Under the pieces are notes generated by a model that made no database searches, was not told the origin of the DNA, and saw only the letters and a list, made by a program, of their open reading frames with translations. A stretch of 64,000 bases of DNA, taken from positions 496,001 through 560,000 of the forward strand of contig JAXBDG010000012.1 of the NCBI GenBank assembly GCA_036320915.1, read 5' to 3'. Each line of letters begins with the position of its first letter. Position 1 is the first letter of the stretch. The position numbers and the translations under genes are program-made. Positions 1-64,000 of the stretch are shown here, piece after piece. The stretch is from Linnemannia elongata (Eukaryota; Mortierellomycota; Mortierellomycetes; Mortierellales; Mortierellaceae).

Positions 1-362
1 AAGGAAATTAAACCAGACGCGAATGAAAGGAATTCTTCACATTATCTCCATCAATGGTAGCATTCTCCTTCCTAACAAAATCTCCAACAACCACTTGTCA
101 GCAGCGCATAAGTCCTTGGAGGTCCCATCCTTATATATGGCTAGCGAAGCGCCACACGGGCAGAAACCATCGCGCGTTATGCAGCCGTATCCTTGGATGT
201 CTTGTTCTTAGAAGAGTTACCAGAGGCTAAATGCGAGGAAATAAAGTAATGCGAGGAAATAATGAAAATGACAAGGAAATAAAGGAATTGGAAGGAAATA
301 ACAGAAATTCAATACCCTTGTATATGAAAGGTCAAACTCACATCATCACATATATCATTGAA
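1..362. other. Intergenic, no gene seen
   Basis: No convincing coding exon is visible. Around 231-300 there is a purine-rich imperfect repeat built on GAGGAAATAA-like units. The short open frame at 23-211 has no recognisable domain and is probably chance. Confidence 0.5.
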
Positions 363-434
363 AGCAAAGTCGCCCAGAGGAAGAGCGCTGGGCTCATAAC
401 CCAGAGGTCGGTGGATCGAAACCACCCTTTGCTA
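363..434 (+). tRNA. Initiator tRNA-Met (anticodon CAT)
   Basis: A complete cloverleaf can be drawn. The acceptor stem is AGCAAAG/CTTTGCT with discriminator A434. The anticodon arm is CTGGG-CTCATAA-CCCAG with anticodon CAT at 395-397, and the T arm is GGTGG-ATCGAAA-CCACC. Three features fit the eukaryotic initiator rather than the elongator: a first A-U acceptor pair, three G-C pairs at the base of the anticodon stem, and a T loop starting with A and carrying A at its end (AUCGAAA). No intron is present. T-runs downstream (from about 440) can end Pol III transcription. The initiator assignment rests on these identity elements as I know them. Confidence 0.93.
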
Positions 435-1883
435 CAAACTTTTATTCCGATTCTTTTTTCCACTTTTTTTTTGTTTTCTTTCCTTCCTTCCCTCTTCTTT
501 CTTTCGTCTTGTACTCATTCTTTGTCCTTCTTCCATCCATCCATCCATCATACCATTCCTTATTTCATATTCATTCATTGATTGCACTTTTCTTTTGCAC
601 ACACATATATACATAGCATACCCCTACATTCCTTCTACTTATACCCTCACTACACACACACTCCCTCGCTTGTCCTTTCGTCCTTGAGCCTTCGACTTCC
701 AACAACGCATCATGTCCCAAGGGCCTCCCAGGTAAACGCAACAATTGTAGTAGCAACACCAACAAACACCAGCCAGCCTCGATCGCTATCGCCACCTGGC
801 TGCCCAACCAACACCCTCCTTCCATCCAGAGTACCATACTTTAGGCTATAACTCACCTGCCTGACTCAGTCTGCCTTCTGCCCCGCATAACCCACTACCA
901 CCTCCCCGCAACACACGTACATACACACACACACAATCTCTCTTTTTCTCTCCCTCTCTTCTCTCTCTTTCTCTGTCTCTCTTTTTTATTGACACGCATT
1001 ACGTCGAAGAGCCAATCATGGCAAAAAGAAGGGTTATAAATGTACACAACATCATCATCAACAGCCTTTATTCTGTCGTCGGATAGACAGGAGAGAACAT
1101 AATGGGCATCTCTTTGTTGGTGGGTGGAGAGGGTAAACAAAGAGAAATCATGTTGACCAAAAGAAAATAGGGAACGAGCACCATAACAAAGGACACCACA
1201 ACCATCCAGCGACAAACAGGACAGGACGGCACAGAGCAGAATATGGAATTAATTAATGATGTTATTGTTCACTACCAGTCTCGCCCAAGTTGTCAACACT
1301 CCCCAATCCTCCTTTCGTCCGCCAACAAGTGCCAACTGAGCTGTTCAACAAAAGTCCGTTAGCAAAGTGAAAAAACAAGCAGACAGACAGGAGCGTGGAT
1401 GATAAAACGAATGGTCAATAGGTCAGAGGCTGAGAGAGACAGTTAAAGGATTTTGTTGTAGAAGACTGGACGAGATACCGCATGAATCATGGAGTGGCAG
1501 CAACTTTGTTTGAGGACTTATTTTTTGTACTTTCACTTCAGCACCACACCGCTTGACATGTTCCTTTTTTTTTTCTACCAAGAAGGAGACGGAGCGGGCG
1601 AGGGAGTGGAGGGGTGTCTTTTTCTTCAATGACTACGATGGAGATAGCCAGCTTGTTTCTTTAGTAGTGCTCACTCACACTCTACCTTCTTATAACCTGT
1701 CTTAGCCTCTGCGCTTTTATTCCTTTGCTAACCTCGTCTCTCTCTCCCCCTCTTTTCTCTCACTCTCTCTCCTTTTATGGGACCATGCACTTTTGCTCTC
1801 AAAACCACTCAACTACGACCTCAATAACAATAACAAAACAAAATCGACGAAAACTCGGACAATACCGCTTTCTCGACACACAG
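435..1883. other. Intergenic and NudE leader region
   Basis: Pyrimidine-rich DNA with a CT/GA-rich stretch near 930-990 and ATCC repeats near 535-550. No domain-bearing frame was found on either strand. The missing first exon of the downstream nudE-like gene must lie in its right part. One candidate is an ATG near 1631 whose reading phase fits the next exon, but its donor (GTTTCT) is weak. Confidence 0.45.
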
Positions 1884-3546
1884 ATTCACCAATATCAATG
1901 ATGAGCTCGACTATTACAAGAGTCATACAGAGGCGATCGAGCTTGAGCTCGCAGAAACCAAATTCGCCTTAGAAGAGTTTCAATTCTCGTCAAAGGAGCT
2001 GGAAGAAGAGCTGGAAAAAGAGATCGACTCAACGGAGCGCCGATACAACGAAATCAAGATTCGCAACGAAGCTATGCGTCAGGAAGTCGAAGAATGGAAG
2101 GTATGCTGCCGAATCAAAATGTCGTCTGTATATGTGTTTTCACCTGGGCAGCTGAGAAGAGGATAGGGATGAAAGAAAGAAAAGAGGGGTGAGGTAGGAG
2201 AAGCCCAAATGAGGAGTGCATACGCAGTCAATGGATCATCCAATCCACATGCCCTTCGCCTCCAACCTCACCTGGACTTATTCGCCAATAGTCATCAAAT
2301 GAACATGAACCAGCAACTCATATAATAGTCTTTTTCTTCTGTAAATAGGAAAAATACCACCAGTCAGTGAAGGAGTCGAATGTCAACATTAATCAATTGA
2401 CTCGCCAACTGGAGCAACTGCGTCAGCAAACAGAGAACTTCATCAAAAAGGAGCGGGAACTTGAACAGGACAATGACGATCTTGAGCGAACAGGAAGGTA
2501 AAGATCGAACCAGGGCAAACCTTGTCTCTAAAGATCTTACATTTATTACGTTTTGATCATGGGGCGCGTATCAGCGGCAGATGTGTATATCACATTCCTT
2601 ATGCCTAATGATGTTTATATCTTACCTTCGTGACATAATATTGTCTAGGGCTGCACAGTGGTCGCTTCAGGAGCTGGAGAGAAAGTACAATGTTGCACTG
2701 GAAAAGCAAGCCATGCTGGAGAACGAAGTGGTGGCCAAGACTGCACTCGCTGAAGAAGTTCAAAGGCTGAAAGACGAGCTTCGAGGTACAAACACACAAG
2801 ATAACCGATTAACCACTGAGTTTTATTTTCGCTGTCGTTCGTATCAGGAAAGGATTGGCATATCTGTCAAGCTAGGACAGAAACACTCACTCAGTTTCGT
2901 TTTTTTGATGTTTATAGATACAAACGTGGAGCTGGCAGTGATGAAGTCGAATCAAGCAACATTGAATACCTCGACAGCTAGCCTTAGCTCATACGGCGGA
3001 AGCACATCATCTCTGGCGGACCGCAAACCAACTGCCGCTGGAAGTAACGAAGCCATGCCTGCGATCCGGGCCAGACTTGCTAAGAGTGGAGCCATACTTC
3101 GTGCTTCGGGTGCGACAAGGCCTTCAGGATCTGGTCCAGGTTCCACACCTGGGCTTGGAACTCCACATCAAAACCCCGTTCTCATGGTTCAAGAGATGGT
3201 CGGCCGCGTCAAGGTAACTTGTGTATACATTTGCTGCGGTTCCTTTTCTTTCATTGTACATCAATAGCGTGCACTGTGCCCGACACTTGTTAATATTGTT
3301 CCACCAATTTCGTATCGTTCTCATATTTTACTGTGTTAGTCTTTGGAAGCGCGTTTGGTATCCTGCCGTTCTTTGGTGACGCCTCTCTTGCAGCCGCCTC
3401 CATCGTACTCGACCTCTATCCCTGTTTCAACGCGGTCCTCAGAACATGGAAGTCGGTCGGGATCACGACCAGGATCGCCTAGCAAATCGACTCTGACGAG
3501 TCCACGTGTTAGCAGGAGAACCTCCATGATTCAACAACAACATTGA
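1884..3546 (+). CDS. nudE: NudE/NDEL1-type nuclear distribution protein (5' exon not located)
   Basis: Predicted LIS1-binding coiled-coil protein that helps dynein move nuclei along microtubules. Five exons join in frame: 1884-2100, 2349-2497, 2649-2785, 2918-3213 and 3340-3546, giving at least 334 residues. The N-terminal part contains INDELDYYK, followed by EFQFSSKELEEELEKEI, which matches the conserved start of the NudE coiled coil (fungal forms have EEELAYYK and EFQ.SSRELE.ELEK). Heptad-rich helix continues for about 170 residues. The C-terminal half is Ser/Gly/Pro-rich and low-complexity, as in other NudE proteins, and ends in SRRTSMIQQQH. An in-frame stop at about 1821 with no ATG after it means a short upstream exon is missing; the acceptor CAG at 1881-1883 supports this. 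An ATG near 1631 would give an exon in the right phase but with a poor donor. Confidence 0.85.
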
Positions 3547-3876
3547 GTTTAAGGCAACGAAACCAGACGCGGAAACAGATATAGTTTTGTTCGAATGACA
3601 CTTGCATTTTTTTTTCAGCTCTCGTCTCAAGGCCGAATTTAGAGCCATTAGAAGATGAGCGTCACTCAAGGAAGCCATTTCTTCCTTGTAGATGTTCTTT
3701 TTCGTTTGTCATCGCTTCGAGCGTTATTTAATGTACTCACATTAACATTGTTTTTAAAAGACCGTTTTCATGTATTAGTAACAACTTCAAAATATAAATA
3801 ATAATGACCATTTTTATCAGTACGCCTGTTTATTTGTGCTTGCAAAGATGAGGGACGGGAGAGTACATGGTCGTGG
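3547..3876. other. Convergent 3' regions of nudE and prefoldin 4
   Basis: AT-rich spacer between two convergent genes. It contains TATAAATAATAAT near 3795, usable as a polyadenylation region. No gene seen. Confidence 0.5.
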
Positions 3877-4692
3877 TTAGTCCTTCTCGAGGTTGATGGC
3901 ATTGCCGAATCGTGCATAGAGGACCTTCTTAAGTCCGTCCATCTTCTCGACAGCCTCGTCCATCTGCGTCTTCAATCCTTCAATCTCCTGGTCGAGCTCC
4001 TCCTGTGATTTGCTGATACGCTCCTGTGCAGCCTCCAATGACAACGACACGAAAGCCTCTCCAATGCGGTACCTGGTGAGTTTTCATTTCAGAGGGAAGG
4101 ATAGTGGAGTAAGCAGGTATGTCGTTCCTTATTGTATAGTAATATACATTGTCATCTGGAATGGATGTCATTACGTGCTTGACCAGCAGGTACTTACTTG
4201 ACGGGCTCGTCCTCGTCTGCGAGTTCGAGCTCCATGGCAAGATCATCGAGATATTCCTTTTCAGTCTATTTGTGGCAGAAAAAATAAATAAATAAAAGAT
4301 CATATTTTGTTTTCATGAGTTAATACTGCATGACTTTGGGTGACGTGTATGCTCCTCCCACGATCCTAGTGGTTGCATGCTATCGTCGATGTGTGTTGTT
4401 GTTACCTTTTTACTTTCGTAGGCTTCCTCAAGGTCCTGAAGTTTTGCGTTGTATTTGCTGAAGGTATTGATGTTCTCCTGGTCCTGCCACGAGACTTGGA
4501 TATCGCCCTCCTCCTCGTCCTTTTCGAGCTATATGTTTCGTGTGGATTGAAAGATGAGACGAATTTTGAATTGTGTTAGCCGAAAGAAATACAGAGAAGG
4601 GTCCAGGGACGGCGTTGCCTCGTCCTTATTTCGTTGTAGTGCACTTGATGTTGATTGTTCATCCTCCTGTGGTTTGTATGTACCATGCGCAT
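3877..4692 (-). CDS. PFDN4: Prefoldin subunit 4
   Basis: Beta-type subunit of the hexameric prefoldin co-chaperone, which hands nascent actin and tubulin to the CCT chaperonin in the cytosol. Four exons on the minus strand (4692-4684, 4528-4406, 4265-4198, 4072-3877) total 396 nt and keep frame, giving 131 residues, the usual size. The start has DIQVSWQDQENINTFSKYNA, matching the conserved V.. (E/Q)DQ..IN.F motif. The middle reads YRIGEAFVSLSLEAAQERI (family: YQIGD.F..), and the end is LYARFGNAINLEKD, matching the terminal LYAKFG..INLE signature. Coiled coils flank a central hairpin. The nine-base first exon (encoding MRM) with donor GTACAT is the least certain part. Confidence 0.9.
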
Positions 4693-5021
4693 GGTGATTT
4701 GAGTGAGGTTGTAGATAGATGGAACGGATGTAAAGAATAAAAAAAGCAAAGACAGTTTGAGAACTGAACAGATGAATTCAAGTCAAAATTGCCTCTCCGC
4801 CCCTTAATCTAGCCTCAGTTCAAGACTTCAAAACAAGAGTGAACGAGCCTTTGTGTGGGAGCGGTAACTGTAACAAAGACCTTTGCTGGTCGACAGTGGC
4901 CTTGCTGGCGCCAAGCTTGGAGTCTTATGATTGCGCCGATCCAAGCAAGAAGCAAACCTGTCCCTTCTGATGGTATTTTATGGTATATATATTGGGAAGA
5001 GGTGGAAATAATCAAGGTGTG
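4693..5021. other. Spacer between prefoldin 4 and membrane-protein gene
   Basis: Promoter of the prefoldin gene and 3' region of the next minus-strand gene. No coding exon recognised. Confidence 0.4.
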
Positions 5022-5756
5022 CTATGACAGTGCCTGAGGCGCCTGAGGTTGCCGCGGCTTGACAGCCGTGCCAGCTGTGTTTCCGTCTCCAAAGGGATAG
5101 GGCGAGGGCTGCCAAGGCTTGGAGGGGTCGACAGTGATGGCGTCCGAAGGTGTCATCCCTCCCTTATTGATTGCGTTCGACGTAACCGTCGACCCAATGG
5201 CGAGTGCGACCGGAGGAGCAGGCTGAAGGGCAGGGTAGGGCGCATCCGAGAGTGAGGTTGCTGCCGCATACAGAGGGGGTGGAGACAGTATGCTTGGGGA
5301 GAAGGGAGCTGCCTGCAAATTGGTCTGCAACGGCTGAACTTGTTGTTGCTGCTGCTGCTGCTGTTGGAGAAAAGGTGTCTGTTGTGGTTGGATAAAAGGT
5401 GTTTGTTGTTGTTGGATAAAGGCTGGTTGTTGTGGCTGCATATAGGGGGTTTGCTGTCCAAGAGGAGGATAGAACTGCTGTTGCTGTTGCTGTTGCTGGA
5501 ACTGCAACATAGGGTCGGGGGCAAATCCTTGAGGATGAAGGTGAGGCTGAGGTTGGTAGTGGTTAAACTGTGCGGGCACTGGGGCTTGATAAGCATGCAT
5601 AGGGATAGGGGCTGGCTCGATGACGACCACGGACGACTGGGGTTTGCTTGCGGCGGCCGAGGCGGCGATGGCGGCGCGCCTCGCCCGGATGATGAAGACG
5701 ATGACGGAGACAAAGAGGAGGAATCCGATCCAGATCAGATGTCCGTAGAAATACAT
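5022..5756 (-). CDS. Single-pass membrane protein with Gln/Pro-rich tail, unknown function
   Basis: Intronless frame of 244 residues. The first about 25 residues (MYFYGHLIWIGFLLFVSVIV...) form one strongly hydrophobic segment followed at once by RARR, so a type III or signal-anchor topology with the tail in the cytosol is likely. The rest is low complexity: Ala-rich to residue 40, then Pro/Gln-rich with several poly-Q runs (around residues 85-150), and a Pro/Ser/Ala-rich C-terminus. Codon-like use through the non-repeat parts and a clean ATG directly after a non-coding leader support a real gene. No catalytic motif is visible. Similar short membrane-anchored Pro/Gln-rich proteins are common in fungi without known roles. 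Confidence 0.6.
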   Translation of the reverse strand: MYFYGHLIWIGFLLFVSVIVFIIRARRAAIAASAAASKPQSSVVVIEPAPIPMHAYQAPVPAQFNHYQPQPHLHPQGFAPDPMLQFQQQQQQQQFYPPLGQQTPYMQPQQPAFIQQQQTPFIQPQQTPFLQQQQQQQQQVQPLQTNLQAAPFSPSILSPPPLYAAATSLSDAPYPALQPAPPVALAIGSTVTSNAINKGGMTPSDAITVDPSKPWQPSPYPFGDGNTAGTAVKPRQPQAPQALS

Positions 5757-6057
5757 TGTTAGTAGGGTGGAGGAATGAAAGAATAAGGGGAGGGGGGAAA
5801 TTAGACAACGGTGGAGCGAAAGAGAAAGATGCGAGAAAAAAAGAAAAGTGTCGGTCTCACAAAAGACAAATGGTGTAAAAACAACCTAAAGAGTCGAACA
5901 TGAATGCGCAGTTTGTTGCACCTTGTTCCTAGCCTAAAAAGTCGACTCGAGGGGCATGTGGGTCAAGGCTCTTCCGAGGAGGTGCTTGTGCTTGTGCACC
6001 TTTTTAGCCAATCGCACTTAAAGTTATCAATTGGTATTATTATTGATTTAAAAATGA
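5757..6057. other. Spacer, no gene seen
   Basis: Leader of the membrane-protein gene and 3' end of the PPR gene. AT-rich near the PPR stop. No coding signal. Confidence 0.4.
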
Positions 6058-9000
6058 CTACATGCACCCGTGCGACGAGAGAGCCGCCGTATGGCCGGCA
6101 ATCGCCTCTTCAACAGGCTTGACCACAAGCTCCGGGTAGTGCTGGCTCCGCATCATCGCCAACGTACCATACGCTCGCTCCACCATATCATTCTCCAGAT
6201 ACGCCGACACCATGCTCTGAAACGTCGATGGCTCCTTGAGAATCGCGCCTCCATCCTTCGGCCCATAGGGGTCCTTCATCGCCCGGAATATCTCCTCGGC
6301 AGAATCAATGTCGTTCGCCTGTCCAAAGCCTCGAATCAGCGTGTTCTCAATGTATGTGCTCGACGGCTGTCCCGACGCTAGCAGCTCGTTCCGAACCTCT
6401 ACAGCTCGTCTTACATCACCGTTCGCAATGTAGCTCTCAATCAGGGACTGGTACGCTGGTCCCTTAGGCACAATCCCACTCTGGCGCATGTGGCCGAAAA
6501 CCGAAATCGCCGTGTTCACATCTCGATGCTCCACGCCATAAGCATGAATCAAAGCACTAAAATGCGCCTCGCTCGCCCTCACGGGTCCTCGTCGCAACGA
6601 TTGGATTAGGCGGTTTGCTTCGCCCAAGTCGTATGGTTGAATGCACGCAAAGGCTTCAATCAGCAACGTATACGTGTGCTCTGTCGGCGAGAGCTTGCGT
6701 CGCAGCATGTCGTCGTAATAGTCCAGTGCTGCATCCCGATCCTTCTTTTGACGAACATAAAACTGGATCATGGCGTTGTGGGGTCCTTGCCGGGGCTTGT
6801 ACTTGGGACTGGCGGTCATTTCCTTGAAGAGGTTGCGGGCCATTTCCTCGCTCCCAACTCGTGTGCAGGCGCTAATCAGTGTTCCGTAGGTGATGGCGTT
6901 GGGGCGGATGTCGTGCTTGATCATGTCATCGTAGACCTCCAAAACCCGCTCGATCTTACGGCCACGAGACAATTTTCCGATAACGACGTTGTAAAAAAAG
7001 ATGTTGGGCTTGATGTTGTGTCGCTTGACCTCCTCCAGTATCTTAAGCGCATCCAAAGCCTCGTCCACCGCCCCCGTGGTTGTAGCTATCAAAAGAGTCG
7101 CATATCCAGTCGCGTCTGGGAACTGTCCCAACTGAACAATGTCGTCGTAGTTCTTCTTGGCACTCGTCATATCACCCAAGGTAGCATTGGCGACAAGCAT
7201 GGCGTTGTAGACCTCGTACTCGGCAGCGCGGCGGTGGGTCCTGTCCTTGATCGCATCAATGGAACGCAAGGCGATGTGGTAGAGTTTGTGGTAGTTGGTT
7301 GCTCGTTCCTTCTCTCTCTTGGCGCAGACTTGAATGGTATCCGCAAGAGCCTGAGGACTAGGGAGTTGATCCTGCTTCATCATTTTGTCGATTTCCTCCA
7401 ACGCCACTGCCGCATAACCGGCCTTGCACGCACGTATAATATGCTCCGAAGGATCCCCATTGCGAAGGAGAACTGGCGCACTTGGGTTCGGTGAGACCTT
7501 GCGGCGATTCCGACTGCCATTGTTGTGCTCGCTCTGACAGCCACAAAGACTTTGCTGCTGGCAAGGTTGGTGTTGATGCTGGTGCTGATGTTGAGGCTGG
7601 TGCTGATGTTGAGGCTGGTGCTGATGTTGAGGCTGGTGCTGATGTTGAGACTGGTGTTGATGTTGGTGCTGGTGCTGGTGCTGGTGCTGTTGCTGGTGCT
7701 GTTGCTGTTGCTGGTGCTGCGACGTGGGCTGTTGAGGCAATGATTGCTGTTGTTGATATTGTTGAGGCTTGGAGGATTGAGGCACAGGATGCTGTTGTTG
7801 ACGCATGTGTGAATCAGGGCTCTGACTCTGATGATAAGAACTTCGTTGACGGGGAGTGGCAGACTGCAAAGTTGTTTCTTGTCCAGGTGTAAAATCCTCT
7901 GGGATAACGAGTTGGAATCCCGGATAAATCTCCTGTACTGCAGTGTCCCATGCCAGCTGTCCCGAATAGTCGCCGAGCTTAACAAAGGAAAGCGAAATTT
8001 TGGAGCAGGACTCCCAGCTCGGGATAATGCTCATCTCCTTGGCATCCAGCAAGATCTCGATGAGTTTTTTGTAGCGAGAGTAGGTCTTCGTGAGTGTTGC
8101 CTGTAGGGTAAGCAGAGTCTCGATATCAGTGCTGCTGAGCATAGCCCTGACGACAGAAAGGCCCGACGTCACCTTAAGCTCGCGGTAGCTCCTGAGCACC
8201 CCATCTGCAAAACCAGCCGACGCCAACAACCCATGTCTAGTTAATATATTTGACCGACGATGAGAAGTTAGTTGGTTTTCGACAAAGAGAGACGTTACAA
8301 GAACAGGGTCGAGTCTGATGTGATTCCAAGCACGAAGATAGCTCTTTTTTTCTTCTTACCTGTCGAGTAGTTTGGCAAGCGAGAGTGCTTGGATGAAATC
8401 GCTGCTGTGATTAGCAATATCCTTGGCCAGGGAAGTATAGGTGTTTTTTTGGCTGACTGATAGAGAGCGGCCTTGGGTATGATGGCAGTCGACAAGCATT
8501 ACCAGCGCGCGTTCGGCGTCCTGGGGATTATTCATGTCGAGAAACTGCGCAACGATCCGGTTTGAAAGAGCTGCGTCGGCATAGACGCCTTGGTGCTGCA
8601 TTTCTTGCAGGCAGGGGAAAATGGCACGGACATCCTGGCCATTGATGGCTTCCCAAGCGATCTTGGAGAGTTCGTCGTGCTTTGGCGGCTTAGCAGAGTT
8701 GGAGCTGTTGCTGCTTGGGGTATGTTGGCTGTGCTTTGAGTGTTGGCCTTGATGAAATTTGAGGTTGGGGTTGAGGGATGTCTGTATCTTGTGGTGGATG
8801 ATGGTGTTTTGAGCATTAGTGCCGGTGTTGTTGGTGCTGTAAAAAGAGTGGTTGTTAACGGTAGGGTTGTGGTTGTTGCTGCTGTTCTCCCGGCTGGCCT
8901 GGGAGGAAGAAAAGGAGCGAACTGGGTTGGAGGGGGCGTTTGCGGACACAGGTTGGGTGGTGCGGTGAGTCAGGGAAATGACTTGGTTCTTGGGGCTCGA

Positions 9001-9075
9001 GAGAGGCAAGAGTTGTTTGGACACGGACTGGCGGGTCAGAGCTCCAAGAAGAGCACCTGACTTGAGGTTTATCAT
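6058..9075 (-). CDS. Pentatricopeptide repeat (PPR) protein, probably mitochondrial
   Basis: Two exons (9075-8360 and 8236-6058) join in frame across a 123-bp intron, giving 964 residues. The N-terminus (MINLKSGALLGALTRQSVSK) is basic, hydroxylated and poor in acids, as expected for mitochondrial import. Residues about 360-460 are a low-complexity Gln/His tract, including copies of an 18-bp unit (near 7578-7650) encoding HQPQHQ-type repeats. Residues about 550-940 carry around ten degenerate 35-residue PPR motifs, for example NIKPNIFFYNVVIGKLSRG and DIRPNAITYGTLISACTRVG. PPR proteins bind organellar RNA and act in its maturation, stability or translation. Which transcript this one serves cannot be read from sequence. 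No C-terminal catalytic domain was found. Confidence 0.88.
7578..7650. repeat. 18-bp coding minisatellite in the PPR gene
   Basis: About four copies of GATGTTGAGGCTGGTGCT (plus strand), followed by shorter TGGTGCTGGTGC runs. On the coding strand it makes His/Gln/Pro repeats. Likely variable in length between strains. Confidence 0.8.
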
Positions 9076-9421
9076 TGTAGCAAACGGGTGGGGGTGGTGT
9101 AATTAATTCACTTTGAACTGCGTTGGGCAGAGGGACGATGCGCAGTCAGGTCCCCCTCGGCTGGTTCCTGGTTGACTGAGAGTTTCTTGGATTGATTTCG
9201 TCCCCTTGTTGGGCTGTTGTGTCGAGGGTACTTGTCTCTGTGTCGAATCGAGGTAGAGGAGAGGTTGTGCGGGAGGAGGATGATCCTGGTTTGATGGTGT
9301 TGTGAGGAGAGTTGATGAGAGAGAGGTTGATGAGAACACAAGATGTTTGTTTGTTGAGCAACAGAAAAGAAGGAAAAAAAAAAAAAAAAAAGAAAGAACC
9401 ACGTGATTTATGTCGTTGTAT
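9076..9421. other. Spacer between PPR and DPH5 genes
   Basis: PPR promoter/leader side and 3' region of DPH5. Contains an A-run near 9376-9392. Open frames here are antisense CT/GA-rich chance frames. Confidence 0.4.
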
Positions 9422-10380
9422 CTAAGACTCATAGTCGCGCTTGTAGATCTCATCGAATTTTGCCCGGTACTTTTCTGGGCAAAATCCACGGACCATTTCT
9501 GCCTCCATGACGTGCATCCTCCTTCCAATAATGACCAACGAGTGCAGGGGCTCGCCAAAGTCCTCCTCTACCAGCTGCTCCATCGTCCCCGACACAAACA
9601 GCTGCGTGGCAGTCCCCAGACGAACACATCCAATTGCAAGTGTCTCCGGTCCGTACGCGTTCTCCCCTCGCTTCTCCTCGATCTCAAGCATCTGTTCCAG
9701 GCAGGTGTTGACCGTCATAAACCTTGGAGGTTCATAGATCAGACGACCACGAGCCATGTTCTCCAGCGACTGCTCTTTGACCTTGATGTCAAGCAAACAA
9801 AGCGTATGCAGCCCAATGTCCCTGTTCTCCTTAACCCTAGGGTACCACGAGTCTGGTCTCCATGTCTCCGTGAACCAGACCATTGAAATTGTCTGACCGA
9901 AATTATAGAGCTGCAAGCCACAGGCGCCGATGGCGTTCATGATGGAGGCGTTGTGGATGGTCTCGACGGGGATGTTGAGTTCCTTTGCACGGATGACGAG
10001 GTCGGTGTGGGTGGTGGCGCCAAAAGGGTCGCCAACGACGAGGAAGGCTACGTTGACGTTTTGGGCGTTTGCTAGGATTGTGTCCGAGTCAGACTCGACC
10101 ATCTCACGGTCTGCTACCGTGACCGGCTTGTTGTAGAATGCTTCCTATATTTATAAAGGATAAATAATTAAATATCCGAGTGAGTGAGGTGTTGTAACTG
10201 TATCAGAAAAGAGGTAGGGAAGAAGTGGGAGCAGGAAAGACATACAAGCTTCTCCTTGTCGACCATAAGGATGGAGGTGTATGCTTCGAGGTAGATGCGT
10301 TCGCATGACCTGACGGCGTCGAGGCCCTTGACGGTGATGTCGCGTTCGTCCGAGAGTCCGAGTCCGATAACGTAAAGCAT
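9422..10380 (-). CDS. DPH5: Diphthine methyl ester synthase
   Basis: SAM-dependent methyltransferase that methylates the modified histidine of elongation factor 2 during diphthamide synthesis in the cytosol. Exons 10380-10246 and 10144-9422 join in frame to 285 residues, the same as the usual family length. The start [20 protein letters not shown] is the hallmark of the family. [14 protein letters not shown] carries the GDP.(G/F)AT.H motif of this class III methyltransferase fold. [20 protein letters not shown] and the [10 protein letters not shown] segment follow as in eukaryotic DPH5. It shares a 713-bp upstream region with the divergent GLTSCR1-domain gene. Confidence 0.95.
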
Positions 10381-10429
10381 GTTTGTGGGGGTGTTGTGAG
10401 AAGTAAAAGTGAGCAGCGTTGGGAAGGGC

Positions 10430-10464
<35 letters not shown>

Positions 10465-11093
10465 AACAAAGGTAAATACGATCCGAGACTGTCACAGTAA
10501 TCAGCTTTGATCGCCTGTACTGTGTGCCCTCATGTTTTCTAGTCTGCCCCCCCCCCCCCCCCCCCCCCCCCTCCCTCTCTCTCTCCCTATCGCCCAATCC
10601 GCCCTTTCTCGCCCTCTCGCCCTCCGCTTCCTCTCGACTCTGCCATCAATCCTCCTGTCCTCTCAAGTTTCGACAAACAATCTTCCCTTCTCATCTAAAC
10701 ATCTCTTACCTGTACCACACAGCCACTTTCAACTGAAGAAATAAACAACAACAGTAACAACAACACAAACCCACAGGAAGCCGCAACTCACATTGTCGCA
10801 GACGAAGGTACATCTAAATCGACCCTCCGTTGTTTAGCCTCTTGTTGGCCCTTTTTACTATTTGAACAGCTGTACCAGAGCACAATGAATAGCACAAACG
10901 AATCCATGTGCTGTTGCTACTCATATTAACTTTGTGTTTGTTGCTCTTGCCTCTATTTACCCATAGAAGTATTCGCCTCTAACGACATATTCTCTCACTC
11001 GCTGGACAAGAAGTAAACGTACGCGGCCGAGGAGAGCATTCCCCACGCCAATAATCTGCTGTTCTACCAGGGCACACTTCTTTCTCAGTCAAC
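10381..11093. promoter_or_regulatory. Bidirectional promoter region of DPH5 and GLTSCR1-domain gene
   Basis: Divergent intergenic region. It holds a run of about 32 A (10431-10462) and a run of about 25 C (10547-10571), then CT-rich leader sequence toward the plus-strand gene. A 5' UTR intron may exist between about 10,800 and 11,000. Core promoter elements were not identified. Confidence 0.5.
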
Positions 11094-13702
11094 ATGGCCT
11101 CGACATCTGTAAGTGAATGTCAACCTTAGCATTAACTTGTACCCGTGTGATATCAAAAAAAATGTCGTCCTCACAGTAAGATGTCTTCCTTCTGTTTCCT
11201 CGTCTCCTAGACATCTGCAGGGATCAGCTCAACGGGACAGGATGTCGAAAGTGTCACCCATATCCAAATGGCAGGGCTGACCGTGCTGATGATTAAAAAA
11301 AAGGACCAGGTCATTTACAAACTACCCGACAACATGTCTGTCACCTCATTGACCCAAGATCAGCGGGAACGCCTGTTGGCAGAGATCAATCTCCTTCACC
11401 ATCAACAGACAACGGCTCAGGCAATAGCAGTGACGAATGCACAGACACATCAGGTTCAGTTGGCACAGGCAGCAGCACAGGCAGCAGCACAAGCGCAAGC
11501 AGCAGCACAAGGTGGCGTTCGGCCGATTGCTCCAGTGAGTCAGCTTGCGATCAGTCAGGTCCCTTTGACACCATTAGTACCATCTGCATCAAGGCTCTCG
11601 GCACTCAGCGCACGTTTAAACCAAAACGCAGTATCAGCAGACAATCAGCAGAAGACAACGAGGCGGTACAACAAGACCGGGAAATACTCTAAAAAGAAAC
11701 TGGTGCAGCAACAACAAGGTTCAGAGCGGCTTACAGACTTGACTGGAGCACGGACTGGCGCAGGAGCCATTGGACAAGCTCCTACACCGGATCAGTCCCT
11801 CGCTTTCAACAATGCGCATCCACAAGCGTATCAGACACCTACAGGAGCTACAGCGACGGGAACTCCACAAGCAGCAACTGCTGCGTCGGTAGCAGGGACT
11901 TCTTCCGCAATGACTGCAGGATCTTCTTCTGCTGTAGTGGCTTTGTCTCGTACACCCACCAGCTCCAACACTACTACCAGACTCACCACAGCGACATTGG
12001 GTGGCTCAACAACATCCAAAACCAAACCGATACCGCTACAGCCATCTTCGATGGCGACAGTTTCTCCTTCACAAACACCCTCTGGCACCCCGCCACTCAC
12101 TCCCGCTCAGAGACAGGCCCAGCAATCGCCGTCCTTGGCGCTAGCAACACCAGATCAAATGAAGCAGCTCAGGTTACTCCAGGAGATTCACCTCATTCAG
12201 CAACAGGTTGAGGCCCAGCGACTTCGAGCAGATGCATTTCGGGAGCATGAGCTTGCGGTGCGGCGCCTTCTTGCGAGCCAACGACCGGTAGATGACAAGA
12301 CGGTGCAGTTAGCAAAGGAGAAATTGGCGGACGCGGAGGGATCGTTGGAGAGATTCTGGAACCTGCTACGAGAGAAAGAGGCTGCTTTTCGCGAGCAATT
12401 TCCTGTGGCGAGCCAGCAGCTCTTGCTACTCCAACAGCAGCAGCAACTGGCACGGGCAGCTGCCAACACAGGATCGACAGGACAATCTAATCCGCCTTCA
12501 CGTGCACCAACACTCACCACGACGCCGTACTTGAGCATTACCCCATTGCAGGGAGGTCTACCAAAACGGCCACCGAGTAACCAGGCAGAGGATGAAAAGT
12601 TCAAGCAGGAGATGAGGCAATACCATGAAAGCGTTAGTAATGGGATGAGTCGGGAGGTGGAGACTGTACACAACAATATGAAGAAATTGGACTGGCGAAC
12701 CCCTTTTACATCTCTCGAGAATGCCATCGAGCGCCTTCTTCCATTTCACGTTTATCAATATCCGACTCGCGATATGGACTCCCACGCTAAAGCATTCACT
12801 GATCGACCCGAAGGTATCTTTAACTGGGTCAAGGCCCCCCTTTCTTGTATTCAACGTGTTGGCTTGCTATACCGGATAACCTATGGATCATTGATGGTTT
12901 CGTGTTGCTTGCATTGTTGAAATGCTTAATCGTAACTTATCAATACTTTTGCGATTGCACATTGAACAATACGACTTGTTTAGATGAGATGAATGTTAGG
13001 TCGCTGGGGATCCATCGTCGAAAGCATCAGTTGTTTGAAAAGTACAAGGAGTTGGTCAAGACGCATGCAGCAAAACGAACAAGGACAAACCCTTCGTTGG
13101 CGCTAGAGATTGTCGCTCTTCGATGTGGCGTGGTAGATGAGAAGGAGAGCCACCGGAAAGTATTTGAGGAAAATGAGGGTGTTCAGGCAGAGGGCAAGGT
13201 GTTAAGGGAGGAGCTAGAGCGGAGGCAAGCTAATCTTGTTCAGCAGAGAAAGGCGGAAGCGGCGTTGATTGAACAGCAGCAGAGATTGATGTTGGAGCGT
13301 CAGAGGGAGGAGGAGGAGCTTGAGGCGGCAAAGCAGAGGTTGATGGCGCAGCAGGGTCAGGGACTGGATGAGATGCAGAATGAGCAACAGTTGAGATTAT
13401 TGCATTTGCAGCAGTTGTCAAAGGTTGTTTTGACGGAGGAAGAGGAGGTGCAGAAGAAGAGGGAGGCAGACCGGAAGGAGCTTGAGAGACGACATCAACT
13501 TGAACTTGAAAGGCAGATGGGCATTCAGCAAGAGCAAGCGGAGCGAGCGCTATCGTCGTTGTCATCCTTGTCGTCCCTGTCGGCTCTGTCGTCCTTGGTA
13601 TCTTCTTCTTCTTTGTCTACTCATGACAGCGAGGGTGGTAGTGGTGTGAAAGGTGTACACAATAGTAATAATAATAAGGAGGAGGAGGCGAGGGGAGCCT
13701 GA
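11094..13702 (+). CDS. GLTSCR1-domain protein (candidate SWI/SNF-complex subunit)
   Basis: Exons 11094-11108, 11211-12813 and 12984-13702 join in frame to 778 residues. The first 15-nt exon ends in GTAAGTG; frame continuity (MASTS-TSAGIS) supports it. The long N-terminal region is Gln/Ala/Thr/Ser-rich and probably disordered. Residues about 535-600 contain ERLLPFHVYQYP, then (across the second intron) SLGIHRRKHQLFEKYKELV, RTNPSLALEIVALRCGV and DEKE. This pattern (LLP.H.FQ ... R...LF.KY..L ... PS.....L.R) fits the conserved GLTSCR1/BICRA domain that in animals marks the non-canonical BAF remodeller. The C-terminus is a long Glu/Gln/Lys coiled coil ending in Ser/Leu repeats. The chromatin role is inferred from family membership; the domain call is from motif reading only. 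Confidence 0.7.
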
Positions 13703-14289
13703 ATGAATGAATTTTACTTTCCCACGGGTGCTGAATTTTTTGGTTGGGTGTTGGTTGGGTATCGGTCTGGGTTGGGTTGGGTTGGGTTGAGTTGAGTTGG
13801 GTTGGGTTGGTGAGAAAAAATAGTGGAGAAGAAGGAAAAAAAAAAAAAAAAAAAATGGCAGGGAAGAGGAGTTCAGTGATTTCTGTAGCTGAAGTGACTG
13901 ACTGAACGAGGATCTGCCCCAGCATTTTGAAGCGGGGGAGCAAAGAGAATTGAGAAGTAGCCGTGGACTCATTTTATTTTTCAGTTCCAGCAACCAGATC
14001 GCAATTGCAATTGCACACCACACCCATATACCCTCACTCATTCTTCTCATTTCTTTTCTTATCATATTTTTGCTCTTCTCTCCCTCCTCTTTTTTTCTTT
14101 GCTTCTTCTTCCTTTCCCTCTTCTTTTTTCTTTTTTCCACCATCCTTACCTACTCTACTCTACTCTACTCTATTCTCCTCTCCACTCCACCAACTTTTAT
14201 TGCAATCATTTCTTCGTCCCTCCACTCACTGATCATAACAATCACAACACACACCTTTACTTTCTAATTCACACTGCCAATTCATCACA
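13703..14289. other. Spacer with GGGTT repeats and CT-rich AACS leader
   Basis: Just after the GLTSCR1-domain gene lies a GGGTT-type pentamer array (about 13768-13810) and an A-run (about 13838-13855). The right half is a CT-rich leader with CTACT repeats (14155-14170) leading into the acetoacetyl-CoA synthetase ATG. No gene seen. Confidence 0.5.
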
Positions 14290-17120
14290 ATGACCACGGA
14301 AACCTCCATCCAAGGCATGGACCCCAACCCTCTCCTCATGTGGCAGCCAACTGATCCCGAAAGCACAGAGATGAACAAGTTCAGGGTCTACGTCAACAAC
14401 AAGCACTCTCTTGCACTCCGTAAGCACACACTTCTCCTTTACAACAAATAGGGCGATTTTTTTTTTTTTTTTTGCACGAACCCCTTTTTTTTCCCCTTTG
14501 TCTTCTGACTCTTACTTATTAACAAATCATACAACATGCCTTTGTTTGCTCATTCCTTGTAGAGAATTACAACGATCTCTGGCAGTGGTCCGTCGATGAG
14601 ATCGAACTCTTCTGGTCCGCCGTTTGGGAATACACCAACGTCGTTTCCTCCACCCCTCCCTCTGGACCCGTAAGTCAACCTCAACCTATAGACTTCGATT
14701 GGATTCCGGATCAGGATGACTACAGACCGACAAACAGGATCAATAATACAACCAACTTCAAAAAAGCTGACATTTTTTTTTGTTATTTGCCCTCGACCCC
14801 CAACCAATAATGAATGACAGGTGGTTGACGGATCTCTACCCATGGATGCTTTCCCTGCGTGGTTCCCTTCCGCACGCCTCAACTTTGCCGAAAATGCCCT
14901 CTGGTGCAAGGATCCAACCAAGACCGCCATCATCGCCACAGGTGAGCTCCAGTCCAAACCCCAGCGCATCTCTTATGCCGATCTATACAGCCGTGTCCGT
15001 CAGTGCGCCAAGGCCATGCGCAGGGCTGGTGTGGTGAAAGGAGACCGTATTGCTGGCTACATCGCCAATTGCCCCGAAGCTATTGTCGCCATGCTGGCTG
15101 CTTCGTCTATCGGAGCCATCTGGAGCTCCACCTCTCCTGATTTTGGAACCATCGTAAGTGAATGGGATTACATGAGTGTGTGTTTTGTGAAAATAATAGT
15201 GAGAAAGAGGGGAGGGAAGTGCTCCCCATGCATGTGTATCCGTGGTTATCTATCTATCTTTGTACAGTCTGATGTTCAGCCTTGCTTCCGTCCCTCTATC
15301 CTTCTGCTCCTCCCCTTTCATTTTTTTTCCCCTCCGACCATTATCGCCCCTCTCACCACCCCAAGTTATTATTATTACTTTTTTTTTTTTTTTTTCTTTT
15401 TTTTTATGCGCCCCGCTCGAATGACAAACAAATTATCGAATCATTTTAAAGTTGGGACAGTGGACGGACAAAAATCAGCCCATTCGATTTCCTCTTTCGC
15501 AATATAATTGTGACATATGAAATGTGACTAACCGGCATGGCAATACCACCTCTGCTTTGTATATAGGGTGTGCTCGACAGATTTTCTCAGATCAAGCCCA
15601 AGCTTCTCTTCTCCGTCAATGCCGTCGTCTACAACGGTCGTCCCCATGATCATATTCAAAAGTTGAACAAGGTCCTCGAAGGCCTTGACATGGTCGAGAA
15701 GGTCATCCTCATCCCATTCGTCCCTTCCCAACCCTGTGAAGCTGCCTCTGTCAACAAGGGCTCCACTTGGTCCGAATTCCTTGCCACCTCCGGAGAGCCT
15801 CTCTCTACAACCGCCTCTTCTAGCCTTCCACCACACGACCAGGAACCCATCGACTTTGAACCTCTTCCATTCAACCACCCCCTCTACATCCTCTTCTCCT
15901 CCGGAACTACAGGAAAGCCAAAGTGCATCGTTCACTCCGCAGGAGGCATGCTTCTCCAACACAAGAAGGAACACATCCTTCATGGTAACCTTTCTTCCTC
16001 CGACATCCTCTTCCAGTACACTACCACTGGATGGATGATGTGGAACTGGCTCGTCTCTGGCCTTACCCTCGGAGCCACCATCGTCCTCTTTGATGGATCC
16101 CCCTTCAAGCCTGGTCCATCGGCCCTCTGGGATTTGGTCGAACAGGAGAACGTCACCGCTTTTGGAACCAGCGCAAAGTACATCCAGGCCATTCAGGATG
16201 CCGACTACAAGCCCAACCAGAATCATGACCTCAAGCGCCTTCACTCCATTTACTCGACCGGTTCGCCTCTCAAGCCTGAGAGCTTTGACTTTGTCTATGA
16301 GCACATCAAGAAGGACCTTCTTCTGGGTTCCATCACTGGTGGCACGGATATCTGCTCCCTCTTTGCCTCCCATAATGCAGCTCTCCCAGTCTACCGCGGT
16401 GAGATTCAGTGCAGATCCCTTGGAATGAAGATTGAGGCCTGGACTGCCCCTTTCAAGCCCGTCTTTGGCGAGTCAGGCGACTTGGTCTGTTCCCGTCTTT
16501 TCCCTTGCATGCCCGTCTACTTTTGGGATGACCCCGAAAACAAAAAGTACAAGTCGGCCTACTTTGACAACTACCAGGGAGTCTGGTACCACGGAGACTT
16601 TGTCTGGATCAACCCCAACACCGGTGGCATTGTCATGCTCGGACGAAGCGACGGCACCCTGAACCCCAACGGTGTTCGATTCGGCTCCGCCGAAATTTAC
16701 AACATTGTTGACACATACCCCGAGGTTGAGGACTCTCTCTGTGTGGGCCAGACGTTCAAGGATGGCACGGATGAACGCGTTGTTCTTTTCCTCAAGGTCG
16801 CAGGAACTGACAAGGCTTCCTTGGCTGTGGCCGCGAAGGCCAGTGGTGATGTGACGGAGGCTGACAAACAACTGTTGGACGCCCCTCTTGATGCCACTTT
16901 GGTGAACCGGATTAAGACCCACATCCGCAACCAGCTCAGTCCGCGCCATGTGCCTGCCTTCATTCTCAAAACCAAGGACATTCCATATACAATTAACGGC
17001 AAGAAGGTGGAGATCGCCGTGAAAAAGATTATTTCTGGTCAGACGATTGTTCCTTCGGGCACACTTGTCAACCCAGAGTCCTTGGAACTTTATTACAACA
17101 TCCCAGAGCTCCAACAATAA
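14290..17120 (+). CDS. AACS: Acetoacetyl-CoA synthetase
   Basis: Adenylate-forming enzyme that activates acetoacetate with ATP and CoA in the cytosol, feeding sterol and fatty-acid synthesis. Exons 14290-14419, 14563-14669, 14821-15153 and 15567-17120 total 2124 nt (707 residues). The N-terminal MLWQP-like region (LLMWQPTDPESTEMNKFRVY) and the WSVDEIELFW segment are typical of AACS rather than acetyl-CoA synthetase. The ATP-binding loop LFSSGTTGKPKC lies near residue 302, GGTDICSLF near 449, the hinge region RSDGTLNPNGVRFGSAEIYN near 550, and the C-terminal lysine motif NGKKVE near 668. Length and motifs are complete. The third intron (413 bp) is the largest and has a T-run before the acceptor. 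Confidence 0.95.
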
Positions 17121-17621
17121 GCATTTTACATAGAACAACAGCATACTCTAATAGAAAAAAAAAACGCATTTTCATATTATATGATTGCCGCCAACTCTCA
17201 CGGATCTCATATAACAGCACAATACCACCAGACATAAGGAGGCACATGAAAGTCAAACTCGAAAAAGGCTTGGCAATCCGGAGCCGGGCCCAATCGTAAG
17301 ATTATCCAGGTATGGACTTTAGTCGCTTCAACGACACGGTCAATGCGTTCGAGGATCCAATTTGGTGACGAGCGACCTTGGTTGCATTCTTAGAATGCAG
17401 CGAGATGCTCGAAAGAAGAAAATAAAAAATAAAACTTGATCTTGAATTTTCTTTTTGTCTCTTTCTTATTTTCCCCAGCTTTCATTCTAAAGACAACTAA
17501 TAATGCTTCACTCATTTACTAATTTTTTTTCTTCTCAAGCATTTCCAAGAGTTTTCGTTTTCATTCCCTTTTCTTACCGGTGACATTTTCCCAACTCACC
17601 AGCTTACCACGCACAGGAACA
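17121..17621. other. Spacer, no gene seen
   Basis: AACS 3' region (A-run at about 17155) and leader of the secreted-protein gene, which is T-rich from about 17450. No coding exon recognised. Confidence 0.4.
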
Positions 17622-17721
17622 ATGACGCGCTTGTCAATTAGAGGGAAACGATCGCTCACCGTGGCTGTACTGGCAGTGTGTTTATTGTTCGCCTACACAA
17701 CTGACGCTTTAAGCCAACACC

Positions 17722-17752
<31 letters not shown>

Positions 17753-18596
17753 GCAACAACAAGAACATCAACTGCTACAACAGCGGAGATATGAGATCAT
17801 CCAATACCAACAAAACACTGCGGCGAGACTACAGAGGCAGCTACAAACACATGCACACCGGCCTCCCTTCCTGTTGAACCGGCACTCAAAGAGGCATTCA
17901 GCAAGGCCAGAGCGTCACAAATGTACCTCCAAGCACTGCAAGCATAGCACTCATGGCAAGCACAGGATTCACAAGGAGAAGAGCCCATGTGCAAAAGGGC
18001 GCCGGAACAGCATTAAAGAAGCCCAACGGCGATCGTTTCTAAAGTCGACTTTCCACAAAAACGGCAGGATGTACATGTTGGCTCATCAGGATTGGTATAC
18101 GCAGTACCGTCGGCAACGTGGACCCGGAGGCGTGATGCGCAAATTGACACTGGAGAATGCACGGCGGCGGAAAGCAATGATCACCCTCCTGCCGTCGTCT
18201 TATTTTGGCATTAATAATCGGTTGAGTAGTGGCAGTGGTGGTGGTAACAACAATAAGCCTAGTCTTAGCGATGGATATGATTCGGTCGGGGATGGCTCTG
18301 GCAGCAATGCGAAGGATATCGGTGCAGAAGGCGACACAGGTGGAGAAGGAAAGGAAGCCGACGACGATGACGATGACATTGATCTGGCAGGGGCAAAGGA
18401 AGACTTCCCGGATAGAGCGACGGAGACCATTCAGGCGGTGAAACGACCAACCTTCATGGGTGTTGCGGAGCCTGTATCGTATCAACACCGAGGCCTCATT
18501 CCCAAAGCGAGATCGCTAGGCTCTCGTCTATCGCCTTGGCTGCTGCAGTTGGCCATATCAACAGCTTTCACTCCACTTCTTCTCACGTATATGTAG
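17622..18596 (+). CDS. Secreted or membrane-anchored protein of unknown function
   Basis: Intronless, 324 residues from the ATG at 17622. The frame also runs upstream without ATG, so this start is preferred because a signal peptide follows: MTRLSIRGKRSLTVAVLAVCLLFAYTTDA-LS. After it comes a poly-Q tract (about residues 33-50), a basic His/Lys/Arg-rich segment (about 75-140) with several cysteines near 105-115, and an unusual conserved-looking stretch YMLAHQDWYTQYRRQRGPGG (about 155-175). A Gly/Asp-rich acidic region follows. The last about 20 residues (WLLQLAISTAFTPLLLTYM) are hydrophobic, so a GPI signal or C-terminal membrane anchor is possible. No known domain recognised. Confidence 0.65.
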
Positions 18597-19104
18597 ACCA
18601 CTTTTTTTTCCTTCGGATGTTAAAAGTAAAAGTGGTGCCAGTCTAGACTTCATGGGTGTGGATACATCACGAGTGTGTTGTTTGCTGGTCTTGGATTGAC
18701 AGGGTGAGACTCCAGTCCGAAGTGGAATCCATGAAAAAAATATTCGCCGCAAGATTGAGGACAAGGGCAAGGGCGGACCTATGGGAGTTGGAGGTGTCAC
18801 AAGTGTCTGTTGGGTGGAATGGCGCTACTGTCCACAAGGCTTGTTTTTTCTTTATGCCGTGATACGCGTACTTACTTGTTCTTTGCTCGGTACCCTTTTT
18901 TCTTTTCTTTTTTTTCCCTTGTCTCCCTTTTTCCTTTCTTCTTTTTCTCCTCCTTTTCTCAACCCCTTACATATATTCCCCCTCACGACCAGCCCTTTAC
19001 TTTCCACTTTTCAAACTCGTCGCAACAAATTGCCGCACAGACAAACGCAACAACGGAACGACGTCCGAAAAAAACATTTTCGTTGCATAAACAGAACCAG
19101 AGAG
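18597..19104. other. Spacer and CNT leader
   Basis: Pyrimidine-rich leader (18,880-19,010) ahead of the transporter ATG. Open frames running through it lack domains. No gene seen. Confidence 0.45.
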
Positions 19105-21077
19105 ATGTCACACGGCCAACCTCAACAGAGCCCCTATGCGGTCGATGATGAAAAGCTCGATTATATAGAGTCTCAGCCTCCAAGCGACGGAGAAGACTTT
19201 GCTGAAGGCCAGCACTCGGATAACAACAACAACGATCCTGCCTATCCCAACGACGACGGCAGCAACCATGGTGGCATCTTTGACGACGGCAATGACAGTG
19301 GCAGCTTCAACTCAAAAACTAACGCTCAAAAATCCCGCAGTAACAGCGGACATCACCTCAACAGAGCTTCGTCCATTGCAGAGTCATATCATGGCCGCTT
19401 CCCATTCTACCACCGCAACAAAACGAACTTTCGTCACCTGTTGGCCTTTTTGGTCTGTACTGGTCTTTTCGTCCCTGCTGTCGTGATCCACAAGGAAGGG
19501 AATGTACTCGTCCTTTCACTTCTCTATGCCGCTATTGTCTGGTGGCTGTTGGTCCAACACTTACCCAAAGGAACTATTACAAGACCTGTCGGAGCTGTTT
19601 GGAACGGCGGAGCCAATATGTTGAGCACGCTGCCTCCTTGGCTTTTACGAGCTGTTGGTTATGGCCTCCCTCCCTTAGCCTTGCTCCTTACAGCCGCCTT
19701 GCGTCCCGAAGATGCTCAAGGAACTCGAGGTCAGCGCCTGATCAGTTGTCTTGGGCTCGTCGTCCTTCTTAGCCTCGCGGTCTTGTGCTCCAAGGTATTT
19801 TTTTTAGTCAATGCGTTTGTGTTTGCATTGACATGCAACCAATTTGTTGAACAAAAAAAAAAAAAAAAAAAAAAACCACTGATGGGGCAACAATTATGTA
19901 ATGTATTCGCTAGAATCGAAGAGCCATCTCGTGGCAGATTGTGTGGACAGGGATATTTATTCAGTACATTCTTGGGCTGCTCATTATCCGCTGGACAGTC
20001 GGTTACAATATTTTCCAGTTCATTTCGCAACAAGCGGAGAACTTTCTCGGCTATGCCAGCCAGGGTCGCGAGTTCATTTTTGGCCCCAACTATATCATCT
20101 ACGAAGGCAGACAAATCCCATTTGAAGGCTCCTTTGCGGTCTCGGTCCTGCCAGCCATCATCCTCTTTGCAGCCGTGATCCAGTGTCTCTATTTCTACAA
20201 TATTGTTCAGTCTGTCGTTGCCAGTATGGCCAAGGTCGTTATTCACGTCATTGATATCTCGGGAGTTGAGTGTGTTGCCGCCTGTGCCGCCCCCTTTGTC
20301 GGAATGTCGGAGGCTGCGATGCTGGTTGGCCCATTTGTCTCCCAAATGACAGAGGCCGAGTTGCACCAGGTCTTGACCTCTGGTTTCGCAACCATCTCGG
20401 GATCGGTGTTCCTAGGCCTTTTGACGTTTGGTGCCGATGCCACGGCATTGTTGACGTGCTGTATGATGTCTGTCCCCTGTGCCATTGTGATATCCAAGAT
20501 CCGTTTCCCAGAGGAAGAGATTCCTTTGACAAAGGGAACTGCCGTCGCCCCAGCCTACAAGGATCGCGAGTCGAACGCCATTCACGCTATCTCGAATGGT
20601 GCCATCTTTGGTATCAAGCTGTGCATTGTTATTATTGCTGTTTTGTTGGCAGTCATCTCGTTGCTGGGTCTTGCCAATGGCTTCCTGGGCTGGATCTTTC
20701 ACTTTTACGGAGTGGACATTTCTATCCAAAAGATCGCATCTTGGGTGCTCTATCCTCTGGCTTGGTTAATCGGTGTCCCCTCTCAAGATTTGATGCCGTC
20801 TGCCGAAGCCATGGGCATCAAGTTCATCCTGAACGAATTTGCAGCCTTTGCATCATTTACCAAGATCCAGGACACGCTGCACCCTCGAACAAAGCTGCTC
20901 ACAACCTATGCGATGGCGTCTTTTGCCAACATCGGAAGTATCGGAACCCAGATCTCGTTATTCTTGACCCTAGCCCCAGACCGTGCCGATGCTATTGCCA
21001 GATTGTCGTTGTCTGCCTGTTTATCCGGTGCGGTGTCGACTCTTATCTCTGCCTGCATTGCCGGCATTGTTTCTTGA
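19105..21077 (+). CDS. Concentrative nucleoside transporter (CNT/SLC28 family)
   Basis: Multi-pass plasma-membrane carrier that imports nucleosides with Na+ or H+. Exons 19105-19794 and 19914-21077 give 617 residues. The first about 110 residues are a hydrophilic, Asn/Ser-rich cytosolic tail, then paired hydrophobic helices. The exon junction restores KNRRAISWQIVWTGIFIQYI, the typical W..V.WG...Q...G region. Family landmarks follow: FVAACAAPFVG-like CVAACAAPFVGMSEAAML (core helical hairpin and unwound TM4), SGSVFLGLLTFGADATALL, and IGVPSQDLMPSAEAMGIK with NEFAAFASF (second hairpin and TM7). The fold looks complete. Ion preference cannot be decided from sequence here. The intron carries a 19-A run before the acceptor. 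Confidence 0.93.
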
Positions 21078-21171
21078 ATACTTCATCATTTTTTTTCCCT
21101 CTCTCCCCTCGTAAATATCCATCCTAAGCGATAGTAAACGCGACCTTTTTTACTTTTTTTTTTATTAATAC

Positions 21172-21882
21172 TTACAGATAAAACTGAATGACTACCGCCA
21201 GCCAAAAGATGTTGAAAATTGATGCTGCGACAAGATTCCGAAAGAACTTGGGATCGCTTCCACTAAACCCATACCCTAAAACGCCGTTGGAATATTGTCC
21301 ATTGAAAAGATGTTAGTTGTCAGGTTGACTATTGTTGAATTAGCAAATAGCAGATAGCGGATAAAACCCCACTGGAGGACGAAATCACGTACAAAACACG
21401 GCAAACCATGCTCCAAATACTCCAGAGAGGATAGTGAAGCGCAGGACATCGCCGTCGGCGATTCTAAGAAAGGCAACGGAGCTATGGCGACGAGCGCGGA
21501 CCATGACGAGAAAGGAGGTGAAGAAGTTGATGAAGGCGATCGAGACAAAGACAACTACGCTCCAGAATCCGACTGCCCCTAAAAACAAAGGATGGGTGAG
21601 TGATTATGACGCGAGAGTTCAAAATGTTTTCAGCTGGAAAGCAATGGATGGATGTATACCTTTGGGGTCGCTAGTTTTGGCGGTAAAGAGACGCCAAATA
21701 AAGAAGGCAAGGAGGGCGAAAAGGACGAAAAACATGTCCTGGAAGGGTTTGGCGTCTTTATTTTCCTTGAGGAGTTGCTCTGACTTTTGAAAGACCTCAG
21801 AGTTGAGAAAGGAGCTACCGGGGCCTCGCTTCTGTTTAGGACCTTTGGGAGCCTTTTGTGGTTTCGGGGCCTTGTTCACCAT
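21172..21882 (-). CDS. Small multi-pass membrane protein, DUF1294-like
   Basis: Three exons (21882-21660, 21578-21393, 21275-21172) total 513 nt and join in frame to 170 residues. The N-terminus is Lys/Pro-rich (MVNKAPKPQKAPKGPKQKRG), then one hydrophobic helix (FFVLFALLAFFIWRLF) and three more (SVVVFVSIAFINFFTSFLV, FTILSGVFGAWFAVFWYGF, FNIFWLAVVIQFYL). The order of helix, RIAD, LSGVFGAW and a Lys/Phe pair before the last helix resembles the DUF1294 pattern (RIPE ... GG.PGA ... HKT...F), although the key residues are diverged. Function of that family is unknown to me. The 3' end lies 94 bp from the convergent CNT stop. Confidence 0.6.
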
Positions 21883-22288
21883 TTTATCCTTATATCAGTT
21901 GTGTTGTGTTGTGAATTGTCTGTTGATTCTTGGAAAGAAGGAATGACGCAGAAGAAAGGAGGAAAGAAAGAGAAAGGGAGATGAGATGATTCTGTTTCCT
22001 TTCGTTTTGATGATGAAGCGGAAAGATATGGTCAAAGAGCTAATCTAAAAAAGATGCTCCACGTGACACAAGATGAATCGTTCACTATGCTACCTTCTTT
22101 GACCAACCCCTCTACCACCCATCCATCGGCGCCTCACTCACTCTTGTAGGTACAATAAGACGACTTTGCTATCTTTTGTTTATTTGGCTGTTGGCTTTTT
22201 TGCTTTCTCTGAAACTGCTTTGGCTTTAAGGCAGTAAACGCGGCATGACGCTCAAGAGTAAACTGTGCATGCGTGTGGGTGAGGTCGC
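21883..22288. other. Spacer, no gene seen
   Basis: Promoter of the DUF1294-like gene and 3' region of the KH-domain gene. No coding exon recognised. Confidence 0.4.
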
Positions 22289-23641
22289 CTAGATTTGCTG
22301 TCGGTCCTTCTCGCTCTCAAGACGCGAATACAACAAATAAATGGCCATCTGGTTCGACTCTGGGGTGCCTGTGATAGTGACCAAACGCTCATCACCAGAC
22401 TTGTTGGGTTGGTCAGCAATGGAGATCTGTGATCCGGACGCCTTGCGAATTTCGTTAATCTTGGATCCACCCTTGCCGATAACACTTCCAACCATGTCGT
22501 TCGGAATAAAGATTTGCTGAGCTTGTGTGTGTGCGGCAGAACCTGAAGAGGCACCAAATTCCTGAGAGTGAGGGGCCATCGGACCCGCATGAAGGTGTGA
22601 TCCGTAACCTCCTGAGCCGCTGCCACTGTGGAAAGACGGGCGAGCGCTGCTGCCACCATGACGAGATGATCCATATCCTCCCATGGCTCCACCAGCTCCG
22701 TAGGCGTCACGGGAGACGGGTTTGTAATGAACAGTGTTCGCGCTGCCATAGCGATCCCGCTCTGTCTTCTCTTCCAGAATCAGGCCAATATGGTAGACAG
22801 CAATGTGGATCGCATCGGGGACCCCGATGATGGAGACCACGCGTTCGGTGGAGTTGGGTAGTAATTCCTCCAAGGCCGTGATTCGGGCTCCTGACGCCTC
22901 CTGCACCTCCTTGATCTTGGATCCGCCCTTGCCAATCACCGATCCCATTTTGTGGTTACCGGCCAAGATGCGCATGGTTGTTGACTCTGACTCTGGTTCT
23001 ACATCACCTCCAGCTTGCTCGGCAATTGTTGTTTTAGCAATCAACGAAAACGCCTAATAGGGTCAATTCGCCATAAGATGGTGTTATTACTATTGATATG
23101 GAGACAAAGTATCAAGTAGTAAAACAGCAGAGGGGAATGTAAATTAAAAGCACGAACCTTTGCAACGGCATCCAATGGTCCGACAACGGTCAAGACACGT
23201 TCAACAGCTCCGGGGATCATTTCCGAAATGTTAACCCTAGCCCCAGAGAGTTCGCGAATGTCTTTGACATTCTTGCCTGACTTGCCAATAATCACGCCAG
23301 CTTCCTTGGTCGACACAAGGGCCCGGATCGTTGTTACTGGAGGCGCATCATCATCATCAATTTCGCTCATCTTGACTATGATATCAGTGTGAAAAGGGTA
23401 AGGTGAGTTCTTTCATGGATATAAGAACAAAGCGTGGGCAAATACAAAGACAGAGAACACCGTAGCACTTACTATCGTCGGATGTCTCGCGACGATGCAG
23501 CGGCCTCTGGGGGGCATCAGGGTTGGTGTCATTCATGGCGTGGCGTTTGTGCCGGCGGCTTTCCAAGTCCGAGTCATGAGCGTCTGGTTCATCAGATGAC
23601 AAAGCGCGCTTTCTCTCCTGTTGAGTCGTACTCTCTGACAT
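22289..23641 (-). CDS. Three-KH-domain RNA-binding protein (hnRNP K/PCBP, Rnc1/Pbp2 type)
   Basis: Single-stranded RNA-binding protein, by family a regulator of mRNA stability or translation. Exons 23641-23473, 23375-23158 and 23053-22289 join in frame to 383 residues. KH1 (about residues 65-135) has EAGVIIGKSGKNVKDIRELS. KH2 (about 155-220) has MGSVIGKGGSKIKEVQEASG. KH3 (about 310-378) has MVGSVIGKGGSKINEIRKAS. All three retain the GxxG loop (GKSG, GKGG, GKGG), so RNA contact should be intact. A Gly/Ser/Tyr/His-rich linker separates KH2 and KH3. The charged N-terminus (DSDLESRRHKRHA) looks like a nuclear-localisation-type patch. The domain spacing matches fission yeast Rnc1 and budding yeast Pbp2/Hek2. 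Confidence 0.92.
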
Positions 23642-24644
23642 GCTTGGTAAGGGCTTCGTTCACGGTGAGGTTGGGGTGAGGTAGACAGCCAAATGGGATA
23701 GTTGTGTTTGCCAAAGGAGACGAAAGTGTGGTGGGCGATCAATGAAGCTGATTATGGCGGGGAGGGGCAGTAGAGTACTGGCTGAATCACGATGCAATGA
23801 AAGTGGTCAGGGAAATTAAGGAGGTGAGGGTACAGGCTAAAGAAACCAAGGGTTTATGATAGAAGGTGAGGAGAGAGTGAGTGAGAGAGAAACGCTCGCC
23901 AAGAGCGACAAAAGAAATGGTCTCCACTTGACGGTGAATGTGGGTTAGATCAAGCTGGAGAATGAGTGAGAGGGGGTGGCAGTGGGTAGGAACATAGATA
24001 GATAGGACGAGGTGGCATTGGGGGAGAAGAACAAAAACATTGATCGGTCGTATCACAACGCGTGTTATGGTGACATAAACCAGGGAGAGTGGCAAAGAAA
24101 CCATGAAGGGAGAATAGAGGGGAGAGAGGGGGAGAGAGAGAGTGGCAGGTGGAGTGGTGGGAGTGTCCCTGTACGCGTGCTGGACTGCATCCGGTGTCGC
24201 TGCTATTGCCGGTGTATTGGGGTGAGGTGGCGAAGGAAAAGGTGCCTATGTCAAGAACTGGCAACTCATCCGTGCGTCTGGTTGGTCACTCCATCCATGC
24301 CAACTGACGGACAAGATCCTCCTTTGACTGCACGCCAAAAGATAACGCCATCGTTTTCGTGTGTGTATGTATATATATCTTTATCCATCTCTCTTGATGC
24401 CTTCTCTCTTTGGTTCGTCCTTTACTTGGTAGGCGCTCGCTTGTTGACGACTCTTCTCTATCCTGTTTCCTGCTGATCCCGGATGTAGCGTTTGGCGAAT
24501 GGGAGACTAAAAAAGGCGGTACGTTGGAAGCATACGATGGGTTTACCGTGAGGGTTGCTCTTCTTGTGTGGTAAGAGGAGCGCCGTGAAGAAGGAAGGGA
24601 GGTTGAGTGCGTTGGTGTAATGGTTGTGCTAGGCTGAACTTGGC
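23642..24644. other. Intergenic between KH gene and nuclease locus
   Basis: Leader of the KH-domain gene, with GA-rich runs near 24105-24150, and about 500 bp of unassigned sequence. No domain-bearing frame was found; the longest frame (24012-24476) is compositionally simple. Confidence 0.45.
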
Positions 24645-24678
24645 TGCAGGACAATTGGCGCCAAAATGACGTCACCGA
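24645..24678 (+). repeat. Left inverted blocks flanking the nuclease gene
   Basis: Block 1 is TGCAGGACAATTGGCGCC (24645-24662) and block 2 is AAAATGACGTCACCGA (24663-24678). Both recur in inverted orientation at 29711-29754. Block 2 contains the palindrome TGACGTCA, which is also the CRE/ATF site, so a regulatory reading is possible. Confidence 0.65.
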
Positions 24679-24752
24679 GGTCGCGTCATCGTGAAACCAA
24701 TCCCCACAATCCGTCACTAATGCGTGGTGTCGCACACGCGTAAAATTCTAGT
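24679..24752 (-). other. Short 3' region of the nuclease gene (candidate guide-RNA scaffold region)
   Basis: Only 74 bp separate the stop codon of the nuclease gene from the left inverted block. In TnpB and Fanzor systems the guide RNA is typically made from the noncoding end of the element next to the gene. This strip and the last part of the coding region are the place to look. No specific RNA structure was established by eye. Confidence 0.2.
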
Positions 24753-27700
24753 CTAGGCTCGTGTCGATTTCCCACGCCTTCCCTGATCCTGACTGGAGGC
24801 GGCCATGGTTCTCTTGCGACGTCCAGGGGCTCGATCGGCGGAGGTGCTGCTGTTGGCCACACTGCTCGAAGTTGTGCTGGATCCCTCGTCAGAGCTAGCC
24901 TTCCAGGGGTATGTACCATCCGCGTTGATAGGCTGGAGGTAATCCGGCCTCTCATGCCTCACCAGGTGTCCTAGAGCGATCTTGCACATGTTCTCGGCAG
25001 CCATGACATCTCTATGATGAAAGATCTGACAGTGGAAGCAGTAGAAGGTCCGTAAGGTCACTTGTGCGACAAAGTGGGTGCACCTCGGACACTTCTTCGA
25101 CGTATAGTACTCGTTCAGTCCTACAACCACATATCCTAACGATCGCGCCTAAAATTGTGAATAAAATCACGTTAGTATTTTTTTTTTTTTTTTTCATTCA
25201 ACGACATTCACTTACAGTGCTTTGAATCAAAGTTATCAATAAAACAGGCCTACCTTCTGAACGAAATACGAAAGAAAAGTCGAGTGTAGCGACGAGAGCC
25301 TGGACTTGCTTGAGAATTGCCCGAGACCAACGCCAATTAGGATCGGATCTGTGCTCTTGTTATCTTCCACACGCCGACCCAGACTACCGCCAACAATGCC
25401 GAGCAGACTCTCCGCGATGGCTTGGTACTCTGCTTGCCGCGCCCGCCTCATGTCCCAATGATGTCTCTGATACCGATGGTCGTCGCCAGAATAGAACTTT
25501 TTCAGTCGTTGCTCAACCTGTTCAAGCTCTCTCACATACTCAACAACGCTCGCACCTTGTCCTCGAAGGGGTGGTAGATGGGTCTCGATGTACGCAATGG
25601 AGTCGTCCTCCTCGCCTTGTAGTGTAGTCAGTTTCTGATTCTCGAGCCACCTTCTAAAGCGAAATGTTGGCTGATACACAGCTTTCTGTTTCACCGCCAA
25701 GTTATAGAAGGCAGGTTTCGATAGGGTCACGAGCGAATCCGTTACTGGGGGTTGCGCGGAGGTGAAGGTGGAGGCTGACGCGGGAACTGGATTCAAGGTT
25801 GTTGTCCATTGGCTAGCGGGGCTGGTCGATTCCTGATTGGTGGTGACGATTCCGTCCATGCTGGAGCCCTCCTCAGCCTTCTCCTTGCCATCCAGGCCAT
25901 TGGGCAAATGTGCAAATGCGCCAACTACGCATGCCTGGCCCCCGTCTAAAGTGAGAATCTTCATCCTGTCCACATCTTTGCCAGGCCAAAGCTCTCTGAT
26001 ATCCTGCTCGCTCCTAATCACGTTCCTGATTTCCTGAAGGAAACTGTTGGTCCCAGCAACGGTTGTTGTGATTCTTGAGGGCATATCCTCCTCGGCTAAC
26101 CTTTTGAAGCGAGCATCCTGCCGTTCTCGTAACTTGAAAGTTAGAACTTGTACCAAAAAGCCATCCGTTCGGATCGATCCTTGCGGGATGTAGCCGCCTT
26201 GGTGATAGTCCCTTGGCTTGGTCTTTTCAACTAGCTTCAAATGATCTCGTATCTGGTCCAAGGAGATCAGACTAATGGCCCCGCGATGACCAGCCTTGCG
26301 CTTTTGACGGTTTGACAGTCCAACTGGATCAATGTCTGAGATGAAATGCTTGATAATAACCCCAGGCTCTCGACCTCCAATCCAGTCCTCGAGATCCTTA
26401 ATAGATGTGAGAGTGGTAATGTCTTCGTCCAAGAGGGCCAGCTCGACCAATCGCTGCTTCAACAAAGGTCGCTTCCAAAAGAACGCAGCCAACTCACGTT
26501 CTGAGAAAGTCACAAACGGTTGCTTCGAGGACGTGACGGGGGCGAGACGCCAGCTGTTCGGAATGAGTTCGTTGAGGGCAAGGTAGTTTTCGGCGGCCGA
26601 GATGTTTTCCTGAATCCGGATATCGATGTGGGCTTCTATTCGTCCCTTGTCCTTCGAAGCTTTGACCTACAGTAAAAAGTCAAGTATTAGCAATAAACTT
26701 TATAGTAAAAACTTCAGTGCATTCTTGTTCGCACCACTTGTATCCTTACCTGATCGTGCAAAAGGTGGGAGCCGTTATTATACATCTTCTTCAGTTCCAC
26801 AGAAAGTTGTTCTGCGACGGACCGCACCAGAGTGCTCGCTGAGAACAGCATTGTTTCGTTTAGCTCGCTCCGATTTCTACAGATGTCGAAGAGTTGAAGC
26901 CCTACCAAGATGTTGATGAAAGTGTTGACGGATTTGCCGATTTTGGAGTTCTTGTCTGGAAGATTTCTTGAGTACAGGTACGTCAGGAAAGACCGAAGGA
27001 ACATGGAGTGTTTGTTGTCCTTCCTTTCTGCATCCAAGTCGCCTGAATCCTCCTGGATATCGTCGCCGTCGGCGTCGGCGTCATCACACTTGTTGGTCAA
27101 GGGCTCAATCCTCCCACACAGATAATCCAAAGTATCTCGCTCGTCCACTGTCACCGCATCCCGCCGTGCCTCCAACCGCTCCGACTCCAACATGGTCTTG
27201 CCTGCTTTCCTCAGTTCCTGTCGCTTAGACTCCTCCGCGGCCTTCATACGGATCTGCAACATCTCCAGAAACGCACCAATGAGGCGTTGAGCCTTTCTCT
27301 TGATATCCACTGCTAGCGCTGAGCCCTCGTTGATACAGTTGATCACCTCAAGCTGTAGATCAGGCCGATCGATCAAAGCTCGTTCAACGTTGGTTTTCAA
27401 AGTACCGACCTCCAGCGATGATATGGGGTGGTGCCAGCCGAGAGACTTAATGAGACTCTGCTTGCCCTTCTCTGCGTTCGATTTCGGTCCCTCATCGGAT
27501 GACGTCTTTTTCTGGGTCTTCTTCGCCTTCGCATCCTTCTTTTTGCTGTCCTTCTTGGTGCTGCTGGAGGAGGTGTCGTCGGGGGACTCGGGAACCTTCT
27601 TGGGCGGTTTCCAAACAAGTTGCTTGGCCTTGGGTGGGGGCTCATGAGCCAACTTCCCTTGTCGCTCCTTGAAGGAAAATCGCTGACGATGTCGAGGTAT

Positions 27701-29092
27701 CCGTGTTCTTGTTAATGGTGGATGACTATGGTCTTGCGGATTCGAAGATGTCGAACCAGAAGGCTCCAAACTAGCAATGGATGGCTGCTGAAGGAAGGAT
27801 TCAGAGTTCTTGGTCACCGGTGCTGGGGATTCGATAGTCCGATACCGATTAAAAGATCTCGGAACTCGCAATCGTGCGATAGCATCGTTGGAGGATCTAT
27901 CAATTTTTTTTAAGAAATACAAACATGATGAGGTACGATTCACACATATAGATTGGTCTCGATTGGCGTAACAGTAAATAGTTACCTGGGCTGAGCTCCC
28001 CGTATTTGACTCTGTTTGTGTTGATCATATCGCATGCAGAAATCCTGAAATCGGACCTGTAGTTGCTCGAACATGATCTGAGAACCGGGCCGGGATCCAT
28101 CAGTTTCAAGCCTGGTTTGTTGGAGATCCACAAAGACTCTGGTCGAGTTGGCGAAGTCCTGATTGTTGGTGTTTTTTGAGATAACCCGGTTGTCAGATAG
28201 ATAACCCAACACAATGTCCTTTGGGTCTATTAAGTAACGCAAGATATCAACCACGGTCAGAGCTTCATCTGAAAAAGAAACCAATATCAATGGATAAAAA
28301 ATTTCCCACTTGATCATTACCTGCACGGTCGATTGACTTGATAATAGAAAAATTAGTCGCAGGGCCGAGGGAGTGAATGTTCTTGTTATAGTCGTTACGA
28401 CTCACAGCCGCCAGAGCAGTCAACTGGGAACGAGAGACGCCAAGAGCTTTCAAAAGATCTGGAACGTTGTACACGAGGATGAGACCTCTGGATATGGGAC
28501 GCCATAGAGTTCGGATGGAGGTGTACGCCATCATGTCCGAGTCCCTAGAGATAACAATGTCGTCTGGCTGCGCATCGATCGCAATGGCCAAGTCCGCTTC
28601 GGTGTCGGCAAGTTTAACAGTCCAGCCCGCGTTCTGCATGTACTGAGCAAATCCCGAGCGACTTTCCCGAGACCAGTAAAAAGACGAGGCCAGGCTCGAC
28701 CGAACATCAACAAAGTGATGTTTGCTAATGCGGAGACCGTTGTCCAGACGGGAGTCAAGAGTGTCCAGGGCTGTGGTGGTGCGTTCTAGTGCTCTGTCCC
28801 GTACTCTCTCTCGCTCGGCGGCTGTGTAGCTCTTTTCCACTGCCTGATAGCCGTCGATGTAGAGTGACATATCCAGGGAAGACCCATACCGACGGACTTC
28901 CTCCTCGAGCATGCGGTGTGCGACATCTGGTGGATTGTTGGAGTAACTGTTGCGAATGACCTGGTGGCATGTTCCGAGGACATCAAGTCTGCGATGTTTG
29001 TCTGGAGCGATTTTGGCGATGATCGACTGGTACAATAAAGCAGGGTTGTAACCCTTGCGTCGTATAAATGGGAACCAAAAAGATATACCCAT
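24753..29092 (-). CDS. Two-domain nuclease: N-terminal FEN1/XPG-like domain fused to C-terminal Fanzor/TnpB-like RuvC domain
   Basis: Exons 29092-28321, 28268-27986, 27896-26750, 26666-25254 and 25148-24753 total 4011 nt (1336 residues), with GT/AG sites and frame kept at every junction. Residues 1-257 follow the FEN1/XPG plan: MGI start, D37, D80 (YIDG), E165 and D167 (TEADLA), D184 and D186 (SRDSD), and D234 before a helix-hairpin-helix-like SLGPATNFSIIKSI. Human FEN1 has its acids at 34, 86, 158, 160, 179, 181 and 233. A Lys-rich linker lies near 430-480. The C-terminal part has RTDG near 900, RuvC-I LTLDGGQ (D975), GVGLGQF near 1180, NEYYTSKKCPRC (E1218, C1225, C1228), CFHC (C1242, C1245) and HRDVMAAEN (D1252). 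These are hallmarks of Fanzor, the eukaryotic RNA-guided TnpB relative. RNA guidance here is inference. Confidence 0.85.
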
Positions 29093-29710
29093 AGCGGCTG
29101 TTGCGGGCTCATGGGAGGAAGAAAGGAAAGAAAGTGGAGTGAGAGTTCTTTATTGTGTACGCGCTCAATTTATATGAGATGTTTACCAGTTGATACTTGC
29201 AGGTCGTATCAACTGTATGTTCGATCACGTCACCCAGACGAGACAGTATAAAGATCAGCTATGGGAGCGAGTCATCTCGCACAGGGAAATCGGCTACAGA
29301 CAAAAATAAGCTTAGCTTCTCTTTGGAGACGATACTTTCGCCACAGTTCCTTCTTTAGTGCAGAGGTAGGACTGAAAAGAGAAAGAGGCTGATTTAGTGG
29401 CCAAATAGGCCAAAGCATTCGAGGACAGCAAGGCAGAGTTAATGGCCCTTCTTGAGAAGATATACCATGCACTCGAGGCTAAAATGAAAAGAAAGTGCTC
29501 GTTACAGTACCTCCGAGAAACAGTAGCTTTGCTACACAGCGCCTATCTTCAAGTCAAAGGCGTAAATAAGAGTGGTGCTGGACGAATAACTACTGTATTG
29601 TGTCAAATGATCTCATTGAGCCGACTTTCATTGTATTATGGTGTCAAATGAAAGTAAAATCAATCCATATTAGGAAAGATTTCATGCTTAGCTTCAGCCA
29701 ATAGAATTAT
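29093..29710. other. Upstream region of the nuclease gene
   Basis: 618 bp between the start codon and the right inverted blocks; presumably the promoter. It holds a plus-strand frame at 29442-29651 (69 residues, starts MALLEKIYHALEAKM) without known domain. A small hairpin lies at about 29625-29654 (CTTTCATT ... AATGAAAG). Confidence 0.4.
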
Positions 29711-29760
29711 GGCGTCCATTGTCCTGCACCCCTGAACTTCGGTGACGTCATTTTAGGCGT
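29711..29760 (-). repeat. Right inverted blocks flanking the nuclease gene
   Basis: Read on the minus strand, 29754-29739 is AAAATGACGTCACCGA, identical to left block 2. 29728-29711 is TGCAGGACAATGGACGCC, 16/18 identical to left block 1. The order of the two blocks is swapped relative to the left side. Just outside block 2 the minus strand reads GACGCCT, echoing the GGCGCC beside block 2 on the left. Confidence 0.65.
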
Positions 29761-32117
29761 CGATCTAGAGAGTGCGAAAAAAAAAAAAAAAAGCCAGTTC
29801 GCCTAACAAGCAGGGATCCATATCATTTTTCTTTTCCCGGTTCAATATCAATCGGAGCGGATGAAGGAATCCAAGAAAGAAAGAAAAAATAATGGTAGGA
29901 AAAAGGATATATGTGATTCCAGAAGCGAGCAGGGAAAGAGAGGGAAGAAAGCCAAGACAACAGCCCTCTGGAATGCGGGCTTACGGACAGAGAAAAATAA
30001 AATTCACACATGGACATATGGAGACAGACAGGGTAGAGGGACTGGGAAGGAAGGATGAAGAGACAAGAGAGGAAGAAAACGAGGGATGTTAAGAAACTTG
30101 GGTTCGGACCACGGTAGCGTTTCTTGGCAGTACTGTGGGAAGCAGGAGGAGGAACGATCTTGCCGCAATGTAGGTGTAAAGCATGTACTTTTGTATCAAA
30201 GAGGGAGGGGGAAAAGCTAAAAGAGGTGTACGAGGCAGGCTGTGTTGGTTGGCAAAGGGCGGAACCAAACTGCTTACAGAGAAAAGGCCACCAATGAGAG
30301 CTGAGCAAATGAAGGGAAGACGAGCAAAAAAGGAGTACTACAGACAGCATTGGAGTTTCCGATCGATGCGGACCCTTGATGGGTCTGAGGGTTATGTTAC
30401 ATATAGAGCACAGCCTTAACACCCCATGCAAAAATTGTATTAGAGGACATGAGAAAGGAGGCTGGACGTACTCAACATGAGCTAAAAGAGCAATGATATG
30501 TCAGGGACAAGTTCAGGGATTGAGATACAAGGGATATACAATAGAAGAGAAATGATAAAAAACCAACAGCCCACATTCGTGGATTGGAGGGGAATGGTAC
30601 TTGTCATCCCGCGGAACAGTATTGCACTACATAAACAATATATACCATTCATCAACCGATCGTCTATAACAATAACAAAAAAAAAAAAAAAAAAAAGCCC
30701 TGGGTGGCTGGCACTGATGGCGGGAAGAAGTTGGAATCAAAAAGGAGAAGAATATGGAGGAGGGTACATGGAGGACAGTGAGGGGGGGCAGTAGGAAGCA
30801 TAACTGACAGTGGTGGCAGAGAAAGAATAGGGGGGGTGAAAATGGATCGCATGGATGCAATAGCCCAGACGACGCACAAAAAAAAGAAGAGATATGATAA
30901 AGAACAAGTCCATGTACTGACTACACTTGGATACTTTTGGTGGGCAATCGAGTGAAAACAGCACAAACAAGGCAGGTTCGATACATTCATTTGCGTGAAC
31001 GAGAATTTTGCTCTTCTGTTGTTCATTTATGGTACCGTTCCCTGTCCCTGTCCCTTCCTTTTTGCTCACTTTCTATATTCTCGGTGAAATTGTTTATACA
31101 GTCATCACCACGCTCACTTACTTCCTTCTACTCCTTGTCTCTTCAGCCAACAATAAAGTCGCCGCACTCCCTCCCGCTCGCTTCATATCCGTCCAGATCC
31201 ATTTGTCAAGCTCGCTCGCCCAGCCACAACATCGGATTGCATAAAAGGGTCTTGCTGAACTTGACTAGCAGTACTTCTTTCTCTCATCCTTCCATTTTCT
31301 TTTTCACTTTCTCTCTACTGCTCCTTACCATAAACCTTTTATAACAGCTTGTGTTCCTAAGCATCTCTGATTTCATTCGTTGCCACTTTTGTTCTATTCC
31401 ATTTCTTTTATTCTTTTGTCCATTCATTGTCGCTTCATTGCTCAGCACAGACTTATCGTACATCCCATATACACATATTGTTCTGCTCTTTCTTTACCTT
31501 ATTCAGTCAACTGCCCGTTCCCACATCGCCTATTGACAGCATCCAACTAAGAGAGTCGAGGAGCCACCACACCGCATCAACTCCGGAACATTCAATTCCT
31601 CAAAAGTGAGTCTGTCAACTTGAATGCCGATCGTGCTTATCTTTTTGTTTTGTACAACCATGACAACCAGTGTTGCCAACTCTAATTCGCCAATCCCTTT
31701 TATTTCTTGTTCACTTTCTTTCATATTCCCCCCATCCCTCTCAATCGTTAAATGTCTCCTTTCGACATTCAATCAGACGACCATTTGCTTTCCTGGGGTG
31801 CCTTTTGCTCCATCACTTGTAGCTTCCGAGCTTTCACTTGCTCCACTCCTCAGCGTAGGGTCTGTTGAACCCATACTCACACATTTGTTGACATTACAAA
31901 AAAACAGCCCCAACAGCCCGCTTATTAGTATCAACTCAGCCCCAAAAAATATCCATTCAACCAACCATTACCACGAGCATCCAGTTTGTTGACACTTATT
32001 CAGCACTTTCTCTATCGCTTCCAACAATCTGCTCATTTTAATATTACCCAAACTCCTCATTTGCTCGACAAGCGCCTTCACCTATCCTACTCGCAGCCCA
32101 AAATCACACTCCAGAGA
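29761..32117. other. Long non-coding stretch upstream of the zinc-finger gene
   Basis: Begins with an A-run (about 29778-29793). 29,830-30,950 is purine-rich on the plus strand with another A-run near 30680. 31,020-32,100 is pyrimidine-rich and probably forms promoter plus a long 5' UTR, perhaps with introns, of the zinc-finger gene. The open frames on both strands are compositionally biased and carry no recognisable domain. Confidence 0.5.
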
Positions 32118-33750
32118 ATGCACCCTCAGTTTTCCTATGGTGTTGGCAACAACTACACCAACGAATTCGACATTCAGGCAACTGCTACTCCTTCGACCGT
32201 TCCACCGATCCTCAACCAAACGGATTCTCCAAGAGCTTCGTCAAGTTCTATATCGTCGCCACATTTATCCGCAACAACCATTTCAACACCAATTCAGTCC
32301 AGCACTTCGGCTTCCCATCTACCAAACGACCTCTCACCTAACCACCTTTTTCTATCGTCCATGGCAAGGAACCAACCACATAATCACTATCAACAACAAG
32401 GACTCCAGCAACAACCCAATTTGCCCCAGTCTGACTTCCCATTATATCCAACGCCCTTGGAGCAGTCAACTTATCCTCCCCAGCTCCCCGCAGCCGAACC
32501 CCCCAACAAGGGGTTTCTTGCGCATTTCAATCCGGTCTCCTTCGAAACCATTTCTCCTGCCCAGGACTACTTGATGGCATCCTCCTTTGACGCTGAGGAG
32601 GTCCCGCAAGGTTGGCTCTGGGATGCTTATCAGCAAGCCGCAATGGACTCAATGCTACTGGATCAAACTCCCCGTCGAGAGCAGCATTTCTTGCCCCAAG
32701 TCCATACACCTGGCCTCTCCTCGTCTCACTCAACAGTGTTTCCCTCTGGTCTCTATCCCGGTGATACATTCTGGCATTCCAACGCTCTTGAGCTGGCCTC
32801 ACGAGCCGCTGAACTAGCTTCAGCCTCCCTTATGAATATTGCTACCACCGCTCCTGCCTTTGCTACAAACGGTATCACCGGAAGCTCTTCGTCTTACCAT
32901 ACGATGGGATCCTCCAGCTTATCGATGACGGTACCCAGCTCCTCAAGTCAGTCAAGCATATCTGCCACCTCTGGGTTCTTGCGGCCGAGCCGAAGTGATG
33001 GAGTAGGAAGAAAGAGTCGTCGCTCATCCTCTAAAACGTCGAGTTCGCTCACCTCGAGCGGGAGATCTGGTAGATCACGTTCGTTGGTTTCTTCCCCAAG
33101 ACCATCATTTCTCTCGGACCCAAATGAAATGTTTAGTCAGGGCCTGTCAAGAACTATTCCGTCGTATGCAACTCACTCTCTACAGCCGTATCACAACCTT
33201 CACCATTGTCTGGCCCACAGTTGCCAAGGCAGTGGCGACTTTTCACCATCGGCTCCATGCTCAGTTACATCATCCTCTCCTTCACCGTCAATCTCACCAA
33301 AACTCTTGCCTATATCTTCACTCACCCACTCATCCTCGTGCTCTTCAACGGCAATGACAGCAAAGCAGGAGGCAGTCATTAATACCTCAGCTCCACCCGC
33401 CCCAACATTTGTTCGGCTACCTCCGCCCATGTTCCAGTGTCCGATGGAAAAGTGCCCAAAGTCATTCGCAAGGGCCTACAACTTGCACATACATCTCAAG
33501 ACTCAGCACCATCTTGCTTCGAAGGAGCTTGCTGCCGTCTCTCCATTGCGTGCTCCTCCATCTGCTCCTCCGGTCCAAATCATTACCCCTGAGGAGGTCG
33601 CTGCTAGAACGTCAACGTCAGACAAGGACCAACCATCTACTGTGCAGTCAGGGTCGAAGGCAACAAATACTACTTCGTCATTAACGCAGTCGAACCTTCT
33701 TTCGTTGGCAAGAGCTAACAATACCTCCAGCAATAATGATGGCGACAACG

Positions 33751-33790
<40 letters not shown>

Positions 33791-34163
33791 CGGTGGCAAT
33801 GGTATGATCAGCGGCTGCTATGATGAGAGCACTGGCGATGGCGTCGAGAATGGGTCTTTGGATTGCGATTCCTCCTGTGTGTCGCTGCCACAAGGAGGGA
33901 CTGCGGCTTGTGGACAGGGACGATCGTTTGCATGCCATTTGTGCCCTCGAATCTTTTCGAGGAAGCATGATTTGCATCGTCATATCCGCGTGCATACAGG
34001 ATCCAAGCCGTATTTGTGCACGAATTGTCACAAGGCTTTTGCGAGAACGGATGCCCTCTGTCGACATTACAAGGTGGAAGACGATTGCCGACAAGTTCTT
34101 ATAGAGGTTGAAGCTGCATCGACTATGACTATGACGGAGAGCGAGGAGCGGGCAGCAAACTAG
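32118..34163 (+). CDS. C2H2 zinc-finger transcription factor (Crz1/Prz1-like finger type)
   Basis: Intronless, 681 residues from the ATG at 32118 (MHPQFSYGVGNNYTN). An upstream ATG at 31986 is in frame, but its sequence lacks protein character. The first about 430 residues are Ser/Thr/Pro/Gln-rich, as expected of activation or phospho-regulated regions. Finger 1 (near 439) is FQCPMEKCPKSFARAYNLHI. Fingers 2 and 3 (from about 604) read FACHLCPRIFSRKHDLHRHI and YLCTNCHKAFARTDALCRHY, the last ending in Cys instead of His (C2HC). FAR.YNL, SRKHDL.RH and FARTDAL.RH recall the calcineurin-responsive Crz1/Prz1 fingers. Unusually, fingers 1 and 2 are separated by about 140 residues including poly-Asn (about 543-560). 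Target genes and calcineurin control are not shown by the sequence. Confidence 0.82.
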
Positions 34164-35464
34164 CAAACCCTTCAGTACGACCGCCAGCAGCATCAAAAGT
34201 AATAAACATAGCACAACTTTCAGATATAAAGGGATTTCCAATCAATCGTCTTGTGGGCCTTAAAGGCATTCTCACCTAGCTTCTCCAGGCTTGCAAAAAG
34301 ACCAAAGTTAGAAGAGGAGGTGCTTGGCGGTTGATACTTTCTAATGAATGACCGAAGGAGGATAAAGTGCAACACAAGCATAACCTGCCGGTGTTACGTC
34401 TGGGAATGGTGGGATAGGTATGTTGATTTTTGGTAATGAGGGAAGGAGGTAACACTAAGAGGAAAAAAAGGAAGACGGGAGGGGGAGAGGTGTGGCATTA
34501 TCAAAGGGAAGAGGATTGGCTATGCTATGTGGGAGACACCACACACACTATGATACACCCCTTTATTTTATTGGCAGTCCAGTTTGGGGAAGCAAAAGGC
34601 ATTCTTCTCTTTACCCCTCATCCAATCATCATCTCCAGCAAGCACTTGCATCGCACCTCACATCACCTCTAAACCTTTCTCATGGCCATTTTATCTTGGC
34701 AGACATCAATCAGTATTCTATCAAGGCCGTTTTACCTCATCCAAGATTTAGACGACGTCCTAGCAGTGACCCCTTCACAACAGCATCAACATACACAACC
34801 TCGACGCTCTCACTAGTCTCTCAAAGGACTTGCATGCAAGGCCAAGGCAACTTCGGGCAATGCGTCGGTGTCATTGACGTGACATCAAGTCCCATCCACA
34901 TCCATGATTCCATTTTAAAAGTGCCTTCCACCACTCAAACAAAACCAAATAGACCATGGCTGCTTTCCTTGCCCCATTTCTTTCTCGACGACTTGCCTCC
35001 GCATCTCCTCCCTCAAGAGAGTTAGTGACCTCCGCGTTCCGAAACAAGTATGCAAATGCTCTGAAATGGCATTGGCGATTCTGGAACACAAACATCACTT
35101 CGGAGCGTAGACTAATTAGGAGAACGGGTGGGTCCAGTTTAGTGACGCAGGTGCGACTTCCAAGACAACATATGCGTTCCTTCCGAGGCACAAGGCCTGT
35201 GCTCGTGTGTTTTCGTGAGTCCGTGGGAAGACCTTCTGTTGCAACATCACCTCTTTTGAGTCCAGGCCCTCTTCCCTTGTGCTTTTCTTTGTTCTGCCTA
35301 CCTTTCTCATTTCTTCCCTTCTCTTCCTCCTTCATTCCAACTTGAACCACGTCCTCTCGTTCTATACCACTTTCACCACTTCACCTTCTACCTCTTTTTC
35401 TATCCCTACTACCTCTACCTTTTCCCCCACTTCTACCTCTTTTTCTCGCCTTCCTCATTCAGGA
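34164..35464. other. Spacer upstream of the CoA-transferase
   Basis: Mostly unassigned. A plus-strand frame at 34956-35345 starts MAAFLAPFLSRRLASASPPS, which looks like a presequence but leads into CT-rich leader sequence. It could be an upstream ORF or chance. 35,270-35,460 is CT-rich leader of the next gene. Confidence 0.35.
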
Positions 35465-37330
35465 ATGCATGTCTCTGCCATTGCACGCATAGGAATGAGT
35501 GCGCACTCTGGTCGCGCACTAGCCCAGGGTCTCACTACGTTTGCACGAGCCAATGCCTCTTCATTTGTCTCCAAGAGCATCCTTGCTGCCACACGTCCCC
35601 AGGCCGCCAATCGCCTGTTGTCCACCACGTCAGCCGTTGGACAGTTTCCCAAAGACGAGCTCCAGGCACATCCCAACCACATTTCGCCTCCTCCATCATC
35701 GAGCCAAGATAACAACGCGCCGGGGTCCGCGTTTGCAAATGGTTTGGCACTTCCGCTTGATGGAATACGCATTTTGGACTTAACACGTGTCCTCGGTACG
35801 CAGTGAGGATCTTCCGCTGTTGATTGCTTTTTCTTTCCAGGCAGTATGGCTTTTTTTTTGACGGATCGCTGATTGCCACTCTCATTCCTCTCCTCGGCCT
35901 TACACCGCAAATAGCTGGTCCATACTGCACACAAATCCTTGGTGACCTTGGGTATGATTGGCTACGAAGACCAACACATAAAATATGCAACCACCTCCTC
36001 CGTTTTCTCAAAAAATTAACCTTGCTATTATTTCATCCTTGGTGCCCTGTCATTTTTCCTTTCACTCCAGAGCCGAGGTGATCAAGGTTGAGAATCCGAA
36101 TGGCGGCGACGATACACGTGCCTGGGGCCCTCCTTTTACTTGCAACCAACACAACCTCACAGAACGAGGTGAAAGCGCCTACTTTTTGAGCGTGAACCGC
36201 AACAAAAAGTCTATAACTATCAACTTTCGGACCAAAGAAGGACAGGGAATTATCCATGACCTTGTAAAGAAGTGCGACATCCTTGTTGAGAACTATGTTC
36301 CCGGAAAACTGGAAAAGTATGGTTTAGGATACGAGCAGGTCAAGAAGCTGAACCCCAAGCTGATCTATGCTTCTATCACAGGCTATGGTCAGACAGGACC
36401 CTATGCTAACAGACCCGGTTACGACTGCATCATTGAGGCCGAAGCTGGCCTGATGCACATCACGGGTGAAAGCACCGGCCCACCAGTCATCGTGGGTGTC
36501 GCTGTTACTGGTAAGTGCTATTATTTTACACTATGGGAGAGAGAAGGGGTTTTGATGAGTCTTGATGCAAGGCCTCGCACTGAAAAGATTACTCCTCTCT
36601 TCCCCCCCACACACACGCACATTTTTTTTTTTGGTACTGTTTAGACCTCACGACGGGTTTGTACGCTCATGGTGCCATCATGGCAGCATTGCTTGCGCGT
36701 GCCAAGACGGGACGTGGTCAGCATATCGACTGCTCGCTATTAGAGTCGCAGATTGCCACACTGAGCGATATTGGAAGCAGCTATCTGATATCCGGCCAAG
36801 AGCCTCGCCGATGGGGTGCGTCGCATCCGATGATTGTGCCTTACCAAGCCTTCCCTACTCGTGACTCGCGCATTATGATTAGTGGTGGCAACGATGGTCA
36901 GTTCAAGACGCTTTGCCGCATCCTGGGACTTGAGCATCTCCCGACGGACATCCGGTTCAGGAGTAACAGCGACCGTGTCAAGCATCGTGATGAGCTGATC
37001 AAGATTATGACGGAGAAGCTGCAGGAACACGACAATCAGCATTGGCTGAAGGCATTCGAAGGACAGGGTGTCCCTTTTGCACCCATCAACGACTTTGCGC
37101 ACACGTTTGCGCATCCCCAAGTGTTGGCGCGCAAGATTGTTCAGGAGGTGGAGCACCCCAAGGCCGGCAAGATCAAGCTCATTGGTATCCCTGTGAAGTA
37201 CAGTGAGTCCAAGCCAAGTGTGCGCCTGCCTCCGCCTTTGCTTGGTCAGCATACACAGGAAATTCTGCGGGATGTGCTTCATTATGATGCCGAGACAGTG
37301 GATAGTCTTGCTACTGCTGGAGCCATCTAG
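35465..37330 (+). CDS. Mitochondrial family III CoA-transferase, SUGCT-like
   Basis: CaiB/BaiF-type enzyme; the closest eukaryotic family is succinyl-CoA:glutarate CoA-transferase, which handles glutarate from lysine breakdown in mitochondria. Exons 35465-35795, 35915-35951, 36071-36510 and 36645-37330 total 1494 nt (497 residues). The N-terminus ([20 protein letters not shown]...) is Ser/Ala/Arg-rich and acid-poor, a good mitochondrial presequence. The body has [20 protein letters not shown] at the start of the fold, [32 protein letters not shown], and the active-site region [14 protein letters not shown] with Asp241 where family III enzymes hold the catalytic aspartate. [12 protein letters not shown] and [10 protein letters not shown] follow as in SUGCT. 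The exact acyl donor and acceptor cannot be fixed from sequence. Confidence 0.9.
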
Positions 37331-39656
37331 ATAGCTATAAACCAAAAATTCATTTTCTGAATGTGCCCTACTGATGAATTGTTGTTGCAATATAATTGAG
37401 CATACGCAGATCGGAGACATATTCCCGAAGTAGTGATCAAAACTCGAAGTGATGGTCAAGGACACATCTTAATTTGGCCGTCATCAGCACACATGATCCC
37501 GCCACCATATCTACTCCAAAGCATCGTTAATACCATTCAAAGTGGCGCCTAACGGTACTTGTTTGATGGCGATTGACTACAAACTGACCGACTTGCACAG
37601 TGGTCAAAACTTGGCACTTCTGTATTGCAATCTGTATTCCCCCATCTCCCATTCAAACCAGGATTCTCTCTCCCTCCTTTCTGCAATGTACTTCAACAAG
37701 AATGCCATCATCATCGCCATCGCTCCGTTCGATCAGCGTATCTAACCAGTAGCTGGCGGTTTCGGCACTGTAATATATCTCGATGAAAAAACTGTCAAAT
37801 GTGATATTGCGTTTTTCCTATCTCGAAACAAGCTACTGCCGTGAACAATAGGACTTACAATGATGAGGCGTGAACAAAAGATCGTTCGTAGACGTGCAGG
37901 ACATTAGTATATCTATAGCGATTAAAGGAGCGAGGTAAAACAAGAGCCTAAGAACGTGGGACTCTTCATACTTTGTCGTGATACTGATATACCGATCTTG
38001 ATCGACAGAATGACAGAGGGGAAGAGAACAATTGTTAAACTCACCGCTGCAACTGAACACTAAGAGCTTACCAGGTTCAGTCAGCGGAGGTTCCGCACCA
38101 TTCAGCACACTCTATCTGTCATAGCTGTTTTCTCTCCCTGCTGATTCCGATGTCGTAAGTATCTCTACCCCACCACACGATGGCATCCTGATTAAAGAGG
38201 GATTTTCACAGATGGTCTGTTCTGTTGTCGTCGTCGATCCAGCATCGCACGTAACAGGCTGAATAGTTTTCCAAGAGGACGAAAACTACCAAGCAGATCT
38301 GCAAGAATGAGGCACCCATTGTGTTTTAGGAATAGTTGGATAAACTCAAACATTAATGCATAATTGCATAAAGGAGGTGATAAAACATCTAAGAGCCTGT
38401 TTACATTGCTTTCCTCTGGCCATTGTATTCCTGGCGCACACCGAATATCACACACTCCTATAGCCTGCATCAGTTTGCTAGTAAATGAAAGATGAGGTGG
38501 AAGTATCAGTGTTTCTTAATGCTTATTTTAATAAAGGTGAAATGTTTAATGGAAAGATGCAGGTTCAAGAAACAACGATATAGTAGTTTACACAGGCGCG
38601 CGGCACCGTACTAAATCTAAAACAGCCATATCCCATCCTAAACTTGGATCAGGCTCGATATCATTCTCTGATGTTTGTATTTTTAGATCGAGTTCCCTCC
38701 TAAACATACATGATGCTGTTAATTATCCAGGGATAACATTGTTAACCGTTTTGTATTGTTTCGTGATTACTTTTCTTGATTTTTCTTCATTTTTCTCCGT
38801 ATGATTTGCTCCCTCTTCGTTCCCACAGCTTCGCCCGCTTGTCCCATCATAAGGAACAAAGAACAAAAGAATGAAAAAGACAAAAAAGTAAAAAAGGAGG
38901 GGCACTTGTATGTATCCGTTCATACTTAGCCACAATGCTTTGCTGTCATGTCATTGATCGGCGAAAAGATGTTTGTCTCGGGTCGAAACCAAAGGGTTAC
39001 CAGCAATGAATATCCTCTTTGTCTCAATGAAACGCGTCGCGTCATATCCATCAGTAATATCGTATCAGTAGTGGGTCATTTTGCATTTTCTTCTTATCAA
39101 CCCCAGAATAGCTGATTTCCCAGCTTGAATTGGTCCAAAGCGAGTTTGCCTATATTGCTTTCGTGGGCGCGCATATCACGGCCGCGGCTAGCCTCTGAAG
39201 CCGTCTATGTAAGAACAGCGAGCCTGTTTGGGTATGTCAAACTCATTGTATGATGCCTTGGATCTACGACTGCCAAATAAATGAAACTGCGTTCCATGAA
39301 GCAGTGATTTCGCAGGATATACCCCAAGAGTATTGTCTTCTTTATTTACACTTGACCAGTCCTTGTCGCTGATAATAAACTGGCGGTTTCTCACGATCGC
39401 AGCTTTCGGATGGTTAAGTGCAGTAAGCAAAGTGGCGTCCTTGCTTGTCGGTCCTGTTCCCTGCATGCTGACAGAGACTCGAGAAGTGGTGTTTGCGAGT
39501 TGCTCAAAAAAACATACGAAGTGAAAAGGAAGTTGAGATGGTGAGCACGTGTTCACGACAGATCATATAAAAGCACTCTACTCTCAAGTCTTTTCTATTT
39601 CTTTTTTCTTCTTCACTCCTCTTTGGCCTCCTCCCTTGGCACCCACCTCTACCGCA
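37331..39656. other. Long intergenic stretch, no confident gene
   Basis: Several minus-strand frames (37833-38108, 38192-38470, 39188-39556) have mixed composition but no domain I recognise. They may be fragments of decayed genes or exons of an unrecognised one. A poly-T-flanked spacer follows near 39590-39610. Confidence 0.35.
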
Positions 39657-40920
39657 TCTTTTGGACCCCGCTCGCTGAATAAGCGATAACTGGTAAATCA
39701 GCACACCTTTTCCCTTCCCTCCTCTTTCCTTTCAAGAAAGCAGAAAACGAAAGAGAGTGTGTGGGGATGGTTATTTTTCACTCTTCCAGCCTTTTGCTTG
39801 CAGTCAAGCCTTTCTTGGCTTTCTTGCCGGAGTGCGCGTTTTGGTTTATTTTTGCGTTATTTGTTATGTTCTATCGTCGCTCCTTCTTCACTGCTTGGAC
39901 GTCCATTCTCTGCCTTTCTTCGTGCTCCGTCCTTTCTTCCGCTGTGGGGTGTGTGTTTGGCTTTGATTTTCACCGTTCTTTCTTTGTTGGTTATTATCTG
40001 CAGGTGTGTGTCTACGTCCGAGTTGTTTTGCTCGCTCCTTCTTTACTCGACTACACGGATCCCACACTCTCTCGTTTTCTTCGTTGCCTTCTTTTATACA
40101 CTCTTCGTTTCCCCGGTTCCCACGCTGTGCCATCTTCGTCGTTCTTGAGTGATGTCTCCATCATTGTTACGTTGTTTCCACACTGATCAAAACTGATCAG
40201 AAAACATATAGACAAATTGGGTCGTGTGTGCTTTGTACTGATCATCAGTGATTTTTGATTATTGTCATCTGAATCAACTTTAGTGATGTGAGAGGTCAAG
40301 CCTGGATCTACCGTCAAGAACGGGTAGTGAGGGGAGGAATCAACCCCTCTCCCTTACGCCCGCCCCTACAGTCTAGGGCCCCTGCTCGCTGGTTCAGCGA
40401 CACCTGGTAAGATACATACTTCCCTTCCCTTCCCTTCTTTTCCTCTACCTCCTTTCTCCTTTTCCTCTTACATTCATTTCCATTTCCTTTAAAGTAACAC
40501 GAAAAGAAGAGAGGGTGCGCGTGTGTATCCTTGTTTCACTCTTCCCCCCTCCCCTCCACTTTTTTTTCTGTCTTCGCCCCTTTCTTTGCGTGAAGTGCGC
40601 GTCCGCGCTGGTTTCGCTTCGTTCCCTTCCCTTCCCTTCCTTTCCCTTCCGCCTTCTTTCCTCCGTTTTCCCTAAACACTACTTTCCACCACACTCTCCC
40701 TCTTCACCATAACCTGATCGCCACTGATTACATCATTTCACGCAGATCAGTGATCAATAATCAGTGATCAGTGAGCAATAATCTGGTGCATCTACACGCC
40801 CTTTTGGTGGCGCAACTTTTTACTAATAAGGACATTTCCCTGTCGTCTTATCACTTTAGTATCAAGGGGTGCCGAGCGGAGGTCGGGAGGAGTCAAAACC
40901 CCCCTCTCCCCCCCCTAACC
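39657..40920 (+). repeat. Two diverged tandem copies of a roughly 0.6-0.7 kb unit
   Basis: Copy A (about 39657-40345) and copy B (about 40372-40920) share the same order of landmarks: CTCGCTG...AGCGA...CTGGTAA, a CCTT/TTCC pyrimidine tract, CGAAA-GAGAG-GTG leading to TTTCACTCTTCC, a cluster of TGATCA/CAGTGATC motifs, and a final GGAGGARTCAA...CCCCTCTCCC. Similarity is patchy, so the copies are old. The several overlapping hydrophobic open frames in copy A (39757-40186) follow from its T/C richness and are not considered genes. Confidence 0.6.
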
Positions 40921-41157
40921 TAAGTGTCCGCAAGTCCCCCTTGGCACGGTTGTCCTTCTTTGCGCTATACTGTCTGGCCTTCTAGACGGTACTGTTCAAA
41001 GCAACATTAGTACTGGATATTGCACTGCGTCAATCTCTAGTTGGCCATTCAGGTAAAGAAGGGGATGTCACAGGCGTGGGTACGCCGGCATGGTGGTCGC
41101 CCTGGGGGGGCTTCTCTCTTCAAATTCTCTTTTTTTTTATTTTTTTTCTATTTAGGA
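40921..41157. other. Unassigned spacer
   Basis: Contains G- and C-runs (near 41101) and a T-run (41130-41150). No gene seen. Confidence 0.3.
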
Positions 41158-41590
41158 TGGGGTCGCGGGCTCATATGGGATTCTGAGGGCTAATTACGGG
41201 GTCGCGGGCAATGGGGTTCTGAGGGCTCATTAAGGGGACGCGGGATCATGGGCTCGAGGGATAATTGTGTGTCCACTCAGAACGATGGCACACTTATGGG
41301 GACGCGGGCTTATGCCTATGATGACACTCATACTGAGGTTTGAGGCACTTTCCACTGTCGGCTTTTCTTTGTTGGAGTGGCATTAAGGCAACTGAGGGCA
41401 CAAACCTTGCGGATGATGACTCTTGCTCCAAGTCTGACGCACCTTCCAATCGGCTTTTCATTAATGTTGGAGTGGCATTAAGGCAACTGAGGGCACCAAA
41501 CTTGCCTATGATGACACTTGCATCCAGTCTGAGGCAGTTTCCACTGTCGGTTTTTCCTTAACTATGGTGGCATGGGACAACTGATGGCCT
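41158..41590 (+). repeat. Nested tandem repeats of about 40 bp and about 95 bp
   Basis: GGGGWCGCGGG begins four irregular units at about 41159, 41198, 41233 and 41298, with GGGCTMAT.. between them. Then three units of about 95 bp follow. An exact 31-bp core containing GTTGGAGTGGCATTAAGG recurs at about 41370 and 41465, and TGATGACWCTTGC.CC.AGTCTGA recurs near 41415 and 41510. Non-coding as far as seen. Confidence 0.75.
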
Positions 41591-42822
41591 GCTTTTTTGA
41601 TTTTCTTTTTTTTTTCAAACTATCAAACTACCAACCTTTGGGGCACTCGGCTCGCGACCTCCTCGCGGTGTGCCCTGGACTGTGGGAGAGCCCACAGACA
41701 GACGGCGAGCTATACATAAAAGTTTTTTTCTAAGCACTCTTCATATTTTTTTTTGGTTCCTGGATGATCGAAAATGAATGAGTGGGAATGAAGGCATGGG
41801 ATGGACAGGAGACGTATAGTGGTTGAAAGTGACCAAGTTCCGCTACGGGTGGTTGTGCCTGATGATGGTGGCTCAATCTTGGGATGCACAAGATGGTTTA
41901 ATCCTTTTATTAAGAGCCTCTTATTCATTTCGTTTGAAAGTAATGTTAGGAGGAAGTGAAAGAGGAAAACAAGCCGGAACGAGGAGATGAATCATAAACT
42001 ATGCGAGGATATAAGATAATTAGACCGCCACAGAGGGACTGAATAACACCCTCTTATTCTCGATTCAGTGGAAAAGATCTCACATTTCAAAGTAAAGTGG
42101 GATTTTTCTGCAAAAAGAAGTGTAAGTCAAAAGCCTTCACAGTTGGAGCTCAGGTTGGATTTTTGTTCAGACCTTTCGCACCCACCTTCTATTCCCCTCT
42201 CTTGTTGTCTCTGGATACTCCTTGAGAAATATTGCACGGTCTTACGCGCGGTATGCACCCTTACCATACCATCTACGTCCTTACCCCGAGTGCTTTCTTT
42301 GTCCAAACCTCGTTCTCTTTTTTTTGTTTGCTATTAACGTTTTTTTTTTTTGCTTTCTTTTGTCTTTCATTGCCTTTTTTCATATTCTCCTCTTCCTTTT
42401 CTTCAAATCTCCTTCTGTGTCCTGATATGTCCCATCTTACTCATCGCCGGTTATGCCTTTTCCTTCATGACTCGATGCAGACCTCAATGCTTGTGAAGTA
42501 TAGTCTTGCTCGATACCAAGTCTCTTGCCCTGCTGATTTTCCCTCGCGACCAAAGATCCTCTGTGTTTCCAGTATAGAATACAAAGCTCCATGATCGTGC
42601 GTCTGTGGGAACGGATGACATAAAAACGTGGCACAGCCAACTTTATACCCATCTCTTATTTTTGATTTTTCTTCTTACGACCTCGAGGTTGATGAATGAG
42701 TCTTCCACAATGAGAAGTGAACTCAGCTCACGAACATTGAGGAAATACGTGAAGTAACTTTTGTTTATTTTTTTTCGCTCTTGACAATAAAAATGGTGTA
42801 AAAGAAGCGAAACAATGACACT
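41591..42822. other. Unassigned spacer downstream of MFS gene
   Basis: T-runs and pyrimidine-rich stretches (42290-42420). Open frames here have no recognisable domain. Includes the 3' region of the MFS gene. Confidence 0.35.
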
Positions 42823-44444
42823 TTAAGTCTGGTATCTGAAGTCGGGATGCTTGTCCAGCAGATTCTTGCCCTGGCAGGCACGGGCATACTCCTCGGGTGT
42901 GAAATTAGCGCGGCGCCTGTTGATCAGGGTGTACATCGTCTTGGAGACTAAGGACATGATCGCTGCAGCACCGCATAAGCAGGCACTAATGGTATGACCA
43001 TGGACATATCCATCAGCAGCATCACTAGGACGGTACACCTGTGATCCGATCGCGCCGCCAATGCATCCCAAGGACACAATCATTCCAATAGCCACGGCGC
43101 GCTTGGAGTGACCGCCAATGTTGCCCGAGAACCAAGCGAACATGGCTGGGGCTGAGGAGAACACACCGCAGCAAGTGACGGTCAGGGACACGTAGCGGGC
43201 AGACACGGATGAGTCCTTGGTGACGATAAGCAGGATAAAGCCAATGCAGCCGACAACTGACGGCACAAAGCAGTGCAAGCCACGCTCGCGGAAGCGGTCT
43301 GAAGACATGGCACAGATAATAGTGGTGACTGTGGCGGCGGCAAAGGCGGGGGCAGTCATGATCTGGGTGGTAACGACACTATACTTAAATTGGAGGACAA
43401 TGGAGGGGATGAAAAGCGACATGGCATATAATGGGATCGAGCCACAAATATATCCGATAATGTAGGCATAGGTCTGCCAGTCCGTGAAGGCCAGGCGGGC
43501 TTGAGACCAGGAGAATTCAGTCTCAGAAGCAGGGCCGGCGTCGATGCGGAGGCGCTCGGCAGCCAGTAGACGCTCCTCGGGAGTCAGGAACATGGCTTTC
43601 TCGGGAGAGTCGGCCAAACCGAACCAAGCGAGGAGACAGACGACTAAAGTAGCAGCACCCTCGATGATAAAGATCCACTGCCAGCCCAAGAGGCCGCCCT
43701 TGCCATCGAGCTTGGAGATACCATAGGCGAGAATACCTCCAAAAGCGCCGCTAAAAGTGGCCATGGAGAACCAGAGACCGTTGCGGGTGGCCAGCTCTCT
43801 GCGGGTGTAGAAGGTCGAGACCATGAAGATGACACCAGGAACGAGGCCGGCTTCAGCGAGGCCGAGGAAGAAGCGAGCGGCTAGGAGGCCGCCATAATCC
43901 TTGACAGCGGCCATGGCCATCATGATGATGGCCCAGACAATCATGATGATGGCGATCCACAGTTTGGGGCCGACCTTCTTAAGCTAATCGAAAAGATTCA
44001 ACAGGGAGAAAAGTGAGTTTTAGTATTTCATTTGTGGAGGATAGGGTCATTTATCTTGAAATATGAATGCAGGGTCCCAGGTACAATCCTAGATTTCAAT
44101 TCCCGGTAAGAGCAAAATGAATGGTCTGTCTTATGTTCCATTGTCCTTACCATGATGTTCGAAGGAACCTCGAACAAGATGTAGCCAAAGAAAAAGATGG
44201 TCAAGGTCATGTTGAACTGAGTGCCGGTCAACTCAAGGTCGCGTTCGAGGCCTGCAACTCGAGCATTGCCAATGTTGGAGCGATCCAGGAAACTGAAGAG
44301 ATACAGAAGCGACCAGATGGGGACGAGACGGTAGTCGAGTTTGCGCTTGAGGGTGCGGATGGCGAGGCTATCAGGATCGAATTCTGCAACTTGGCCAATG
44401 GTCTTCTCCTCAAGGACATCGACGTGCTCTTGCTTTTCTGACAT
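42823..44444 (-). CDS. MFS transporter, anion:cation symporter (Dal5/Tna1-like) family
   Basis: Plasma-membrane permease of the fungal ACS family, whose members carry allantoate, nicotinate, pantothenate and similar organic anions. Exons 44444-44151 and 43983-42823 join in phase 0 to 484 residues. The first half has LDYRLVPIWSLLYLFSFLDR followed by SNIGNARVAGLE, the typical TM1 region (D-R-N-I-G-N-A). YILFEVPSNIM, then LGLAEAGLVPGVIFMVSTFY (TM4) and ELATRNGLWFSMA follow as in the family. About twelve hydrophobic segments are present; the second half has SFIPSIV-like LFIPSIVLQF and SSAPAMFAWFSGNIGGHSKR. The tail is hydrophilic (FTPEEYARACQGKNLLDKHP). The substrate cannot be told from sequence. 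Confidence 0.92.
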
Positions 44445-46308
44445 TATGTAAAGTTGGTAAGGAGAGTCGATTTATCAGGATGGAACTTGAGTGAGGAAAT
44501 TAATGAATAGTAAAGAATATACAAGGCGAGTGAAGAAGTATATACAATGAGTGAAGGTAAAGTGAATTGAGTGGATGGTGGAGGATGAGGATGAAGACGA
44601 ACGTGATCTTGAAGATGGTGGGCAAAAGGACGAATAGATGCAGTTCTTTTATACCTTTTCACTCCTCCTTCTTCAGCTTTCAAGGATTGTGTTTGCAACT
44701 TTGCTTAAAGCCAGTAAGAACGGATTTATCGTGCTGTCCTACAATCCCGAAAGTCAGGGATGTTTCTTTCACTCCATTGTGCTATCGAATCAACGTTAGC
44801 CCCTGTCAGATGAGATGAGAGTTGAAATGTGTACTGCGTTCGAATATGTTGAGGAGAGAGAGCGGTGGCTAAGGCTTGTGGAGTAAACCTTAGCTCCTCC
44901 GCGATTGAACGGTTGCAGTAGGCCGACTAGTCATAATAAAAAAAACACCCACGGACACCTCGAGAGAGACAAGAAGCAAAGGTGCGCTTTGTCACTTTTT
45001 TCCCTCTTGTTTTTGGTTGGGGGCCATATCGGCCTTTCCGGACTCGACAGGGTTTGGCTCGATCGATCAATTTCTTGGGCGAGTGTTTTTCTATGTTATC
45101 CGAACTGGTTTGACCTGTAGAATATCACATTGTTTGTAGACTCAAGCATAAACATAAACCATACATATGTTGCCAAGTAGGTTTCGACGTTATTGTCTGG
45201 CCCGGAATGTCGAATATCTGGTCCCTCTGGTACATCTCCCATTTGTATGCATATGTGCATATGTACTGTAACACCTAACTCACCGAATAACAACTCCCTT
45301 TCTGGAAACAGTTGTTAAATTACATAGCTTGAGGGCCACCAGAGACCCATAAACTTCCACAGTCCATGCCGATCATCGGACTCGATATCGGCGATTTAAA
45401 GTTCGCAGAGGATTTGTGCACAATCTTTTTTTTTTGAGGAAGTAATAAGGGACATGTGGAGGAATAAGGATAAACCGTCGGTAGAGCCGGGTTCTTACTC
45501 CAATCGCTGTACTCAGCGGTACTACTCGACACGGTAACATAAACAATGTACATGTGTTTGTTTGGAAACCCTTCCATCCTACCCCAAAAAACGGTGATAT
45601 TTGCCGTGATTTCCTCCTTCTCCACAATTCACCCAAACACTAAATCACTGATAGACAATAAGGAGACAAAGCGCAAGGCGATGGGCCAATCAAAGCTGGC
45701 CCCGACAATAAGCCCTACCTTTGTGATGAAGCAGAGTCCGACAGTACTTTTTCCTAATTGCTTTGAATCATGCGTTCAGTCAAAATGTCCTTTCCGGGTG
45801 TCTGTGTAATGCTCAGACAGGACTCAGAAAGAAAGGTGTGGGGTTTTGTTACTTTTTATTGTGAAAGGAAGAAAAAGAAAGAGAAAGGAGAGTGTGTGTA
45901 GGTAACAGAGGGAGCAGTAGGCAAAAGGAGAGGAAGTAAATTAGTTGCAGACTGAGGAAGAAGGCAGGAAGAACAGGGGGTCTATTTATTCTAGGCACCG
46001 GAAAGGGCTGAGACAGGGACATGAGAACTGAATCAGGAACTGAACGTCAATGAGCAAAGGGGTGAAACGAAAGAGGAATACAGGTTGCTGACAGAATGGT
46101 GTCAGACGAATATACTCTTCACCAGTAGACTATCATGGGATCCAATGAGCTTGTAAAAAGGTATATAAATCGGAGGGTAGTTTTTTTTTTTTTTTTGTAT
46201 CGTCAGATTTTAATCCGAGACTGCTCCAATAAATTGGTCACAGTTCTATGGAAGTCTAAGTATAGCTCGATAATGCCTTATTCCTTCCGCCTGGCAATCA
46301 AGACAGCT
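44445..46308. other. Intergenic, no confident gene
   Basis: MFS promoter side, then unassigned DNA. Frames at 45096-45293, 45320-45636 and 45546-45809 have no recognisable domain. A 16-bp sequence TATAAATCGGAGGGTA at 46164-46179 recurs at 46951-46966. Confidence 0.35.
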
Positions 46309-46485
46309 TGGGTGGTAGGTGTGCCAGCCTCGTGGCACAGGGTTTCCAATTGACAGACTTTGCTGTCATAAACTACCGGCGCCCTAGCTGTGCGTTCGTC
46401 AACGAATGGAAGATGGTTGGGTGATAGGTGTGCCCACTTTTGGGCACGGGGGTTTCCGATTGACAGTCTATGCTGCCCTACTACC
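46309..46485 (+). repeat. Tandem duplication of about 67 bp, spaced 110 bp
   Basis: 46309-46376 and 46419-46485 share GGGTGRTAGGTGTGCC, a small hairpin (GTGCCAGCCTCGTGGCAC in copy 1, GTGCCCACTTTTGGGCAC in copy 2), GGGTTTCC.ATTGACAG and CTACC. The compensated stem in both copies hints at a structured unit. Confidence 0.65.
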
Positions 46486-47727
46486 TGTCCCAACTCGCGT
46501 AGACAATTATTAACTGAGGAAATACAACCCGTCATCCACGCGATGCTCCGTGCGGCCACGGTGCATCCGCGACCCTCCGGGTGACCACTGCTGCCCTTCT
46601 GGGGCAAGTTCAGACGGTCTAGGTAATGACCATTCGAACTTCATCTGATTCTACAACTCCTCCGACTCCACTGACTCCACCGACCGCGGCGTTACCATGT
46701 AGCGTCAATTCAGCCTCCCGTACGTCCATATCGGCGACTCCCTCCTGCCTGGTACGGTACCGGCAACGCATAGTGCTACATTCACTTGGCTCCGGGCTCG
46801 TAGTGTCGACCTGCCGGCAGGTTAGGTTGTTAAGACCTAGGTCGACCGTTGCTGATTGATGGATGGATAGGTTGTTTGATAAAAGGTGATGGATTGAAGA
46901 GCGGATGCGCCGGGCTTTGAAATCGGAATCGAAGAACGGAGAGAAAAAGATATAAATCGGAGGGTACTCCGAGAACAGAACCAGGTTGGTTAGTGGCGGA
47001 TGTCACGTGACTAAACCTGGTCTCCAAATCCAGAGTCGCGTTCAATGTCACATAGGCGGAAACAAGACGTGACACAAACTGGAAACCGGGGCCAGGAACC
47101 TGTCCTGGGGCGAAACGTGGCAGTCTGGACGAAAATGAAACAGCGAAGTGATTCGCATGGTGTTAGTCGTTAACAAGAACAAAGAAAGAATGGTTCACAT
47201 TCGACAGCTAACCTTTACTCATTAAAGGGAGTTACAGGTTCACTAGTCTCCTATTCCAGGGCAACCCATCTGCAAACGCCAGCGCTTCCCACTCAAATAC
47301 CGTGTTAACCGCATCAGCATCTGATTAATTACAAAGCGAATGTACTGAACTTATTTTTCTTCCTGGTCCACAGATGGCTTCCCTCCTGAAGTTGCTGCAT
47401 TACGCAGCAGTTTTCAGAAAGTTAAGATCCAACTGTCAGTGAGTAAACACGTCAAGCAATGACGCGTCCTCCCTTCGATGTTAACAATCATACTGAGTCT
47501 CTCTTGTATAATAACCCTTGCTGTTATTGCAACCTGAGGAAAAGGTCGCATTCGCTTGGTTGGACTTCGTGGTTACGGCAACTCTAGAGAGCTTCAAAAC
47601 AGTTATTTTTTCAGTACTCTCCTAAGTATGCCCGCAACCAATACTAGGTGGAAAAATCAAGTTTCTGCCTTAACGAGAAAGAAGGTTGTTTATTATTTCC
47701 TCCTCATGGAAAACAAAAGAAGGACTG
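46486..47727. other. Unassigned spacer
   Basis: No gene recognised. A short inverted repeat (ACCAGGTTGGTTAG ... CTAAACCTGGT) lies at about 46980-47023 around a TCACGTGA site. Confidence 0.35.
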
Positions 47728-48009
47728 CCTGGCTTGTGGCAGCCAAGTGCTCATGGCGACGTTGCTTTTTGATCCTTCGATGTCGGCTCTTTCGACCCTT
47801 GCATTATCTGGACGTGATGTGTGCACACGCCCAATCGAACATGTTTGGAACTATCTCAAAGTTCAAAAAAGATTTAGAGATCATAGCTCCGCGATCATTC
47901 ATAATTTGTGGGAAATTGTACTAGAGCATACATCCAGTCCCATTATACACCCATGCCTGATTGTGTTCAGGCTGTGTTGAAGGCGAAACGATGGGATACA
48001 AGATATTAG
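47728..48009 (+). pseudogene. Tc1/mariner transposase C-terminal relic
   Basis: 47830-47940 encodes PIEHVWNYLKVQKRFRDHSS, the block after the last catalytic residue in Tc1-type transposases (usual form NPIE.VW..LK). After a one-base frame change the final part reads MPDCVQAVLKAKRWDTRY and stops at 48007-48009, which is the usual end of such transposases. The N-terminal and catalytic parts are missing. The segment 47728-47795 has a close copy at about 51945-51998. Confidence 0.75.
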
Positions 48010-48344
48010 TCCTATAATATTTTGCTAGTCAAGATATGGTACCAATGACCTTTCCGGACAGTTAAGAAACCACTTTACATTGAATAAAGGTGGAACAACG
48101 AGTCATTTTAATGTGTGCCTGTGTTTCAGAGCTTTCTTTCTTAGTAGACATGCTGGATATGCTTGCAAGAGAAACTATCATGGCAGTAGAAAACTTAGAA
48201 GAAAACGAAAATCATTGGTACCATTTCTTGAGCAACTGTAGCTTCACCTTCAAATACAACACTTTATTATTGGCAAAGCAGATAAAAAAAAGCAGGCAAC
48301 AATAATATTCAATCAAAGTAATTTGGATGGAAAACCACCGAAGC
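48010..48344. other. Spacer after transposase relic
   Basis: Unassigned; AT-rich toward the carboxylesterase 3' end. No gene seen. Confidence 0.35.
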
Positions 48345-50872
48345 TCAGGGCTCATGGGCTAAGAAGTCGTAGGGACGAGACTGCTCAATGTAACTGCATC
48401 TCATCCTTTCCAGTGCTTGGGTTTGTTCGCCCTTGGGTAAATCAAACAGCAGAATACTTTCGGCCGCCGGGGTGACTGGGTCCCACTTAATACTGGCAAC
48501 ATCCATGTTGGCATATTCATAGCCCCGCTGGTCAGGCGTTGGGTTAGGCGACCCAGTCTTGGCAAAGGTAGTGAACCGGTCCATCACCTGACGAGAGAAG
48601 CGGGCATCTTCACTGGTCTGACCAAATCCCAAGAGATAGTCGCCGTTACCGAAGGTTGGAAGCCCATCTTCACCATGGCAGAGATGCTCAGGGGAAGCAC
48701 AAAAGTCGTTGGAGTATTGTGGGGGCAGCTCGCGACCATGGTTGAACTGGAAGGTGTACACATCACTCGACTGGGGGGCTACGGTGCGAGTGATGTTGAG
48801 GAGCGGGCAGCGGAAATACCAGTCGGTCGCAGCAATGCTGAGCATACCACGAACGCCATCGGGGTCCGAAGCGTTGACGGGGTACAATGAAGGCGAGGCG
48901 AGAAAGATTTCGCCAGGAAAACCTGGTGCGAAATTTGCTGTGGTGCTGTTGAGGCCTTCCAATGGGATCGGGTTAGGAATATTGCCCACGAAGATGCCGG
49001 CGTCTTCCTTGACAAATCCCCAGAGGATGTTTGCTACATGGTTGTACTGGCTCTTGGGAGCAAGTTGGAAGAGATCGCCCATCACCAGCTCGTGGTCGAC
49101 AGCCGGGCGGAAAAAGGGAGCTGGAAGAATCCATGAGTAGGGTCCGCCAGGAGGGTTGTAGACAGCTGCTACCGCCTGGCTCTGCGCTTGCACGAGCTCA
49201 ACATAGGGCTTGCTACGAGCACAGGCGATGTCTGCCTCATTGCAGCCAAGAGCCTTCATCGCCAAGCTGGAGACGTAGGCGATCATCGTCTCGTTCGCTA
49301 GTGGGCTAATCCAAACAAAATAGATAACAATAAATATGCCGTATGAGTCGAAGAACTGGTTGTACCTCCTCCATTTTCTTCCCTGTCAGTCGGATTCAAA
49401 ACTTACACTTCCACAGGGTCGGATTGAACGATCACGTTCTTATAGAGCGAGTCAGCGCTTGGAGTTCCCAGCAGTGCCCGGATGCTGTAACCTCCAGCAC
49501 TTTGACCCACAAGGGTGATTTGGCGAGGATCGCCTCCAAAAGCAGCAATGTTGTCGCGCACCCACCGGAGGGCCATGATCTGATCGCGCGTAGCCAGGTT
49601 GCCTGGTGCCTCAGAGGCAGGGATACCGCCAGCTTTGTTCTGAAAGACACCCAGGATGCCAAGGCGGTAATTAATTGTCACGACGACGATGCCACCACGC
49701 GACACTAGATTGCCTGGCTATTATGTTATGGATAGAAAATAGAAGGAAGTTTTTATTCCAATCAAAAGCTGCTTCATGGAAAAGCAAGAAAAAAAATGTA
49801 TAAAAGAGGAGACCACTACGTAACGTACCTCAAATAGAGGTGTACTGCCAGAGAGAGCTGCAAGCCCACCTCCATGGATGTACAACATGACAGGTAGCAA
49901 AGTTCGTGTGCTGCTCGCCTTTAAACTAGGCGTGTACACATTCAGATAAAGGCAATCCTCGTTCTCAGAGACTTGGTTAGTCAAGATTGTTCCGAGACGA
50001 GCCTGGACGTCGTTGCCCATCTGTTGAGGGCAAACGTTTCCATACTTGGTGGCGTCTTGAATCTTGGACTCATCGGTGGGAACATACGGCGAGGGCTCCC
50101 TGAAGCGCAACTCGCCCACAGGTGGCCGGGCATACGGGATACCGAGGAATCGGAATGAGTTTCCGTCCCGATAGCCCTGGAGGATGCCTGCCTTAGGAGT
50201 GCTAACTTTGATTTGGCGATGGGTATCGGGGACCAAAAAGTGGGCATTAGGTGCAGTATTGAAGCACAATACGGGCAGCCGGCTATCACACGCAACGTAC
50301 TGCGATGCTCCTGTTCTGTCAACCGCCATGCAGCTCTGGTTGTTGTCGACCACTAGCAGAGTAGGTTTAAGCAAACAGAATAAAATATAAGGATAAATGG
50401 AGAAATCAGGTTGGTTACACGAGAAATTTTGTCATCGATCGCTGGCGAACAACAGCCGTTTCTGAGGTTGTCATAATTGCTTACCATTGTCAACCCAAAA
50501 GGTGGACACGCTGGCGACTTCTTCCACAGCCACAGGTGTGTTGACAAAGATGCTGGAAAGGTTGGCTCCACCTGCGAGGGGAGTGTATCCACTTTCCCCA
50601 AGGCATTTACAAAGAGCCATGCCATCAGCGTACGAGGCCTTCTTGGAGATTAGGATGATGGGGAATCGAGGTGACCGGCTGTCAAGATCGTTTTCGACCA
50701 AGAGGTGAACTCCCTCGAATCTAGAGGCGGAGGGAGCATTGCAGTCATTGCCTAGGTTTTTTGCTATGAAGGAGTCATGGTGGAGAGGATGGGATTGAGC
50801 AAGAGTGGCAGCCTGAGAAGCCTTAAGGGTTAAGGAAGCGATCACTAAAAGGAGCTTGGGGGGTATCTTCAT
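48345..50872 (-). CDS. Secreted type-B carboxylesterase/lipase with an N-terminal C-type-lectin-like region
   Basis: Alpha/beta hydrolase of the cholinesterase family acting outside the cell on esters. Exons 50872-50485, 50352-49829, 49717-49407 and 49305-48345 total 2184 nt (727 residues). A signal peptide leads (MKIPPKLLLVIASLTLKASQA). Residues about 40-170 hold paired cysteines, with FWVDN, C.AVD and LPVLC reminiscent of a C-type-lectin-like domain; this is tentative. The esterase part has GIPYARPPVGELRF, the EDCLYLNVYTP signature, the oxyanion YIHGGGL, nucleophile elbow VGQSAGGYS (Ser377) and a CHGED motif (His618) near the catalytic histidine position. The acidic triad member was not assigned. 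The catalytic framework looks complete. Several NxT/S sites suggest glycosylation. Confidence 0.9.
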
Positions 50873-53800
50873 GTTGAAAGTCGTTGTGGGGCAATTTTTT
50901 AAAAACTTTTGATTGGGTCAAGCTAGAAAAAACTCAGACGGTTATATATGATTTTTGTTATTTGAGATCTGAAGAAATTCCTGGACGGAAGAACCCTAGG
51001 CCGATAGAACACAACGAACGGGCTGTGCAGAACACGAGTGGCTGATAATTGCGTAGTGATTCCTCAGCCCTCTTACTCTCTTCCCCCCCCTGGATTTCGC
51101 ATTGTCGCTTTTTTGGTTTTTAGGTAAAGGAAGGCTAAAAAGGAGATTTTGTGGAGCGCTACAACAGGTTTGGTCTACAATGGTGCGGCGCAGGTGAAAG
51201 ATCATGACTGCGGCCACCACCGGCATGTTGGTCGCTAGTGTTTTGATATTTTGAGAAATAGAAAGCCCCTGTAAGTTTGCGCACAGGCTGAAGGAGGGAC
51301 GAGTTACATAAAACGAGAAAATTGTTGGACCGGATAAAAAGTGAGATTGCTGCCATTGAACAACAAAGCTGAAAGAGCGTTGAATAGGTAATAGAGGGCT
51401 GAGAATACAGTGTCAAGGTAGAGACAGCGGTCTTTGACATGGAATGACTGCCATTGGCAAATATAAACCTGTCGGGATAGTTGATCATAGTATTGGCCGA
51501 AGGACATCGTATCTTTATTCGGAAAGGTAGAAAAAGAACTGGTTCCAAGTACGATTAAATGATGCCACCGACAATCGTTTGGTTGCCTGCGGAGAGGACC
51601 GAGGAACTAGGACTAGGCTTTGCGCCACGTGCTCTTTTTATTGCATCAAGGGGAATGGCTGGCGCAAGTCAGTATCCAGACACCTCTCTCCTAACCATTT
51701 TTTTCTTGCATCTCTTGTTTTTCCTACACCCCTTTTTTTTCAAGCAGAGTACCGTTTACCCAGAAGCCCAGCTTTGTTCCACAGCTGAGCCCATATCCCA
51801 ATCTCATCACTCTCTCCTATTGCTTATTACCCAGGTTATTTTGTGCAACAATTACAAAAGAATATTTCGTGGGTCCTCGCACTTGGAGAACGAAAGGGAG
51901 ATGGTGGGAAGGAGGCAGGGAATATGCGAAGAAGTATATCTGGCTTGTAGCAGCTAAGCGTTCATGCGACGTTGCTTTTTTGATCCTTCGATGTTGGCGC
52001 TTCTCATTATACTGAGGCAGCATTGGATTACTCGCCCACTGAGAAGGACGCTTAAAAAATCAAAGGCGTACTGAGAAAAAGAAAGGTATTGGATAAGTTG
52101 GGGTGCCGGGAAAAGATCAAGGGATGCCTCGAAGAGAAGGAGGCCGAAGAAAAGTATGGAGACCGAGAGGACCAAGGGATACTGAGAAAATACTTAGGAA
52201 ATTTTAAGGAGTTGTGGAGGAGTGTTAGCATAGTTGGCGTTGGAAGGAACCGAAGGATGCAGTATCCTTTGGATTCAGTGCAACATCCAAGTCGAAATCC
52301 ACAGCGTCGTCTGTATTTCGGAGTCTAAGGGGTCAAACAAAGGCCATCGAGCCGTCCAAATTTGTTTGGACCCGCGAGTGAGGAAAAAAGCAAAGAGACG
52401 TTCACCCTTCGGTTCTCACTCCCACTGGTTCAAGCATTTCATGCGACCACCGAGCAGCAGCTGCGTGATGGGTAGGACTTGTGTCTCAAACTCGAACAAG
52501 GGCTGAACGTCATTTCTATCTCTTGCTACCATGACTGGCAAGAACGATAGCGCTCCGACAGCTCTTGAACATCTTTGCAGACATCATTGCAACATGAAGA
52601 TAAGTACTGAGACCGCAATTCTTGCTTTTCAAGGCAGCGACTCACATGGTCCGGCAGTCCCTTTCGAGACATGACTGTCAATGTATACCACTGACACTTG
52701 ATAGCAGGATGCCACCTCTTTGACCCTCTTATGAGACTTGTGTTCCTGAGGCTGCTCGAACTCACCACCAACTCTCAGCATTCGAGATATCCGTTCTTGT
52801 TCTCATCGTCAACCAATACGTCTTGAACCTCGTCGATACTATCAACCATTGCACGGTCCTTAGGGTCTCTCAGCTGTTGAATCGCATCGGAAATGAGTCT
52901 CAATTGCATTCGATTTGACTTTTATTTAGATTCGACCTTATTAAAATCTAAAAGTCGAATCAAGCCGAATAAGAGTCGAATCGAGTCGAATGCCGAATGT
53001 CGAATGTCGAATGTCCTTAAGAAGGTCTGGTTGTCCGACGGACTAATGGAAAGAGAGAATGATTCGTTTTCATCGCCCAGTCATCACCTTTTTGCATGTT
53101 AGTTGTGCCAGCCCCTGAATTTGCATGCATACAAGCCTTTTTTCTCCCACGAGTGCACGAATCGCTTTCCTTGTGAGTGTACGGACAGTCACCCAACTCG
53201 GTTTGGTATAAGTCCTACATGGCATGTGTACCTAGCACTTAGTCTAGATACCACACCCTTACCTCCTCGGAGCCTTTGTAACGGGACTGAATGGCATTCA
53301 GTTTACGCTATGCGTCTACGTAGTCGATCGGTCTCATTAGAGCTGCAATGCTTGGTGGATGAGGCGTAACTCATGATCTCGCATACAAAAATATCTCCCA
53401 CGGGAATGTATCTCTCCCTCTCCTCTCCCTCTCTTCTTTGTCAGTTTCCTCATCCTCTCTGTTGAAAGCATCCCACATGCATAGACCGTCGAGTCCGTAT
53501 AAACATACCATAAAAAAATTCTCACTGATTAACAAAGCAACCCTTGTCTCCAAAAGGGTTTTGCGCAAATGACTGTGGTTTTCTCTTCACTTCCCCCTGT
53601 CATGCCCCTGTGCGTTCCTGTGTAAGCTGTAATAGGCTCAAGAAAAAGGCCCAACGAGCAAGCATCACACCAACATGTGGATCTATTGGTTTCTCGTGAA
53701 ACCGATCCATCCATCATCGTCAGTACATAATCCCACGACCATCCTAAGCATGTTAAAAGACCGAGTAAAAGCCACTTGTTCTTATCTTCCCATTCTCCCT

Positions 53801-54043
53801 CACCTTTTCGCCTCACTCTCTTTCCCCCATCGTCGTTTCTTCCGCCCAACCACTTTTTCCGTCTCTCCGCCTATTTGCGCATTCCCATACTCTGTCGACA
53901 TATACGATTATCCCAACAGAAGACAAGACAGCAGGTAATCGAGTGCGGCACGGTTTAGTGAGAGTAAAATGCGCTGATAGCAATGCTAACATCACCACAC
54001 ATTCCTTTGTCTTATGTCTTTGTAGGCGCAAAAGCAAAACAAT
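50873..54043. other. Relic-rich intergenic stretch
   Basis: 51945-51998 is a copy of part of the 47.7-kb transposon relic. 52520-52905 on the minus strand reads as protein-like frames (starting MQLRLISDAIQQLRDPKDRA) broken by a stop, perhaps a decayed gene. 52920-53015 has short GTCGAAT repeats. The region 53,935-54,025 looks like a 5' UTR intron (GTAATCG ... TTTGTAG) of the next gene. No intact gene recognised. Confidence 0.4.
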
Positions 54044-55012
54044 ATGCCATTCATTTACAGCAAACCTTGGCGCGTGCAGTTCTTTAAGCACATCAAGTGC
54101 CCCGAGGATGTGTTCATTCCTACAGAAGACTGCGATGCCTGGCGACTCTGCCCCGAGCACCGCTGGGTTTACAACAAGCTGACAATTGCACTGGCCCAGG
54201 ATCTGAAAGCAGCACCCCATTGTGTCCTCCCACCAAAGGCCTTATATCCAGTCTTTAGCAAACCGCTCATGAATCTCAAGGGCATGGGCGCTGGTAGCCG
54301 TGTCATCCCCGATGAGGCGACCTTTCTCAAGTCGCTCCAACCGGGTCATTTCTGGTGCACTCTTCTGAAGGGTCGCCATGTCAGCACGGATGCCGCGTTT
54401 GTCAATGGCGAGATGGTCTGGTCCCGCCATACGACCGGCGTGCCTATTGGCGATGGTATGTTTGACTACTGGCATCTGCACAAAGAAGCCATGCCCGATA
54501 TCGAGGATTGGTGCGGTAGCTGGGCACGTAAGCACCTAGCCGGCTATACGGGGATGGCCAACTTTGAGACAATCAGCGGCAAGATCATCGAGATGCATTT
54601 GCGCTTTACCCCTCAGTGGGCCGATCTCTATGGCGACAAGTGGCTGAATGCTGTCGTACGGCTATACGTGGACAAGGTCTGGGAATTTGACGACAGTGGT
54701 CGGATCGACCAGTACAGCGTCATCCTGTGGGGGTCGCAGCAACGGTCGTATTGCTTACCGCCAGCTGTTGAGATATCTAGAGCTGCTGCTGTTCCTGGTG
54801 TCTCGAGTATACAGGTGCCCTTTCACGAGAATACGGATTCTACGACGGCTTCCAACCCGCCTGGTGGGTTCCGACTGGCCATTGTCAACTCGTCCGATCT
54901 TGAGGCTGGACGGAAAGCGACCAAGGTTCTGCGTGAGGCCATCAAGGAGGTCGACACCAAAACCCACGTCAATGGCGTCACAGGCAGAGCAGCATGCCGT
55001 TGCCACAAGTGA
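54044..55012 (+). CDS. Conserved-looking protein, possible ATP-grasp-type fold
   Basis: Intronless coding part of 322 residues from ATG 54044; the in-frame TAG just upstream lies in the acceptor of a putative 5' UTR intron. The sequence is rich in aromatic and charged residues and looks like a globular enzyme. The segments YPVFSKPLMNLKGMGAGSRV (near 67-86), GHFWCTLLKGRHVSTDAAFV and IIEMHLRFTPQWADLYG recall strand-loop features and the terminal metal-binding Glu region of ATP-grasp enzymes, but I cannot confirm the fold. A possible terminal CRCHK is present. No signal peptide or membrane helix. Substrate unknown. The TE-rich neighbours give no functional hint. Confidence 0.6.
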   Translation: MPFIYSKPWRVQFFKHIKCPEDVFIPTEDCDAWRLCPEHRWVYNKLTIALAQDLKAAPHCVLPPKALYPVFSKPLMNLKGMGAGSRVIPDEATFLKSLQPGHFWCTLLKGRHVSTDAAFVNGEMVWSRHTTGVPIGDGMFDYWHLHKEAMPDIEDWCGSWARKHLAGYTGMANFETISGKIIEMHLRFTPQWADLYGDKWLNAVVRLYVDKVWEFDDSGRIDQYSVILWGSQQRSYCLPPAVEISRAAAVPGVSSIQVPFHENTDSTTASNPPGGFRLAIVNSSDLEAGRKATKVLREAIKEVDTKTHVNGVTGRAACRCHK

Positions 55013-55469
55013 TTTCATCTCAGCCAAGGCAACATTCCATCTCACTTTGTTTGTCCATGTAGCATTCCACGTTAGATCTCAAGCAGACAGTAGAAAAGGG
55101 AGCCACCCGTCCCCAAAAACACACATCAGCGACACGCTTAAACTCTGTATACAATGCATACAGCATCAGAACGTCCTTTGTGAGATATTGTGTTTGCGCT
55201 GGTTGCTTAGAAGAGCACTCCAAAGTTCATGGGGTGTCTGTTTACTGACGTGCTCAAAAAAAATGATCACTTTTGCAATCAACCCTTGGATTCCAAGCAA
55301 AGCGCGAGAAAACACACATAGAGAATAGTGACGTTAAAAGTTCCAACAAATGAAAAACGGCATCAGCGAGATCATTTGTCTCATACTTCTTACGACCGTA
55401 GTGCACACGATGCCACAAGCAACAGACAACAACAATAAAGAAGCAGACGAATTCCCTTTGCAAAAAAGG
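55013..55469. other. Spacer, no gene seen
   Basis: 3' region of the preceding gene, then unassigned sequence leading into the transposase relic. Confidence 0.35.
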
Positions 55470-56157
55470 ACAGCGACACTCGAAAGTTGATTCAAGAATT
55501 ATTCGTTAGACAGAAGGCTAATTCACTCGGGATTTTTATCGGATCAGCAATCACCATCCGCAACGAGCTCAAGGAAAACATCCCTCCAGGGAAACGAGGT
55601 CGCCATAGTAAGATCTTCCTGGGGACAAAGAAAATTCTTCCTCGACAGTTCAAGTATGGCCGGCTGACAACGCTCCACGAATGCCAACAGCTTGTCCAAC
55701 CAAGGGATGGAGTGCAGGTGCATGTTGAGACGGTCCGACAGAATATGCAGAAGGAAGGAATTAGAGCATACGTCTAACAGAGAAAACCTGATCTCAAACC
55801 GAGTTATGTGCTGGATCAGCTTACATTCACTCAGGTGCATAAGATATAGACTGTGGACGATTGGAAGCAGGTCCTGTTCACTGATGAGAGCAAGATCAGT
55901 CGCATGGAGTCATTTGCAGGAAGCGTTATCAAGAGGACACGCGTATGCTATCCCATCAAGTTCGTCTACTGCCACAAGGTGGAGGAGGAAAGACGATGAT
56001 CTGGGATACTTCACATTCTTCGGATCAGAAGACCTTTGCAGGATCCATGGAACATTGGACTCGGAATTCTTCCTCGCCGTCCTCAACGCTTATGTTCTCG
56101 ACTCTTTGAATGGTTCGGCATGGATCCCGCGGACTCAATCTTTCAGCAGGACAACTT
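55470..56157 (+). pseudogene. Tc1/mariner transposase pseudogene
   Basis: Reads as a decayed Tc1-like transposase on the plus strand. The DNA-binding part includes RGRHSKI and GRLTTLHECQ, then VQVHVETVRQNMQKEGIRAY. The catalytic part has DDWKQVLFTDESKISRMES with the first Asp of the DDE triad. GGGGKTMIW and FQQDN (second Asp) lie in other frames. In-frame stops interrupt it after EGIRAYV and in VHKI*TVDDW, and frame changes occur near 55985. It ends at about 56157, cut off by a TG microsatellite, and lacks the final acidic residue and C-terminus. Confidence 0.85.
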
Positions 56158-56197
56158 TTTCGTACAGTACTTATGTGTGTGTAATGTGTGTGTATAT

Positions 56198-56199
<2 letters not shown>

Positions 56200-56238
<39 letters not shown>
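56200..56238. repeat. (TG)n microsatellite
   Basis: Uninterrupted TG run immediately after the truncated transposase, preceded by imperfect TG-rich sequence from about 56173. Confidence 0.95.
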
Positions 56239-56241
<3 letters not shown>

Positions 56242-57368
56242 AGGGTAGCGGGGGTAAGTTGTAGGTGCTTGAGGGTGAAGGTGGATGTGATTGAGGATGA
56301 AAGTGAAGGTGGAAGTTGAAGGCGGAAGATGAAGGTCGTGTATGAAGAGAGTTGTCGTGAGGTGTGCGGTGCTACTTGTCCATTTTCTTCACCAGAGAAA
56401 TTCTTAAAAGGGTTCTTCGAGCATTGCTCCTCCTTTTCTGTAAAACACACCCATTTCCTGAGAACAACAGCGCTCCTAAGCCGCATGCTGCCATTTGTGC
56501 AATCACCTAGTATACAATAGCAATGCTATTGTCAATGACTCCAATCCTATTATTACTATTTTTGCCTTGCCTTTAGAATACTGACTAATGTAGAGGGCGG
56601 TATGCAGCAAGGAATGATGATTCCGTGCCAATAGTTTCAGTGTAAATTGCGTTCTCATGGATCGATAATAAAACAGCATAAACATGCATAACTCGAAAAA
56701 GCTTGGATGTGTAATGATGGTCCTGGATATCACTTTTCGGCAGGCAGATAGGCGAGAAGGAAGGAAGGTAAGGTCCGTGTGAACGATGAAAAAGGCTGCG
56801 AAGACACAACCTCGCTCTCAGTCTTAAAGAGTGCCAGGAGTTCGTCAACAACAACCTGATTAAGCCCTCATCCGACTTCACAGCACCAGCAACGACTACA
56901 ATCACTCAAACTGTACTCCAGCCCTGGCGACCAACAACAACTTCATAGGCCCCTCGCGACAGAGCACCACACCGAGCACCCAGGAACAAGTTCGCTTTCA
57001 ATTTATGGGCACCCAGTTTGAAGAAATGATCATGGCAGAACACCGAATACCCTCACCTCCCTCTTCAGTCACCAACAATCCCCTCAGTAAAACATTGCTA
57101 CATGTCTTGACGGCAGCTACCAACACATGATCGGCACCGCTTGCAAGCCGATATCTGATTACTTAGACAATACCAACTCTCAATTTGTCATCACTTCTGC
57201 CACGGCTGCATATCGAGAAAGCTGCCAGCCGCGGTACTACTCTAGATATTAACATAGGAACAATAGGAACACTATATTATGCATTGACCAGCAATAATTA
57301 GAGGTTTAAAAAAAAGCTCTTCTGAAAGGTGATATGTTGTCGTTTTTATATACAAAAAGGCTAATGGT
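56239..57368. other. Intergenic, possible decayed coding relic
   Basis: 56,860-57,240 on the plus strand has a protein-like frame (for example VRFQFMGTQFEEMIMAEHRI) with a stop soon after, perhaps a retroelement gag-like relic. No intact gene. Confidence 0.3.
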
Positions 57369-58400
57369 TTAGTTTTCGCTATGTTCGGCAATGGCATGAG
57401 GCATTCCCCAGCACTTGTAGCCCAAGAACCCGGCAACATAGCAAAGGCCCTCACTTTCAATGCCGTCGTAGCCCTCATATTTCCATCCCGCTCCGATGAT
57501 ATAATTGGTCGTGAAGGCGACACCCTCTCGATGGACTTCTCCGCGGACAAAGAGGACAGTTGCACCGACAGAGTCCAATTTTCTAAACTCTCCGTGCAAT
57601 TCGTGGGTGAACTTGACAGATTTGGGTCCAGGGACAAATATTCCACCTTTTTCGATGGTTTCCTGTTCTTCTGCGCTGGGTTTGATCCGTTCGCCTACCC
57701 AGGCGTTCAAGTCGATGAAGCCGCCACTTGGACCGGACCTTGTTGCAGTCGTGATAACATCCTTGCCGGAATCGATCATACGGCCGAGGAGATCGTTAGG
57801 GACACGAGTCATATCGGAATCAATCCAGAGGATGGAATCTTCGTCACGCATGGTGGTGTAGAGAAGGTAGTTGCGCAACCTTGCAATCAGTCTTCTTCTA
57901 TCTCTTTGGGCGCTCTCGGCTTTGCGATCTTCTCGAGAGATTCCGGCGTCCTTTTCACGAAGGATGACATGGATTTGGCGGAAGGGGTTCCTGTCGTCTG
58001 GTAGTTGTTTGATATAATCGGTGATGGCCTTGAATTCATTTTTGTCGCTGGCGAGGACACCGAGGTTGATGTTGGACATGGGATAATCGAACCCTAGGAC
58101 AATACTCAAGAAATCGGAAAAGCTGCGGTCGCCGCCCCAAGATTCGCGATTCCGGACGAGGGTGAGGACGAGAACGGTTTGTTTTCCGGAGACGGGATGG
58201 ACGGAGAGGTTGGTGAAACGGAATTCGCGGCTGTTGGTGTAGTAAGAGGGCTTGAAGTCGGTTGGTGATGGTTTGAAGTTGGATGGTCTGAAGGCGGCAT
58301 TGTTAAATAAGCAGGTGAAGGTGTATATGGCTATGACTGCAAGAACAAGGTACCGCAGGTGGAAGATGGACGATCGATGGGCGAACGAACGGAACGTCAT
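57369..58400 (-). CDS. Anp1/Mnn9/Van1-family mannosyltransferase (GT62)
   Basis: Golgi type II membrane glycosyltransferase; yeast relatives form the M-Pol complexes that extend N-glycan mannan. Intronless, 343 residues from ATG 58400. A longer frame extends upstream through the AG microsatellite and would add a Ser/Leu repeat, so the inner ATG is preferred. Residues about 15-31 are the signal anchor (LRYLVLAVIAIYTFTCLF). The lumenal part has VLVLTLVRNRESWGGDRSFS, then ILWIDSDMTRVP with the DxD metal motif (194-196), TTATRSGPSGGFIDLNAW, and a C-terminal GYKCWGMPHAIAEHSEN in which GLPHYxV.H is the usual family ending. Size and motifs are complete for the family. Confidence 0.92.
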   Translation of the reverse strand: MTFRSFAHRSSIFHLRYLVLAVIAIYTFTCLFNNAAFRPSNFKPSPTDFKPSYYTNSREFRFTNLSVHPVSGKQTVLVLTLVRNRESWGGDRSFSDFLSIVLGFDYPMSNINLGVLASDKNEFKAITDYIKQLPDDRNPFRQIHVILREKDAGISREDRKAESAQRDRRRLIARLRNYLLYTTMRDEDSILWIDSDMTRVPNDLLGRMIDSGKDVITTATRSGPSGGFIDLNAWVGERIKPSAEEQETIEKGGIFVPGPKSVKFTHELHGEFRKLDSVGATVLFVRGEVHREGVAFTTNYIIGAGWKYEGYDGIESEGLCYVAGFLGYKCWGMPHAIAEHSEN

Positions 58401-58445
58401 ATTTGGCTGTGCAAAGAGCGAAAGAATGTGAGGACAAGTTGTGAA

Positions 58446-58476
58446 AGAGAGAGAGGGAGAGAGAGAGGGAGAGAGA

Positions 58477-58520
<44 letters not shown>
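58446..58520. repeat. (AG)n microsatellite in GT62 leader
   Basis: AG repeats with occasional GGG interruptions directly upstream of the GT62 start codon, on the pyrimidine strand relative to the gene. Confidence 0.95.
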
Positions 58521-58522
<2 letters not shown>

Positions 58523-59390
58523 AATGTGGCAAAGAAGATATAAAACAGGAACGAATAGAAATATAATTAGCGGTGAGGATGACTTTTTTATCAGGAACGT
58601 GAAAAGAGAGAGAGAAAGAGAGAGGGATGTCCGAAAGAAGTAGAACGGATTATAAGCTAGAGAGAGCATAATGAGAAGGATGTCCCGGAGTGTGGATTTT
58701 TTACTTCAGCGGAGTACAAAAAAAACACAACAACCCTGATCATTGGCCTATGCAAAGTATGAATAGAACAATCTCCTCCTCCTCTTTTGGGACCATGTTG
58801 CCTTTAGTAAGTTGAAGAAATAATTGCTGGATGCAACTAGGGGTCATACACCTAATTTTGGTAGGAGAGTGTAATTTTTCGACTCCTGCTCAACGCTGAC
58901 TGGTCCGCAGTAAGAACTTGATTCAGGTACGCGTTATCGATGGGATAAAGCGTAAAATCATACACCTTCCCTTTATTTTTCCCCTCACCAGCGCCCAGCG
59001 CCCAGCGCCCAGCGCCCATCCCCTTCTTATCCATGGGCAACTATTGCTATTCTTTTTCTTCCCCGATATTGTTTACCGAGGCTACTTTCTTATCGTACAA
59101 CGTATCTCTCCTCTCCATCGAAAGAAAAAATGGATAATTAATGATATGGGATAACTAACACGCAATTATTCATCCTCAATTTTTTTTTTTTTTTTTTTTT
59201 CAAGGTGCGCCTAACCGGTCGTGCTCATGGTGGATGCCGTTGAAACTACTCATCCCACGTCCTATCCACGACATCCACATCTGTCAGTTCCCATGTTCAA
59301 ACCAAACATCCGCAGAAACTATTGCCCCATCCTCGATTTCTAGCAAATCATAACCAACACAACAACCGAAAAAAAAAACCTTTCTCGACA
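58521..59390. other. Spacer, no gene seen
   Basis: GT62 promoter side with more GA-rich tracts. Contains four GCGCCCA copies near 58990-59017 and a T-run (about 59181-59201). Confidence 0.45.
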
Positions 59391-59967
59391 ATGAGACTCA
59401 CTTCTTCCATCTTCATCACCTCAGTTCTGACCTTCGCGCCCACTTTTGACGCCATACCCCATCCTCGCCCCTCCTCCTCCTCCTATCTCACCACCAACAC
59501 GACCTGGCGCAATGTTATCCCATCCTCCAGTATCCCCCTCTGTAGTACCCCTCCTCTGGCTTCCCCACCTCTGGTGCCCCTTATCCAACTGGAGGAGTGA
59601 CCGCCTGCTGGCCTGGCTGGAACAACTCCACTCCAATTCCTACCCCCACTGACTCAGGCTCTTGGACCGCGACTCCTCGCCCTACTTGGTCTGACATCTC
59701 CAACAAAACCCGGACAGCAACCACACCTCCCCACCCCACCTGGTCTAGTACCTCGACCACCAAGTCCACGTGAACTGGAACCCTCATCCTAGCCCACCAT
59801 CCCTATCCCCTCCCCTATCGGCTCGAGCTCGAACACTTGGACCGAAACTCCTCGTCCTACCTGGTCCAACACCATCTCTGAATCTGGTACTCGTAGTCCT
59901 ATCCCAACGTAATTCACCGGCTCTGTCACCGCTTCCATTCTTACCAAAACCAGAACTTGGCCTTGGT
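59391..59967 (+). pseudogene. Broken gene for a small secreted Thr/Pro-rich repeat protein
   Basis: An ATG at 59391 starts a clear signal peptide (MRLTSSIFITSVLTFAPTFDA) that runs into Ser/Pro/Thr sequence and stops at 59598-59600. The continuing repeat signal lies in another frame from about 59548: YPSSGFPTSGAPYPTGG, then SGSWTATPRPTWSD, stopping at 59771-59773. A further repeat (NTWTETPRPTWSN) follows in a third segment up to about 59967 with more stops. The repeated unit is about S.TWT.TPRPTWS. This looks like a frame-shifted cell-surface or secreted protein gene. An unrecognised intron or sequence error is the alternative. Confidence 0.5.
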
Positions 59968-60713
59968 AAATAACCACCGCCCATTAGCAGCAACAAACAT
60001 CCTCTTCATTATACTTCTTCGCCATCATTCGTCCTCCTTTGGCGACGATTTTAATCAACGATGAGTTTGCGCCAACAGATAGAAGAAGATAGTCTCACCT
60101 TTTTTTTCTCTCAGCAAGAACGCCAATAAAAAAGTGGATCAAGCACGATGGTTGTACAACGTTGGACAAAAAAATATGCTTGTTATTATTTACCCTCCTT
60201 TCACTGCCACTTTCATGACAACAATGGCAACAACAGCAGATGGCGTTGGCGGCGACATGGAATAGAGAAAGCAAATCCAGGTAACCATTCATTCCATTGA
60301 AAATAAACAAAAAAAGAAGGCGGATAAAAACCAGCATCCGATGTGAAGCCGTAGGATCAATTGCGCCTTCTCATCATCCAGAGGATTAAATTGCCCTGAG
60401 AACAATGCGCTTCAAACTAAAGGGCTATATTGTACAGCAGCAGCAACAACAATTGAACGCAAACCTGGAGTTGTGCCAAAACAATCGGCTTGTATGCCAG
60501 TTTTCACAATAGAGAAGATTAGAAGGGTATTACTTAGCTCTGAATCCATTGTGAGAAGGGGTCTAAGATCTGGTAACGAGACAAGAATGAAAGGGGTGGT
60601 AGGTTAACTCCATCCATTTTTCTGAGTGACCGCTACCTTTGAAGGCCTGGCATCATATTCCGTCGTTGGGCAGAATTTCGCACAGGGTGTGTCCTCTATT
60701 GACATACAGGGGT

Positions 60714-60748
<35 letters not shown>

Positions 60749-61684
60749 CACTCAAATTACAGTACATAGTACTGCAATTTAAACCTGCAGTGCATGGTTG
60801 GTATACTAATCTGATTGTACAGTACGATTCAATACAATTCAGTACATACCTACAATGCCGTGTAATATCCAGTACTACCCCGTAACCTATTAGGGCATCT
60901 AGTACAAATTCTTACTCCTACAACCCTCTACTTCCAGACTATCTCCCTTTAGCTCTCTCCATCATCTCTTCTGCTTCGCATCCTCTTTCTTTCACTATTT
61001 GGTGCGCGTTTTTCTTCTTTCCCCCCTTTCCTTTCACAGCCTCTTTTCTTCTTCGTCTCTCAAGACAATTGACGACTTGATAAATAAAAATAAAAAAATA
61101 ACAAGGTCGGCGCCTTCTGAAGAGAAGAAAGAGAAGAGAAGAGAAGAGAAGAAAAGAGAAGAGAGAAAAATTGCCATCTATCCGGCACTGGTCCTGAAGC
61201 TGCTTGGAGTCAAGAGTAAGACTACATCACCCAACCTGGTTTTTTCTGTTGGTTACTCTGCTGGCCGCACACGCAGGTAACCGCTGCCCTGGCCAGTCCG
61301 CCAATTGACCAATTGCGGAATGGGTTTTGTTACAGAGCCTCCGTGAAAATAGGAGGCTGCCGATAAAGGATAGACTGGCGAGAATTCTCTCCATTTGCAA
61401 CCAACCTACCTTCTTTCGTCCGGGTTTAGGGGTAGATAGAAGTAGTTACCCGTAACTAGACCGATCTCCTGGAAGGACCTCAAAAATGGTATGTATGTCG
61501 TTCAGCAGATAAAGAAAGTTCTATATGTACTGTTTTTTGCATGGCATGGAGCTAAAGTACTGAAAATTCACCTTTTACCACCTTCAGTACATGGTGGTAC
61601 TGAAAATCATGAGAAAATCAATAAACAGTACACCTACTGAACTGAACTTGAATTGCATCCTTTTTGTGATTGTTTCGTTTACTA
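59968..61684. other. Unassigned stretch with T-run and GTACT-rich segments
   Basis: A T-run spans about 60716-60745. 60,750-60,890 and 61,510-61,640 are unusually rich in AGTAC/GTACT motifs. A GAAAAGAGAAGA repeat lies near 61120-61165. No gene recognised. Confidence 0.4.
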
Positions 61685-62157
61685 TTAATATGGCTTTAAG
61701 CGTAATAACCGTAAGTGTAATGGACTGTGTGCAGGAGCTTGGAGAAAGGGGAGCTGGAGAAGGTTGGTGTAAAAGGTGTTGCGTGGTGTGTGGGCTCCAG
61801 ATGATGCATAGATGCTACACACTTCAAACAAAACTTTATCTCCTGTGTCGACTGAGCCAATAGACGCGACGATTGCTCGGCCGCCTAAAATGAGGTAGGA
61901 CGATAGAAAATAAGTTTGAAATGCATAAGCTGCATTGCTCAATGAGGAGTTCAAATGCTGTTGTAAGAGTGTAGAGATTTGTTGAGGTAATCTTAGGCAG
62001 GTAGGTCGTGGACGTTAACTCCTGTTTCCTGCAGTGCTAAGATGTCGATCCTTTGAGTGCTAAGGTGCTTGTGGTAGTTCCTTGACCTCGTCGGGTTCAT
62101 GATCTTATTGATAGAGAGGGCATTGAGAGTAGCAATTTTGATGGACTTTAACATTTA
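61685..62157 (-). pseudogene. LINE (non-LTR retrotransposon) endonuclease fragment
   Basis: On the minus strand, from ATG 62154, MLKSIKIATLNALSINKI ... RIDILALQETG reads as the start of an apurinic-like endonuclease (EEP) domain of LINE ORF2 (usual KIATLNV..L ... IDIL.LQET). A stop follows at 61993-61995. After a frame change, GGRAIVASIGS ... FEVCSIYASS and NTFYTNLLQLPFL match the middle of the same domain (usual R.L...IYAP...R..FY..L...PF). The rest of ORF2, including reverse transcriptase, is absent, so this is a broken copy. Confidence 0.75.
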
Positions 62158-62158
62158 A

Positions 62159-62817
62159 TTATTGATCCGATCGCAGCATGGACAGGCGACTCGTCCTGGC
62201 GGGGTTGTATTCAACTTCTTTCGTTGTTGATGAGGTCGTTCCATAGGATGAGGAGTTATTGGGACGTGGGATGGTGGATTTGTTGGTGTAATAGAGAGTG
62301 GATTCGTTGTCGCTGTCGCTATCGGAAGTGTTGTCTGTTGTAGACGTATGTCGGTAATTTCCTGCAGCAGATGCTTGGAACAACCCTCCTGTGACAAAAC
62401 CTACGAGCCTGTTGACGCAACTAGGACGTAGATTGACTACCTGGGCAGCTACCAACTCGACCTGGACTGCAGGCACGGCGGGCTAGGTGGGCTTCACGCC
62501 TTCCATGTGTGTTCTTGTCGTCTAGCTGGTTTTAAGTCGTTTCTTGCGCTCCACTTTCCTCGTCGCGCAGGTTGGAATCCCTCCGCGTCTTGCCGTTGAA
62601 AGTTCTTGGCCGGGTGTGCCTTGTTGGCTTTCTTGTTGTTGTTGCTGGATGTGGTGGTGTTGAGTATAGCAGGCGCCCCTTGTCGGAATGAAGGGCCTGT
62701 AGAGGGATACTTAAGGGGAGGAGTGACGACACAAAGGGGAGAAGGGGAACTGTTGAGTGAGAGTTCTAAGAGGGCGAGTGTACAGAGAGTGATAAGGAAG
62801 ATGAATACCCAATACAA
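62159..62817 (-). pseudogene. Frames upstream of the LINE endonuclease, possibly its ORF1/5' part
   Basis: Two minus-strand frames lie in series: 62817-62494 (starts MYWVFIFLITLCTLALLELS) and 62476-62159 (Ser/Thr/Asn-rich). The second ends five bases before the LINE endonuclease ATG. Their position suggests they are the 5' part of the same retroelement, but no gag zinc knuckle or other domain was recognised. They could also be unrelated. Confidence 0.35.
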
Positions 62818-63148
62818 AGAGGACTTTCGAGGGGAGTAGATACGTTGTAAGGACGACTTTGTGAAAGAAAGGGAAAAAAGTAGTGACGACCTATTTAAGG
62901 CTAAGCTAGCTATCTTATAGGGAACCGGGAGCTAAAGATGATAGATCTTCTATGCTAAGAGTCACATCTATGGTGTCAGAAAGGGATGGGCTACTTAAGA
63001 TAGATGGAAATCGGCGTCAAAGGTCAGCACGACGACCTACGAGATCCTAGCGAAGGCATCAAAGTGGTGGCTTAGGAAGTGCCAAACGCAGCACCCTGGT
63101 CTCACGTTGGTAGTTCAGGGTGGCTTAGCTCAAGCCCCTTCCCTTCCT
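62818..63148. other. Spacer, no gene seen
   Basis: Unassigned DNA between the LINE relic and the foldback element. Confidence 0.3.
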
Positions 63149-63645
63149 GCAGTGCTTTGGCCTCACCGTAGATTAGAGTAACGCAGATACTGTAGGGGTA
63201 GAAATAGAGAGACTGCTTGATCTTTTGCTCCTTGTCCTTTAAGAAGACAACCTCACGAAGCAATTGATTGAGTTTATTTCAATGATTATTGTATGCTTGC
63301 GTGTCGTGCCTTAGGTCCACCCCAGTTAAACAACCTTCTCTTACACTCCCATTATTCGCAACATTGTTGCGGAATCACGTAGTTCGTTGAGATATGTTTG
63401 AGTGGCTGTTACAATCATAGCTGAGGTTGATGTTGTGAATAATGGGAGTGTAAGAGAAGGTTGTTTAACTGGGGTGGACCTAAGGCACGACACGCAAGCA
63501 TACAATAATCATTGAAATAAACTCAATCAATTGCTTCGTGAGGTTGTCTTCTTAAAGGACAAGGAGCAAAAGATCAAGCAGTCTCTCTATTTCTGCCCCT
63601 ACAGTATCTACGTTACTCTAATTTACGGTGAGGTCAGAGCACTGC
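63149..63645. repeat. Foldback: 214-bp inverted repeat with 69-bp loop
   Basis: The left arm 63149-63362 is the reverse complement of the right arm 63432-63645. I count six differences over 214 bp (about 97% identity), all transitions and five of them in the outer 60 bp. The loop is 63363-63431. No coding sequence is evident. It could be a foldback/MITE-type element or an inverted duplication, and if transcribed it would make a long double-stranded RNA hairpin. Confidence 0.92.
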
Positions 63646-64000
63646 TGTGCGTGTAACAACCACTCTACAATATCTCAATCGAACCGCCTGATTCTGTAAC
63701 AACGTTAAAATTTAGTGAGAAGAGGAAGTCAAGGAAAAGGTGGTTGTTGACTTTCTCTCCATCCAACATTCCAAAAAAACATTGTCGGGAAATATCTTAC
63801 AAATTCCTTTTCCCAACGATACCCCTTTTGGCTCCCCTGTACTGGTTTATAATTATTATTTTTTGGCCTTAGGTTGGGAATGCTCTCATTAAAAGATGAC
63901 CTGACCAACCTTTCTCTCTCTCTCCACAGGCATGGGGTAAAGGACGTGTTTCCTTTGCTCTCATTTTCTTTCTCCCTAACCTAAAATGACGACGAACATA
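63646..64000. other. Window end, no gene seen
   Basis: Unassigned sequence. CT-rich at 63,915-63,930, possibly the leader or promoter of a gene beyond the window. Confidence 0.3.

Follow-up and report, generated by a model that had tools for sequence, protein, structure and literature searches.

A FEN1/EXO1-type nuclease fused to a Fanzor1-like nuclease is predicted as the product of a terminal-inverted-repeat transposon in Linnemannia elongata

The locus described here, in a window of 64,000 nucleotides of Linnemannia elongata DNA, is a transposon whose single recognised gene is predicted, from its sequence and from structure modelling, to encode a FEN1/EXO1-type nuclease fused to a Fanzor1-like nuclease, with intact active-site residues in both halves. 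Coordinates are positions in the window, and features lie on its minus strand unless stated otherwise; residue numbers are those of the corrected protein of 1322 residues.

The original prediction was an open reading frame of five exons with GT/AG splice sites and a coding length divisible by three. The first reading of the gene, 1336 residues from exons at 29092-28321, 28268-27986, 27896-26750, 26666-25254 and 25148-24753, has all of these properties (4011 nt in total, divisible by three; introns of 52, 89, 83 and 105 nt, all four GT/AG), but the start of exon 2 probably has to be moved 42 nt downstream. The 14 residues that follow residue 257 are absent from the gene models of three relatives (P0001, P0002 and P0035), and an in-frame alternative acceptor is present in the window 42 nt downstream of the exon 2 start as first read. 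On these grounds we place intron 1 at 28320-28227 and exon 2 at 28226-27986, and the protein of 1322 residues is the more likely product. In the corrected model, exon 1 (28321..29092) encodes the FEN1/EXO1-type nuclease domain and is followed by exon 2 (27986..28226, first read from 28268). Exon 3 (26750..27896) encodes a low-complexity basic linker and then the start of the Fanzor1-like part, which in the alignment to relatives begins at approximately residue 497 (base 27421). Exon 4 (25254..26666) supplies the remainder of REC/WED, with the TDG motif, and D961 of RuvC-I, while exon 5 (24753..25148) supplies E1204, the zinc ribbon, D1238 of RuvC-III and the stop codon. The homologs, the match to the TNB domain and the dN/dS values against copy L013 indicate that the fused reading exceeds chance. 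Compared with L013, the window copy has dN/dS values of 0.15, 0.58, 0.32, 0.21 and 0.14 for exons 1 to 5, in that order. The underlying counts are small; exon 1 differs by 10 synonymous and 5 non-synonymous substitutions, and exon 2 by 3 in all (1 synonymous, 2 non-synonymous).

The active-site set of the N-terminal half lies in exon 1 and consists of D37, D80, E165, D167, D184, D186 and D234 together with K87 and R94. The seven acidic residues, assigned by eye on a profile alignment to human FEN1, fill all seven metal-binding acidic positions, with D167 an Asp for Glu, and these positions are maintained across copies. Structure prediction gave the N-terminal domain a FEN1/EXO1/XPG fold, the top structure alignments to that family being at approximately 15-17% identity. 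XRN1 and XRN2 rank lower in the fold lists for this part. The Pfam domain XPG_I scored below its cut-off on exon 1 of the window (17.4 bits, cut-off 24.9); it was matched at an E-value of 0.01 or better in 9 of 22 relatives (best E 2.7e-6).

The C-terminal half is predicted to adopt the Fanzor fold (REC, WED, RuvC and NUC) over approximately 480 residues. Its RuvC D-E-D triad is D961, E1204 and D1238, the Glu occupying the alternative position that adjoins the zinc ribbon, and the ribbon itself is of the C4 type (C1211/C1214/C1228/C1231). The TNB domain (PF07282) matched the window protein with an E-value of 8e-13 (48.8 bits, cut-off 26.3). A TDG motif is found in WED at residues 887-889, a feature of Fanzor1 according to the available text of PMC10711439. 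At RuvC-I the window protein reads DGG and its relatives DAG or DLG, in place of the DPG that has been reported as near-exclusive to Fanzors and is a signature rather than a strict requirement; for this reason we file the protein as Fanzor1-like, on a divergent branch. The original reading of the two ends of the protein is thus supported, the claimed FEN1-like N-terminus being borne out by the predicted fold and the seven carboxylate positions, and the claimed RuvC plus zinc-ribbon C-terminus by the Fanzor fold, the triad, the C4 ribbon and the TNB domain.

A first protein search returned at least 30 homologs, eight of which align over 94% or more of the query (P0001, P0004, P0005, P0007, P0009, P0010, P0011 and P0013), and a further search added P0031, P0032 and P0033, which cover 97-99% of P0001. 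The gene models of 11 relatives span both the FEN and the Fanzor parts. Among the names that relatives carry at their source are 'putative transposase' and 'Rad2 nuclease', once each. Catalytic residues are missing from some relatives (P0013, P0022 and P0023); P0013, for example, reads SGGSDM and NKFYTS at active-site positions. When the same domain order was looked for in other fungi, a check proposed in the original prediction for other Mortierellomycota, full-length relatives were found, all of the named genera belonging to the Mortierellaceae; the protein searches, which reached only proteins that share short words with the query and in part scored just the candidates with the most shared words, returned no relatives outside this family. 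Other families within the same genome keep the order of FEN first and Fanzor second at 35-38% identity of the FEN part, and the fusion is, on sequence grounds, old. Two separate genes lying side by side were rejected as a reading, as both active sites and a single domain order are preserved in the models of the relatives and in families A-E (labels given to loci L011-L030).

The genome searched comprises 51 Mb in 32 contigs and contains 61 matches to the RuvC exon, in places several per gene. Comparison of twenty 10-kb loci revealed sharp boundaries, common to copies at unrelated loci, which delimit a transposon of 5090 bp (24642..29731). Its left terminal inverted repeat is GGGTGCAGGACAATGGACGCCATAAT (29706..29731), and its right one (24642..24667) is GGCTGCAGGACAATTGGCGCCAAAAT when read from outside. 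The target-site duplication, AAGTTCAG on the minus strand, is identical at 8/8 positions on the two sides (29732..29739 at the left end, 24634..24641 at the right). Both ends were recovered by pattern in 15 of the 20 loci, and duplications were scored on those 15. All 8 flanking bases agree in 10 copies, and 7/8 agree in one more; the duplication is absent in four (L013 1/8, L014 2/8, L027 4/8 and L028 5/8). As a control, left and right flanks taken from different copies matched at most at 5/8 positions (210 pairs). The inverted repeats and target duplications are those of a cut-and-paste terminal-inverted-repeat transposon. Left ends of different families agree at 82-92% over 300-390 bp, the proteins of these families being approximately 35-39% alike, which suggests that ends have been exchanged between families or are held by shared machinery. 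A small open reading frame on the opposite strand, in the left 330 bp, was rejected as a gene; L027 has its frame interrupted, and in L013 it is shorter.

A TAM-like motif, TGACGTCAC (29742..29750), is present in the left flank, and the duplication begins two bases past it. A match of at least 6/9 to this motif occupies positions -19 to -11 in 14 of the 23 left flanks and lies one base further out in three others (L032, L040 and L051), while in six (L013, L025, L033, L034, L035 and L039) it is absent at both -19 and -20. Matches were rare in the controls (at most 2/23 at other left-flank offsets, at most 2/20 in the right flank on either strand, and 1.0% at random places), and the genome as a whole has only 219 occurrences of TGACGTCAC. 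According to the available text of PMC10711439, TnpB and Fanzor systems have their target motif next to the left end and take the guide from the right flank; the motif here, likewise on the left-end side, has the corresponding geometry, that of a TAM TGACGTCACNN whose adjoining guide would begin with the duplicated bases. The same text states that in insect-virus Fanzor1 the duplication is thought to be part of the RNA scaffold instead, in which case the guide start would shift. The predicted TAM is long in comparison with the CATA, TTAA and ATN of published Fanzors, and its two free bases ahead of the duplication set it apart from the published TAMs compared, as given in the available parts of those descriptions. 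The right ends of families A-E also carry the motif core, as CGGTGACGT, TGACGT being common to target and right end, and a pattern built on the right-end CGGTGACGT found 46 places in the genome and 2 in the control. One copy, L026, sits inside the right end of an older copy.

The 111 nt from the stop codon to the element terminus fold as a short and a long hairpin, and we infer that this 3' tail is a putative guide-RNA scaffold, with the bases just outside the right end as the guide. The predicted fold has an energy of -40.2 kcal/mol (z -2.74), and 1 of 200 shuffled sequences folded as well; the long hairpin alone (24642-24715) has a z of -3.29. For family C the z is -6.16. This long hairpin 2 (24642..24712) ends on the last base of the element and contains CGGTGACGT at 24669-24677. 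Hairpin 1 (24722..24739) shows compensatory changes between families, with pairing in 45/45 cells over nine distinct sequences and two of five pairs changed on both sides; these figures, like the covariation score given below, are inflated by the hand-cutting of the nine sequences from families in which the hairpin was visible. They come from families A, B, C, F, G and H, out of 28 distinct right ends; families D and E, which fold differently, and L059, L060 and L070-L073 were excluded. The covariation score of hairpin 1 is 0.544, versus 0.255 in shuffles, and was reached by 0 of 500, while two of the five measures, the pairs changed on both sides and the pair types, do not rise above shuffles (317/500 and 480/500 reach them). 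Folding 10 right ends automatically to a consensus gave a weak result (-5.37 kcal/mol) in which hairpin 1 did not appear. The scaffold of SpuFz1 is described, in the available text of PMC10432273, as 75 nt with two stems and a linker.

Neither a DDE transposase of its own nor any other assignable open reading frame was found between the ends of the element in the window. In a genome-wide scan for the ends, 37 places matched the 22-base left end when as many as 3 mismatches were allowed (0 in the control), and 125 matched the 14-base end at no more than 1 mismatch, 26 of them exactly (20 in the control). Places of the 14-base end were taken for inspection from 100 of these 125. We inspected the twenty 10-kb loci, eleven left ends (201 bases), L042-L044 (6.5-6.8 kb) and L045-L054 (350-500 bases), the last being 3 exact and 7 one-mismatch places of the 14-base end. 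Among these end-bearing places, mostly 200-500 bases each, there was no transposase gene clearly belonging to these ends, and L043 and L044 had no match to the fusion protein. In six of L045-L054 the shared sequence is no end of this family or the place falls within other repeats. One locus (L042, C9:199857-207610) carries both family ends and the motif, and its 8-bp repeat, TATTATAT, is displaced by one base on the right side. Its ends enclose a hAT-like gene (PF05699, E 1.1e-16) and a pogo-type DDE_1 gene (PF03184, E 2.2e-21); no remnant of the fusion gene was seen between them. The DDE_1 gene is enclosed by a 150-bp inverted repeat (1185-1335 and 7627-7777 of the C9 stretch), the hAT-like gene is nested within that repeat, between arrays of another one, and a third insertion is marked by a 102-bp inverted repeat. 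Given these inverted repeats and the nesting, we read the genes as later insertions into a gene-less derivative, although the hAT-like gene is a possible helper of the element family. The locus lowers the odds that the fusion protein is itself the transposase and raises those of movement in trans.

The explanation that we favour, and as a whole consider rather probable, is that an RNA-guided cut at unoccupied sites and trimming by the FEN domain together serve homing or retention of the element. With TGACGTCACNN serving as its TAM, the complex would find copies of the same site that carry no element, and its RuvC domain would make an RNA-guided cut there. Processing of the 5' ends or flaps left at the break would then fall to the fused FEN/EXO1-like domain, and this trimming may steer repair towards copying the element back from an occupied copy. 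The original idea that one polypeptide could cut under RNA guidance and trim flapped or branched products is supported in this form. The first insertion at a new site could be carried out either by a trans-acting transposase or by the fusion protein. We infer the order of these events (cut, end processing, repair) from parts that rest on sequence and predicted structure.

A non-autonomous element, mobilised by a hAT- or MULE-like transposase elsewhere and using the fusion only for retention after excision, is to us somewhat short of an even bet; it is compatible with the explanation favoured above and would fill its first-insertion step. The 8-bp duplications are those of hAT elements, and left ends alike across divergent families are expected for one shared transposase. 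The C9 locus has a hAT-like gene between family ends and, without its insertions, would be a gene-less derivative, but its hAT-like and DDE_1 genes look like later arrivals, and we know of no hAT or MULE element with a one-sided flanking motif at fixed spacing. According to the available text of PMC10711439, Fanzor1 proteins have been found alongside hAT and other DDE transposases, and that of PMC3627910 describes transposase-less MuDr-like Fanzor elements from Rhizopus, Phycomyces and Mucor. The transposase might also be the fusion itself, its RuvC and FEN domains excising at the inverted repeats and inserting 10 bp downstream of TGACGTCAC without a DDE enzyme. The gene fills most of the element with no other assignable frame between the ends in the window, no clearly end-linked transposase gene was seen in the places inspected, the TGACGT core is common to right end and target, and the spacing from motif to insertion is fixed. 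The possible helpers at the C9 locus point the other way, as does the fact that, to our knowledge, no protein of the RuvC/TnpB family inserts DNA, and we regard this alternative as unlikely. It also seems improbable that one protein both moves the element and guards its site, through TGACGTCAC recognition, insertion with 8-bp duplications and re-cutting of empty sites directed by its right-flank RNA, a reading that assumes insertion 10 bp downstream of TGACGTCAC without a DDE, tyrosine or HUH transposase.

Other readings concern single parts of the model. Were the FEN-like domain to act on RNA, as XRN-type exonucleases do, it could trim the 5' side of the transcript into guide RNA; XRN1 and XRN2 belong to the same superfamily and appear further down its fold lists, and the putative scaffold, being the 3' tail of the mRNA, would need to be released from it, yet we hold this to be doubtful. 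There is similarly little chance, in our estimate, that TGACGTCAC reflects tethering by a host ATF/CREB-type factor that binds TGACGTCA and not recognition by the Fanzor. The core of TGACGTCAC is what we take to be a textbook ATF/CREB site, but tethering normally gives scattered distances, whereas the motif is fixed within one base of the insertion and on one side only, and a similar sequence is present in the right ends of families A-E. That the cell contains no fusion protein and the gene model joins two products is very improbable. The public L. elongata model P0035, from a near-identical copy (719/736 aligned columns agree with the window, the 14-residue gap included), joins exons 1-3 only and stops inside intron 3; however, even this model has the FEN part and the beginning of the Fanzor module in one chain, the models of the 11 relatives span both, and the order is kept down to 35-38% identity of the FEN part.

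The N-terminal domain resembles FEN1/EXO1/XPG (Rad2) nucleases in fold, in the seven catalytic carboxylate positions and in its equivalents of K93/R100, and differs from them in being fused to a Fanzor1-like nuclease within a transposon. With TnpB of IS200/IS605 the element has in common the placing of the target motif by the left end and, as a candidate, a structured RNA by the right end; IS605, unlike the element described here, is without inverted repeats or duplications and has a TnpA transposase. Academ is likewise a eukaryotic DNA transposon with an XPG-like nuclease, but it has no Fanzor part and makes duplications of 3-4 bp. With the Fanzor1 proteins SpuFz1, GtFz1 and PpFz1 the window protein shares the fold of approximately 480 residues, the TDG motif, the alternative Glu, the zinc ribbon, the RuvC triad and, as a candidate, the two-stem 3' RNA; it differs in approximately 500 additional N-terminal residues with the FEN1/EXO1-type nuclease, and in DGG where they have DPG. 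Bao and Jurka, in the available text of PMC3627910, describe MuDr-like Fanzor1 elements of Mucoromycota that have no transposase and make 9-bp duplications. The element is like their ROr-4, PBl-3 and MCi-4 in being a fungal terminal-inverted-repeat element with a Fanzor1 and no MuDR transposase, and unlike them, when compared by description, in its 8-bp duplications and in its FEN domain, none being mentioned in that text.

The original prediction had named no described system with this architecture, and none was found in a literature search, mostly of freely readable papers. The model makes concrete predictions for the TAM, the guide start, the scaffold ends and the catalytic residues, and a nuclease able to resect the break it makes would, if true, be of interest for genome engineering. 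If true, the protein would be, as far as we have found, the first RNA-guided nuclease of a eukaryote to carry in the same chain a second DNA nuclease that is structure-specific, and this would bear on what Fanzors do for their transposons and on how the breaks they make are repaired.

The left end of the element is better conserved between families than the protein that the element encodes. Over the left 300-390 bp (window 29409-29731 and its counterparts in L013 and L023-L029, loci of the same genome), identity between families is 82-92%, while the proteins of these families share only about 35-39%. This difference may mean that ends have been exchanged or that some constraint applies to them. 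The conserved stretch also holds an ORF on the opposite strand, about 50-100 codons long and broken in some copies.

At L026/L074 (C31:23675-23905), one copy has inserted, at the same TAM-like target motif, into the right end of a copy that is older and belongs to another family; the flank of L030 is similar to that of L026/L074. In the window, the bases flanking the element on its left (29740-29759) resemble an inverted right end of its own family (CGGTGACGTCATTTTAGGCG), and it is therefore possible that this copy landed beside a remnant. ORFs at window 22289-23412 (minus strand) carry repeated GSVIGKGG motifs and probably represent a host gene adjoining the element, encoding a KH-domain RNA-binding protein.

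Among the related public protein models, P0020 ("Elongation of fatty acids protein 2") and P0030 ("subunit of tubulin prefoldin") each seem to fuse the element's gene with a host gene that lies next to it; P0030 contains a Prefoldin domain. In P0013, P0022 and P0023 the RuvC glutamate is replaced by Lys or Gly (NKFYTS, NGYYTS); these are probably nuclease-dead copies.

At C9:199700-207750 (L042 and L078), both ends of the FEN-Fanzor element family flank two genes, one hAT-like and one of DDE_1 (pogo) type. These are apparently nested, with inverted repeats of their own, in an outer derivative that spans roughly 450 bp and has no gene. This locus is a possible source of a transposase acting in trans.
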